Positions 1-35,259 of a DNA stretch of 35,259 nt are shown here, piece by piece; position 1 is the first letter of the stretch, and each line of letters opens with the position of its first letter. The stretch comes from a virus: the IMG/VR virus record IMGVR_UViG_3300020195_001440, positions 1 to 35,259 of that record, one strand, 5' to 3'. A program made the position numbers and the translations under genes. The notes below the pieces were generated by a model. It made no database searches, was not told the DNA's origin, and was given only the letters and a program-made list of their open reading frames with translations.

Positions 1-2070
1 TCATGCGCGGCCCCCTGCGGGTGCGACAATCTGATCCAGCAGGCCTTCCGCCTCCTGCTGCAAAGCCGTCAAATCCGTCTTGATCTGAGCAAGCGTGCGC
101 AGCGGCGCAGGCTTGTAGAAATGGCGGGTGAAGGAAATCTCGTATCCTATCTGGGTCTTGTCGTGGTCGATCCACGCATCGTGCACATGCGCGAGGACTT
201 CGCGCCGGAAGAATGCGTCAACCCCGCCGTCATCGAGAAGCGGCACCTGCTCGGTGTCGCGCAGGTCTGCGTCCGGCTCGTATTCTACGCCGTCCTTGGT
301 TTTCTTCTTGATCACCTGCTCGGCCGATTCGTCCTTGGCGGTGAACGCTCCATAGATAGCCTTGAGGTCCGGCCCGCGCAGCCGGAGGTCCATCTTCTTG
401 AGCGCCGCCTCGAACCGCTGCTGGACCACATTGAAATCCATGTGCGGTTTCGATCCGCCGGCGATTCCCATGAGCAACTCGGCAGCCTGGTGAAGGCCCT
501 TGTCGGCCGTCTTCTTGAAGGCGGCGAGCTTCTCCGGCGTAACGTGCGTGGCCAGGCGCAAGGGGCGCTCCACGGTGATCTTCCAATACCCGAACGCCTC
601 GTTGGGAAATATCTTCGACTGCGGGGTGTCCTTGAAGCCCAGGAACAGGTCGGTGATGCGCTTGATGTCGTCTGCGGAGAACTCGCAATTCTTCTTGCCA
701 AGGTTCTTGCGGAGCGGCTTGAACCACTCCGTGGCGTCGATGAGTTGGACCTTGCCTTTGCGGCGCTTGGGCTTGCGGTTGCTCAGCACCCAGATATACG
801 TGGCGATGCCGGTGTTGTAGAACATGTTGAGCGGCAGCGCGATGATGGCTTCGAGCCAATCGTTCTCGATGATCCAGCGGCGGATGTTGGATTCACCCGA
901 CCCGGCGTCTCCGGTGAACAGCGACGAGCCGTTATGGACCTCGGCGATGCGGCTGCCCAGCGGGGTCTTGTGTTTCATCTTCGCCAGCTTGTTCACCAGG
1001 AACAGGAGCTGGCCGTCGCTGGAGCGAGTGAGGAGGGAGTATTCGGGGTCGCCGGCGTGTTCGATGATGAAACGGGGGTCTTTGATGCCGTCCTTGCCGC
1101 CCATCTTGTCGAGGTCGGTTTTCCAGGACTTGCCGTAGGGTGGATTGGAAAGCATGAAGTCGAACTCCATGCTCACAAATCCGTCTGCCGAGAGCGTAGA
1201 CCCGTGGCGGAAGTTCTCGGCCTCACTGCCTTCGCCCTTGAGCAAGAGGTCGGCCTTGGTGATGGCGTAGGTTTCGGCGTTGACCTCCTGGCCGTAGAGG
1301 TGGATGGAGGCTTCCTTCTTATGCTCCTTGGCCAACTCACGGAGGCGGGTTTCGGCGACGGTCAGCATACCGCCGGTGCCGCACGCCCCGTCATAGACGG
1401 TGTATGTGGCATCCTGAATCTGCTTGGCGACGGGTAGGAAGATCAGGTCGGCCATGAGCGAGACCACATCGCGCGGCGTGAAGTGTTCGCCGGCCTCCTC
1501 GTTGTTCTCCTCATTGAAGCGCCGGATCAGTTCCTCGAAGACCGTGCCCATGCCGTGGTTGTCCAGCGCCGCCAGGCGGATGGTGCCATCATCGTTCTTC
1601 ACCGGCGTCGGGCCGAGGTTGATGTCGCGGTCGAGGAATTTCTCGATCATCGCCCCGACCAGGTCGTGTTCGTGGAGCGTGGGAATCTGGTTATGGAACT
1701 TGAACTTCTGGAGGATTTCCTTGACGTTCTCAGAGAAACCATCGAGGTAGGTCTCAAAGTCGGCCTTAAGCTGCGCCGCCTTGCCTCGGTTCTTCAGGTC
1801 TTTGAGCGTGAACGGCGAGGCGTTGTAGAAGGCCTGGCCGGAGAATTTGCGGAGGGCGGCATCCTGGTTGGCGATCTTCGCCTTGTCCAGATTGGCCTTC
1901 ATCTTGAGGACGGCGTCCTTCGTGGGCTCCAGCACGGCGTCGAGCCGGCGGATGACGACCATCGGCAGGATCACGTCGCGGTACTTGCCACGGACGTAAA
2001 CATCGCGCAGCACATCGTCGGCGATGCCCCAGATGAAATTGGCGATCCAGTTGAGCTGTCCGTTGTCCAT
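1..2070 (-). CDS. hsdM: Type I restriction-modification system, modification (M) subunit
   Basis: N6-adenine methyltransferase subunit of a type I R-M complex; with an HsdS subunit it methylates the recognition site, and with HsdR it restricts unmodified DNA. The protein has 689 residues: an N-terminal HsdM helical domain (about 1-150), the SAM-binding motif DGACGTGG at 227-234 and the catalytic NPPY at 309-312, preceded by the typical EHFTPRDVV segment at about 195-203. I chose the start at 2070, whose MDNGQLNWIANFIWG opening is typical of the family; an upstream in-frame start would overlap the HTH gene. It is longer than the classical 529-residue EcoKI HsdM but matches the long HsdM subfamily. 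Its TGA at 1-3 overlaps an ATG whose gene runs off the window; hsdS would be expected there, which is inference. No frame damage is visible. Confidence 0.93.
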   Translation of the reverse strand: MDNGQLNWIANFIWGIADDVLRDVYVRGKYRDVILPMVVIRRLDAVLEPTKDAVLKMKANLDKAKIANQDAALRKFSGQAFYNASPFTLKDLKNRGKAAQLKADFETYLDGFSENVKEILQKFKFHNQIPTLHEHDLVGAMIEKFLDRDINLGPTPVKNDDGTIRLAALDNHGMGTVFEELIRRFNEENNEEAGEHFTPRDVVSLMADLIFLPVAKQIQDATYTVYDGACGTGGMLTVAETRLRELAKEHKKEASIHLYGQEVNAETYAITKADLLLKGEGSEAENFRHGSTLSADGFVSMEFDFMLSNPPYGKSWKTDLDKMGGKDGIKDPRFIIEHAGDPEYSLLTRSSDGQLLFLVNKLAKMKHKTPLGSRIAEVHNGSSLFTGDAGSGESNIRRWIIENDWLEAIIALPLNMFYNTGIATYIWVLSNRKPKRRKGKVQLIDATEWFKPLRKNLGKKNCEFSADDIKRITDLFLGFKDTPQSKIFPNEAFGYWKITVERPLRLATHVTPEKLAAFKKTADKGLHQAAELLMGIAGGSKPHMDFNVVQQRFEAALKKMDLRLRGPDLKAIYGAFTAKDESAEQVIKKKTKDGVEYEPDADLRDTEQVPLLDDGGVDAFFRREVLAHVHDAWIDHDKTQIGYEISFTRHFYKPAPLRTLAQIKTDLTALQQEAEGLLDQIVAPAGGRA

Positions 2071-2081
2071 ACCGTGTTCAC

Positions 2082-2276
2082 TCACTTCTTCGCGGGCCGG
2101 GCCACGTCGCCGAGCCAGTTGTCGATGATGTCCTTGTGAAACCGCCAGTGCCGGCCCACTTTCGTGCCCGGCACCTTGCCTTCCGCGCACAGCTTATAAA
2201 GCGTGGACGTCGAGAGCTTCAGGTACACGGCGAGATCATCAATCGTCATCACCGTGTCGTGCGTCTGTTTGGCCAT
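2082..2276 (-). CDS. AlpA/excisionase-type helix-turn-helix DNA-binding protein
   Basis: Small 64-residue protein with a MerR/AlpA-like (HTH_17) fold. Residues 10-55 hold the pattern MTIDDLAVYLKLS...TLYKL...GKVPGTKVGRHWRF, in which the second part is the usual wing of this family. Such proteins act as excisionases or as small transcription factors. It lies 11 bases upstream of hsdM on the same strand, so here a role as controller of the R-M operon is likely; this is inference. The start has a clear ribosome binding site (GGAGGAAAATAG before ATG). A sigma-70-like promoter lies about 65 bases upstream (see 2343-2371). The promoter, leader and first five codons recur about 394 bases upstream. 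Confidence 0.85.
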   Translation of the reverse strand: MAKQTHDTVMTIDDLAVYLKLSTSTLYKLCAEGKVPGTKVGRHWRFHKDIIDNWLGDVARPAKK

Positions 2277-2342
2277 CTATTTTCCTCCGCGTTGGAGCAA
2301 GCGGCAAAGCCGCCCTGTCGGCCTCGCGGGCTAAGTGACACC

Positions 2343-2371
2343 ATTTGACTGTTATTCGCCATTGGTGTCAA
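2343..2371 (-). promoter_or_regulatory. Sigma-70-type promoter for the HTH-hsdM operon
   Basis: Read on the minus strand, TTGACA (2366-2371) is a perfect -35 box, followed after exactly 17 bases by TCAAAT (2343-2348), a 4/6 match to the -10 box. The predicted transcript would begin near 2336, giving a leader of about 60 bases before the HTH gene. The same two boxes with the same spacing occur at 2737-2765, which supports function. Confidence 0.6.
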
Positions 2372-2413
2372 TCCCACGGACGAGCGGGGGTATGACATAG
2401 CGCTGTCAGGGGC

Positions 2414-2458
2414 AAGAAAAACGCCCGGCTGGCCGAAGCCGCGCCGAGCGCTTCCGGG
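2414..2458 (-). terminator. Probable rho-independent terminator of the short upstream unit
   Basis: On the minus strand CCCGG (2454-2458) pairs with CCGGG (2424-2428), with a further GGC/GCC stem inside, and the hairpin is followed by CGTTTTTCTT (2414-2423). It would end a transcript of about 315 bases starting at the 2737-2765 promoter, just before the next promoter begins. The stem is imperfect and I judged it by eye. Confidence 0.45.
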
Positions 2459-2485
2459 ACGAAATTGGTGTGGCCATCAGCGACC

Positions 2486-2653
2486 TCATGCCACGGATGA
2501 GGCCCCTTGCTCGCGAAGCGCGTCCAGATACGGCGTCAACTGACGGCACGACTCGGGGATCTGTCGCGCCACACAGGCGGCCAGCAGTCGCCGGCGCGAT
2601 TCGGCGCTCGTATGGATCGCCAGCGGGCAGCGGCCCAGGGCAGTCGTTGTCAT
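2486..2653 (-). CDS. Possible small protein (55 residues), unknown
   Basis: This 55-residue frame lies between the second promoter copy and the putative terminator. Its codons favour G/C at the third position, and the product (segments LAACVARQIPES and QLTPYLDALREQG) looks like an ordinary helical protein. The competing frame starting at the duplicated MAKQT codons (2406-2669, 87 residues) has a less protein-like sequence. No strong ribosome binding site precedes 2653. I do not recognise a family. The transcript could instead be a non-coding RNA, or the region could be the remnant of a gene that once followed the duplicated leader. Confidence 0.3.
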   Translation of the reverse strand: MTTTALGRCPLAIHTSAESRRRLLAACVARQIPESCRQLTPYLDALREQGASSVA

Positions 2654-2736
2654 CTGTCTGCTTGGCCATCTGCATTCCATCCGCGTTGGTGAGGGAGTCG
2701 AAACCGCCCCCAACGGCGTCGCGGCAGCGAACCAGT

Positions 2737-2765
2737 ATTTCACAGTTATTGTCTGTTGGTGTCAA
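2737..2765 (-). promoter_or_regulatory. Second copy of the sigma-70-type promoter
   Basis: Minus-strand TTGACA (2760-2765), a 17-base spacer, then TGAAAT (2737-2742). Boxes and spacing match the promoter at 2343-2371 although the surrounding sequence has diverged. It would drive the short unit at 2414-2730. The 2654-2827 stretch otherwise holds only leader sequence and a 6-base-pair hairpin (2788-2793 with 2800-2805) downstream of the glycosyltransferase gene. Confidence 0.55.
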
Positions 2766-2827
2766 TCTGCAAGCGCTGCTACGACAGCGATTTGCATCGA
2801 AATCGGGCATCGGCTGACTATACGGCG

Positions 2828-4555
2828 TCAGTCGCCGCAGCAAGATGTGGAGTGGAAGGCGTGCAGCAGGCGCGAAGCCTCGGGAATGTTGGGGGAATAG
2901 GTAGGCGCGACCAGATCTTGAACTGGCCCCGTTCGCAGCGTTGCCAGCACGCCGGTGATCGTGTCGGCCACACGATCCGTAGCGAAGGCGTCCGTGGCAG
3001 CGTGGCGCACGGTGTCGCGGTTCATCGCCATCGCCGAGGCCAGCGCGTGGACGAAGGCCTGAAGCGCGATTTGGTCCCCGTCGCTCGCGATGGAAGATCG
3101 TCCCGGCGGCAGACGATCCACCAACATCCCCGTCACGCCGTGCTGGACGAACGCCGCGCCGGTGCGGACACCCACGACCGGGCAACCGGCCAGAAGGATT
3201 TCCTGTAGCGCCAGCGGCCCGTGGTCGTCGTCGGCGAGGTAGGCGCAGGCCCGCGACTTCCGCGCCGCATCGTACAGCTGCGCGCGGCGGTACTGGCCGT
3301 AATGAATCTGGATGTGGCGCGAGAACAGCTCCCCCAGGTGCTCCAGTAGGCCGGGGCGGTGACCGTTCTTCGCGTAGATCAGCAGATCGTACTCGTCCGA
3401 CAGCGGCTCGCCCGGCCACGGGTCGATGGGGTAGGGCCAGAGATGGATGGGCGCGGTGTTGGCCGGCCCACGATGTTTGGCGATCAGTTCACGATACCAC
3501 TCGCTGTGGCAGAACATCGCCCGGCAGTTCTTGGCGTCCAGCAGAGCGCATTCCTCGGCGTCGATCCGGGGAGAAGCGGAATGGGTGAACAGCATGTTCG
3601 GCCCCTGCACGAAGGGCAGGCCCTGGGTGTCCCACCATATGGCGTATTGCCGATCATCCCAATGCCAGAACCAGGGCAACGCACCCTTGCTGGCCGGCAA
3701 TGGTTTTATCGATAACCAGTCGAGCCCACCCTCAATCCGTTTCCGCAGCGCCTTCTGAAGCGCGAACATGCCATTGCTCGGTCCGTCGCCGCCGGGCGCG
3801 TTGACCGGGCCGATTAATTCAACCGGCATCCTGCCATCGCGGCCGCTGACATGCGGGCCAAAAGCATAGCGCTGGATGATGGGCACCTTCGTGTAGTCCC
3901 GTGGCCAGCCGATCGCCAGCGCCACCTTGTCCGTTTTGGGCTTGGACAGCTCCTGGTATCCTCGCTCGCCCATGTAACTCAGGTGGTAGCTGCCGTTGTT
4001 GACGCGGTAGATGTAGAACGGTGGCGCGAGCCGGGAGGGATCGCATTGTCCCACGCCCGCCGCCGTCAGCCGTCCGGCCAATTCCTGATCCTCACCATTG
4101 TCGAACGCGCCATAACCATGCACGCGCTGGAACGCACCACGCCGGAATGCCCATCCCCCGTGATACAAACCCCCGGTATTCCGCTCCTTCAGCGCATCAC
4201 CCTCCTCCAGCAGCACGACGCTTGGCCGGGACCATTGGGCGCGGCCCAGCGCCAGGGCCGAGGTCTTAAACCAGTGCGGAAGGTAGATGTCATCATCATC
4301 GGCGACCAGGAACCCTTCCACATCCGGCGAGGCCAGGGCGGCGCAGGCATTACGTTTCTCCCCAAGGGAATGGAAGCGCCGGGGCACCGAGATTAGCCGC
4401 CAGCCGTCCCCCTCCTGGTTCTCGTACTGCCCGGCATCATCCAGGATGATCAATTCCCGTATCTCCTTGGGGTAGTCCTGGCGCAGGAATGATTCGACCA
4501 GATGGCCAAGCGTCTGGGGCCGGAGATAGGTGCAACAGAGCGCGGCGAGTTTCAT
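2828..4555 (-). CDS. Two-domain glycosyltransferase (GT-A family 2 fused to a GT-B-like domain)
   Basis: A 575-residue protein with two sugar-transfer domains. Residues 1 to about 235 form a GT2-type GT-A fold: LAALCCTYLRP at the start, LDD at 38-40, the metal/nucleotide-sugar DDDD at 86-89 and a likely catalytic acidic pair in NGEDQEL (153-159). Residues about 245-540 form a GT-B-like domain with HSEWYRELI near 350 and a family-4-like sugar-nucleotide loop (446-480: GPLALQEILLAGCPVVGV, then HGVTG). No signal peptide or membrane segment is seen, so it should be cytoplasmic. Its ATG overlaps the stop of the preceding glycosyltransferase (ATGA). It is the last gene of the leftward late operon. 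The substrate is unknown; placement suggests the Ser-rich tail protein two genes upstream or a host surface glycan. Confidence 0.85.
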   Translation of the reverse strand: MKLAALCCTYLRPQTLGHLVESFLRQDYPKEIRELIILDDAGQYENQEGDGWRLISVPRRFHSLGEKRNACAALASPDVEGFLVADDDDIYLPHWFKTSALALGRAQWSRPSVVLLEEGDALKERNTGGLYHGGWAFRRGAFQRVHGYGAFDNGEDQELAGRLTAAGVGQCDPSRLAPPFYIYRVNNGSYHLSYMGERGYQELSKPKTDKVALAIGWPRDYTKVPIIQRYAFGPHVSGRDGRMPVELIGPVNAPGGDGPSNGMFALQKALRKRIEGGLDWLSIKPLPASKGALPWFWHWDDRQYAIWWDTQGLPFVQGPNMLFTHSASPRIDAEECALLDAKNCRAMFCHSEWYRELIAKHRGPANTAPIHLWPYPIDPWPGEPLSDEYDLLIYAKNGHRPGLLEHLGELFSRHIQIHYGQYRRAQLYDAARKSRACAYLADDDHGPLALQEILLAGCPVVGVRTGAAFVQHGVTGMLVDRLPPGRSSIASDGDQIALQAFVHALASAMAMNRDTVRHAATDAFATDRVADTITGVLATLRTGPVQDLVAPTYSPNIPEASRLLHAFHSTSCCGD

Positions 4556-5604
4556 GCGGCGGCCCTCGCAGTCACGGCAAGGGAATCGAATAGCCGTTTC
4601 CAGCCTGCCCAGATCACGTCGGGATTCACGAGCTTGTTCACCAGCCGGTCGTGGGCAGCGTGGATGATCCGCAGCCGCAGTTCTTCATCATGCGCCAGCA
4701 TGGCCGTGTAATGGGCGAGTTCGCAGTCGTCATCGCCCAGGAAGCCGGTCACCCCATGCTCGACCATCTCCCGCCAACCCCACAGGTTCTGGGTGACGAT
4801 CGGCACGCCGCACGCCATCGCCTCCAGTCCGGCGCGTGGCCAGTTCTCCCGAGCGCCGCCATTGACGGGTAGGGTGCAATGCAGGCGGCCGAAGAACTGC
4901 TGGGGCGTGATGGCGACCGGCCGCAGGCAGTCGGCCCATTCCGGGGGCGTTCCCAGCTTGGCGTGGGTGCGCTCGTCCATGCCCAGCATCAGCGCCCGCA
5001 GGTTGCCGTACTGGATACGCTGGTAGATCGGCCAGGTATTGCTGGACCACTTGTCCTGGTCGGGACGGGCGGCGCGGCCGACGACGAACGGCTCATTCCT
5101 GGCATGGGGGCGGGGGTTGAATTCCCACTCGTTGAGATCGAACGCGCCCCGGATGAGATGGCCGCTGGCGGGGTTGTATCCGTACTGGGCCAATTGCGGC
5201 TCGATCTGGTCGCGCTGGAACTGGCTTTGATAGACCATCCCGTCCATCGGGCCGTTCTCGGCGAAGAGGTGTTTCTCGTGGTCAAACAGGAAGGTCATGC
5301 AGTTGAGCCAGACCAGCGGGCATCCCAGCGCCCGCAGGCGCGGGCAGACCGAGATGAACTGGTCGTTGCAGAACCCCACGGTCGGGCAGCCAGGTAATTC
5401 CCGCACGCGCTCGATCTCGTCGGGCTTGACCTCGTGCGTGACGCAGCCCAGTTCATCGAGGCGGGCACGCCAGCGCGGGTCCGCCTGCCAGGTGGGGATC
5501 AGGTGAACGTCCAAGCCGAAGCGCCGCCAGATCTTGATGGTGTGCCAGGCCTCGGTGTTGGCCCCGCCCATCTCGCCGGGATATCCGATCAGAAAGACGC
5601 GCAT
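4552..5604 (-). CDS. GT4-family (GT-B fold) glycosyltransferase
   Basis: A 350-residue cytoplasmic glycosyltransferase. The N-terminal Rossmann half opens with MRVFLIGYPGEMGGANTEAW, where the Gly-rich loop is expected to bind the acceptor. The C-terminal half carries the family motif ENWPRAGLEAMACGVPIV (253-270) followed by WREMVEHGVTGFL, with the conserved E-x7-E-like spacing that contacts the nucleotide sugar. I chose the start at 5604: it follows a GGAG ribosome binding site and lies 13 bases after the stop of the Ser-rich tail gene, while longer frames run through that gene. It overlaps the next glycosyltransferase by four bases, so the two are probably translated together. Function by family is firm; the sugar and acceptor are not known. 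Confidence 0.88.
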   Translation of the reverse strand: MRVFLIGYPGEMGGANTEAWHTIKIWRRFGLDVHLIPTWQADPRWRARLDELGCVTHEVKPDEIERVRELPGCPTVGFCNDQFISVCPRLRALGCPLVWLNCMTFLFDHEKHLFAENGPMDGMVYQSQFQRDQIEPQLAQYGYNPASGHLIRGAFDLNEWEFNPRPHARNEPFVVGRAARPDQDKWSSNTWPIYQRIQYGNLRALMLGMDERTHAKLGTPPEWADCLRPVAITPQQFFGRLHCTLPVNGGARENWPRAGLEAMACGVPIVTQNLWGWREMVEHGVTGFLGDDDCELAHYTAMLAHDEELRLRIIHAAHDRLVNKLVNPDVIWAGWKRLFDSLAVTARAAA

Positions 5605-5617
5605 GGTGCATTCTCCA

Positions 5618-7621
5618 TCAATCAGAGGAGGAGGAATCTCCCTCTCCGCTGCTGCTGTCTCCAGAACTGCTGTCGCCGCTGCTGCTATCCCCGCTCGAAC
5701 TGCCGTCGTTCCCGGAACTGCTGCTGTCACCGCTGGAGGAGTCGGTGCCGCTGCTCGAATCGTCATAGGAACTGGATGAGGTGGACGGGCTGGTCGGCCC
5801 GCCGCTGGAAGTTTGCGACGATGAGGACGGCGGGTTGCTGCTCGACGATGAGGATGATGGCGCTGAAGACGACATGGTGACTCCCGAAGAGGATGAAGAA
5901 CCGCTGGACGAACTGCTGCCCGGCGGCGGCGGCGGGTTGCCTGACGATGATCCCGGAGGCCCGCTGCTCGACGGCGCGGAGGAACTGCCGCCGGAGGAAG
6001 ATTGACCCGAAGACGAGGGAGCCGACGATGATGGGCCGGAGGACGATTGGCCCGATGAGGAGGGCGCAGAGGATGAACCCGACGAACTGCTGCCCGAAGA
6101 GGATGATCCGCTGCTGGAACTGCCGCAGCATTTGCAGCAGCAGCATCCGGCCTGGTGATCCAGCGTCCACGGCCCGGTGGTCTTGGTCAGCGCGCCGCCG
6201 ACCAGCGTGATCGTCACGGTGCGGAAGTAGACGTTGAGCTTGCCGTCCTCACAGCGCACGTCGGTTTCGTTGATGGTGACGCCGCCGCCGGACGACCCGC
6301 TTCCCGAAGAACCGCTCCCGGATGACCCGCTCCCGGAGGAACCGCTGCCCGAGGAACTCGATCCCGACGATGAGCCGCCCGATGACGATGGCGCGCTGGA
6401 CGAGGACGATGAACCGGATGATCCGCTGCTCGAGCCGCCGCTGCCGGAGGAGGATTCGCAGCACCCCTCGCCCAGGTTCAGCACCTCCCACTTGCAGCTG
6501 TCGGCGTAGTGCTTCGCCATGCCGTAGGTGCCGGCGGGGACGAAGCTGGGCTTGTCGCAGGTGCAGGTGCCGCCGGATGACCCCTGGCACTTGCAGATGT
6601 TCGGGCAGACCACGCCGACCGAGTCATGCACGGTGAACGTCAGGTCGACCGGGCACCAGCGCCCGTACTGATACAGCACCAGCTTCGCCAGCGCCGAGCC
6701 GCATCGAGAGAGCGGCGTCATCAGGCGGAAGCGCCAGTGGTCCTCATACGAATCGATCACCTGCCAGCGCCCATCCTGCTCGTTGAAGTGACACCAGACC
6801 CAGTCGCCGCAGCCGAACTTGGCCGGGAACAGCCCGGTCGCCTTGTGCAGGGCGATGAGTTGCTGGCGATGCTGGCCGGGATAGCCGACGACATGCCAGA
6901 TGGTTTGCGTGGGTTCGCTGCTGGCGGCGGCGTAGGTGCAGGAATCGGTGAAGAAGTAAACCGGGCGGCAGTTCTCCATCTTCGTCCAGCCGTCCGGCTC
7001 GCCGCCGCCTGTCTCTCCCGATGAGCCCGATCCGCTGCACCCCCGGCCCGGCACCCAGGTGCCGTTCAGCTCGAAGATGGCGCACTTCGGCCGATCTCCT
7101 AGCCGCACCACCGCCCACTTGATCCCCAGGCCCGCCTCTTTCCACAGGATGCGGGTCGATCCCCACGGCGCGGTCTTGAGCCGGTCGCACTGGCCTTCAT
7201 CCACATCGGCGAAGCGATCGGTCTCGGTGATCACTCGGATGCGGGCGACGGTGACCCCCGCGACGATAGCCCGGCCGACCCCATCCTCGTCGAGCGGCTC
7301 CTGTAGCACGACGAACTTGCCGAAGTGCTTTTCCTGCGGCACCACGCCCTTGAGCGCCACCTGGTTCTTGAACTCGTCGAGGTTGTCGCCCGGGGCGATG
7401 ATCGGATCATCGATCCCCAGGATGTCGAAGCGTGCCCGCTTCGCCCCGGACTTGTTCTTGGCGAGGATGATCCCAGCCGAGCGGTGCGCGCGGCTGGCCC
7501 CGGACTCGTTGCCGGTCTGATGCTTCTGCACCCATTGCGTCGCGTCGACAAAGGCGTTGTACGCCGCCGCCGGGATGCGGAGCTTCTCGTGGGGGCGAAC
7601 TTTTTGCAGCGGGTCGGCCAT
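5618..7621 (-). CDS. Phage tail protein with long Ser/Gly-rich regions and Cys clusters
   Basis: A 667-residue protein in several parts. Residues 1-195 form an ordinary globular domain (LRIPAAAYNAFVDA at 16-29). Residues 196-387 are a Cys-rich region with several C-x1/2-C pairs (CKC 343-345, CTC 353-355, CC 387-388). Residues 389-447 are a Ser/Gly linker. Residues 448-492 form a small beta-looking module, followed by a CCCCKCC cluster at 493-499. Residues 500-667 are a Ser-rich tail of SSSG, SSSAP and SSSGD units that turns acidic at the end. Serine codons are mixed (AGC, AGT, TCG, TCC, TCT), so the repeats look selected as protein rather than made by DNA slippage. Its ATG overlaps the preceding stop by one base. 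It occupies the tail-tip or fibre slot and is followed directly by two glycosyltransferases. I recognise no enzyme domain. Confidence 0.75.
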   Translation of the reverse strand: MADPLQKVRPHEKLRIPAAAYNAFVDATQWVQKHQTGNESGASRAHRSAGIILAKNKSGAKRARFDILGIDDPIIAPGDNLDEFKNQVALKGVVPQEKHFGKFVVLQEPLDEDGVGRAIVAGVTVARIRVITETDRFADVDEGQCDRLKTAPWGSTRILWKEAGLGIKWAVVRLGDRPKCAIFELNGTWVPGRGCSGSGSSGETGGGEPDGWTKMENCRPVYFFTDSCTYAAASSEPTQTIWHVVGYPGQHRQQLIALHKATGLFPAKFGCGDWVWCHFNEQDGRWQVIDSYEDHWRFRLMTPLSRCGSALAKLVLYQYGRWCPVDLTFTVHDSVGVVCPNICKCQGSSGGTCTCDKPSFVPAGTYGMAKHYADSCKWEVLNLGEGCCESSSGSGGSSSGSSGSSSSSSAPSSSGGSSSGSSSSGSGSSGSGSSGSGSSGSGSSGGGVTINETDVRCEDGKLNVYFRTVTITLVGGALTKTTGPWTLDHQAGCCCCKCCGSSSSGSSSSGSSSSGSSSAPSSSGQSSSGPSSSAPSSSGQSSSGGSSSAPSSSGPPGSSSGNPPPPPGSSSSSGSSSSSGVTMSSSAPSSSSSSSNPPSSSSQTSSGGPTSPSTSSSSYDDSSSGTDSSSGDSSSSGNDGSSSGDSSSGDSSSGDSSSGEGDSSSSD

Positions 7622-8445
7622 CAGAGTCCCAGCCCTCCGAAGTCCCCCAGCTCGTAAACCTTCTCGACGTAGGCGGCGATCGGGCGCTTCACCAGCACGT
7701 TGGCCGCCGCGTCATCCACGTCCGCATACCGCACCCAGAGGTACTCCCACCCCTTTTTGTCGATCCCGACGATGTCGCCAACGGTCAGGCCGGTGACGTT
7801 GGGGCTGGCGGCGAAGTCGTAGGAGATCTCCACATTGCCGTCGTCGCGCGGCTCGCCGATCTTCGTGCCGTTGAATAGGCACTCACACTCGTTGAGCGAG
7901 ATCGTCATGCCCGTCAGCGTGTCGCTGACCGAGAAGGTGCCGGTGTTGACCTTGCCGGTGCGGTCGTACAGCGTGCCGAGATCGGGGACGCCCGCCGGCG
8001 CGAAGACCTTGGTCGCGGTGAACTTGAAGACCGGCAGGATGATGTCCACGCCCTCGACGTTGTCGTGGGTGACGCCGATCGCCCCCTTGAAGTCCGGGGG
8101 TGTTTTCCCCGGAGGCGCGTATTTGTGGATCGTCTCCAGGCTCTGGGTGATATGCGTGGTGCCCCCGGTGGTGTCGACGCTCAGCTTGATGGTCCCCACG
8201 TCGCTGTGAACCTGGTCCTGCGGCGCGTAGCGGACGGTCCCCTCCCACAACTCGTTACCCGTCTGCTCGACGTGCCAGCTCTTGCGCCGCAGGCCGTCGT
8301 AGTTGATCGGCGTGCTGGCGACGAGAGCGCCCTTGAGGGCGACCTCGTCGTCGCTGCCGCGCAGGATGAAGATCAGGTCGGTCTGGGCGTTCTCCCCGCC
8401 CGTGGCCGGCCTGCTCTGGAACTTTTCGACGACGGAGATGCTCAT
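7621..8445 (-). CDS. Distal tail-like structural protein
   Basis: A 274-residue protein directly downstream of the tape measure gene, in the position of the distal tail/tail-tip protein of siphoviruses. It starts at 8445 (MSISVVEKFQSR), sharing a base with the tape measure stop (TAATG); the longer in-frame reading only shadows the tape measure gene. The sequence is rich in beta-prone segments (VDIILPVFKFTATKVF, GNVEISYDFAASPNVTG), and there is no enzymatic motif. The assignment is by gene order and character, not by a recognised family; another tail-tip component is possible. Confidence 0.6.
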   Translation of the reverse strand: MSISVVEKFQSRPATGGENAQTDLIFILRGSDDEVALKGALVASTPINYDGLRRKSWHVEQTGNELWEGTVRYAPQDQVHSDVGTIKLSVDTTGGTTHITQSLETIHKYAPPGKTPPDFKGAIGVTHDNVEGVDIILPVFKFTATKVFAPAGVPDLGTLYDRTGKVNTGTFSVSDTLTGMTISLNECECLFNGTKIGEPRDDGNVEISYDFAASPNVTGLTVGDIVGIDKKGWEYLWVRYADVDDAAANVLVKRPIAAYVEKVYELGDFGGLGL

Positions 8446-10442
8446 TAGTCGAACTCCGCTCCCGCGTCGCGGAGTTGCTCGAGGATCTTCTTGGTGTTCC
8501 TGGCCGTGTCCTCGGCCGCCTTGGTGAGCCGATCGGCCGCGCCGCCGGCCCCGAACCGCCGGGCCTCGGGGGCGCTGAAGGTGCCGCGCACGCCGATGTT
8601 CTTCTGCGCCTGCTCCAGCGGGTAACCGAGGCTGCTCAGGTGGGAGATGTGCTTGGGCGGGCCGTCCGTCTTGTCCGGCCCGGCCTCCTCTCGATCCATT
8701 CGCTTCTTGCGGGCCTCGGCCAGCGCCGCCTGCCACTGGGCCTTGGCCTTGGCCAGTTCGTCCTGCGTGGCCTGGGTCTTGGCGTCCCCCTCGGCCCTGG
8801 CCGCCGCAATGGCGTCGTCATACGCCTGTCCGACCCGCGCCAGTTCCGCATCATGCTGTTTGGACTCCGCGTCCCGCGTGCCGGACCGCTGCTGCTCGAT
8901 CTGGTTCAGGTCGGCGCTGCGGTTCTGCTCGATCTCGCGCTGGTTGGCGTCGCTCTGCTGGTGGTTCATCTTCTTGGCGGCGTCCACGTCCAGCGTGCTG
9001 TCGAACTGCCCCATCAATTCGAGCCAGCGGTCGGCGAGCCATGTCTGCGTTCCCTCCCACACGCTCTGCACGGTGCTGCTGAACTTGGTCCAGACGCTGG
9101 AGAGAAAGGCCGTCGTCTCGATCCAGGCGACGGTCAGGGCGTGCTGCACGATCTCCCAGGCGGCGAGGATGCCGTAGAACGCCCCATAGCCGACCTTGAT
9201 GAACCAGAGCTTGAACTCCAGCCAGGCCGGCTGAAGCGCCGCGATCCCCCGGTTCCATTCGAGCTTGAGGGTGAGCCAGAGGATCTTGGCGGCCAGCGCA
9301 ATGTCGCCGGCGGCCAGGGCGTCCCCGATTCCCTGCCACGCCGCGACCGCATCCTGCTTGAGGACGTTGAACTTGGCCGAGAGCCATCCCAGCGCCTTCG
9401 CCCCCGCCCCCGACACATAGATAAGGTACGCGCCCAGCGCCACCAGGGCGGCGATCACCAGCCCGATGGGGGAGACCAGCGCGCCGACCACCGTGCCCAG
9501 GACGCCCATCACCGTCCCCACGCCGGTGACGACCGCCGCCAGAACGGCGAATCCCTGGCCGAGGACGGAGATGACGGTGCCGGCGACCACCATCGCGCCG
9601 CCGAGGGCGACCAGCGCGACCGCGCCCTTGAACACGCCGACGACCAGTTCCTTGTTGGCCTTGATCCAGGCGCTGGCCGAGACGGTCACGTCGGTAATCC
9701 ACTTGATGGCGTCGGACAGGATGGGAATGAGGGCAGAGCCGATCGTGGCGACGGCCTTCTTGAGGACCATGTGCAGCGCGTCGATCTGGTCGCCAAAAGA
9801 CTCGGCCGCCTGGGCATCCTCGGTGCTCATGACCAGCCCGAGCTTCTCCGCCTGCTTCTGAAGCGCCTCGATCCCGGCCGCGCCGTCATTGAAGAGCGGG
9901 AGCAGCGCCGTCCCCGATCGCCCGAACACCTCCATCGCCAGCGCCGCCTTGACCGTGGGGTCTTGGATTTGAGAGATGCGGTCGGCGAGCAGCTTGAATT
10001 GCTGATCGGGGGAGAGGTCGTCGAGGTCGGCGATGGTGATGTTGAGCAGCTTGAGCGCGTCCTGCGCGGACACCGACCCCATCGCCGCGGCGGTCAGGGT
10101 CTTCTGCATCTTCTTCAGGCCCGTCTCGACCGTGGCCAGGTCGCTGCCCGACTGGGCGGCGGCGAAGCCGAGGGAGGACAAGGCCTCAACCGACACGCCC
10201 GTTCGCTGGCTCATGTCGACTAGCTCGCTGCCCATGTCCGCAATCGCCTTGGCGGCCAATCCCATTGGCGCGAGGATCGCCGCGCCCAGGCCCAGGAAGC
10301 GCGTGCCCATCTCGCGGACGGTAGCGCCGAACGCGCTGAGCTTGCGGGCGGCGGCGTTGAGTCCGCGGGCCAGGGCCTTGGAATCGACGCCGAGCTCGAC
10401 GTAGGCCCGCCCGGCCCGGATGTTGGATGCGCCGCCGGGCAT
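8445..10442 (-). CDS. Tail tape measure protein
   Basis: A 665-residue protein that sets tail length and is packed in the tail lumen. It shows the family pattern: an N-terminal helical region with SVEALSSLGFAAAQSG (about 83-98) and FGRSGTALLPLFNDG (about 178-192), typical of phage tape measures; then about 100 hydrophobic residues (about 265-365) rich in Val, Ala and Gly that can span membranes; Trp-rich helices; and a charged coiled coil (about 500-610, rich in Gln, Glu, Ala). By the usual rule of about 1.5 angstrom per residue the tail would be near 100 nm. A GGAGG ribosome binding site precedes the ATG at 10442. A long open frame on the opposite strand is a shadow. Confidence 0.9.
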   Translation of the reverse strand: MPGGASNIRAGRAYVELGVDSKALARGLNAAARKLSAFGATVREMGTRFLGLGAAILAPMGLAAKAIADMGSELVDMSQRTGVSVEALSSLGFAAAQSGSDLATVETGLKKMQKTLTAAAMGSVSAQDALKLLNITIADLDDLSPDQQFKLLADRISQIQDPTVKAALAMEVFGRSGTALLPLFNDGAAGIEALQKQAEKLGLVMSTEDAQAAESFGDQIDALHMVLKKAVATIGSALIPILSDAIKWITDVTVSASAWIKANKELVVGVFKGAVALVALGGAMVVAGTVISVLGQGFAVLAAVVTGVGTVMGVLGTVVGALVSPIGLVIAALVALGAYLIYVSGAGAKALGWLSAKFNVLKQDAVAAWQGIGDALAAGDIALAAKILWLTLKLEWNRGIAALQPAWLEFKLWFIKVGYGAFYGILAAWEIVQHALTVAWIETTAFLSSVWTKFSSTVQSVWEGTQTWLADRWLELMGQFDSTLDVDAAKKMNHQQSDANQREIEQNRSADLNQIEQQRSGTRDAESKQHDAELARVGQAYDDAIAAARAEGDAKTQATQDELAKAKAQWQAALAEARKKRMDREEAGPDKTDGPPKHISHLSSLGYPLEQAQKNIGVRGTFSAPEARRFGAGGAADRLTKAAEDTARNTKKILEQLRDAGAEFD

Positions 10443-10445
10443 GGT

Positions 10446-10877
10446 TTAATCGCCTCCCTTCACGCTCTTGGCCCAGTAGGAAGGCAACTGAGGCAATTCC
10501 TTCTCCATCGCCGGCCCCATGAACGGGCGGGGGCGGTAGACGGCGATGTGCTTCGCGCCTCCGCGGCGCTGGCGCGTGGCCTGGCCGCCGAACTCGAGGA
10601 GATTGGGGGCTTCCCCCTGCTTGAACCGCATCGGGCCGATCACCACCGACTGGCTGGTTGGCTCGTAGGCGAACCAGATCAGCCGCTTGAGGTCGCCGAC
10701 GTGAGACGAGGGCGGCTGACCCGGTTGGCTGATCTTCTTGCGGGAGCGGATGGAGGTGCGGGCGCGCTGGCGGATGAACGCGCCGGCGCGGGAGAGCGCC
10801 TTGGCCGTCTTGGCGTCCATCATGTTCTGGACCGCAGCGCGGTCGAAGAAGAAGTTCTTGGCCTTGGCGGTGATCAT
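10446..10877 (-). CDS. HK97 gp10-like head-tail/minor tail protein
   Basis: A 143-residue protein. The opening (FFDRAAVQNMMDAKTAKAL) is followed by a basic stretch, then residues about 75-125 with YEPTSQSVVIGPMRF, LLEFGG and RPRPFMGPAME, a pattern typical of the HK97-gp10/lambda Z-like tail completion family. I placed the start at 10877, where ATG overlaps the stop of the preceding chaperone-type gene (ATGA). The location is unusual: such proteins normally lie before the tail tube gene, but here it sits between the chaperone genes and the tape measure. The role is inferred from sequence character. Confidence 0.6.
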   Translation of the reverse strand: MITAKAKNFFFDRAAVQNMMDAKTAKALSRAGAFIRQRARTSIRSRKKISQPGQPPSSHVGDLKRLIWFAYEPTSQSVVIGPMRFKQGEAPNLLEFGGQATRQRRGGAKHIAVYRPRPFMGPAMEKELPQLPSYWAKSVKGGD

Positions 10878-11101
10878 TCCTTGGCGTCCACGAAGATCGT
10901 CTTGAGCAGCGAAACCGGGGCTTTGAGCGGCGGCGGATCGGACGCCGGTGTCATCAACGGATGGAAGTCGGCGGGCCGCAGGGGCCGGCCCTTCTTGGGG
11001 TCGCGGTTGACATTGGCGAGCATCGCCAGAACCGAGGCGGTGTGGTTCCAATTCTCCTGCGTCCGTCCCTCGGCCATCCAGACCAGCTCGCGCAGCGTCA
11101 C
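10874..11101 (-). CDS. Tail assembly chaperone, T-type distal part (frame -1 to the G part)
   Basis: Read from a GTG at 11101 (GTGA overlap with the upstream stop) this gives 75 residues beginning TLRELVWMAEGRTQENWNH. The same frame stays protein-like upstream of that codon: from about 11170 it encodes ITADAAWKLVWQLAGVVG, which belongs with the following residues. So the true product probably extends upstream and is reached by a -1 frameshift from the 11098-11628 frame, as gpGT is in lambda-type phages. I found no canonical slippery heptamer by eye in 11170-11200. Alternatives are simple coupled re-initiation at the GTG, or a real frameshift mutation. The product should bind the tape measure protein and bring it to the tail tube. 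Confidence 0.6.
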   Translation of the reverse strand: MTLRELVWMAEGRTQENWNHTASVLAMLANVNRDPKKGRPLRPADFHPLMTPASDPPPLKAPVSLLKTIFVDAKE

Positions 11102-11628
11102 GGCCGACGGGTCGATTCCGACGACTCCGGCAAGCTGCCAGACGAGCTTCCAGGCGGCGTCGGCTGTGATTCGCTCCGCTGGGGCGGCGTGCGTTTGTCG
11201 AACGCCGCCAGCGCCGCCTCCATCTGTTTCTCCATCTCCCCGCTGTCGAGTTTCTGTTCCACCGCGTTGACCGCCATCTGATTGAGCTTGTTGAGCTTCT
11301 GCAGCGCCTTGCCCAGAAGCCGACGGCGGTCCCGAGGGAAAAAATCGACCAGCTCCTCCAACAAGGCGGTCGTGGCGTTCTCGATGGCATCCCCCGCCAT
11401 CGAGCGCCCGAACTCCTCGTCACTGACCTGGTTGGCATCCGCCTCGGGCTTGGCGACGGCGTAGATCACGTCGCACAGCAGCACCGGGTCGGCGACCAAC
11501 CGTTCGATGAGGTTCCCCTCGACCGCCTCCATGAGATTGACGCTGGCGACCGAGCGCACGCGCTTGATCGCGTCGACGTTGATCACCAGCGTCCATGTGC
11601 GGCCCGTGTTGTCGGTGAATGTCTTCAT
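11098..11628 (-). CDS. Tail assembly chaperone, G-type
   Basis: A 176-residue protein between the tail tube and tape measure genes, the conserved site of tail assembly chaperones. Residues 1 to about 145 are well-formed (TFTDNTGRTWTLVINVDAIK at the start; a long helix LLGKALQKLNKLNQMAV). The last 30 residues or so become Pro/Ser-rich and unstructured (TPPQRSESQPTPPGSSSG), which is what out-of-frame reading of a different gene looks like. The -1 frame over the same bases encodes good protein. The start at 11628 follows an AAGGA ribosome binding site. The gene ends in GTGA, overlapping the next frame. Confidence 0.7.
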   Translation of the reverse strand: MKTFTDNTGRTWTLVINVDAIKRVRSVASVNLMEAVEGNLIERLVADPVLLCDVIYAVAKPEADANQVSDEEFGRSMAGDAIENATTALLEELVDFFPRDRRRLLGKALQKLNKLNQMAVNAVEQKLDSGEMEKQMEAALAAFDKRTPPQRSESQPTPPGSSSGSLPESSESTRRP

Positions 11629-11641
11629 GAGTTCCTTCTGG

Positions 11642-12082
11642 CTAGGCCGCCGTGAGCCACGACGGCGCATTGGCGGCGTAGGTCGGCTTGGCGGTGACCT
11701 TCACCTTGATCGCTTCCTCGAGCGGCTCCTCGCGGCTGAAATTGGTGATCATGCAACTGGCCCGCAGGCCCTGGCTGCCGGCAGTGGCGATCGGCCCGTC
11801 CATGACGGCCAGCTCGATGGCGCTGTTGTCGAAGTAGGCGTCCTTGATCGCCTCGAACCCCTCGTCGGCCGTGTCCCACACCATCTCGAACTCGACGCTG
11901 GCGTCCTTGAGCGTGGCGGCGGTCGCCTTCCAGCCGCTGTTGGCGCGGGTGGTGACGTCCGCCTCGCCCTTCTCGAGGTTCAGCGTGACGTCCTTGACGT
12001 TGGTCAGTTCCGCCCACGTGGGCGAGCCGTAGGAGCCCGTGTTGCGGTACAGCTTGGCTTCCATTCCGAGTTTGATGCCCAT
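11642..12082 (-). CDS. Major tail tube protein
   Basis: A 146-residue protein with features of siphovirus tail tube proteins: KLYRNTGSYGSPTWAELTNVKDV at the N-terminus, then the alternating segments WKATAATLKDASVEFEM and a C-terminal beta segment (AIKVKVTAKPTY). Many copies stack as rings around the tape measure to form the tail. Its size and its place just before the chaperone pair fit. The start at 12082 follows a GGAG-type ribosome binding site. Confidence 0.82.
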   Translation of the reverse strand: MGIKLGMEAKLYRNTGSYGSPTWAELTNVKDVTLNLEKGEADVTTRANSGWKATAATLKDASVEFEMVWDTADEGFEAIKDAYFDNSAIELAVMDGPIATAGSQGLRASCMITNFSREEPLEEAIKVKVTAKPTYAANAPSWLTAA

Positions 12083-12108
12083 GATTGATCTCCTGCGTTT
12101 GTCATTGC

Positions 12109-12525
12109 TCAGCCTGAGGACGATTCCCCGCTGCCGGAGGAGCCGCCGGTGCCGCTACCGCTCCAGCCGCTGGAACCTTCGAACCCGGAACTGCTGCCGG
12201 AATCGCCGGAACTGGAATCCGTGCCCGAACTGCTGTCGCCGCTGGAACTGCCAGCTCCGCTTGAACTGCTCGTGCCGTCGCCGACGACCAGCCCGTTGAT
12301 GACCGTGTAGTTGCCACTGAGGGCGCTGATGACGCCCGTCCAGCCATTGGTTTGAACCGGGCCGACCTGGTTGGCCCCGATGTGATAGGACTGGATCGCC
12401 CCGGCTTGAATCGAGCCCGCCGTGACCTGGCCACCAGCCACTCCAGCGACGCGCCGGTAGGTGACGCCGTCCGGAACGTTGTCCAAGGTGCCGACGAAGA
12501 TATTGGTGACGCTGCGGTAGCCCAT
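12109..12525 (-). CDS. Small tail-region protein with Ser/Gly-rich C-terminus
   Basis: A 138-residue protein. Residues 1-84 form a compact beta-like domain with a short repeated theme (VTAGSIQAGAIQSYHIGANQ). Residues 86-138 are almost wholly Ser, Gly, Asp and Thr (SSSGDSSSG units). This tail has the same style as the C-terminus of the 667-residue tail protein at 5618-7621, so both may share a modification or display function. The start at 12525 overlaps the previous stop by one base (TGATG). I do not recognise a family for the N-terminal domain. Confidence 0.6.
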   Translation of the reverse strand: MGYRSVTNIFVGTLDNVPDGVTYRRVAGVAGGQVTAGSIQAGAIQSYHIGANQVGPVQTNGWTGVISALSGNYTVINGLVVGDGTSSSSGAGSSSGDSSSGTDSSSGDSGSSSGFEGSSGWSGSGTGGSSGSGESSSG

Positions 12526-12779
12526 CACCAGGTCCCTCCCACAAGGGTGACGGTGTCGCCGGCGTTGCCGCGCACCTGAAGGGTGGAGAGGTCGATGCTC
12601 TGGAAGTCGTGCCATTCGCCCGCGACCCAGGGTACGTCCGTGCCGTCGTCGCCCTTAAAGAGCACGACGCCGGCGTTGGCCGGCGGGCAGGAGATCGTCA
12701 CCGACCCGATCAGCTTCTGGCTGACCAGAGGCTGGTAGGAGCCGGTGACGACGACTTTTCGCATGATGACGTTGTTCAT
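12525..12779 (-). CDS. Small virion-region protein, unknown
   Basis: An 84-residue protein with a beta-rich pattern (KLIGSVTISCPPANAGVVLFKGDDG, then VRGNAGDTVTLVGGTW). It lies between the tail-terminator-like gene and the 138-residue Ser-rich gene and is coupled to the latter by a one-base overlap. I do not recognise the family. The pattern suggests a small structural or decoration protein of the head or tail, but only the position supports that. Confidence 0.55.
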   Translation of the reverse strand: MNNVIMRKVVVTGSYQPLVSQKLIGSVTISCPPANAGVVLFKGDDGTDVPWVAGEWHDFQSIDLSTLQVRGNAGDTVTLVGGTW

Positions 12780-12783
12780 AACG

Positions 12784-13212
12784 CTATCTCCCCACCCGGA
12801 AGGTGAACGTCAGGACGCTGGTGAAGAGCTTCTTCTGTTCCAGGTGCTCCATCGCGTAGACCGGGACGTTCTCGGTCTTCAGCCAGACGGCAGCTGGTAC
12901 TGCAGTGAGCCGCCGGAGCCGAAAGAAGTCGGCCAGTTCCTCCACGAGCGCCATGAGCGGATCAATCTCTGCTTCGTTCTCCGCCGCCAGCTTCTTCTGG
13001 ATCGCGACATCGATGCTCACGTCGTAAAGGTTCTGGCCGCGCGAAAGGGCGCTGGTGGCAAGGCCCTTGGGCACGACGCTCACATGCAGCGTCTTCATCT
13101 CCGCGAGTTCAAAGTCCGGGCGGTACAGCCGCTCGGCGATGAACGTCTGGCTGAAGGTGCCAGCGTTAAGCTCGTCCGCGACGGCGTCGGCAATGTCGAT
13201 GACCAGGGACAT
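12784..13212 (-). CDS. Tail terminator/minor tail protein-like
   Basis: A 142-residue protein in the position of lambda gpU-type tail terminator proteins, after the head-tail joining gene and before the tail tube. It opens with a helix (LVIDIADAVADELNAG), has a central beta segment (TLHVSVVPKGLA, LYDVSIDVAIQKKL) and ends with FTSVLTFTFRVGR, the strand pattern expected for this fold. The gap to the previous gene is two bases. The role is inferred from order and pattern. Confidence 0.55.
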   Translation of the reverse strand: MSLVIDIADAVADELNAGTFSQTFIAERLYRPDFELAEMKTLHVSVVPKGLATSALSRGQNLYDVSIDVAIQKKLAAENEAEIDPLMALVEELADFFRLRRLTAVPAAVWLKTENVPVYAMEHLEQKKLFTSVLTFTFRVGR

Positions 13213-13214
13213 GG

Positions 13215-13598
13215 CTATGCACCCTCCTGGTCGATCTGCTTGGTGTGGATGCGGAGCGCCTTGCGGTACGGGTCACTAAATCGGAAGCATGGCTCGTCGC
13301 CAGGGGCGATGACCTCGTACACGAACACCGTCTCGCCGACCGTCTCGCGGATCTGATCCCCGCGCTGAGGGAGCGTGGCATTGCCTCCCAGCACCAGATC
13401 AACCGTGAGGATGAGATAGTCGCGCGACTCGGAGCGAATCTGCGCACCGTACTGGTCGTCCACGCGGAAGACCGTCTTGCCGATCGTGGCCGCAACCTCG
13501 GCGCTCAGAGCGCCGCGACGGTACGTGACCGTGCGGCTCAGGTGCTTGGTGCGCTGGTCTTCCAGCCAGGCTGAGGATTGTTCGAGCAGGTCGGGCAT
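13215..13598 (-). CDS. Head-tail joining protein-like (gpFII-type position)
   Basis: A 127-residue protein between the DUF2190 decoration protein and the tail-terminator-like protein. It has the layout of gpFII-like proteins: an N-terminal helix (LLEQSSAWLEDQRTKHL), then beta strands with TVTYRRG, DYLILTVDLVL, PQRGDQIRE and VFVYEVIAPG. Such proteins form the ring between portal complex and tail. It ends in TAG two bases before the next ATG. The assignment is by pattern and order. Confidence 0.6.
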   Translation of the reverse strand: MPDLLEQSSAWLEDQRTKHLSRTVTYRRGALSAEVAATIGKTVFRVDDQYGAQIRSESRDYLILTVDLVLGGNATLPQRGDQIRETVGETVFVYEVIAPGDEPCFRFSDPYRKALRIHTKQIDQEGA

Positions 13599-13603
13599 GG
13601 GAG

Positions 13604-13936
13604 TTACTGCATGAGGCGCACGCGAACGGTCGTGTCAGCATCGGCGGCTGCCTTCACGGTTTTGCCGATCAGCTTGTTTCCGCTGGAGGTCGCGGTGGCC
13701 TGCCCGGCCCCGGCGTTCCAGTAGACGGTGACGCCCGCGCCGATGGCCGTGCTTCCGCCGCTGGCCTTGGGGAAGTCAAAGACGCCTTCCACCGCGAGCG
13801 CGCCAAGGGTGTTGGCGGCGATGTCGCGCTTGGCGACGCCGATCAGGTCGCCTTGAACAATCACGTCGCCGGCGGTGACGGCGCTGCCGGGCGTGTAATC
13901 AATCGAGTCGCCGTCTTGGATGAATCGAGTTGGCAT
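13604..13936 (-). CDS. DUF2190-family capsid decoration/stabilisation protein
   Basis: A 110-residue protein with the DUF2190 signature: an N-terminal arm, then DSIDYTPGSAVTAGDVIVQGDLIGVA, AVEGVFDFPKA and GVTVYWNAG in the usual order and spacing. Members lie directly after the major capsid gene and are thought to bind the capsid surface as cement proteins. An AGGAG ribosome binding site precedes the ATG. The 69-base gap to the capsid stop contains two copies of GGCTTATGCC (13982-13991 and 14003-14012), each able to form a small hairpin. Confidence 0.85.
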   Translation of the reverse strand: MPTRFIQDGDSIDYTPGSAVTAGDVIVQGDLIGVAKRDIAANTLGALAVEGVFDFPKASGGSTAIGAGVTVYWNAGAGQATATSSGNKLIGKTVKAAADADTTVRVRLMQ

Positions 13937-14005
13937 GTCTAAATCTCCTGTGCTTCAGGTGTTTGGTGGTTGGGAGGAAGCGGCTTATGCCGCGTGAGCG
14001 AAGGC

Positions 14006-15955
14006 TTATGCCTCGCCCTTCATCTTCACGCCGCCCCGGTAGTCCTGGAGGGCGCAGCCGAAGTCGAAGTAACCCCGGAACTGGATGCCCAGCACGTTGA
14101 AGTCGGCGTCGGCCCGTTCCACGGTCGGCGTCTGCTGGCCGTTGAGGAACGCCATCTCGATCACCGGGATGTCGGCAGGGTCGGCCAGCAGATACCACGC
14201 CTTGGCGCTGAAGCCGGAGAGCGTGGCGTTGGAGAGATAGGCCGAGTAGACGACGCTGAATTTCCCCGCGTGCGGGTTGCTGGTCATGTACTTGGTGCTG
14301 GCGGTGGTGTCGCGCACCTCGGTCGCCTGCATCAACTGCGTCCCTTTCACGTTCAGCGCCGGCGGCACCAGCAGCACACGCGGCGTGATCCCGAGCGGGC
14401 TCCCCTCGGCGTCCTTCTGTTCGAGGAACAGCAACTCACCAGCGGTGAGGCTGTCGATGGAGAGCGCCGTATCAGTCCCGGTGGCGTAGTTGCCCCGCCC
14501 CGTGGTGAAGAAGGCTGCGTTGTTGAGGAAGGCCGTCCAGAAGACCTTGTTGAGCTTCAGGGCCCCGCCTCGGCCGATGCGCTGGGGCAAAGCGGTTAGC
14601 GCGCCCAGATCGTCATTGATGAGGTCCGTCCGGGTGACGGAGAACATCTTGCCATAGGTCTTGGCCTGGTTGGTGAAGTTCTCCTCGTCCACCTGCCCAT
14701 GCTTGAGTTCCCCATCCGGGCCGACCTCGTCATACTCGAACGCGCCGGTCATCCGGTAGCTGGTGACGGCCTTGAAGTCCTTCACCGAGCGGATGGCGGC
14801 GATGCGCTGCCAGGCATCTTCCACGCTCATGAATCCGGCGAGGAGGAACTTGTTGGCGATGTTCGACATGATCCCCGGCAGCCGCATCGTGCTGAAGGCG
14901 GCCCGGAGAGCGCCATCGCGATCATCATCGAACGTGCGGCCGGAGTAGCCGTTGGCCCACGCGCCTTCCATGAGCAGGCGCTGGAGGCCCAGCCGCCCAC
15001 GGAACGCCTTGTGCGCCGCTTCGAGCGTGCGGGCCTCGATCTGCTTTTCGTGGCCGGGCAGACGGGCCGACTGGCACGCCGCCGCCATGAGGATGTCCTC
15101 GGTGATCGTGTTGTCCGGGACATGCGCGGCCGGCGCTGTGGGCCGGTCGGCGCGCAACACCTCCAGTTCGGTGCGGGTTGCGTCCCAGCCGTCCTCAACC
15201 GCCTTGGCCGCGATCTCGGCGTGCTTGGTCCCACAGACCTTCTGCACGGCGGCGATGCGCTTCATCTCCGTGGCCGTGGCGGCGCGGATCGATTCGGGGG
15301 TCTGAGCGGTCGGATCGACCTGCGCGGCATTGGCGACGACGGCGTCTTTGGCTTGAGGCATGTTGGTATCCTTCGTGTTGGAGGCGGCGAAGCCTTCGGC
15401 TCCTGCCGCGATGTTGGCGGTGGTGTTGTCGTCCGCCCCCAGCGCCACAAAACTGACTTCTCCGAGCAGCGACTTGCGGGCGATGTTCACGGGGCCGGGG
15501 AACACTTTTCCGTTGGCCTGGGCGCTGCCGCCTTCGGGCACCCACTCGACATCGATCGCGCGAGCGCCAATGGACGCCTGCCAGGGGAAGCCATTGGCGG
15601 CGTCGGCGAGAACTTCCTGCGCCGCCTTCCCCGATCCGGAGACGACGCCCGCGACGCCAAGACTGCTCTCGGCGATCTGCACCTGGTCGATGTGGCCGAC
15701 GCGGGCGGCGCGGTCGTGTTCGAGGAAGACCTTGGGCTTGGCCGACGCCTGCAACCCGGCCAGATCGATCACCACGGGGTAGCGCCAGCCCGCGATTTGC
15801 ATGGGGCCGCCGGTGTAGGCGGTCATCTGGAACCGGCGCGGGGAGGTGGCCTTGCCATCGGGCGCAGCAGCATCGACCCACTTGAGGTCGGCGGCGGCCG
15901 CGACGATCTGGAACTCGCGCGAGCCTTGAAGGTTGTCAGTCGCCGGTGTCGGCAT
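14006..15955 (-). CDS. Prohead protease-major capsid protein fusion
   Basis: One 649-residue frame. Residues 1 to about 180 form a prohead maturation protease: a likely catalytic His in LEHDRAARVGHID (His-80), a likely catalytic Ser in PWQASIGA (Ser-128) and the conserved LGEVSFVALGAD (164-175). Residues about 200-300 are a helical, scaffold-like linker. Residues about 300-649 are a HK97-fold capsid protein (AGFMSVEDAWQRIA, YGKMFSVTRTDLINDDLG, FRGYFDFGC). The protein should self-assemble and be cut during maturation. The start at 15955 has an AGGAG site and overlaps the portal gene by 20 bases. An internal ATG at 15361 (Met-199) has its own ribosome binding site and would give capsid protein alone. 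Confidence 0.88.
   Translation of the reverse strand: MPTPATDNLQGSREFQIVAAAADLKWVDAAAPDGKATSPRRFQMTAYTGGPMQIAGWRYPVVIDLAGLQASAKPKVFLEHDRAARVGHIDQVQIAESSLGVAGVVSGSGKAAQEVLADAANGFPWQASIGARAIDVEWVPEGGSAQANGKVFPGPVNIARKSLLGEVSFVALGADDNTTANIAAGAEGFAASNTKDTNMPQAKDAVVANAAQVDPTAQTPESIRAATATEMKRIAAVQKVCGTKHAEIAAKAVEDGWDATRTELEVLRADRPTAPAAHVPDNTITEDILMAAACQSARLPGHEKQIEARTLEAAHKAFRGRLGLQRLLMEGAWANGYSGRTFDDDRDGALRAAFSTMRLPGIMSNIANKFLLAGFMSVEDAWQRIAAIRSVKDFKAVTSYRMTGAFEYDEVGPDGELKHGQVDEENFTNQAKTYGKMFSVTRTDLINDDLGALTALPQRIGRGGALKLNKVFWTAFLNNAAFFTTGRGNYATGTDTALSIDSLTAGELLFLEQKDAEGSPLGITPRVLLVPPALNVKGTQLMQATEVRDTTASTKYMTSNPHAGKFSVVYSAYLSNATLSGFSAKAWYLLADPADIPVIEMAFLNGQQTPTVERADADFNVLGIQFRGYFDFGCALQDYRGGVKMKGEA
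15361..15373 (-). promoter_or_regulatory. Internal ribosome binding site and start inside the protease-capsid gene
   Basis: On the minus strand AAGGA (15369-15373) stands seven bases before an in-frame ATG at 15361, the linker between the protease and capsid parts. Initiation there would give a 451-residue protein beginning MPQAKDAVV, that is scaffold plus capsid without the protease. Confidence 0.5.
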
Positions 15956-17441
15956 GCTGCATCTCCTGTTCGTTGGGTGCGGGAGCGGGTGCCTGGCCGG
16001 GCGGCAGCGCCAGAGGCAGGCCCAGTTCTTCCATCAGTGCCACTTCCTTGGCGCGCTGGCGAAGCTCGGATTCCCAGTCGCGTCCCTGGCGGGCGTACTC
16101 GTAGGCGAGCGTCGTGGTGTTGTTCTGGAGGCGGGTCGCCTGGGCGCTGGCTTCCTTGGCGGGATCGACGTGTTCCTGGCCGTCCCAAAACCACTGGTGG
16201 ACGGGAATCCGCAATCGGCCGGAGGGCAGACGGCGGTCGGCGGTGCGGAGGGATTGGGGGAGCAGTCCCTCGACCAGCACGGCCTCATCGAGCCAAGTGG
16301 CGAGGATGCGGTCGAGGACGATCCCTTCCAGGTGGGTTTGATCGACCCGGATGCTCTTGAAGTAGGTCTGGTGGTCGAGCCGCCCCGAAGCGTAGTTGTA
16401 GCCCGACGAGTTTCCGGCCGCGACGTTGAACGGCATGTTCAAACAGCGGGCGATCTCGTTGAGGATTTCCTTTTTGAACTCCGCGTAGGTGGTCGCGGGC
16501 TGCTCGGCGGTGATCTGGCCGAGTTTCCAGCCGCCTGGCAGAACTGTGGCCATGCGCCGTTCGAGTTCCACGATGTCCATCGGCTCGACTGAATCGGCTT
16601 CGCCGTTGGCGGGAGCATCGGTGTAGAGGACGGCGGCGAAGTCGGCGGCGGTCTCGGCGGCGGCGATCACCGCCAGCGTGAACCGCCGGAGCTGCGCAAA
16701 CAACGGAAGCGCCGGCGTGATGTCCGGGACGCCGCGTGCCTGGCCGGCGCGTTCGGGCCGGAAGTAGTGGATCATCGCCGAGGCGGGAACGCGGTCGAAC
16801 TCCATCCCCGTGCCGGAGAAGAACATCGTGTCGCCGGGGTGCCGGCGCAGGACGTGGTATTCGACGGCGTTACCGTGACGATCAAAGACGATCCCGTCCA
16901 CGGGTTGCGGATCAATCGGATTGAAGACCGGCGTGGTGACCTGGTCGGCTTCGAGCAGGCGCAGGTCTAGTTGAATGTCGGCGTCGATGCCGGGGTTATT
17001 GGTGAAGAGCGCGAACCCCTCGCCGGAGTCGGCGCGGGCCATGCGGAGAGTTCGGAGTTTTTGCGGCAGACCCACGGCGTCAGACCATTCGGCGAATGCC
17101 TGTTCGATGGTCCGATTCGCCGTGGGGTCGTCGGTGAGCATCTGCAATCGCGGGCCGGTGCCGATCGCGTCATTGGCCAGGGTGCTGACGATGCCCCGGG
17201 CATAAGAGTTGTTGGCAACCTCGTAGCGAGCGCGGTTGCGGATCGTGCGGCGCACCTCGGCGTTCAGCGCCGCGTTGGGCGAGAGCGCGTCCGCGTTGGC
17301 CCAATGGCGGCGGTTTTCATCGTTGGTGACGGCAGTGTCGTACTTGGCGCGAACGTGGCGCACCCCAGACGTCTGCGCCGCCCGGCGCTGGGAGGCCACA
17401 GCGGGCTTGGGGGAGGCGAGATTCTTGAGCCACGTCAACAT
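15936..17441 (-). CDS. Phage portal protein (lambda gpB family)
   Basis: A 501-residue protein that forms the dodecameric DNA-packaging channel at one capsid vertex. Family hallmarks are RYEVANNSYARGIVSTLANDAIGTGPRL near residues 73-101, the helix AFAEWSD, the long beta/alpha stem region, and the segment NEIARCLNMPFNVAAGNSSGYNYASGRLDH near 330-360. I chose the ATG at 17441 (MLTWLKN), three bases after the previous stop; a TTG at 17447 overlapping that stop is also possible. The stop overlaps the protease-capsid start by 20 bases, as is common in head operons. Confidence 0.93.
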   Translation of the reverse strand: MLTWLKNLASPKPAVASQRRAAQTSGVRHVRAKYDTAVTNDENRRHWANADALSPNAALNAEVRRTIRNRARYEVANNSYARGIVSTLANDAIGTGPRLQMLTDDPTANRTIEQAFAEWSDAVGLPQKLRTLRMARADSGEGFALFTNNPGIDADIQLDLRLLEADQVTTPVFNPIDPQPVDGIVFDRHGNAVEYHVLRRHPGDTMFFSGTGMEFDRVPASAMIHYFRPERAGQARGVPDITPALPLFAQLRRFTLAVIAAAETAADFAAVLYTDAPANGEADSVEPMDIVELERRMATVLPGGWKLGQITAEQPATTYAEFKKEILNEIARCLNMPFNVAAGNSSGYNYASGRLDHQTYFKSIRVDQTHLEGIVLDRILATWLDEAVLVEGLLPQSLRTADRRLPSGRLRIPVHQWFWDGQEHVDPAKEASAQATRLQNNTTTLAYEYARQGRDWESELRQRAKEVALMEELGLPLALPPGQAPAPAPNEQEMQHADTGD

Positions 17442-17443
17442 GA

Positions 17444-17641
17444 TCAATCGGTTCCCGGCGGCACGAGCTTCTTCATCACGATCCCCAGCCCCTTGCTGCG
17501 GGTTGCCTTCTTGCCTTCGAGGTAACGGTCGGCGGCGATCTGGTCGGGGAGCGGGTGCTGCTCCATCTCGGCGCTGTCGCCCCTGGCCCGCTTGGGGCCG
17601 GCGGCGTTCTGGCGGATGTTGTCTTCCAGTTCGTCAGCCAT
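17444..17641 (-). CDS. Small phage head-region protein, unknown
   Basis: A 65-residue charged protein (ADELEDNIRQNAAGPKRARGDSAEMEQHPLPDQIAADRYLEG, ending VMKKLVPPGTD). Small proteins of this type directly precede lambda-type portal genes and sit where gpW, the head-completion protein, is found. The sequence does not clearly match gpW, so I leave the role open. It starts at 17641 and is followed within three bases by the portal ATG. Confidence 0.6.
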   Translation of the reverse strand: MADELEDNIRQNAAGPKRARGDSAEMEQHPLPDQIAADRYLEGKKATRSKGLGIVMKKLVPPGTD

Positions 17642-17650
17642 GCTGGTTCC

Positions 17651-17890
17651 TCAGAATCGCTGGCGCACCTTCCGCGTCGGGCAAAGCTCCAGATCGAAGC
17701 GCTTGGTCTTGTGGCGAACCTCGTGGCGCAATAGCGCTCGCACCGCCGAGTCGGGCTTACGCCCCTCCGCATGGGCCAGCCACGCGGCCTGGATCGCGTC
17801 GCGGCGCAGCGAGAGCGGGCAATGGGAGATCGCCGCCCGGGTCAAGCCCGGCGGCCAGTTGGTCGTTGGAATGTCCAGAACGAGGGCCAT
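17651..17890 (-). CDS. Small protein of unknown function in the head gene cluster
   Basis: A 79-residue basic protein (VLDIPTTNWPPGLTRAAIS near the start, then LRRDAIQAAWLAHAEGRKPDSA). An AGAGGTG site lies just before the ATG at 17890; a GTG one codon earlier is an alternative start. It is in the late operon between the zinc-ribbon and pre-portal genes. I recognise no family. The 95-base gap before it (17891-17985) shows no gene or clear signal. Confidence 0.5.
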   Translation of the reverse strand: MALVLDIPTTNWPPGLTRAAISHCPLSLRRDAIQAAWLAHAEGRKPDSAVRALLRHEVRHKTKRFDLELCPTRKVRQRF

Positions 17891-17985
17891 CACCTCTTAT
17901 GGACAGGAAGGGTGCGCAGAATGGCTGTGAAAGAGAGATTCAGATGAAGATCGTTACACCGGTAGACATCCCCATGCGCAAATCA

Positions 17986-18168
17986 CTATTTCCCGATCTC
18001 CCGCTCCCAGGTCGTGATCCGCTTCCCGCAATGTCGGCATTCCCGCCGACGGATGATCTTGCCGCCCGGCGACGCGCGGGTGTACACGACTTCGAAGTGG
18101 CGGCAGCCGCATTTCGGGCAGATCAGGCCGCGCGGCACACTGGTTGTTTCGGTGCTGCGTGCCTTCAT
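17986..18168 (-). CDS. Zinc-ribbon protein
   Basis: A 60-residue protein with two CxxC-type knuckles: CPKCGC at residues 17-22 and CRHCGK at 44-49, with basic residues between (GGKIIRRRE). This arrangement resembles the zinc ribbon of NrdR and of the phage Ogr/Delta late activators, so binding DNA or RNA is plausible. It overlaps the terminase stop by four bases (ATGA), and is therefore co-translated with the packaging gene. A role in late gene control or packaging is inference. Confidence 0.7.
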   Translation of the reverse strand: MKARSTETTSVPRGLICPKCGCRHFEVVYTRASPGGKIIRRRECRHCGKRITTWEREIGK

Positions 18169-20435
18169 TGCCGCCTCCCCTGGAGCGCCGACAGCTTGAT
18201 CCGGGGCCGGTTGGGCTCACGCTTGACGTCGGTGCCGAAGAGAACGGCCCCCTGCACCGAACCCGCGACGGCGCAGCCGACCAGACAATCGAGCCAATGG
18301 TTGTCCGTACCGGGGGTGCGCAGCTTCCATTCCTCCAATTCCCGCCCGCGCCCAGTGGTCTTCACGCGGTACTCGCTGGTGAGATGCTCGGAGACCAGCC
18401 GGTGGTCGTTGGCGGCGAAGAGGGAGAGACAGCCGGGATCGCCCATCGGCACCGCCAAGCGGGCATGAACGAAGCTCTTCCAGTAGTTGGTGTCGATGAG
18501 AACGTGACGCACCGAGCGCTTCCCCTGCACGTTGGGGATTTGCCAGTGGAGGCCGATGCGCTCCCCGGATTTGCGCTTGTAGTCGGAGAACGGCTTACCG
18601 GCCGCGCCGATGTACCTGCCGTGGCTGGGCATCACGATGGCCGAATGAGAAGTCTGCCGGCAGAACTGATACACCACATCGGTGCTGTTGCCCCAGTTGG
18701 CATCGATCATGCACCGTTCAATCGTCATCTCCGCGCCGTCGTCACGGCGGTATTTCCGGGGAAGGCGCTCGGCGGTGAGCGCTTCCAGCCCGGCGTAGAT
18801 CGCGCCCTCCTGGCCCGTTCCCTTGTGGACGGACCCGAGCGTCTTGCGGGCGTCGCGGAGCGTGAAGTACTGCCGCTTCTGATCCGGGTATTCGCCGTAA
18901 TCCAGGACGTAGCCGGTGAAGTCCTCCTCCCAACCGCAGATCATCCAGAAGAGCAGGTTCCCCTGCACGTCGATGAACATGGTCAGGTGGTTCACGCCCA
19001 CCGGCACTTCGCCGCGTTTCATGCCGTTGGTCTTGGCAGCGATCAGGTCGGCCGAGAGCGTCTCACCTTCGACCGCGTCGGGGAGCGGCTCGTTCTGGTA
19101 CTCGGCCCAGAACGCTGGTTCGCCCTGGTCCAGCTTCAGGTTCATCGCATGCTGGAGCGCCGAGAGCTCATCAGGATTGTGGCGCTGCGGCCAGGCGACC
19201 AGTGCGCCGATGTCCATCTCGGTTTGGTTGGCCCGGTAGAACTCCGTCGCCTCCTTCACGCCTCGGTCGTTGCGCTGTCCCTCGGCGCGAAGCTGCGCGT
19301 ATTGCTGCCACAGCTTCTCGTTGGTCGGAAACGCATAGACCATCTTCGTCCGCTGGCCTTGCCACTGCGGATGCTTCTCGCGGTCGAGAATGCGGTCGGC
19401 CATGTCATCCGGGCGAACCACGGTGAGCGTCATCAGCCCTGCGATCTTCCGGCCCGGCCCCGCCAACCCCAGGATCGCGCCGGCCAGAATCTGTTCCCGC
19501 GTGTGGCATTGGCTCGGCGATCGCGCCGATTCATCCGTCTGCGGATCATCCAGCAGCACGAGTGACGGGCGGGCGGTCTTGCCATCGGCCCGCTTGTGTT
19601 TCATCCCGCGAATCCGGCCCGTGATGCCGGCGACCTTGATGATGGCGCTGCTGGCGACGCTCCCTTCGATCGTCGGCAGCGTGATCTCTTTCGCCGTCCA
19701 GCCGACGTGCGTGCGCGCGCCGCGATAGAGCTGTCCGGCGGCGCGCTGGTGAATCCCCTCCAGCGCCCGCACCGGCCCGCACACTTCGGAGAAGTCCTCC
19801 TCAAGCAGATCATTGTTCTCCAGCTCGCTCTTGATCGAATCGAGCATGTCGGCGGCGTGTTCTTCATCGCTGCCGATCAGCGCCACGAACTCCCGGTGCC
19901 CGTAGAGCAGCGACCACAGACAAGCGGTCTCGCAGAGCGTCGTCTTGCCTGACCCGCGCGGCATCGCCATCGCAAACAGCCCACCCTCCAGCACCGCCGT
20001 CTCGATCTTGGCGATCACCTTCAAATGATCAGGCGACCAGGCCAGATGAAACGTCTGGCTGAAGTAGGCATCGCAGAAGGATCGGAACGAGTTGCGGCAG
20101 CGATCCTTCCGGGCCGCATCGACCGGCGGATGCACCCACCCCTCGGCGGCGATGTCGCGTGATGATTCCGATGATGCGCGGCTCCGCGCGTTGACGGCGT
20201 CCTTGTGCGCTTCGTAATCACCCTCGGTCCACCCCGGTTCGAAAGTCTCCCGCCGCGCGTGGAAGAGCCAGGCCGCATAGCGGAGCAGGTCGATCTTCTT
20301 CCCATCGCCGATCTTGTAGGCGGCGCGATTGAGGTGGCGGTAGACGACGTGCGGCTGCACCACCTCACCCAATGGGGTGGAGTTCAGCAGCCGGACGGCT
20401 TCGGCCACGCGAAGTTGACGCGGGTCCACCTTCAC
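18165..20435 (-). CDS. Terminase large subunit (GpA-like packaging ATPase/nuclease)
   Basis: The DNA packaging motor, which cuts concatemeric DNA and pumps it into the prohead. I placed the start at a GTG at 20435: it overlaps the preceding stop as GTGA, has a GGGAGGT site nine bases upstream, and matches the coupling style of the neighbours. This gives 756 residues. Residues about 1-110 are a helical N-terminal region. The Walker A MPRGSGKTT is at about 158-166, and the Walker B LVLLDD at about 292-297. The C-terminal nuclease domain includes LTMFIDVQG, MIDANWGNSTD and the late acidic motif in NHWLDCLVGC. It is larger than most TerL proteins and close to lambda gpA in layout. Confidence 0.92.
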   Translation of the reverse strand: MKVDPRQLRVAEAVRLLNSTPLGEVVQPHVVYRHLNRAAYKIGDGKKIDLLRYAAWLFHARRETFEPGWTEGDYEAHKDAVNARSRASSESSRDIAAEGWVHPPVDAARKDRCRNSFRSFCDAYFSQTFHLAWSPDHLKVIAKIETAVLEGGLFAMAMPRGSGKTTLCETACLWSLLYGHREFVALIGSDEEHAADMLDSIKSELENNDLLEEDFSEVCGPVRALEGIHQRAAGQLYRGARTHVGWTAKEITLPTIEGSVASSAIIKVAGITGRIRGMKHKRADGKTARPSLVLLDDPQTDESARSPSQCHTREQILAGAILGLAGPGRKIAGLMTLTVVRPDDMADRILDREKHPQWQGQRTKMVYAFPTNEKLWQQYAQLRAEGQRNDRGVKEATEFYRANQTEMDIGALVAWPQRHNPDELSALQHAMNLKLDQGEPAFWAEYQNEPLPDAVEGETLSADLIAAKTNGMKRGEVPVGVNHLTMFIDVQGNLLFWMICGWEEDFTGYVLDYGEYPDQKRQYFTLRDARKTLGSVHKGTGQEGAIYAGLEALTAERLPRKYRRDDGAEMTIERCMIDANWGNSTDVVYQFCRQTSHSAIVMPSHGRYIGAAGKPFSDYKRKSGERIGLHWQIPNVQGKRSVRHVLIDTNYWKSFVHARLAVPMGDPGCLSLFAANDHRLVSEHLTSEYRVKTTGRGRELEEWKLRTPGTDNHWLDCLVGCAVAGSVQGAVLFGTDVKREPNRPRIKLSALQGRRQ

Positions 20436-20653
20436 CGGGTCTGCACCTCCCGCACCAACCACGCCGCGTAATGCACCAGGTTCATCCGGCCATCCGTGCC
20501 GACGGGTGCGCCGGCGTCGATGTCAGCCTGCACCTGCTCGGCCGTGATCTTCCGCCCGCCAGCGCCGCCGAGAAGCCGCGACATGTCCTCTACGGATAGC
20601 GACGCCGGATTGACGGCCTGGGGCGGCGGGATTGGGCCTTGGGAATCGGGCAT
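20432..20653 (-). CDS. Small protein before the terminase, unknown
   Basis: A 73-residue protein. It has a Pro-rich start, then VNPASLSVEDMSRLLGGAGG and a helix ending NLVHYAAWLVREVQTR. A similar helical pattern (KIDLLRYAAWLFHARRE) occurs near the start of the terminase itself, so the two may share a short module. It occupies the slot of a small terminase subunit but is far shorter than known ones, so I do not call it that. It is the first gene of the late operon and overlaps the terminase start by four bases. Confidence 0.65.
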   Translation of the reverse strand: MPDSQGPIPPPQAVNPASLSVEDMSRLLGGAGGRKITAEQVQADIDAGAPVGTDGRMNLVHYAAWLVREVQTR

Positions 20654-20758
20654 GTTTAACCAGCTTAACTTACTGCGAATAATGGAATTACGGTCGTTTT
20701 AATGCTTGATGCGGGTGGGAGATCGAGGCTTAATGAACCCACACAAACGGAGAACACG
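20654..20758. promoter_or_regulatory. Divergent promoter region between late operon and plus-strand operon
   Basis: This 105-base gap separates the leftward terminase operon from the rightward small-gene operon. It is clearly more A/T-rich than its surroundings (for example 20656-20702) and contains the related runs GTTTAACC and CTTAACTTA. It must hold the start signals for both operons, but I see no pair of boxes good enough to name. Confidence 0.5.
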
Positions 20759-21097
20759 ATGAACGAACAGCAGAACAACGACGCGAACGACCTCGACCTG
20801 GGCGACGACCTGGTGATCACCCAAACCACCCGCCGCACCAACGCCAACGGAACCTGGGTCTCCGGGACGATCCACGGGCTCCGCTTCGAAGCCTTGGTCT
20901 TCCCCGAGCACGCCACCGACCCCGCCTACGAGATCGCCGACAGCCGGATCAGCAAGCTCTGGCTCCAGCGCCTGGCGGACAAGAAGGAGGTCTACAACTG
21001 GGATCGCGGCCTGGACCACGGCCCGGCCGACAAGACGGCGGCGGCGATCGTCGACTTCCTCGCGGCGGGCCTCGCCGAACACACCTTCAACATGTAA
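20759..21097 (+). CDS. DUF7678-like small protein
   Basis: A 112-residue protein, first of five small plus-strand genes. After an acidic N-terminus, residues about 30-110 read WVSGTIHGLRFEALVFPE, then RISKLWLQ and VYNWDRGLD, ending in a short helix (VDFLAAGLAEH). This matches, from memory, a widespread small family of unknown function (DUF7678); I could not check the name. The start at 20759 follows an ACGGAGA site; a longer frame from 20702 lacks one. Function unknown. Confidence 0.72.
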   Translation: MNEQQNNDANDLDLGDDLVITQTTRRTNANGTWVSGTIHGLRFEALVFPEHATDPAYEIADSRISKLWLQRLADKKEVYNWDRGLDHGPADKTAAAIVDFLAAGLAEHTFNM

Positions 21098-21124
21098 CCC
21101 CACGCACCACGACGGAGACCCACC

Positions 21125-21337
21125 ATGAACGACATCGAACTTTTCACGCAGATCGCCCGCGAGCACCTGGACATCGAGACGCTCGAGACCCGCAAGATGG
21201 ACAGCCTGGACTTCCACGACGTAGCGGTCTGGCAGGTTGAGAAGGCGCTGCGAGCCGCCTACGACGCCGGCCGCGATTCGATGCGGCGGCGGAAGACGCC
21301 AAACCAACCGAGAACCACCCCACGCCCGAGGCCCTGA
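21125..21337 (+). CDS. DUF6900-like small protein
   Basis: A 70-residue protein. Its first 55 residues (LFTQIAREHLDIETLETR, SLDFHDVAVWQVEKALRAAYDAG) match, from memory, the small DUF6900 family of phage and plasmid proteins; the name is unverified. The last 15 residues are Pro/Arg-rich. A CGGAGA site precedes the ATG. The stop codon lies in the loop of an 8-base-pair hairpin, so termination of translation and RNA folding may interact. Function unknown. Confidence 0.65.
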   Translation: MNDIELFTQIAREHLDIETLETRKMDSLDFHDVAVWQVEKALRAAYDAGRDSMRRRKTPNQPRTTPRPRP

Positions 21338-21374
21338 ACAAGGGCCTCGTGTGTTTCCGGGCCAAGTAGGCCCG
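21327..21374 (+). terminator. Two consecutive GC hairpins after the second plus-strand gene
   Basis: CGAGGCCC (21327-21334) pairs perfectly with GGGCCTCG (21342-21349), followed by TGTGTTT. Then CGGGCC (21358-21363) pairs with GGCCCG (21369-21374). The first may be a weak terminator or processing site, the pair a barrier that lowers expression of the next three genes. The rest of the 108-base gap (21338-21445) holds only the ribosome binding site of the next gene. Confidence 0.4.
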
Positions 21375-21445
21375 CGGGAAGCCGCACCCGAACCACGCGG
21401 TAAACGGGCTTGGCCAGCCCCAAGACGGCCAGAAGGAACAGCATC

Positions 21446-21997
21446 ATGAAGAAGGACGATATCAAGATCGGCGCGACGTACACCGCGAAGGTCAGCGACC
21501 GGGTCGTGCCCATCCGCATCGACCGCGAGAACGGCCGGGGCGGCTGGGACGCGACCAACCTGGTGACCAACAAGCAGGTCCGCATCAAGAGCGCCCAGCG
21601 CCTGCGCGGCGAGGCAAGCGCCAAGGGCGGGCCGACGGCCAAAGCCGAGGCGAAGGCGGAGAAGGCGACCAAGCCCGCCGAACCCGAGGTGGTGCCGCAG
21701 GCGGAGACGACGCCGACCACGGCCCCGAAGGCCAAAGCGCCCAAGACGCCGACGGAGCCCAAGGCCGACAAGAAGCTCTCCTGCCTGGACGCGGCGGCGC
21801 AGGTGCTCAAGGACAGCAACGAGCCCATGCAGGTGAAGGCGATGATCGATGAGATGTCCAGCAAGAAGCTCTGGACCAGCGATGCCCCCACGCCCGCCGC
21901 GACGCTCTACAGCGCCATCCTCCGGGAGATCCAGAAGAAGGGCAAAGACGCCCGCTTCAAGAAGACCGAGCGCGGCCACTTCGCCCTGAACGCCTGA
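21446..21997 (+). CDS. HARE-HTH (winged helix) domain protein
   Basis: A 183-residue protein in three parts. Residues 1-52 are a small beta domain (IKIGATYTAKVSDRVVPIRI...GGWDATNLVTNK). Residues about 53-110 are a disordered Ala/Lys/Pro/Glu-rich linker. Residues about 112-183 are a HARE-HTH winged helix (SCLDAAAQVLKDSNEPMQVKAMIDEM, LYSAILREIQKKGKDARFKKTERGHFAL), a module otherwise found in RNA polymerase delta, ASXL proteins and some restriction enzymes. It likely binds DNA or polymerase. The start has an AGAAGGA site. A regulatory role in the phage is inference. Confidence 0.78.
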   Translation: MKKDDIKIGATYTAKVSDRVVPIRIDRENGRGGWDATNLVTNKQVRIKSAQRLRGEASAKGGPTAKAEAKAEKATKPAEPEVVPQAETTPTTAPKAKAPKTPTEPKADKKLSCLDAAAQVLKDSNEPMQVKAMIDEMSSKKLWTSDAPTPAATLYSAILREIQKKGKDARFKKTERGHFALNA

Positions 21998-22030
21998 ACC
22001 ATCAACCCCAAACCCATAGGAGAATCCATC

Positions 22031-22405
22031 ATGAAGCTCACGATCCATTACCACGACTGCGACTACCCCATCGACCTCGATGACCCGCACGGGCACGAGT
22101 ACCGCCTGGACGACATGCTCGATTCGTTCCAGCCCAACGAGGTACGCGAGGTCATCAACCAGAACCTCGATCTCTTCCGGGGCCTTTGCGACATCTGGAA
22201 CCAGCGCGAGTTGGCCCAGCGCCGTGCCCTGGAATCGCCGCCCCTCCAGGCCGGCGCTCGGGTGACGATCACCAACCCCGCGTTCGTTGAACGCGGGAGG
22301 GCCGGGACGCTGGAGATCGAAGACGGGTGCTGGGCCATCCGCTTCGAGGATGGCACGGCGCTGGGGGTTGGTGAGACCGATGTCCAACGCGCCGAGGAGG
22401 CCTGA
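22031..22405 (+). CDS. Small plus-strand protein, unknown
   Basis: A 124-residue protein. The N-terminal part is acidic and His-rich (LTIHYHDCDYPIDLDDPHGHEYRLDDML). A helix follows (VREVINQNLDLFRGLCDIW). The C-terminal 50 residues have a small beta-barrel look (GARVTITNPAFVERGRAGTLEIEDGCWAIRFEDG), as in KOW/SH3-like domains. A strong AGGAG site precedes the ATG and the next gene begins three bases after the stop. I do not recognise the family. Confidence 0.6.
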   Translation: MKLTIHYHDCDYPIDLDDPHGHEYRLDDMLDSFQPNEVREVINQNLDLFRGLCDIWNQRELAQRRALESPPLQAGARVTITNPAFVERGRAGTLEIEDGCWAIRFEDGTALGVGETDVQRAEEA

Positions 22406-22408
22406 ACC

Positions 22409-22771
22409 ATGAAGACCAACCTCCGAAAACGCGATGTCCGGTTCTTCATCCAGGACGGCTGCCTCGTGCGGGTGGTGACCAGCGACGCCGCCGACGGTCG
22501 GAACTACAGCCATCGGTGCGAGAAGCAGACGTTCGAGGCGGTCGCCCACGCGATTGCCGAGACGCCCGCCCAAGGCGATGGCACCTCGCTCATGCTCCTG
22601 GCCCGCCAGGAGAACCTGCCCTACACCCAGGTGAACGTGACGCTGGAGTTTCTGAAGGAGCGCGGCATCGTGGACGTCCGGCACCGGCGCTGCTACCCCG
22701 GCACGCGCGAGGTCTACCTCGACGCGATGGTCGAGTGGCACGCGCTGGCTGAGAACGGGAAGCCCTCCTGA
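22409..22771 (+). CDS. Small plus-strand protein with winged-helix-like segment
   Basis: A 120-residue protein, last of the plus-strand operon. After a beta-rich start (VRFFIQDGCLVRVVTS), residues about 55-100 read TSLMLLARQENLPYTQVNVTLEFLKERGIVDVRHRR, with the rhythm of a winged helix-turn-helix (helix, recognition helix, wing). The ribosome binding site is within the previous gene's end (GAGGAGG). It ends two bases before the convergent HNH gene. The domain call is tentative. Confidence 0.55.
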   Translation: MKTNLRKRDVRFFIQDGCLVRVVTSDAADGRNYSHRCEKQTFEAVAHAIAETPAQGDGTSLMLLARQENLPYTQVNVTLEFLKERGIVDVRHRRCYPGTREVYLDAMVEWHALAENGKPS

Positions 22772-22794
22772 CATCACTTGCCCTCCCCGTTCTC
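22751..22794. terminator. Inverted repeat at the junction of convergent operons
   Basis: GAGAACGGG (22751-22759) and CCCGTTCTC (22786-22794) are perfect 9-base arms around a 26-base loop that contains both stop codons of the converging genes. The repeat has no T tract of its own, but would form a long hairpin in either transcript, and adjoins the terminator at 22796-22823. Confidence 0.4.
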
Positions 22795-23250
22795 TACCCC
22801 GGCCAACGCGGTCGGGGTTTTCTCCGGTGTGTCAGTTCCAATCGCTCTCCGCTGATTCGCGCGCCGGCGGCGTTTGTGCTGAGTGGCGAGGTCTTTCGCG
22901 CAACGCTTGCAGACGCCCATCACTCCTTTTCCACCTGCGTAAACGTAGAACTCGGTATCGATCGGCCGCATCCATTTGCAGCGACGGCAGCGCTTCCACC
23001 ACGCGCCGTTGAGGCGCAAACAACCGCTGTGGATTCGCTTGTGGACGAGCCGGGTCAGGATCGCCAGGTTCTCGATGCGGTTGTCGAGCTTGTTGCCGTT
23101 GATGTGGTGGATCTCCATGCCCTTCGGCACGGAGCCGTGGTGGACCTCCCAGACCAGCGTGTGCTCGAAGCGCTGACGCCGGTCCTTGCACATGATCCGC
23201 CGATAGCCGAACGGTGTAACGCTGCCCTTGGCGGCGGGATAGACTCTCAT
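22774..23250 (-). CDS. HNH endonuclease
   Basis: A 158-residue nuclease. The beta-beta-alpha metal motif spans residues 33-65 (VWEVHHGSVPKGMEIHHI, then NGNKLDNRIENLAIL), with the catalytic His in HHI and the Asn of NRIENL. Two CxxC pairs follow (88/91 and 114/117), which should hold a structural zinc. The protein ends in a basic tail. The start at 23250 overlaps the methyltransferase stop (ATGA), making a methyltransferase-nuclease pair; longer frames only shadow the methyltransferase. HNH proteins in phages act in packaging, as homing enzymes or as restriction enzymes; which applies here is not clear. Confidence 0.82.
   Translation of the reverse strand: MRVYPAAKGSVTPFGYRRIMCKDRRQRFEHTLVWEVHHGSVPKGMEIHHINGNKLDNRIENLAILTRLVHKRIHSGCLRLNGAWWKRCRRCKWMRPIDTEFYVYAGGKGVMGVCKRCAKDLATQHKRRRRANQRRAIGTDTPEKTPTALAGVENGEGK
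22796..22823 (+). terminator. Rho-independent terminator of the plus-strand operon
   Basis: ACCCCGGCC (22796-22804), loop AACGC, GGTCGGGGT (22810-22818) form a 9-pair stem with one G-T pair, followed directly by TTTTCT (22818-22823). This is a textbook terminator for the rightward genes. It is embedded in the last codons of the convergent HNH gene, whose C-terminal residues it encodes. Confidence 0.65.
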
Positions 23251-24626
23251 CGCATCGCCTCCTCTCGCGCACGCATGGGGATGGGAGACGTGCCCGTCCG
23301 CTGCAACACTGCCGGCTTGCCGGTGAAGCGCTGGTAGCGGTCGGCGATCAAATCCGCATACGGCGGGTCGAGCTCCATCAGGTAGGCGTTGCGCCCGGTC
23401 TGCTCGGCGGCGATCAGCGTGCTGCCGCTGCCGCCGAAGAGGTCCAGCACGTTCTCCCCCGCCAGCGACGAGTACTGGATGGCGCGGACCGCAAGCTCGA
23501 CACTCTTCTGAGTTAAATGTTCCATTTGTTGCGGCGGGATCTTCTTCACATGCCACAGGTCCGTGGCATTGTTCGGGCCGTAGAACTTGTGGGCAGCCCC
23601 TTCCTTCCAGCCGTAAAAACAAATTTCAAACGCGCCCATGAAGTCCTTGCGCGTCAGCACGGGATGCTGCTTGTCCCAGACGATCCCCTGGCTGAAGTAG
23701 AGGGCGTTCTTCTTCAGGAACGGAGGGTAGTTGCCCAGGTTGGCGTAGCCGCCCCAGATGTAGAACCCACGCCCATCCTCCAGCACCCGCGCCATGTTCC
23801 CGAACCAGGCATCGAGCATTAGGTCGAAGTCACCGTCGCTCACGAAGTCGTTGGCCAGCGGCCGGTCCTTGGGGCGCATCTGCTTGGTCGTCCCCTTGGC
23901 CTTGGTCTTGTCCCGGGCCAGGTCGAATCCCTGGTGGTGCATGCCCCGCGCATCGGCGCTGCCGGTCGCGCTGCGCTTGGCGGCGGTAAATGATGAGAGT
24001 CCGGCCGCGATGGCGTTGTTGCTGCGCGGCTCGACCTTCACGTTGTAGGGAGGGTCGGTATTGACCAGTTGGATGCGAGCGCCGTCCAGTAACCGATCCA
24101 CATCTTCCGGCTTACTGCTGTCGCCGCAGAGCAGACGGTGGTTGCCGAGAATCCAGAGGTCGCCGGGCTGCGTCGTCGCGGCATCCGGTGGCGCGGGGAT
24201 GTCATCCGGATCGGTCAGGCCCTGCTCGACGTCGCCCGACATGATCCGCTTGAGCTCCTCGTCGTCGAAGCCGAGCAGGCCGAGGTCGTAGTTCATCTCC
24301 TGCAGCGCCGACAACTCGATCGGCAGGAGTTCGTAATTCCACTCGGCAATCTCGTTGGTCGCGTTGTCGGCAATGCGGTACGCCTTCACCTGGGCCGGCG
24401 TGAGGTCGGTCGCCACATGCACTGGCACCTTGGCCAGGCCCAGCTTCTGCGCCGCCTTGAATCGCGTATGCCCGACGATGATGACGCCATCGGCGTCCAC
24501 GACGATGGGCTGGCGGAAGCCGTACTCCTTCAGCGACGCGGCCACGGCCTCCACCGCTTGGTCGTTTTGGCGCGGGTTGCCGGGGTAAGGTTTGATCTGG
24601 TCGATGGGTCGAAGCTCAATCTTCAT
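23247..24626 (-). CDS. ParB-like domain fused to a DNA methyltransferase
   Basis: A 459-residue protein. Residues 1 to about 95 are a ParB/Srx-type domain (IDQIKPYPGNPRQND, then IVVDADGVIIVGHTRFKAAQKLG). Residues about 155-445 are an amino-methyltransferase (N6-adenine or N4-cytosine): the catalytic DPPY at 191-194 precedes the SAM-binding FGGSGST at 397-403, the beta-class order, followed by MELDPPYADLIADRY. Such fusions are common in phages and protect phage DNA from restriction. The start at 24626 is preceded by AGGAG seven bases upstream. The frame stays open to an ATG at 25145, but that 173-codon extension has low-complexity, repeat-derived sequence. It overlaps the HNH gene by four bases. 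Confidence 0.9.
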   Translation of the reverse strand: MKIELRPIDQIKPYPGNPRQNDQAVEAVAASLKEYGFRQPIVVDADGVIIVGHTRFKAAQKLGLAKVPVHVATDLTPAQVKAYRIADNATNEIAEWNYELLPIELSALQEMNYDLGLLGFDDEELKRIMSGDVEQGLTDPDDIPAPPDAATTQPGDLWILGNHRLLCGDSSKPEDVDRLLDGARIQLVNTDPPYNVKVEPRSNNAIAAGLSSFTAAKRSATGSADARGMHHQGFDLARDKTKAKGTTKQMRPKDRPLANDFVSDGDFDLMLDAWFGNMARVLEDGRGFYIWGGYANLGNYPPFLKKNALYFSQGIVWDKQHPVLTRKDFMGAFEICFYGWKEGAAHKFYGPNNATDLWHVKKIPPQQMEHLTQKSVELAVRAIQYSSLAGENVLDLFGGSGSTLIAAEQTGRNAYLMELDPPYADLIADRYQRFTGKPAVLQRTGTSPIPMRAREEAMR

Positions 24627-25141
24627 GGGGTCTCCTGGAAGTTTTTTTGACGAAAGAAAGTCAGTTGGAATTGGCCGCTGTTCCCGCGGCCATCTCCGGC
24701 CGAGGATCGCCCGGGAGTACCTATGGCCGGGGGGGGGAGGGGGTCTGCCACTCTGGCAGAGGCGCCCGTTTGGCCCACGGCGGGCCGCTCTCGGGGTTGG
24801 GGTCGTTGGCCACCCCGCCGCGAACGACGCGACGTAGGCCAACGGGGGGCGAACGTGGCCTACCCACGCACCCCCTATGGGGGCGTTGGGGGCGGGTAGG
24901 CGTTGGCGTTTGGATGATGGGGTTGGGGTTGGCGCGGTCCTACCGTCGCACACCGTCGCGACGGTTCCCATTGCGCGCAAGACATTTCCGCGTGCGCACG
25001 CGCCCATGCGCCCGCGTAAGTGGGGGTGATCGCAGCGGTCTGCGACGGTACGCACGTAAGTGCTTGTGCCGTATGGCGTGGCTACCGTCGCAGTGCGGCA
25101 GAACATCGCTACGGTATCGCGGCGGTGTGCGGCGGTGGTGG
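24627..25141. other. Structured 515-base gap, possible replication origin or control region
   Basis: I see no convincing gene here. The gap contains repeats of TACCGTCGCA (see 24941-25116); a perfect 14-base palindrome ACCGTCGCGACGGT (24952-24965); two mutually exclusive stems, GTAGGCCA (24834-24841) with TGGCCTAC (24856-24863) and GCCTACCC (24858-24865) with GGGTAGGC (24894-24901); a direct repeat CGTAAGTG (25015-25022, 25055-25062); and runs of nine and five G (24729-24737, 24739-24743). Its place beside the primase-helicase gene fits an origin, as in P4-like elements. An attenuator before the methyltransferase gene is the other reading. Confidence 0.4.
24941..25116. repeat. Iteron-like repeats of TACCGTCGCA
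   Basis: Exact copies lie at 24941-24950 and 25083-25092 (plus orientation) and at 25041-25050 (inverted, TGCGACGGTA). Near copies are CACCGTCGCG at 24951-24960 and CGCTACGGTA at 25107-25116 (inverted, two mismatches). The spacing is irregular. Repeats in both orientations suggest binding sites for an initiator or regulator. Confidence 0.5.
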
Positions 25142-27547
25142 TCATGGCCTGGCCCCCTTGAGTTCCATGCCCTCGTAGAACGGCACGTCTCCGGCCCCGC
25201 GCCGGCGGATCACGCCGGGCACGGCAGCCGCCAGGTCGCGGCCGAACGTCTGCTTGTTGGTGATGGCGGTGCGGCCGTCCTGTTCGCACCACTGTTTCCA
25301 GGCGTTGTAGAGGTCGTCCACCCAAACCCGATGGCCCGAGGCGACGACGCAGCAGTCGCGCACGAAGGCCAGGACGGGCGAGGCGAGATCTTCCATCTCG
25401 CGCACCGCCTCGGTGACCGCTTTGGGTTGCACGAAATGCCCGCGAGCGCGCAGGCGTTTGAGCCCCTCAATCGCCCAGAGCAGGATGCCCGGCAATTCCT
25501 CCATCAACTGCGCCGTCAGCGCCACGTCCTCCTGGCCGTAGAAGCTGTGCGTCAGGCACAGGACGACGAAGCGCCCGGCCAGCGCGCCGCTGGCGTCGTT
25601 CATGCGCGGCAGTTCGTTGGTCAGGAACATGAAGCGGGTGGGCAACTTCATGGTCACGCTGCCCAGGAACTTCCGGTCCACGGTGAGGGTGTCCTCGCCG
25701 CTGATGCACAACAGGCGCTCGACGACCACGCCGACGTTTTCGCCGGTGAAGCGGGCGTCGGAGACAATGGCCACGGACTTGCCGATCAGGGGTTGGAGGC
25801 CGAAGGTGCCCGCCAGGCTGGAGGTGGTCGGGCCGACGACATTGCCCGCGCCCACCAGGCGGGTCAGGATGCGTCCGATGGTGCCCTTGCCCGAACGCTT
25901 GGGGCCGACGAGCAACAGCATCTTCTGCTGCGCGGTGTCGGCAACCAGGCTGTAGCCCATCCATTCCTGGAGCAGTTCCACGGATTCGAGGTCGTCGCCC
26001 CACAACTGCTCGACGAACTTGATCCACCGCTCCGGCGGATCGGCGTTGGCGTTGTAGTCGAAGTCCAAGGCGTTGATGTTGAACAGCGCCGGCGTCGGCG
26101 CGAGCATCGTGCCGCTGGGGATATGCAGGTTCCCGGATAGGCAGGGCAGCATCTCGCGAGGGTCGGGCCGGGCGGCAGCGCCTGCAAGCCAGGCCGGGGG
26201 CGTCACGCTGGCAGGCAGGTGGACGTGGGCACGCAGCGATTCGACGGCCGCTTTGATCGTGCCCGGATTCGACTCGAAGTCCACCAGTTCCAGCACGCCG
26301 GCCTGCTTGTTGAACACGTAACGCAGCGCCCCATGCAACCACGGCTGGAGTTTCTGGCGCAGCGCCTCCTCCTCGATCTCCACGTAGCGGTTGCCGCGCC
26401 AGGCCAGCAGGGTTCCGGCGTAGCTGTAGAGGGTTCGCCCTTCAGGATGATGATGAAACTCGGCGACGAACGCCTCGGCGGTGGGCAGCGTCTTCTTAGG
26501 CGACAGCACGAGCCGCTTGGTCTTGGGGTCGCGCGTGCCCAGCGCCACCAGACCCTCGTCGCCCTGATCAGGATCATCACCCTCGGCGGCAGCGGGGGCT
26601 GCGCGGGGGGCGGGAGCGGTGCGGCGGGGCTGATATTGGCCCGTCACCTGCGTCAGCGCCTTGTCGATGGTCATCTGCCCGTAGGTCTTGGCCCCATGCT
26701 TCTCGTCCCATTTGGGGCGGACGAGGCCCGACGTGCGGAACATGCGGTCGATCTGCGCGGCGTCCTTGGTGTAGAACGCCAGAGTGAACACGACCGACGA
26801 GTCGGCCTCGCTGGCGGAATTGAAATGGTTGTTCCATTGCCCCGCCCACAGCGCCGAGAACTTGGTCCCGCTCTTGCGGCTGCGCCGGGCCTTCTCCAGG
26901 ATTTGCTCGTCGGACAGCCCGCCGTTGACGGGCGCGGGGGCCGGATGAGGAGGCGCTGGCGGCGGTTGGGGCGGCGGCGCGGCTGCGCCGAAGACCTCGG
27001 CGTACAACTGGTCCAGTGCCGCCTGCCGGGATTCCACCTGCGCCGAGGCCGATTTGAGACGCCGCCCAGTGACGGTGAAGAACCGCCCCTGGTCGTACAT
27101 CTCGATCTCGCCGTCCTCGTAGGCCTTCCGGCACCGTTCCCCCGGCTTGGACGCCTCCAGAAAGACTTTCACGCCGCCGCCCGAGGGACTGATTTCGCAG
27201 TAACTGTCGAGGGCCGCGACCACGCGCTGGCCCCACGGCTTCATCTCGCCGGTCGCCGCGTCGATGCAATCATCCAGATCGACGCCGCAGAACGGATCAT
27301 CGGCCGCGAAGACGAACCCCACCCCCTCGTACTGGTTGTTCCCCTGCCAAGCGGCGACCGCATCGTCAAAGGCGTTCCATGTGCCGGGGTCGGTGGAATC
27401 AGCCATCGCCCCCGTCTTGGCGTCGAACGGGCACTTCGTCGGCTTCCCATCGCGCTCGATGTAACGCCAACAGACCCACTGCGGGCGTTGCCGGAGGCAG
27501 GCCGGGATGGTTTCCACGAGAGGTTGGAGCGACGGATCGGAAATCAT
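25142..27547 (-). CDS. Phage primase-helicase (AEP-type primase, NrS-1-like helix bundle, SF3/D5-like helicase)
   Basis: An 801-residue replication protein. Residues about 20-180 form a prim-pol-type domain with acidic pair DLD at 90-92 (FCGVDLDDC), SPSGGGVKVF at 120-129 and the GRFFTVTG strand at 154-161. After a Pro-rich linker, residues about 210-300 form the helix-bundle domain known from NrS-1-type polymerases (ILEKARRSRKSGTKFSALWAG). Residues about 460-770 are a D5/P4-type superfamily 3 helicase with Walker A GPKRSGKGT at 548-556, an acidic strand VAIVSDARF, and FLTNELPRM near 641. It should open the origin and prime synthesis. The start overlaps the upstream stop (ATGA). Its own TGA overlaps an ATG at 25145. 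Confidence 0.9.
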   Translation of the reverse strand: MISDPSLQPLVETIPACLRQRPQWVCWRYIERDGKPTKCPFDAKTGAMADSTDPGTWNAFDDAVAAWQGNNQYEGVGFVFAADDPFCGVDLDDCIDAATGEMKPWGQRVVAALDSYCEISPSGGGVKVFLEASKPGERCRKAYEDGEIEMYDQGRFFTVTGRRLKSASAQVESRQAALDQLYAEVFGAAAPPPQPPPAPPHPAPAPVNGGLSDEQILEKARRSRKSGTKFSALWAGQWNNHFNSASEADSSVVFTLAFYTKDAAQIDRMFRTSGLVRPKWDEKHGAKTYGQMTIDKALTQVTGQYQPRRTAPAPRAAPAAAEGDDPDQGDEGLVALGTRDPKTKRLVLSPKKTLPTAEAFVAEFHHHPEGRTLYSYAGTLLAWRGNRYVEIEEEALRQKLQPWLHGALRYVFNKQAGVLELVDFESNPGTIKAAVESLRAHVHLPASVTPPAWLAGAAARPDPREMLPCLSGNLHIPSGTMLAPTPALFNINALDFDYNANADPPERWIKFVEQLWGDDLESVELLQEWMGYSLVADTAQQKMLLLVGPKRSGKGTIGRILTRLVGAGNVVGPTTSSLAGTFGLQPLIGKSVAIVSDARFTGENVGVVVERLLCISGEDTLTVDRKFLGSVTMKLPTRFMFLTNELPRMNDASGALAGRFVVLCLTHSFYGQEDVALTAQLMEELPGILLWAIEGLKRLRARGHFVQPKAVTEAVREMEDLASPVLAFVRDCCVVASGHRVWVDDLYNAWKQWCEQDGRTAITNKQTFGRDLAAAVPGVIRRRGAGDVPFYEGMELKGARP

Positions 27548-27852
27548 GCAACGGCCCCCGCCGCGACCTTCCCCTTCGCCGGGAGGCCGGCGCGCTCCAT
27601 CCGCACGGCCTCCTCTCCGAACTCGCGGCGGACATATCCGGCAAAGATCAGCGCCAGGGCGCGACCGACTTCGCAGGCCGCGTCGATCATGCAGGTATGC
27701 GCGGCGCGGTCGATGGCGAACTTGGCGTCCATGCGGACGCGATCCTCCCCATGCAGGCTTTCGACGGCGAGGCGGGCCAGATGCAGCGTGCCCTCGACCT
27801 CCTCCATCGAGGCGGTCTTATCGAAGATGAATCGCACGAGAATCTCCGGCAT
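27544..27852 (-). CDS. Small early-operon protein, unknown
   Basis: A 102-residue, mostly helical protein between the sigma factor and the primase-helicase. It reads EILVRFIFDKTASMEEVEGTL near the start, and later CEVGRALALIFAGYVRREFGEEAV. I chose the ATG at 27852, which has an AGGAG site six bases upstream, over a GTG six codons earlier. It overlaps the primase ATG by four bases, so it is probably translated in step with it and may assist replication. I do not recognise a family. Confidence 0.6.
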   Translation of the reverse strand: MPEILVRFIFDKTASMEEVEGTLHLARLAVESLHGEDRVRMDAKFAIDRAAHTCMIDAACEVGRALALIFAGYVRREFGEEAVRMERAGLPAKGKVAAGAVA

Positions 27853-27892
27853 GACGATCTCCTGTTCCACGCGTCAAGCGTCTACTGCTTAC

Positions 27893-28450
27893 TTACCGGG
27901 AACGCGGGCGCGTTGGCTGTTCCTCGGGCGTGTGTGTTGAAAGCCCGGCCCCTTCCATGTGGTGCCGAATCGCCTCCATCCGTTGGCGCATCTGGCCTCG
28001 GGTCAGCCCCAGCATCCGGGCCACCTCCGAAGGACTGTTCTTCTCCAGCCGGATGGCGACCTGGCGAAGGTCTGGGGGCAGCGAGGCCACGGCGTTGCGA
28101 ACATCGAGACCGAGGTCCACAACATCGGCGTCGGTATGGCCGTCCAGCAGCAACCCCTCGGGAACCGCATCGAGCGACAGCGGGCGTTTGCGCCCACCGC
28201 GCTTCGCGGCGATGCGGTGTTCGAGGATGTTGGCGATCTTGTTGCGGACGATCCTGTCCACAAAGGTGCTGCGCGCCCCGCGGGCGGGATCGTGCCGCGC
28301 CATGCGCGTCGAGACGTGCATGGCCAGTTCCTGTTGGAGGTCGGGTTCATCGCTAGCGCTGAATCCGTAGCGCCCGATGAGCTTCCTGACCTTGTGCTTG
28401 ACGATCTCTGCGTCGGCGTCGGTAAACCGATGGTCCGCGTGGTTGCCCAC
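27893..28450 (-). CDS. Phage-encoded sigma-70 family (ECF-like) RNA polymerase sigma factor
   Basis: A 185-residue sigma factor with the two-domain layout of ECF sigma factors. Region 2 lies at about 30-85 (EPDLQQELAMHVSTRMARHDP, then STFVDRIVRNKIANILEHR). A basic linker follows. Region 4 lies at about 115-165 (VASLPPDLRQVAIRLEKN, SPSEVARMLGLTRGQMRQRM), whose last part is the -35-binding helix-turn-helix. It probably redirects host polymerase to phage promoters. The start is a GTG at 28450 with a strong GGAGGA site, but that site is buried in a hairpin (see 28455-28475). No anti-sigma gene is adjacent. Confidence 0.82.
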   Translation of the reverse strand: MGNHADHRFTDADAEIVKHKVRKLIGRYGFSASDEPDLQQELAMHVSTRMARHDPARGARSTFVDRIVRNKIANILEHRIAAKRGGRKRPLSLDAVPEGLLLDGHTDADVVDLGLDVRNAVASLPPDLRQVAIRLEKNSPSEVARMLGLTRGQMRQRMEAIRHHMEGAGLSTHTPEEQPTRPRSR

Positions 28451-28454
28451 GATG

Positions 28455-28475
28455 TCCTCCCCCGGCCGGGGAGGA
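28455..28475 (-). promoter_or_regulatory. Hairpin that covers the sigma factor ribosome binding site
   Basis: In the minus-strand transcript TCCTCCCC (28468-28475) pairs perfectly with GGGGAGGA (28455-28462) around a five-base loop. The 3' arm contains the GGAGGA ribosome binding site, which ends four bases before the GTG start. The fold would block translation unless opened by a ribosome, a protein or a temperature rise. The rest of the 165-base gap (28451-28615) has no gene that I can see. Confidence 0.55.
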
Positions 28476-28615
28476 GTGCGAGTGGGTGCGAACCGAGTTG
28501 GGGCACAGACAGGTCACGCGAGAGCGTTGCGGAGTCGCCTTGGTCGGCGGCACCCGCAACGCCTCCGCGCTTAGCGGCCGGTCATTTGCCTGGTGGTCAA
28601 ATTGTGATCGAGTAA

Positions 28616-28966
28616 CTATGCCGCCCGGTGGTCTTCCTCAATGTCGAGAGAAGCCCCGGGCAACCCATGGGCAACCTTTACCCTGACGCATGTGGCGTCA
28701 GGCATCCGCTCCAATTGTGCGAGCAGCGTGATGTGTTCACGCCGAAGTTCGAAGTCCGCATTGGCAAGCTCCGGCCGTGGGCCGTTGTCACCCCCGGTGA
28801 GCTTGATCGTGCGCGTGATGTGGTGGGGCCGATCCAAGTCCGGCTGGCCATCCCACACCTGGAAAGTGACGCTGCCGAATCCCACGACTTGGAGCAGACG
28901 CAGCAGCGCCTGACGTTTAGGCGTCTGGTCTCGGAAGCGGTCGTTCGGATAAGAAAATGGAACCAT
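28616..28966 (-). CDS. Early-operon leader gene, unknown
   Basis: A 116-residue protein at the head of the leftward early operon. It opens VPFSYPNDRFRDQTPKRQAL, has a central beta segment (VGFGSVTFQVWDGQPD), and further helices (LRREHITLLAQLERM). An AAAGGG stands about ten bases before the ATG and a large dyad lies just upstream. I recognise no family. First genes of early operons often encode regulators, but nothing in the sequence shows that here. Confidence 0.6.
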   Translation of the reverse strand: MVPFSYPNDRFRDQTPKRQALLRLLQVVGFGSVTFQVWDGQPDLDRPHHITRTIKLTGGDNGPRPELANADFELRREHITLLAQLERMPDATCVRVKVAHGLPGASLDIEEDHRAA

Positions 28967-28980
28967 AACGAGAACCCTTT

Positions 28981-29014
28981 CGTGCTGTGCATCGCGTAAT
29001 TGCGATGTGGCACG
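28981..29014. promoter_or_regulatory. Dyad symmetry in front of the early operon
   Basis: Outer arms CGTGC (28981-28985) and GCACG (29010-29014) and inner arms CATCGC (28990-28995) and GCGATG (29002-29007) around GTAATT form a nested inverted repeat 15 bases upstream of the first early gene. It could be an operator for a dimeric repressor or a leader hairpin. Confidence 0.45.
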
Positions 29015-29051
29015 GATTCTCGTTTGAGGGGCGGTGTACCTTCGTGGTCAG

Positions 29052-29093
29052 AGGTGGATAATGGTTGCGATCAAAGGTGGATAAAGGTGGACC
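29052..29093 (-). repeat. Direct repeats of TTATCCACCT upstream of the early operon
   Basis: Minus-strand TTATCCACCT occurs exactly at 29052-29061 and 29075-29084, with a shorter copy (GTCCACCT, 29085-29092) reaching the stop of the 1084-residue gene. Each full copy differs from the DnaA box TTATCCACA by one base in nine. They may be DnaA-type or repressor sites. This is the only region likely to hold the early promoter. Confidence 0.45.
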
Positions 29094-32000
29094 TACGCTT
29101 TGACGCGATACCTAACGTTGGTTTTGCCAGGCATCAATATGACTGTCGACCAATCGGGGTCTTGTTTTCGCAGATTTCGCAGGATGTTCCGGGCACTTGG
29201 CCGGATGTTCTCCAAGGCATCCTTTGTCATTCCGTCGGCTCCCGCCTTCAGAAGCGCAGCAACGACGGCGTATTGTCCGTCGGTCAGAGCATCTTTCGGC
29301 TTACCAAGCACTTGGCACGGCTCCCCTTGCCGCCCCAAGACAACGGAAGTCACCGGCCCTTTCTCGATGGGATCAACCGTGCCTGCCGCCGGATGGACGG
29401 GCGGCGTGGGAGTATCGGCGTTTCCGCCATGATGGTCGGCTTTCCCTTGTTTCTCGTGGAGCATCGCCTCCGGATCGAGTCCAGCCTCGGAACACCAGAC
29501 GCGAGCTTCGACACCAATTCGCTCTGCCAGAGCCGTGACGGCGCGGAACACGGCCACATCCTCCTTCTCATTCGGGTATTCCCACAGACGGTCCTCCCTC
29601 AGTATCCGAATTAGTGCCGTGGGGTCCAGGGAAAGCTGGCGTGCCACGGAGACCAAGAGATAGCCGTGCCGTTCCGCCATGCGGAAATCACGATTCAATT
29701 TGTCCCGATCTTCATAGTTGCCAGGTTTATCCGCGCGGACCAGTATGCTCTCGTTCATGAGCCCCAACGCTATAGACTTCATCGTTTCGGCGGCAAGCCA
29801 CACGGCCATTGGATCGCGGGACCGCGCCGGTTCGTACAGTTGTGCATCGGGTGGTCTTGCCGCCTGTATCAGGGCAACCCTCTTGCTCACCTCACTACCT
29901 TCATCATGAGACGCAGAAGCCTCCAGCGTCTGATATGCATCTTGCAGCCGTGTCCCTTGCGCATACAGCGCGGCCATGAGTCCATTCAGACATGCTTCTT
30001 CATCGGGTGACGAAGGCACGGTCAGACTGAAGCCGCAGACGACCTCCCCCAATAGCCGAAGGTTAGTTCTCAGGTCGGTTTCCCATTTCTCCGGGTCGTC
30101 GATTACCTTGGACAAATGCCGCGCGATTCCATCACAGGCGGGTTTTGCCAGCGCTACGGCATCCTGGATTGGCTTCGTCGCAGCCGCAAGACGCTCCTTA
30201 ATCTCGATTATCTGCATGAAAGTCAGGGCGGCCGGACGCGCACCAGAGGAAGCCCCATGCAAATTCTCTTCCCTGAGCCGATGCATAAGCACGCCAAAAT
30301 TCATGGATGCGTGGTCGATCCGAATTAGCGGTTGCAGCAGGGCTTGAATGGCGGTTTCACGTTCGCTCTCCTTCCGCGTCCCATTCTCGCTCGTCGGTTT
30401 CGCCGGAGGTGGCGCGGAATCACCCTCCGGGCCAACGGCAACGGCGCGGTCGCTCGAATCTGGCGTCGGCGCGAGTTCCGTCGCTTGAGGGCTGCCTGCC
30501 GACTGGTTAGGGCCGAGGATTTTCTTGATGTGCCGTCGCATGCGTGCGTTGTATTCGGTCGCGTGATTGACAGCCCTAGTGATGGAGTCCTTGAATGTTT
30601 CGACGAAGAGCCAGCCCGCCGAGCCCTCCGGCAGTTCGAGGACGGGTTTTGAGAACACGTAACTCTGAACGGTGCTGAGAAACTGCTCGGCACCAGGCGC
30701 GACCATGTCCTCCCAATCCACGTCACGGATGGTCGAGGGATACAGGTCGGGAAATGCCGGCTCGAACTTGCCAGGGAAATCCCTCAAGCCTTCATGGTTC
30801 TGGAGCAGGTTAGTAAGGTTCTTGATCGTCCATAAATAGTAGTGATTCAATTGCAGATCGAGGCTCGTACACCAACTGGCGGTAGAGACGGTGCTCTCAA
30901 GAATCTTGTAATACGCCTGGGCCAACAACAGAAGAAGCGTCCAGCCCGAGGAGCGGTCCTCCTCAGGCGAAGGCCGCAACTTCTTGGGATCGGTTACCGC
31001 TGCAAACAGGGGCAACTCGACCATCATGAACTCAACCAGCTTTCCGCGTGCGATTTCAATAACCTCTTTGCTAACGGGATGGGTGCTTGTCGGTCTGCCA
31101 GCGCCGGGCACCAGCGGTTCAATGGCCTTCACGAGCGCTTGAAATGATTCGTCAAGCATCTCGGCCATCTCGTCGGGCTTCTCCGACAGCGCCGCCAGAT
31201 GCGGGCCAATCTCGGCGACAAGCGGCGCTGCGGCACCTTGTGCGGCGTTGAACCGCTTCGTCTCCGCTTCAGAAGGAGCCTTTCCCTCATCCGCAGCGTT
31301 GAGTACCACGGTTTCGGCAGCCCGCAGTTCGGTCAACGCAGCGACCAGGTTGCGGACGGGTTCGAGGACGGGGTCGTCGTAGGCCGGCGATTGTGGGCGC
31401 TGGCCCGTATCACCTGTCGAGCTTTCCTGCGGATCGTGGTGCGAGGCAGCCGGTGTATTTGCCACGGACCGCGCTCGAATCATCTCCTCCCATGTGGTAG
31501 CCCGGCGTGCAAATCGCGCCCGGTCCATCATCCCCTGCGTTGGCGGCGGATCATAAATGCCTGGATCTGGGTCATCGTACATCTGGAGGTCATCCAATGT
31601 TTCCTCCAGCAATATCTGGTCGTCTGGTGACACGCCGTCCGGCGCGACCGCGAAATGGTGCGTTCCGTCGTTCCCGTGTTCCTTTGTGAAGAGTCGGCAC
31701 AGCGATTGGGCAACCTTGGCGTCAGTTACCTTGTAAAACGCGGTGTTCCGACTAAGCGCCGGTGCCCCGGCGCGGGCCGTAAGCAAATAGAAGGCTTGGG
31801 TTCTCGTCGCCACTTGAGGCTTCGGCGGCTTGGAACCGTTGCCGTTCGACGCGGCTCGTGCCTTGGTCACGCCATAGGTCGTGGCCGACAGCGCTGACCG
31901 CCAACCAGAGCCGGATTCCATCCCGGGTCGCCACGCGTCATAGTTCTTCTCGTCCAAGAACCCAACCTTCACGGCCTCGCTGACGGCCAGACCAACCTCG

Positions 32001-32347
32001 AAGGCAACGGTATCCGGTTTTGTCTCGGACCACTGCAAACCTGAAATCTGTTTTCCCAGGCGCTCGAGCGTTTCCCGTTCGATCCATCCATCTGACCGGA
32101 TGGTCGGCCCGTCGTAGCCGAAGGGTAGGTGTTTTGGGTTGAACTGTGGCAGCTTCGCCACGGCGGCGGTCAGCAACGTGAAGGCATGCGACAGACGCGT
32201 TCCGCGAGGTGACGGACTGGTGCCGACCAGGCGCGACACGGCGCGCAGGTCGGCGAGGAACTCGTCGCTGAATTCCGCGTCGTCCCGTGCCACGCGGCAT
32301 ATTTCCAGCAGCACCGAGTCCGACAGTTCATTTCCTTCGTCCGACAT
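29093..32347 (-). CDS. Large protein of unknown function with C-terminal winged-helix module
   Basis: A 1084-residue soluble protein. It looks modular: a helical N-terminus (LLEICRVARDDAEFSDEFLADL at about 13-34); a part with AFYLLTARAGAPAL and acidic YDDPDPGIYDPPP at about 190-300; a long helical middle (about 340-640); a disordered linker (about 650-700); a second helical block (about 715-960); a His/Pro-rich linker; and a C-terminal module of about 80 residues (VLGRQGEPCQVLGKPK...LTDGQYAVVAALLKAG...WSTVILMPG) resembling winged-helix modules in planctomycete proteins. No Walker, nuclease, TIR or membrane motif is visible. Its codons are less G/C-biased than its neighbours. It is a single-gene cargo between integration and early modules; a GGAG-like site precedes 32347. 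A defence or regulatory role is only a guess. Confidence 0.75.
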   Translation of the reverse strand: MSDEGNELSDSVLLEICRVARDDAEFSDEFLADLRAVSRLVGTSPSPRGTRLSHAFTLLTAAVAKLPQFNPKHLPFGYDGPTIRSDGWIERETLERLGKQISGLQWSETKPDTVAFEVGLAVSEAVKVGFLDEKNYDAWRPGMESGSGWRSALSATTYGVTKARAASNGNGSKPPKPQVATRTQAFYLLTARAGAPALSRNTAFYKVTDAKVAQSLCRLFTKEHGNDGTHHFAVAPDGVSPDDQILLEETLDDLQMYDDPDPGIYDPPPTQGMMDRARFARRATTWEEMIRARSVANTPAASHHDPQESSTGDTGQRPQSPAYDDPVLEPVRNLVAALTELRAAETVVLNAADEGKAPSEAETKRFNAAQGAAAPLVAEIGPHLAALSEKPDEMAEMLDESFQALVKAIEPLVPGAGRPTSTHPVSKEVIEIARGKLVEFMMVELPLFAAVTDPKKLRPSPEEDRSSGWTLLLLLAQAYYKILESTVSTASWCTSLDLQLNHYYLWTIKNLTNLLQNHEGLRDFPGKFEPAFPDLYPSTIRDVDWEDMVAPGAEQFLSTVQSYVFSKPVLELPEGSAGWLFVETFKDSITRAVNHATEYNARMRRHIKKILGPNQSAGSPQATELAPTPDSSDRAVAVGPEGDSAPPPAKPTSENGTRKESERETAIQALLQPLIRIDHASMNFGVLMHRLREENLHGASSGARPAALTFMQIIEIKERLAAATKPIQDAVALAKPACDGIARHLSKVIDDPEKWETDLRTNLRLLGEVVCGFSLTVPSSPDEEACLNGLMAALYAQGTRLQDAYQTLEASASHDEGSEVSKRVALIQAARPPDAQLYEPARSRDPMAVWLAAETMKSIALGLMNESILVRADKPGNYEDRDKLNRDFRMAERHGYLLVSVARQLSLDPTALIRILREDRLWEYPNEKEDVAVFRAVTALAERIGVEARVWCSEAGLDPEAMLHEKQGKADHHGGNADTPTPPVHPAAGTVDPIEKGPVTSVVLGRQGEPCQVLGKPKDALTDGQYAVVAALLKAGADGMTKDALENIRPSARNILRNLRKQDPDWSTVILMPGKTNVRYRVKA

Positions 32348-32393
32348 CTCCGATCCTCATATCCAGGTGCCAGCCATGCATCGCGGAACAGGC

Positions 32394-32412
32394 GCGCTCG
32401 GCCTCCGAGCGC
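32394..32412 (-). promoter_or_regulatory. Leader hairpin before the 1084-residue gene
   Basis: GCGCTCGG (32394-32401) and CCGAGCGC (32405-32412) are perfect 8-base arms around a 3-base loop. No T tract follows on the minus strand, so it is not a clear terminator. It would sit about 45 bases before the ATG at 32347. A 12-base palindrome TGATCGCGATCA (32513-32524) covers the stop of the gene upstream. The rest of the 174-base gap shows nothing clear. Confidence 0.35.
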
Positions 32413-32521
32413 CACGTCCAGACGATTCGGTTTCGCGCAGGCACAGTTCGGCATTATCCGTGATGAGGAAAAGGCGGGCAACAGCAGAGGCTGCCGCAAA
32501 TGTGGAAGAGATTGATCGCGA

Positions 32522-32950
32522 TCAGTCGAGACGCGATAGCGCACGAAGCGCCGCCCAGAGCACTCGCTGCTTGCGCCAAATCTGCGTCGCCGCAATCGGG
32601 CGCACCTGCCACTCCTTAATATGGTCCCGGCCCGCCTCTATCGGCGGCAGGAAGAGGATCGCTTCCTGGACGTCCGGCGCGAGGTTGAGCAGGTTCATGA
32701 TCTGGGTCACCCGCGCCCGCGTCACATGCCCCAGTCGTGCCAGGTCGGCGTAGTCGCGGACCTCGCCCGCCGCCAACAACCCCTCGAAGCGGATGGCCAG
32801 CGCCATGAGTCGGGCGATCCGGGGAACGCGCCCCAACGGCACCGGGGCCGGCGCGGGGGCTTCGCCCACCGCCATCTGTTTCCGCCCGCGCCGGGCATGG
32901 GTGAAGTGAACCTTGCATTGGAACGTCAGGCTGGTTTGTGGCGTCGTCAT
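32522..32950 (-). CDS. Recombinase-associated HTH protein (ParB-like helix-turn-helix)
   Basis: A 142-residue basic protein. Residues about 40-105 (RVPRIARLMALAIRFEGLLA, VRDYADLARLGHVTRARVTQIMNLLNLAPDVQEAILFLP) have the ParB-type helix-turn-helix pattern, with VTRARVTQIMNLL as the likely recognition helix. It starts at 32950, overlapping the recombinase stop (ATGA), so it is the last gene of the integration module. It may act as a directionality or accessory factor for the recombinase; this is inference from position. Confidence 0.75.
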   Translation of the reverse strand: MTTPQTSLTFQCKVHFTHARRGRKQMAVGEAPAPAPVPLGRVPRIARLMALAIRFEGLLAAGEVRDYADLARLGHVTRARVTQIMNLLNLAPDVQEAILFLPPIEAGRDHIKEWQVRPIAATQIWRKQRVLWAALRALSRLD

Positions 32951-34515
32951 GCCGCGACCTCCTTGAGTTGCTGGGCCAGGGTCTTGATGCCGTTGGGCCG
33001 GAAGGTCACCGAGACCGTTCCGTGCTTGCCGTCGTAGTCCACCCGCTCGACCAGCAGGTGGATGATCCGCGCCTGCTCGCGCGGGCTGAGCGTGTCCCAC
33101 ATCGGGTCGAATACCGACAGCGCCGCCTCGACCTCGCGTTCGTCCACCATCTCGCGGCTCAGCGCCACGACCTGTTCCCGAACCTCCGTCGCCCGTTGCT
33201 CGGCCGCTCGGATGCGATCCTGTAGGTTGGCCAGTTCGCCGGTTTTCTCGCCGTTCTTCACCGCCGACGCCAGTTTCCGCAGTTCCGCGTTGTGGCGGGC
33301 CAATTCCCGCCCGAGGCCCCGTTCTTCGCCCTCCAACTCGGCTAGGGAGCGTTGGCCTTGGCCCCGCGCCTGCCGTAGCGTCTCGGCCAGGACGGTGGGG
33401 TCTTTGCCGATGCTCTTGATCTGCTCGACGACGAAGCGCTCGATCTCGCCAGCGGGCACCGACTTGGTCGGGCAGTTGTGCCAGCCGCGTTTTTGGGCTT
33501 TGAGGCAGACGTAGTAGCGGTAGCGCTTCGTCCCTTGCGCCGTGTAGGCGTGGCCCATCGAGCATTTGCAGGGGGCGCATCGAAGCAGGCCCTTGAGCAG
33601 CGCCCCGTGTTTGTTCCGCACCAGCGCACCGCCCGTCCTTCGGTTCCGCTGGAGCATCGCCTGGACGCGCTGCCAAATCTGCTCGTCCACGATGGCGGCG
33701 TGTTCGCCGGGGTGGACCTCGTCCCGATACCGCACCTTGCCGAGGTAGACCACGTTGGTCAGCAGGTGGTACAGCATGTTCTTATCGAAGGGGCGACCGC
33801 CCACACGCCCACCGGCTTTCGTCTGCCAGACCTTGGTCGTCCATCCGCGCCGGTCCAGTTCCATGACCGTCGGGATCAATGCCTCGTACTTCAGGTACAA
33901 CTCGAAGATCGCCCGGACCTGCGCCGCCTCGTCGTCGTTGACCAGCAGTTTGGGGCCGGTGGGATTGCTCAATAGGTTGTAGCCCAGCACGGGCCTGCCG
34001 CCGGCAAATTTTCCCTTCCGCCGCGCCGCCGCGATCTTGTCCCGCGTGCGCTCCGAGATGATCTCCCGCTCAAACTGGGCGAACGATAGCAGCACGTTGA
34101 GCATCAACCGCCCCATCGACGTGCTGGTGTTGAACTGCTGGGTCACCGAGACGAAAGCGATCTTGTTCTTGTCGAACGCCTCCATGATCCGGGCGAAGTC
34201 CAGGAGCGAGCGGCTGAGGCGGTCCACCTTGTAGACCACCACGCAGTCGACCTTGCCCGCCTCGATGTCCTTCATGAGGCGTTGGACGGCGGGCCGTTCC
34301 ATGTTGCCGCCGGTGAAACCGCCGTCGTCGTAGCGGTCGGGCAGGCAGACCCACCCCTCGTGCTTTTGCGCCGCGATGTACGCCTCGCCGCTTTCCCGTT
34401 GGGCGTCCAGCGTGTTGAACTCCTGCTGGAGGCCTTCCTCGGTGGACTTGCGGGTGTAGACGGCGCAGCGGACGATCCGCGTTTCGCTCGAGGCTTTTCC
34501 GTTCGCCTTACTCAT
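32947..34515 (-). CDS. Large serine recombinase (phage integrase/resolvase family)
   Basis: A 522-residue site-specific recombinase. Residues about 13-160 are the resolvase catalytic domain with the nucleophile Ser-24 in YTRKST and the conserved VYKVDRLSRS (94-103), then FVSVTQQFNTSTSMGRL. Residues about 165-320 are the recombinase DNA-binding domain (FELYLKYEALIPTVMELDRRGW). A zinc ribbon follows (LLRCAPCKCSMGHAY with later Cys residues), then a coiled coil (about 400-470) typical of enzymes that control synapsis. It would integrate and excise the element without host factors. I used the ATG at 34515 (MSKANGKASS), which overlaps the DUF2924 stop; a longer frame from 34620 merely shadows that gene. 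The attachment sites were not identified. Confidence 0.92.
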   Translation of the reverse strand: MSKANGKASSETRIVRCAVYTRKSTEEGLQQEFNTLDAQRESGEAYIAAQKHEGWVCLPDRYDDGGFTGGNMERPAVQRLMKDIEAGKVDCVVVYKVDRLSRSLLDFARIMEAFDKNKIAFVSVTQQFNTSTSMGRLMLNVLLSFAQFEREIISERTRDKIAAARRKGKFAGGRPVLGYNLLSNPTGPKLLVNDDEAAQVRAIFELYLKYEALIPTVMELDRRGWTTKVWQTKAGGRVGGRPFDKNMLYHLLTNVVYLGKVRYRDEVHPGEHAAIVDEQIWQRVQAMLQRNRRTGGALVRNKHGALLKGLLRCAPCKCSMGHAYTAQGTKRYRYYVCLKAQKRGWHNCPTKSVPAGEIERFVVEQIKSIGKDPTVLAETLRQARGQGQRSLAELEGEERGLGRELARHNAELRKLASAVKNGEKTGELANLQDRIRAAEQRATEVREQVVALSREMVDEREVEAALSVFDPMWDTLSPREQARIIHLLVERVDYDGKHGTVSVTFRPNGIKTLAQQLKEVAA

Positions 34516-35003
34516 TGCTTGTCTCCGTTCTTGAGGCCGAAGAAGAGATGCCCGTTCCAATGCGCCCCAGTCACCGCCTGGGCCACGGCGCTGAGCGACC
34601 GGAACACCCGGCCTTCCCATTCAAACCCCTTGGGTAGCACCGTCACCTCGATCAATCGGCCACGGTACTGGCGGGCCAGCACCGCCCCCGGAGGCGGGAG
34701 GCGTTCGGGGTTGGCGGCGGGTGCCGCCTGGACGCGTTGGGTTGCCCCCGCCGTGGCCGTTGGCGGGCGGGGCATGGTCGTGCGGATGTCGGCGTCGCGG
34801 GCCAGTTCCGCTGCCCGCTGGCGTGCCCGGTCGGACAGGCTGCCCTCGGCCATCGACTGCAACCGCCAAGCAAGCCGTTTGCAGAGGAAGTCCTTGTTGC
34901 CCGTGCGGGTCGGCTCGCCAAAGACCGCCAGGTACTTCTCGCGGAGTTCGGCAGGCGACATCCGCCGCAGCGCCGCGACCTCGATTTTCACATTCTGGAC
35001 CAT
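34512..35003 (-). CDS. DUF2924 family protein
   Basis: A 163-residue protein of the DUF2924 family. The N-terminal part (IEVAALRRMSPAELREKYLAVFGEP, RTGNKDFLCKRLAWRLQSMAEG) and the C-terminal part (RQYRGRLIEVTVLPKGFEWEGRVFRSLSAVAQAVTG) are both typical; the latter is a small beta domain seen in other recombinase-linked proteins. I chose the start at 35003, which has an AAGGAG site eight bases upstream, over longer frames reaching 35195. It overlaps the recombinase start by four bases. Family members sit beside phage serine recombinases; their biochemical role is unknown. Confidence 0.88.
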   Translation of the reverse strand: MVQNVKIEVAALRRMSPAELREKYLAVFGEPTRTGNKDFLCKRLAWRLQSMAEGSLSDRARQRAAELARDADIRTTMPRPPTATAGATQRVQAAPAANPERLPPPGAVLARQYRGRLIEVTVLPKGFEWEGRVFRSLSAVAQAVTGAHWNGHLFFGLKNGDKQ

Positions 35004-35037
35004 CGTGTAACTCCTTTTCTCTGCCTCTCGGCAGGCG

Positions 35038-35259
35038 TTAACCACGGTGTCCATGAGGGCTTGTTCCGGCGCAGTCATCAAGGCCATTCTGTCCAGATTC
35101 CAGAGGATTCCCGACGGGGGGAACATCGCCCGGAACTGCCGGAATAGCGGCCCCGCGCCGCAGACGCAGCACCCCCTCGGCGAGGATGGCGGCAACCTCG
35201 GCGACGCGCTCTTCGGCGGTCATGTTGGCGGGATCGGACGGATCGTTGACGAAGGTCAT
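35038..35259 (-). CDS. Conserved small protein of the recombinase module (possibly cut by the window edge)
   Basis: A 73-residue frame whose ATG is at the very last bases of the window, so the true start could lie further out. It reads FVNDPSDPANMTAEERVAEVAAILAEGVLRLRR at the start and has a polar C-terminus. From memory, such short proteins recur ahead of the DUF2924-recombinase pair in planctomycete phages; the helix MTAEERVAEVAAILA is the likely conserved core. The stop lies 34 bases before the DUF2924 start. Function unknown. Confidence 0.65.
   Translation of the reverse strand: MTFVNDPSDPANMTAEERVAEVAAILAEGVLRLRRGAAIPAVPGDVPPVGNPLESGQNGLDDCAGTSPHGHRG

Follow-up and report, generated by a model that had tools for sequence, protein, structure and literature searches.

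Phages of Planctomycetota probably glycosylate a protein of their own virions, as judged from their genes, because the linkage of Ser-rich and sugar-transfer genes recurs across many phages and some host chromosomes. In the phage described here, three adjacent genes appear to form a self-contained virion glycoprotein module, whose enzymes would assemble O-glycans on the Ser-rich arms of an appendage of the virion, a reading to which we assign a probability of roughly two in three.

Organization of the late operon

The window, that is, the whole stretch of DNA analysed, is a linear virus record of 35.3 kb with its late operon on the minus strand, in the order terminase, portal, protease/capsid, cement protein (PF09956), tail tube, tape measure, p7621, Ser-rich protein, GT4, and GT2/GT-B. 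The tape measure protein (8445..10442, minus strand; phrog_8462, 1e-48) is followed by p7621 (7621..8457, minus strand), a conserved tail-module protein whose gene directly precedes that of the Ser-rich protein in most relatives; its family was represented by about 100 open reading frames. The stop codon of p7621 overlaps the start codon of the Ser-rich protein (..CTCTGATGGCC..), referred to here as SerTail. The three open reading frames of the cassette, all on the minus strand, cover 5618-7621 (667 aa), 4552-5604 (350 aa, ATG at 5604), and 2828-4555 (575 aa). SerTail and GT4 are separated by 13 bp, and the GT4 and GT2/GT-B genes overlap by 4 bp (ATGA), which agrees with the operon order and the gaps of 13 and -4 bases given in an initial annotation of this DNA. 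Translation of the cassette is coupled to that of the late tail genes in this planctomycete phage.

A second, short Ser-rich protein is encoded between the tail genes (12109..12531, minus strand, start codon uncertain) and has a relative in another locus (L004, 354-836; 93% over the first 83 aa); it is a possible further substrate. The right part of the window encodes a serine integrase (phrog_95, 5e-119), from which we consider the phage probably temperate. Direct repeats of at least 14 bp shared between the left and right flanks, as possible prophage ends, were not found.

SerTail is a Ser-rich protein with a predicted decoration-like domain

SerTail consists of a folded N-terminal part, SerN (residues 1-388; 6458..7621, minus strand), a first Ser/Gly-rich stretch (residues 389-447; 6281..6457, minus strand) with 37 serines in 59 residues (63%), a Cys-rich domain with seven cysteines (residues 448-499; 6125..6280, minus strand), and a second Ser-rich arm (residues 500-667; 5621..6124, minus strand) in which 97 of the 168 residues are serine (58%). 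Both stretches had been pointed out in the initial annotation with these limits. The other phage proteins contain on average 5% serine and at most 8 serines in any 40 aa. Because both TCN and AGY codons encode the serines of SerTail, in a normal mixture like that of other genes, the Ser-rich stretches are not a nucleotide repeat artefact. The motif ETDVRC...AGCC of the Cys-rich domain, which is flanked by both arms, is conserved across 10 aligned relatives.

No match to SerTail was obtained in Pfam, PHROG, or NCBIfam, and PDB sequence profiles gave no match to SerN. An AlphaFold2 (AF2) model of the 388 residues of SerN had a mean pLDDT of 81 and a pTM of 0.54. Residues 46-177 are predicted to form a cement- or decoration-like beta domain, and residues 290-388 are generically OB-like in the predicted structure. 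The model of residues 46-177 resembled HFTV1 8qsy (VIA Z 11.7), the FCWL1/T1 capsid chains (VIA Z about 9), and the base of the phi29 head fibre (VIA Z 7.7), with a best Foldseek E of 0.013 for the cement-like resemblance; uncultured phages encode predicted fibre-like proteins with this fold as well. Given these resemblances to decoration proteins of capsids and to the base of a head fibre, SerTail is probably an attached virion appendage. The description of SerTail as a tail protein in the initial annotation is not borne out by these searches, as the closest resemblance of its N-terminal domain is to capsid cement and to the bases of head fibres; the label "tail" reflects gene order only, namely the position after the tape measure and p7621. 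The predicted beta fold of SerTail residues 46-177 resembles those of phi29 gp8.5 and capsid cement, but the SerTail gene comes after the tape measure and not beside the capsid gene, and the phage encodes another protein, PF09956, as its cement protein.

Two enzymes with three sugar-transfer domains

The 350-residue GT4-family glycosyltransferase (4552..5604, minus strand) matched PF00534 with an E-value of 1e-10 and 41.9 bits (cut-off 26.4). Its EX7E motif, ENWPRAGLE, occupies residues 253-261, and E253 and E261 are invariant in 32 homologues; a PDB profile match to Gtf1 was weak (3.5e-4). The first half of the fusion enzyme is a GT2 domain of the GT-A type (3881..4555, minus strand; PF00535, 5.5e-6, 26.9 bits, cut-off 23.3) with DDDD at residues 86-89, and both D86-D89 and the sequence NGEDQ are invariant in 22 homologues. 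Its AF2 model was of low confidence (pLDDT about 30-50), so the fold assignment of this half is based on Pfam and the motifs. The second half (residues 241-543; 2927..3835, minus strand) scores below the Pfam cut-offs and was recognized from its AF2 model, which has a GT-B fold with two Rossmann-like halves and aligned by VIA to GlgM 6tvp with a Z of 19.6 over 284 residues. A DX7E motif (D444-E452) replaces the canonical EX7E in this half, the activity of which is predicted. PDB sequence profiles gave no match to GT2/GT-B. Taken together, two Pfam matches and one modelled fold support the three sugar-transfer domains proposed earlier. Purifying selection acts on both enzymes (pN/pS 0.13-0.22), a Pfam scan found only GT domains and no DUF1975 in either of them, and no membrane segments were detected (maximum 19-aa hydropathy 1.18 and 1.48).

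These properties bear on lysogenic conversion, in which the enzymes would alter the surface polysaccharide of the lysogen and exclude other phages, an alternative that had been raised in the initial annotation. The phage carries an integrase, and GT2/GT4 enzymes, pyruvyl transferases, and sulfotransferases, types that occur in this cassette or its relatives, are common in surface polysaccharide clusters. However, lysogenic conversion is unlikely because neither enzyme has membrane segments and both genes lie inside the late structural operon, coupled to tail genes and with virion genes as neighbours. Moreover, no flippase or polytopic gtr-type partner was present among the cassette genes scanned, and the enzymes occur beside the Ser-rich protein in phages, as do GT4 homologues near unrelated Ser-rich proteins on chromosomes.

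Glycosyltransferase genes accompany Ser-rich proteins in related phages

Relatives were gathered by scans of viral contigs and of genomes. The block occurs both on phage contigs and in MAGs of planctomycetes (Pirellulales, Thermoguttaceae, Isosphaeraceae, Gemmataceae, and Phycisphaerales), and the cassette is also present in L185, a genome of 7 Mb in one contig. No homologues of SerN, p7621, GT4, or GT2/GT-B were present among 50,697 phage records. The viral GT4 scan yielded 27 loci, and wherever a co-oriented upstream gene was visible, it encoded a Ser-rich protein, usually at a distance of 3-28 bp from GT4. In one pair of loci (L169/L171), the upstream protein is only moderately Ser-rich, with 45% serine at best, and in another (L006/L170) it has an unrelated N-terminal part. 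Two loci (L005/L167) are truncated upstream of GT4.

Members of the SerN family were counted from the p7621 scan, of which the best 80 of 468 loci were used, together with a SerN scan, and were clustered at 80%; because GT-linked sequences went into the SerN query, the scan is biased towards relatives of these. GT4 was present in 8 of the 11 clusters with Ser-rich stretches and absent from the other 3, and it was found in none of the 23 clusters without such stretches (p 9e-6, uncorrected for descent). As the trait changed only about 4-5 times on the SerN tree, this p value overstates independence, and an independent-pairs sign test on the same tree was not significant, with too few changes.

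A strict rule, by which a protein would be Ser-rich if and only if a glycosyltransferase is encoded, was rejected because of exceptions in both directions. Three Ser-rich relatives lack GT4 (L024, L036, and L148), one group (L059) has a separate Ser-rich Hint protein without a glycosyltransferase, and in L120 and L121 both enzymes are encoded among virion genes with no Ser-rich neighbour. When 45 records were searched with PF00534 and PF00535, matches appeared only in L021, L086, L087, and L096; among the records of SerN relatives without Ser-rich stretches, they were confined to L087 and L096, where other glycosyltransferases come after SerN. The relatives without glycosyltransferases show that Ser-rich arms do not strictly require these enzymes and can exist unmodified or use host enzymes. 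The co-occurrence suggested in the initial annotation is thus visible in the cluster counts, and Ser-rich proteins without the enzymes, or the reverse, which it had named as evidence against coupling if they occurred without pattern, do exist (L024, L036, L148, L120, and L121), while the association otherwise largely holds.

Some of these exceptions would fit a general glycosylation of the virion, for example of the tube or capsid as in Che8 and Corndog, with the Ser-rich protein as a mere neighbour or one of several targets. The enzyme pair without Ser-rich proteins in L120/L121, the other glycosyltransferases in L087 and L096, and the mycobacteriophage precedent discussed below point in this direction. 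Against it stands the very consistent adjacency of the enzymes to Ser-rich proteins, including non-homologous ones, and we regard general glycosylation as improbable. The few changes on the SerN tree are what would also be expected from hitch-hiking, that is, co-inheritance of the block in one phage lineage with no functional coupling. Between phages, though, GT4 and GT2/GT-B are about 70% identical, compared with about 40-50% for the tape measure and p7621 of the same phages; the tail protein in L006 is a different one, middle genes are swapped, and the enzymes recur on chromosomes with unrelated Ser-rich proteins. We therefore consider hitch-hiking very unlikely.

The genes in and beside the cassette vary. 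In relatives, the interval between GT4 and GT2/GT-B may hold a gene for a pyruvyl transferase, one for a radical-SAM protein, or a small gene of methyltransferase-like appearance without a Pfam match. Other sister cassettes include a GT25-methyltransferase fusion upstream of GT4 or a sulfotransferase, and some have a pyruvyl/GT2/GT4 multi-domain protein downstream. The Pfam families among the decorating genes are PF04230, PF04055, PF13469, and PF01755+PF13578. This gene content suggests an assembly line for a glycan whose decoration varies. Co-occurrence, accessory glycan-decorating genes, and purifying selection make modification of the Ser-rich protein by the enzymes the best reading. This part of the earlier proposal, action of the enzymes on the Ser-rich protein, is retained here as their putative role; placement on the tail, as opposed to the head, is unsupported.

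Chromosomal homologues of GT4

Distant chromosomal homologues, most of them about 30% identical to the phage GT4, were also found near Ser-rich proteins. Of 27 such loci on chromosomes, 12 encode an unrelated Ser-rich protein within 4 kb of GT4, and 15 have no such neighbour within that distance; the 12 comprise 7 among the 10 loci sampled first and 5 among the 17 added later. As a control, 80 tiles of nine kb were taken from five of the genomes with GT4, and 1 of them was positive (p 8e-8, uncorrected for descent; some of the loci have a common ancestry, and short contigs are among those used). The neighbours include Ser-rich and Rhs proteins. One tentative explanation, which we hold at somewhat less than even odds, is that the GT4 and GT2-type pair is the core of an undescribed O-glycosylation system for Ser-rich proteins in Planctomycetota, unrelated to GtfA/GtfB. 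Its chromosomal substrates would be Ser-rich proteins such as Rhs, and phages would have captured it for swappable, acid-decorated, mucin-like appendages.

This context also bears on DNA hypermodification, in which the glycosyltransferases would decorate the phage genome. Phage glycosyltransferases acting on DNA are known (PMC12619734, citing Pyle 2024), but GT4 and GT2/GT-B are in the structural operon and not beside DNA-base synthesis genes, and their chromosomal homologues accompany Ser-rich and Rhs proteins, which makes this the most improbable of the alternatives.

Comparison with known glycosylation systems

In serine-rich repeat protein (SRRP) adhesins, O-glycans are added by GtfA/GtfB, which contain DUF1975, and by variable further glycosyltransferases, before export by aSec (PMC6973325). 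The phage cassette is like the Gram-positive SRRP/aSec system in its Ser-rich arms around a folded domain, its linked cytoplasmic glycosyltransferase genes, and its variable number of further glycosyltransferases and decorating enzymes. Unlike that system, its enzymes lack DUF1975 by Pfam, SerTail has no LPxTG motif and no apparent signal peptide (its N-terminus, MADPLQKVRPHEKLRIPAAAYN, is charged and without a hydrophobic core), and the protein belongs to the virion module of phages of Planctomycetota. Neither SecA2 nor SecY2 was recognized among those proteins of the window that were scanned. Given these differences, the cassette is not a member of SRRP/aSec despite similar anatomy, and the parallel with bacterial Ser-rich adhesins drawn in the initial annotation extends to anatomy only.

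In the mycobacteriophages Che8, Corndog, and Myrna, phage glycosyltransferases glycosylate capsid and tail-tube proteins, according to PMC12363180 and PMC12619734, citing Freeman 2023; in their relative Maravista, the glycosyltransferase genes are located close to the 3' genome end (PMC11256854). The two cases have in common phage-encoded glycosyltransferases for the phage's own particle proteins, here as putative targets, and differ in that the enzymes of our phage are coupled to a Ser-rich protein, in place of capsid or tail-tube subunits as targets. SdgA/SdgB, which act on Ser-Asp repeat proteins of Staphylococcus, share a GT-B fold of the GT4 type with the cassette, and the GT-B half aligns with SdgB (VIA Z 17), but many other GT4 enzymes are as similar to it or more so, and the SdgA/SdgB target is a cell-surface adhesin, unlike that of the phage cassette. 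Glycosylation is already known both for phage virions and for Ser-rich adhesins, and the cassette combines the two. No paper describing the cassette was found among open PMC papers.

Proposed model and implications

In the module that we propose, the structural protein would attach to the virion by its folded N-terminal domain and present two Ser-rich arms around the small Cys-rich domain. The enzymes would be co-translated with SerTail, and the arms would be glycosylated in the cytoplasm before assembly. GT4 and GT2/GT-B together may prime the serines and then extend a short glycan, with either of them as a candidate for the first step. Other phages place decorating enzymes (pyruvyl, sulfo, methyl, and GT25) in or beside the same slot, and since these vary, the sugars of the putative glycan would differ between phages. 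On the particle, this would yield a hydrophilic appendage resembling mucin, which may benefit the phage by affecting adsorption or by shielding.

Our findings provide a concrete and testable gene set for the dedicated glycosylation of one phage virion protein. If the model is correct, phage virion glycosylation reaches beyond capsid and tube subunits, and the cassette adds new candidates for peptide O-glycosyltransferases that act on a simple Ser-Gly acceptor. For Planctomycetota, a phylum whose phages are barely studied, the cassette hints at a host glycosylation system for Ser-rich proteins that uses the same enzyme family.

Ser-rich proteins and glycosyltransferase genes in the window and its relatives

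Besides SerTail, the Ser-rich protein of the cassette, the window encodes a short second Ser-rich protein between tail genes (12109-12531), and within this gene the DNA at 12224-12269 is similar to that of the large Ser-rich gene. One SerTail relative (L011, 3003-5600) carries an extra C-terminal domain, not Ser-rich, past its Ser-rich arm. The complete cassette was also found on a contig labelled as a Bacteroidales MAG (L117), which is probably misbinned planctomycete phage DNA.

Two phage-like loci are counter-examples to the pairing of Ser-rich proteins with glycosyltransferases (GTs), as GT4 and GT2/GT-B follow a virion-module protein that is not Ser-rich both in L120 (6767-10711) and in a second locus, L121. 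A further glycan cassette occupies the same slot in L087 (10508-17546), where a relative of the folded SerTail N-terminus lacking Ser-rich stretches precedes a TubC_N-GT2 protein and a 1010-aa methyltransferase/GT2/GT-D-like protein. Ser-rich virion-module proteins without GTs are encoded in L036 (9817-11472) and L059 (12270-13778); the latter carries a Hint_2 domain, and in the former the Ser/Gly-rich parts appear to be separated by an insert that is likewise Hint-like.

On chromosomes, giant proteins with Ser-rich N-termini are encoded near GT4 homologues, one of Rhs type (L193, 4569-11615) and one in Rhodopirellula solitaria (L194, 1542-7670). In a proteobacterial isolate, Paraburkholderia (L195, 9538-13820), a Ser-rich protein is followed after 49 bp by GT4 and then by a double-GT2 protein.

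Region past the cassette

Beyond the cassette, the window encodes an HsdM-type DNA methylase (1-2190; PF02384, PF12161), and in the relatives L004 and L098 large DEAD/SNF2 helicase genes with a ResIII domain lie downstream of GT2/GT-B; this region may therefore be a slot for defence genes, or else flanking host DNA.
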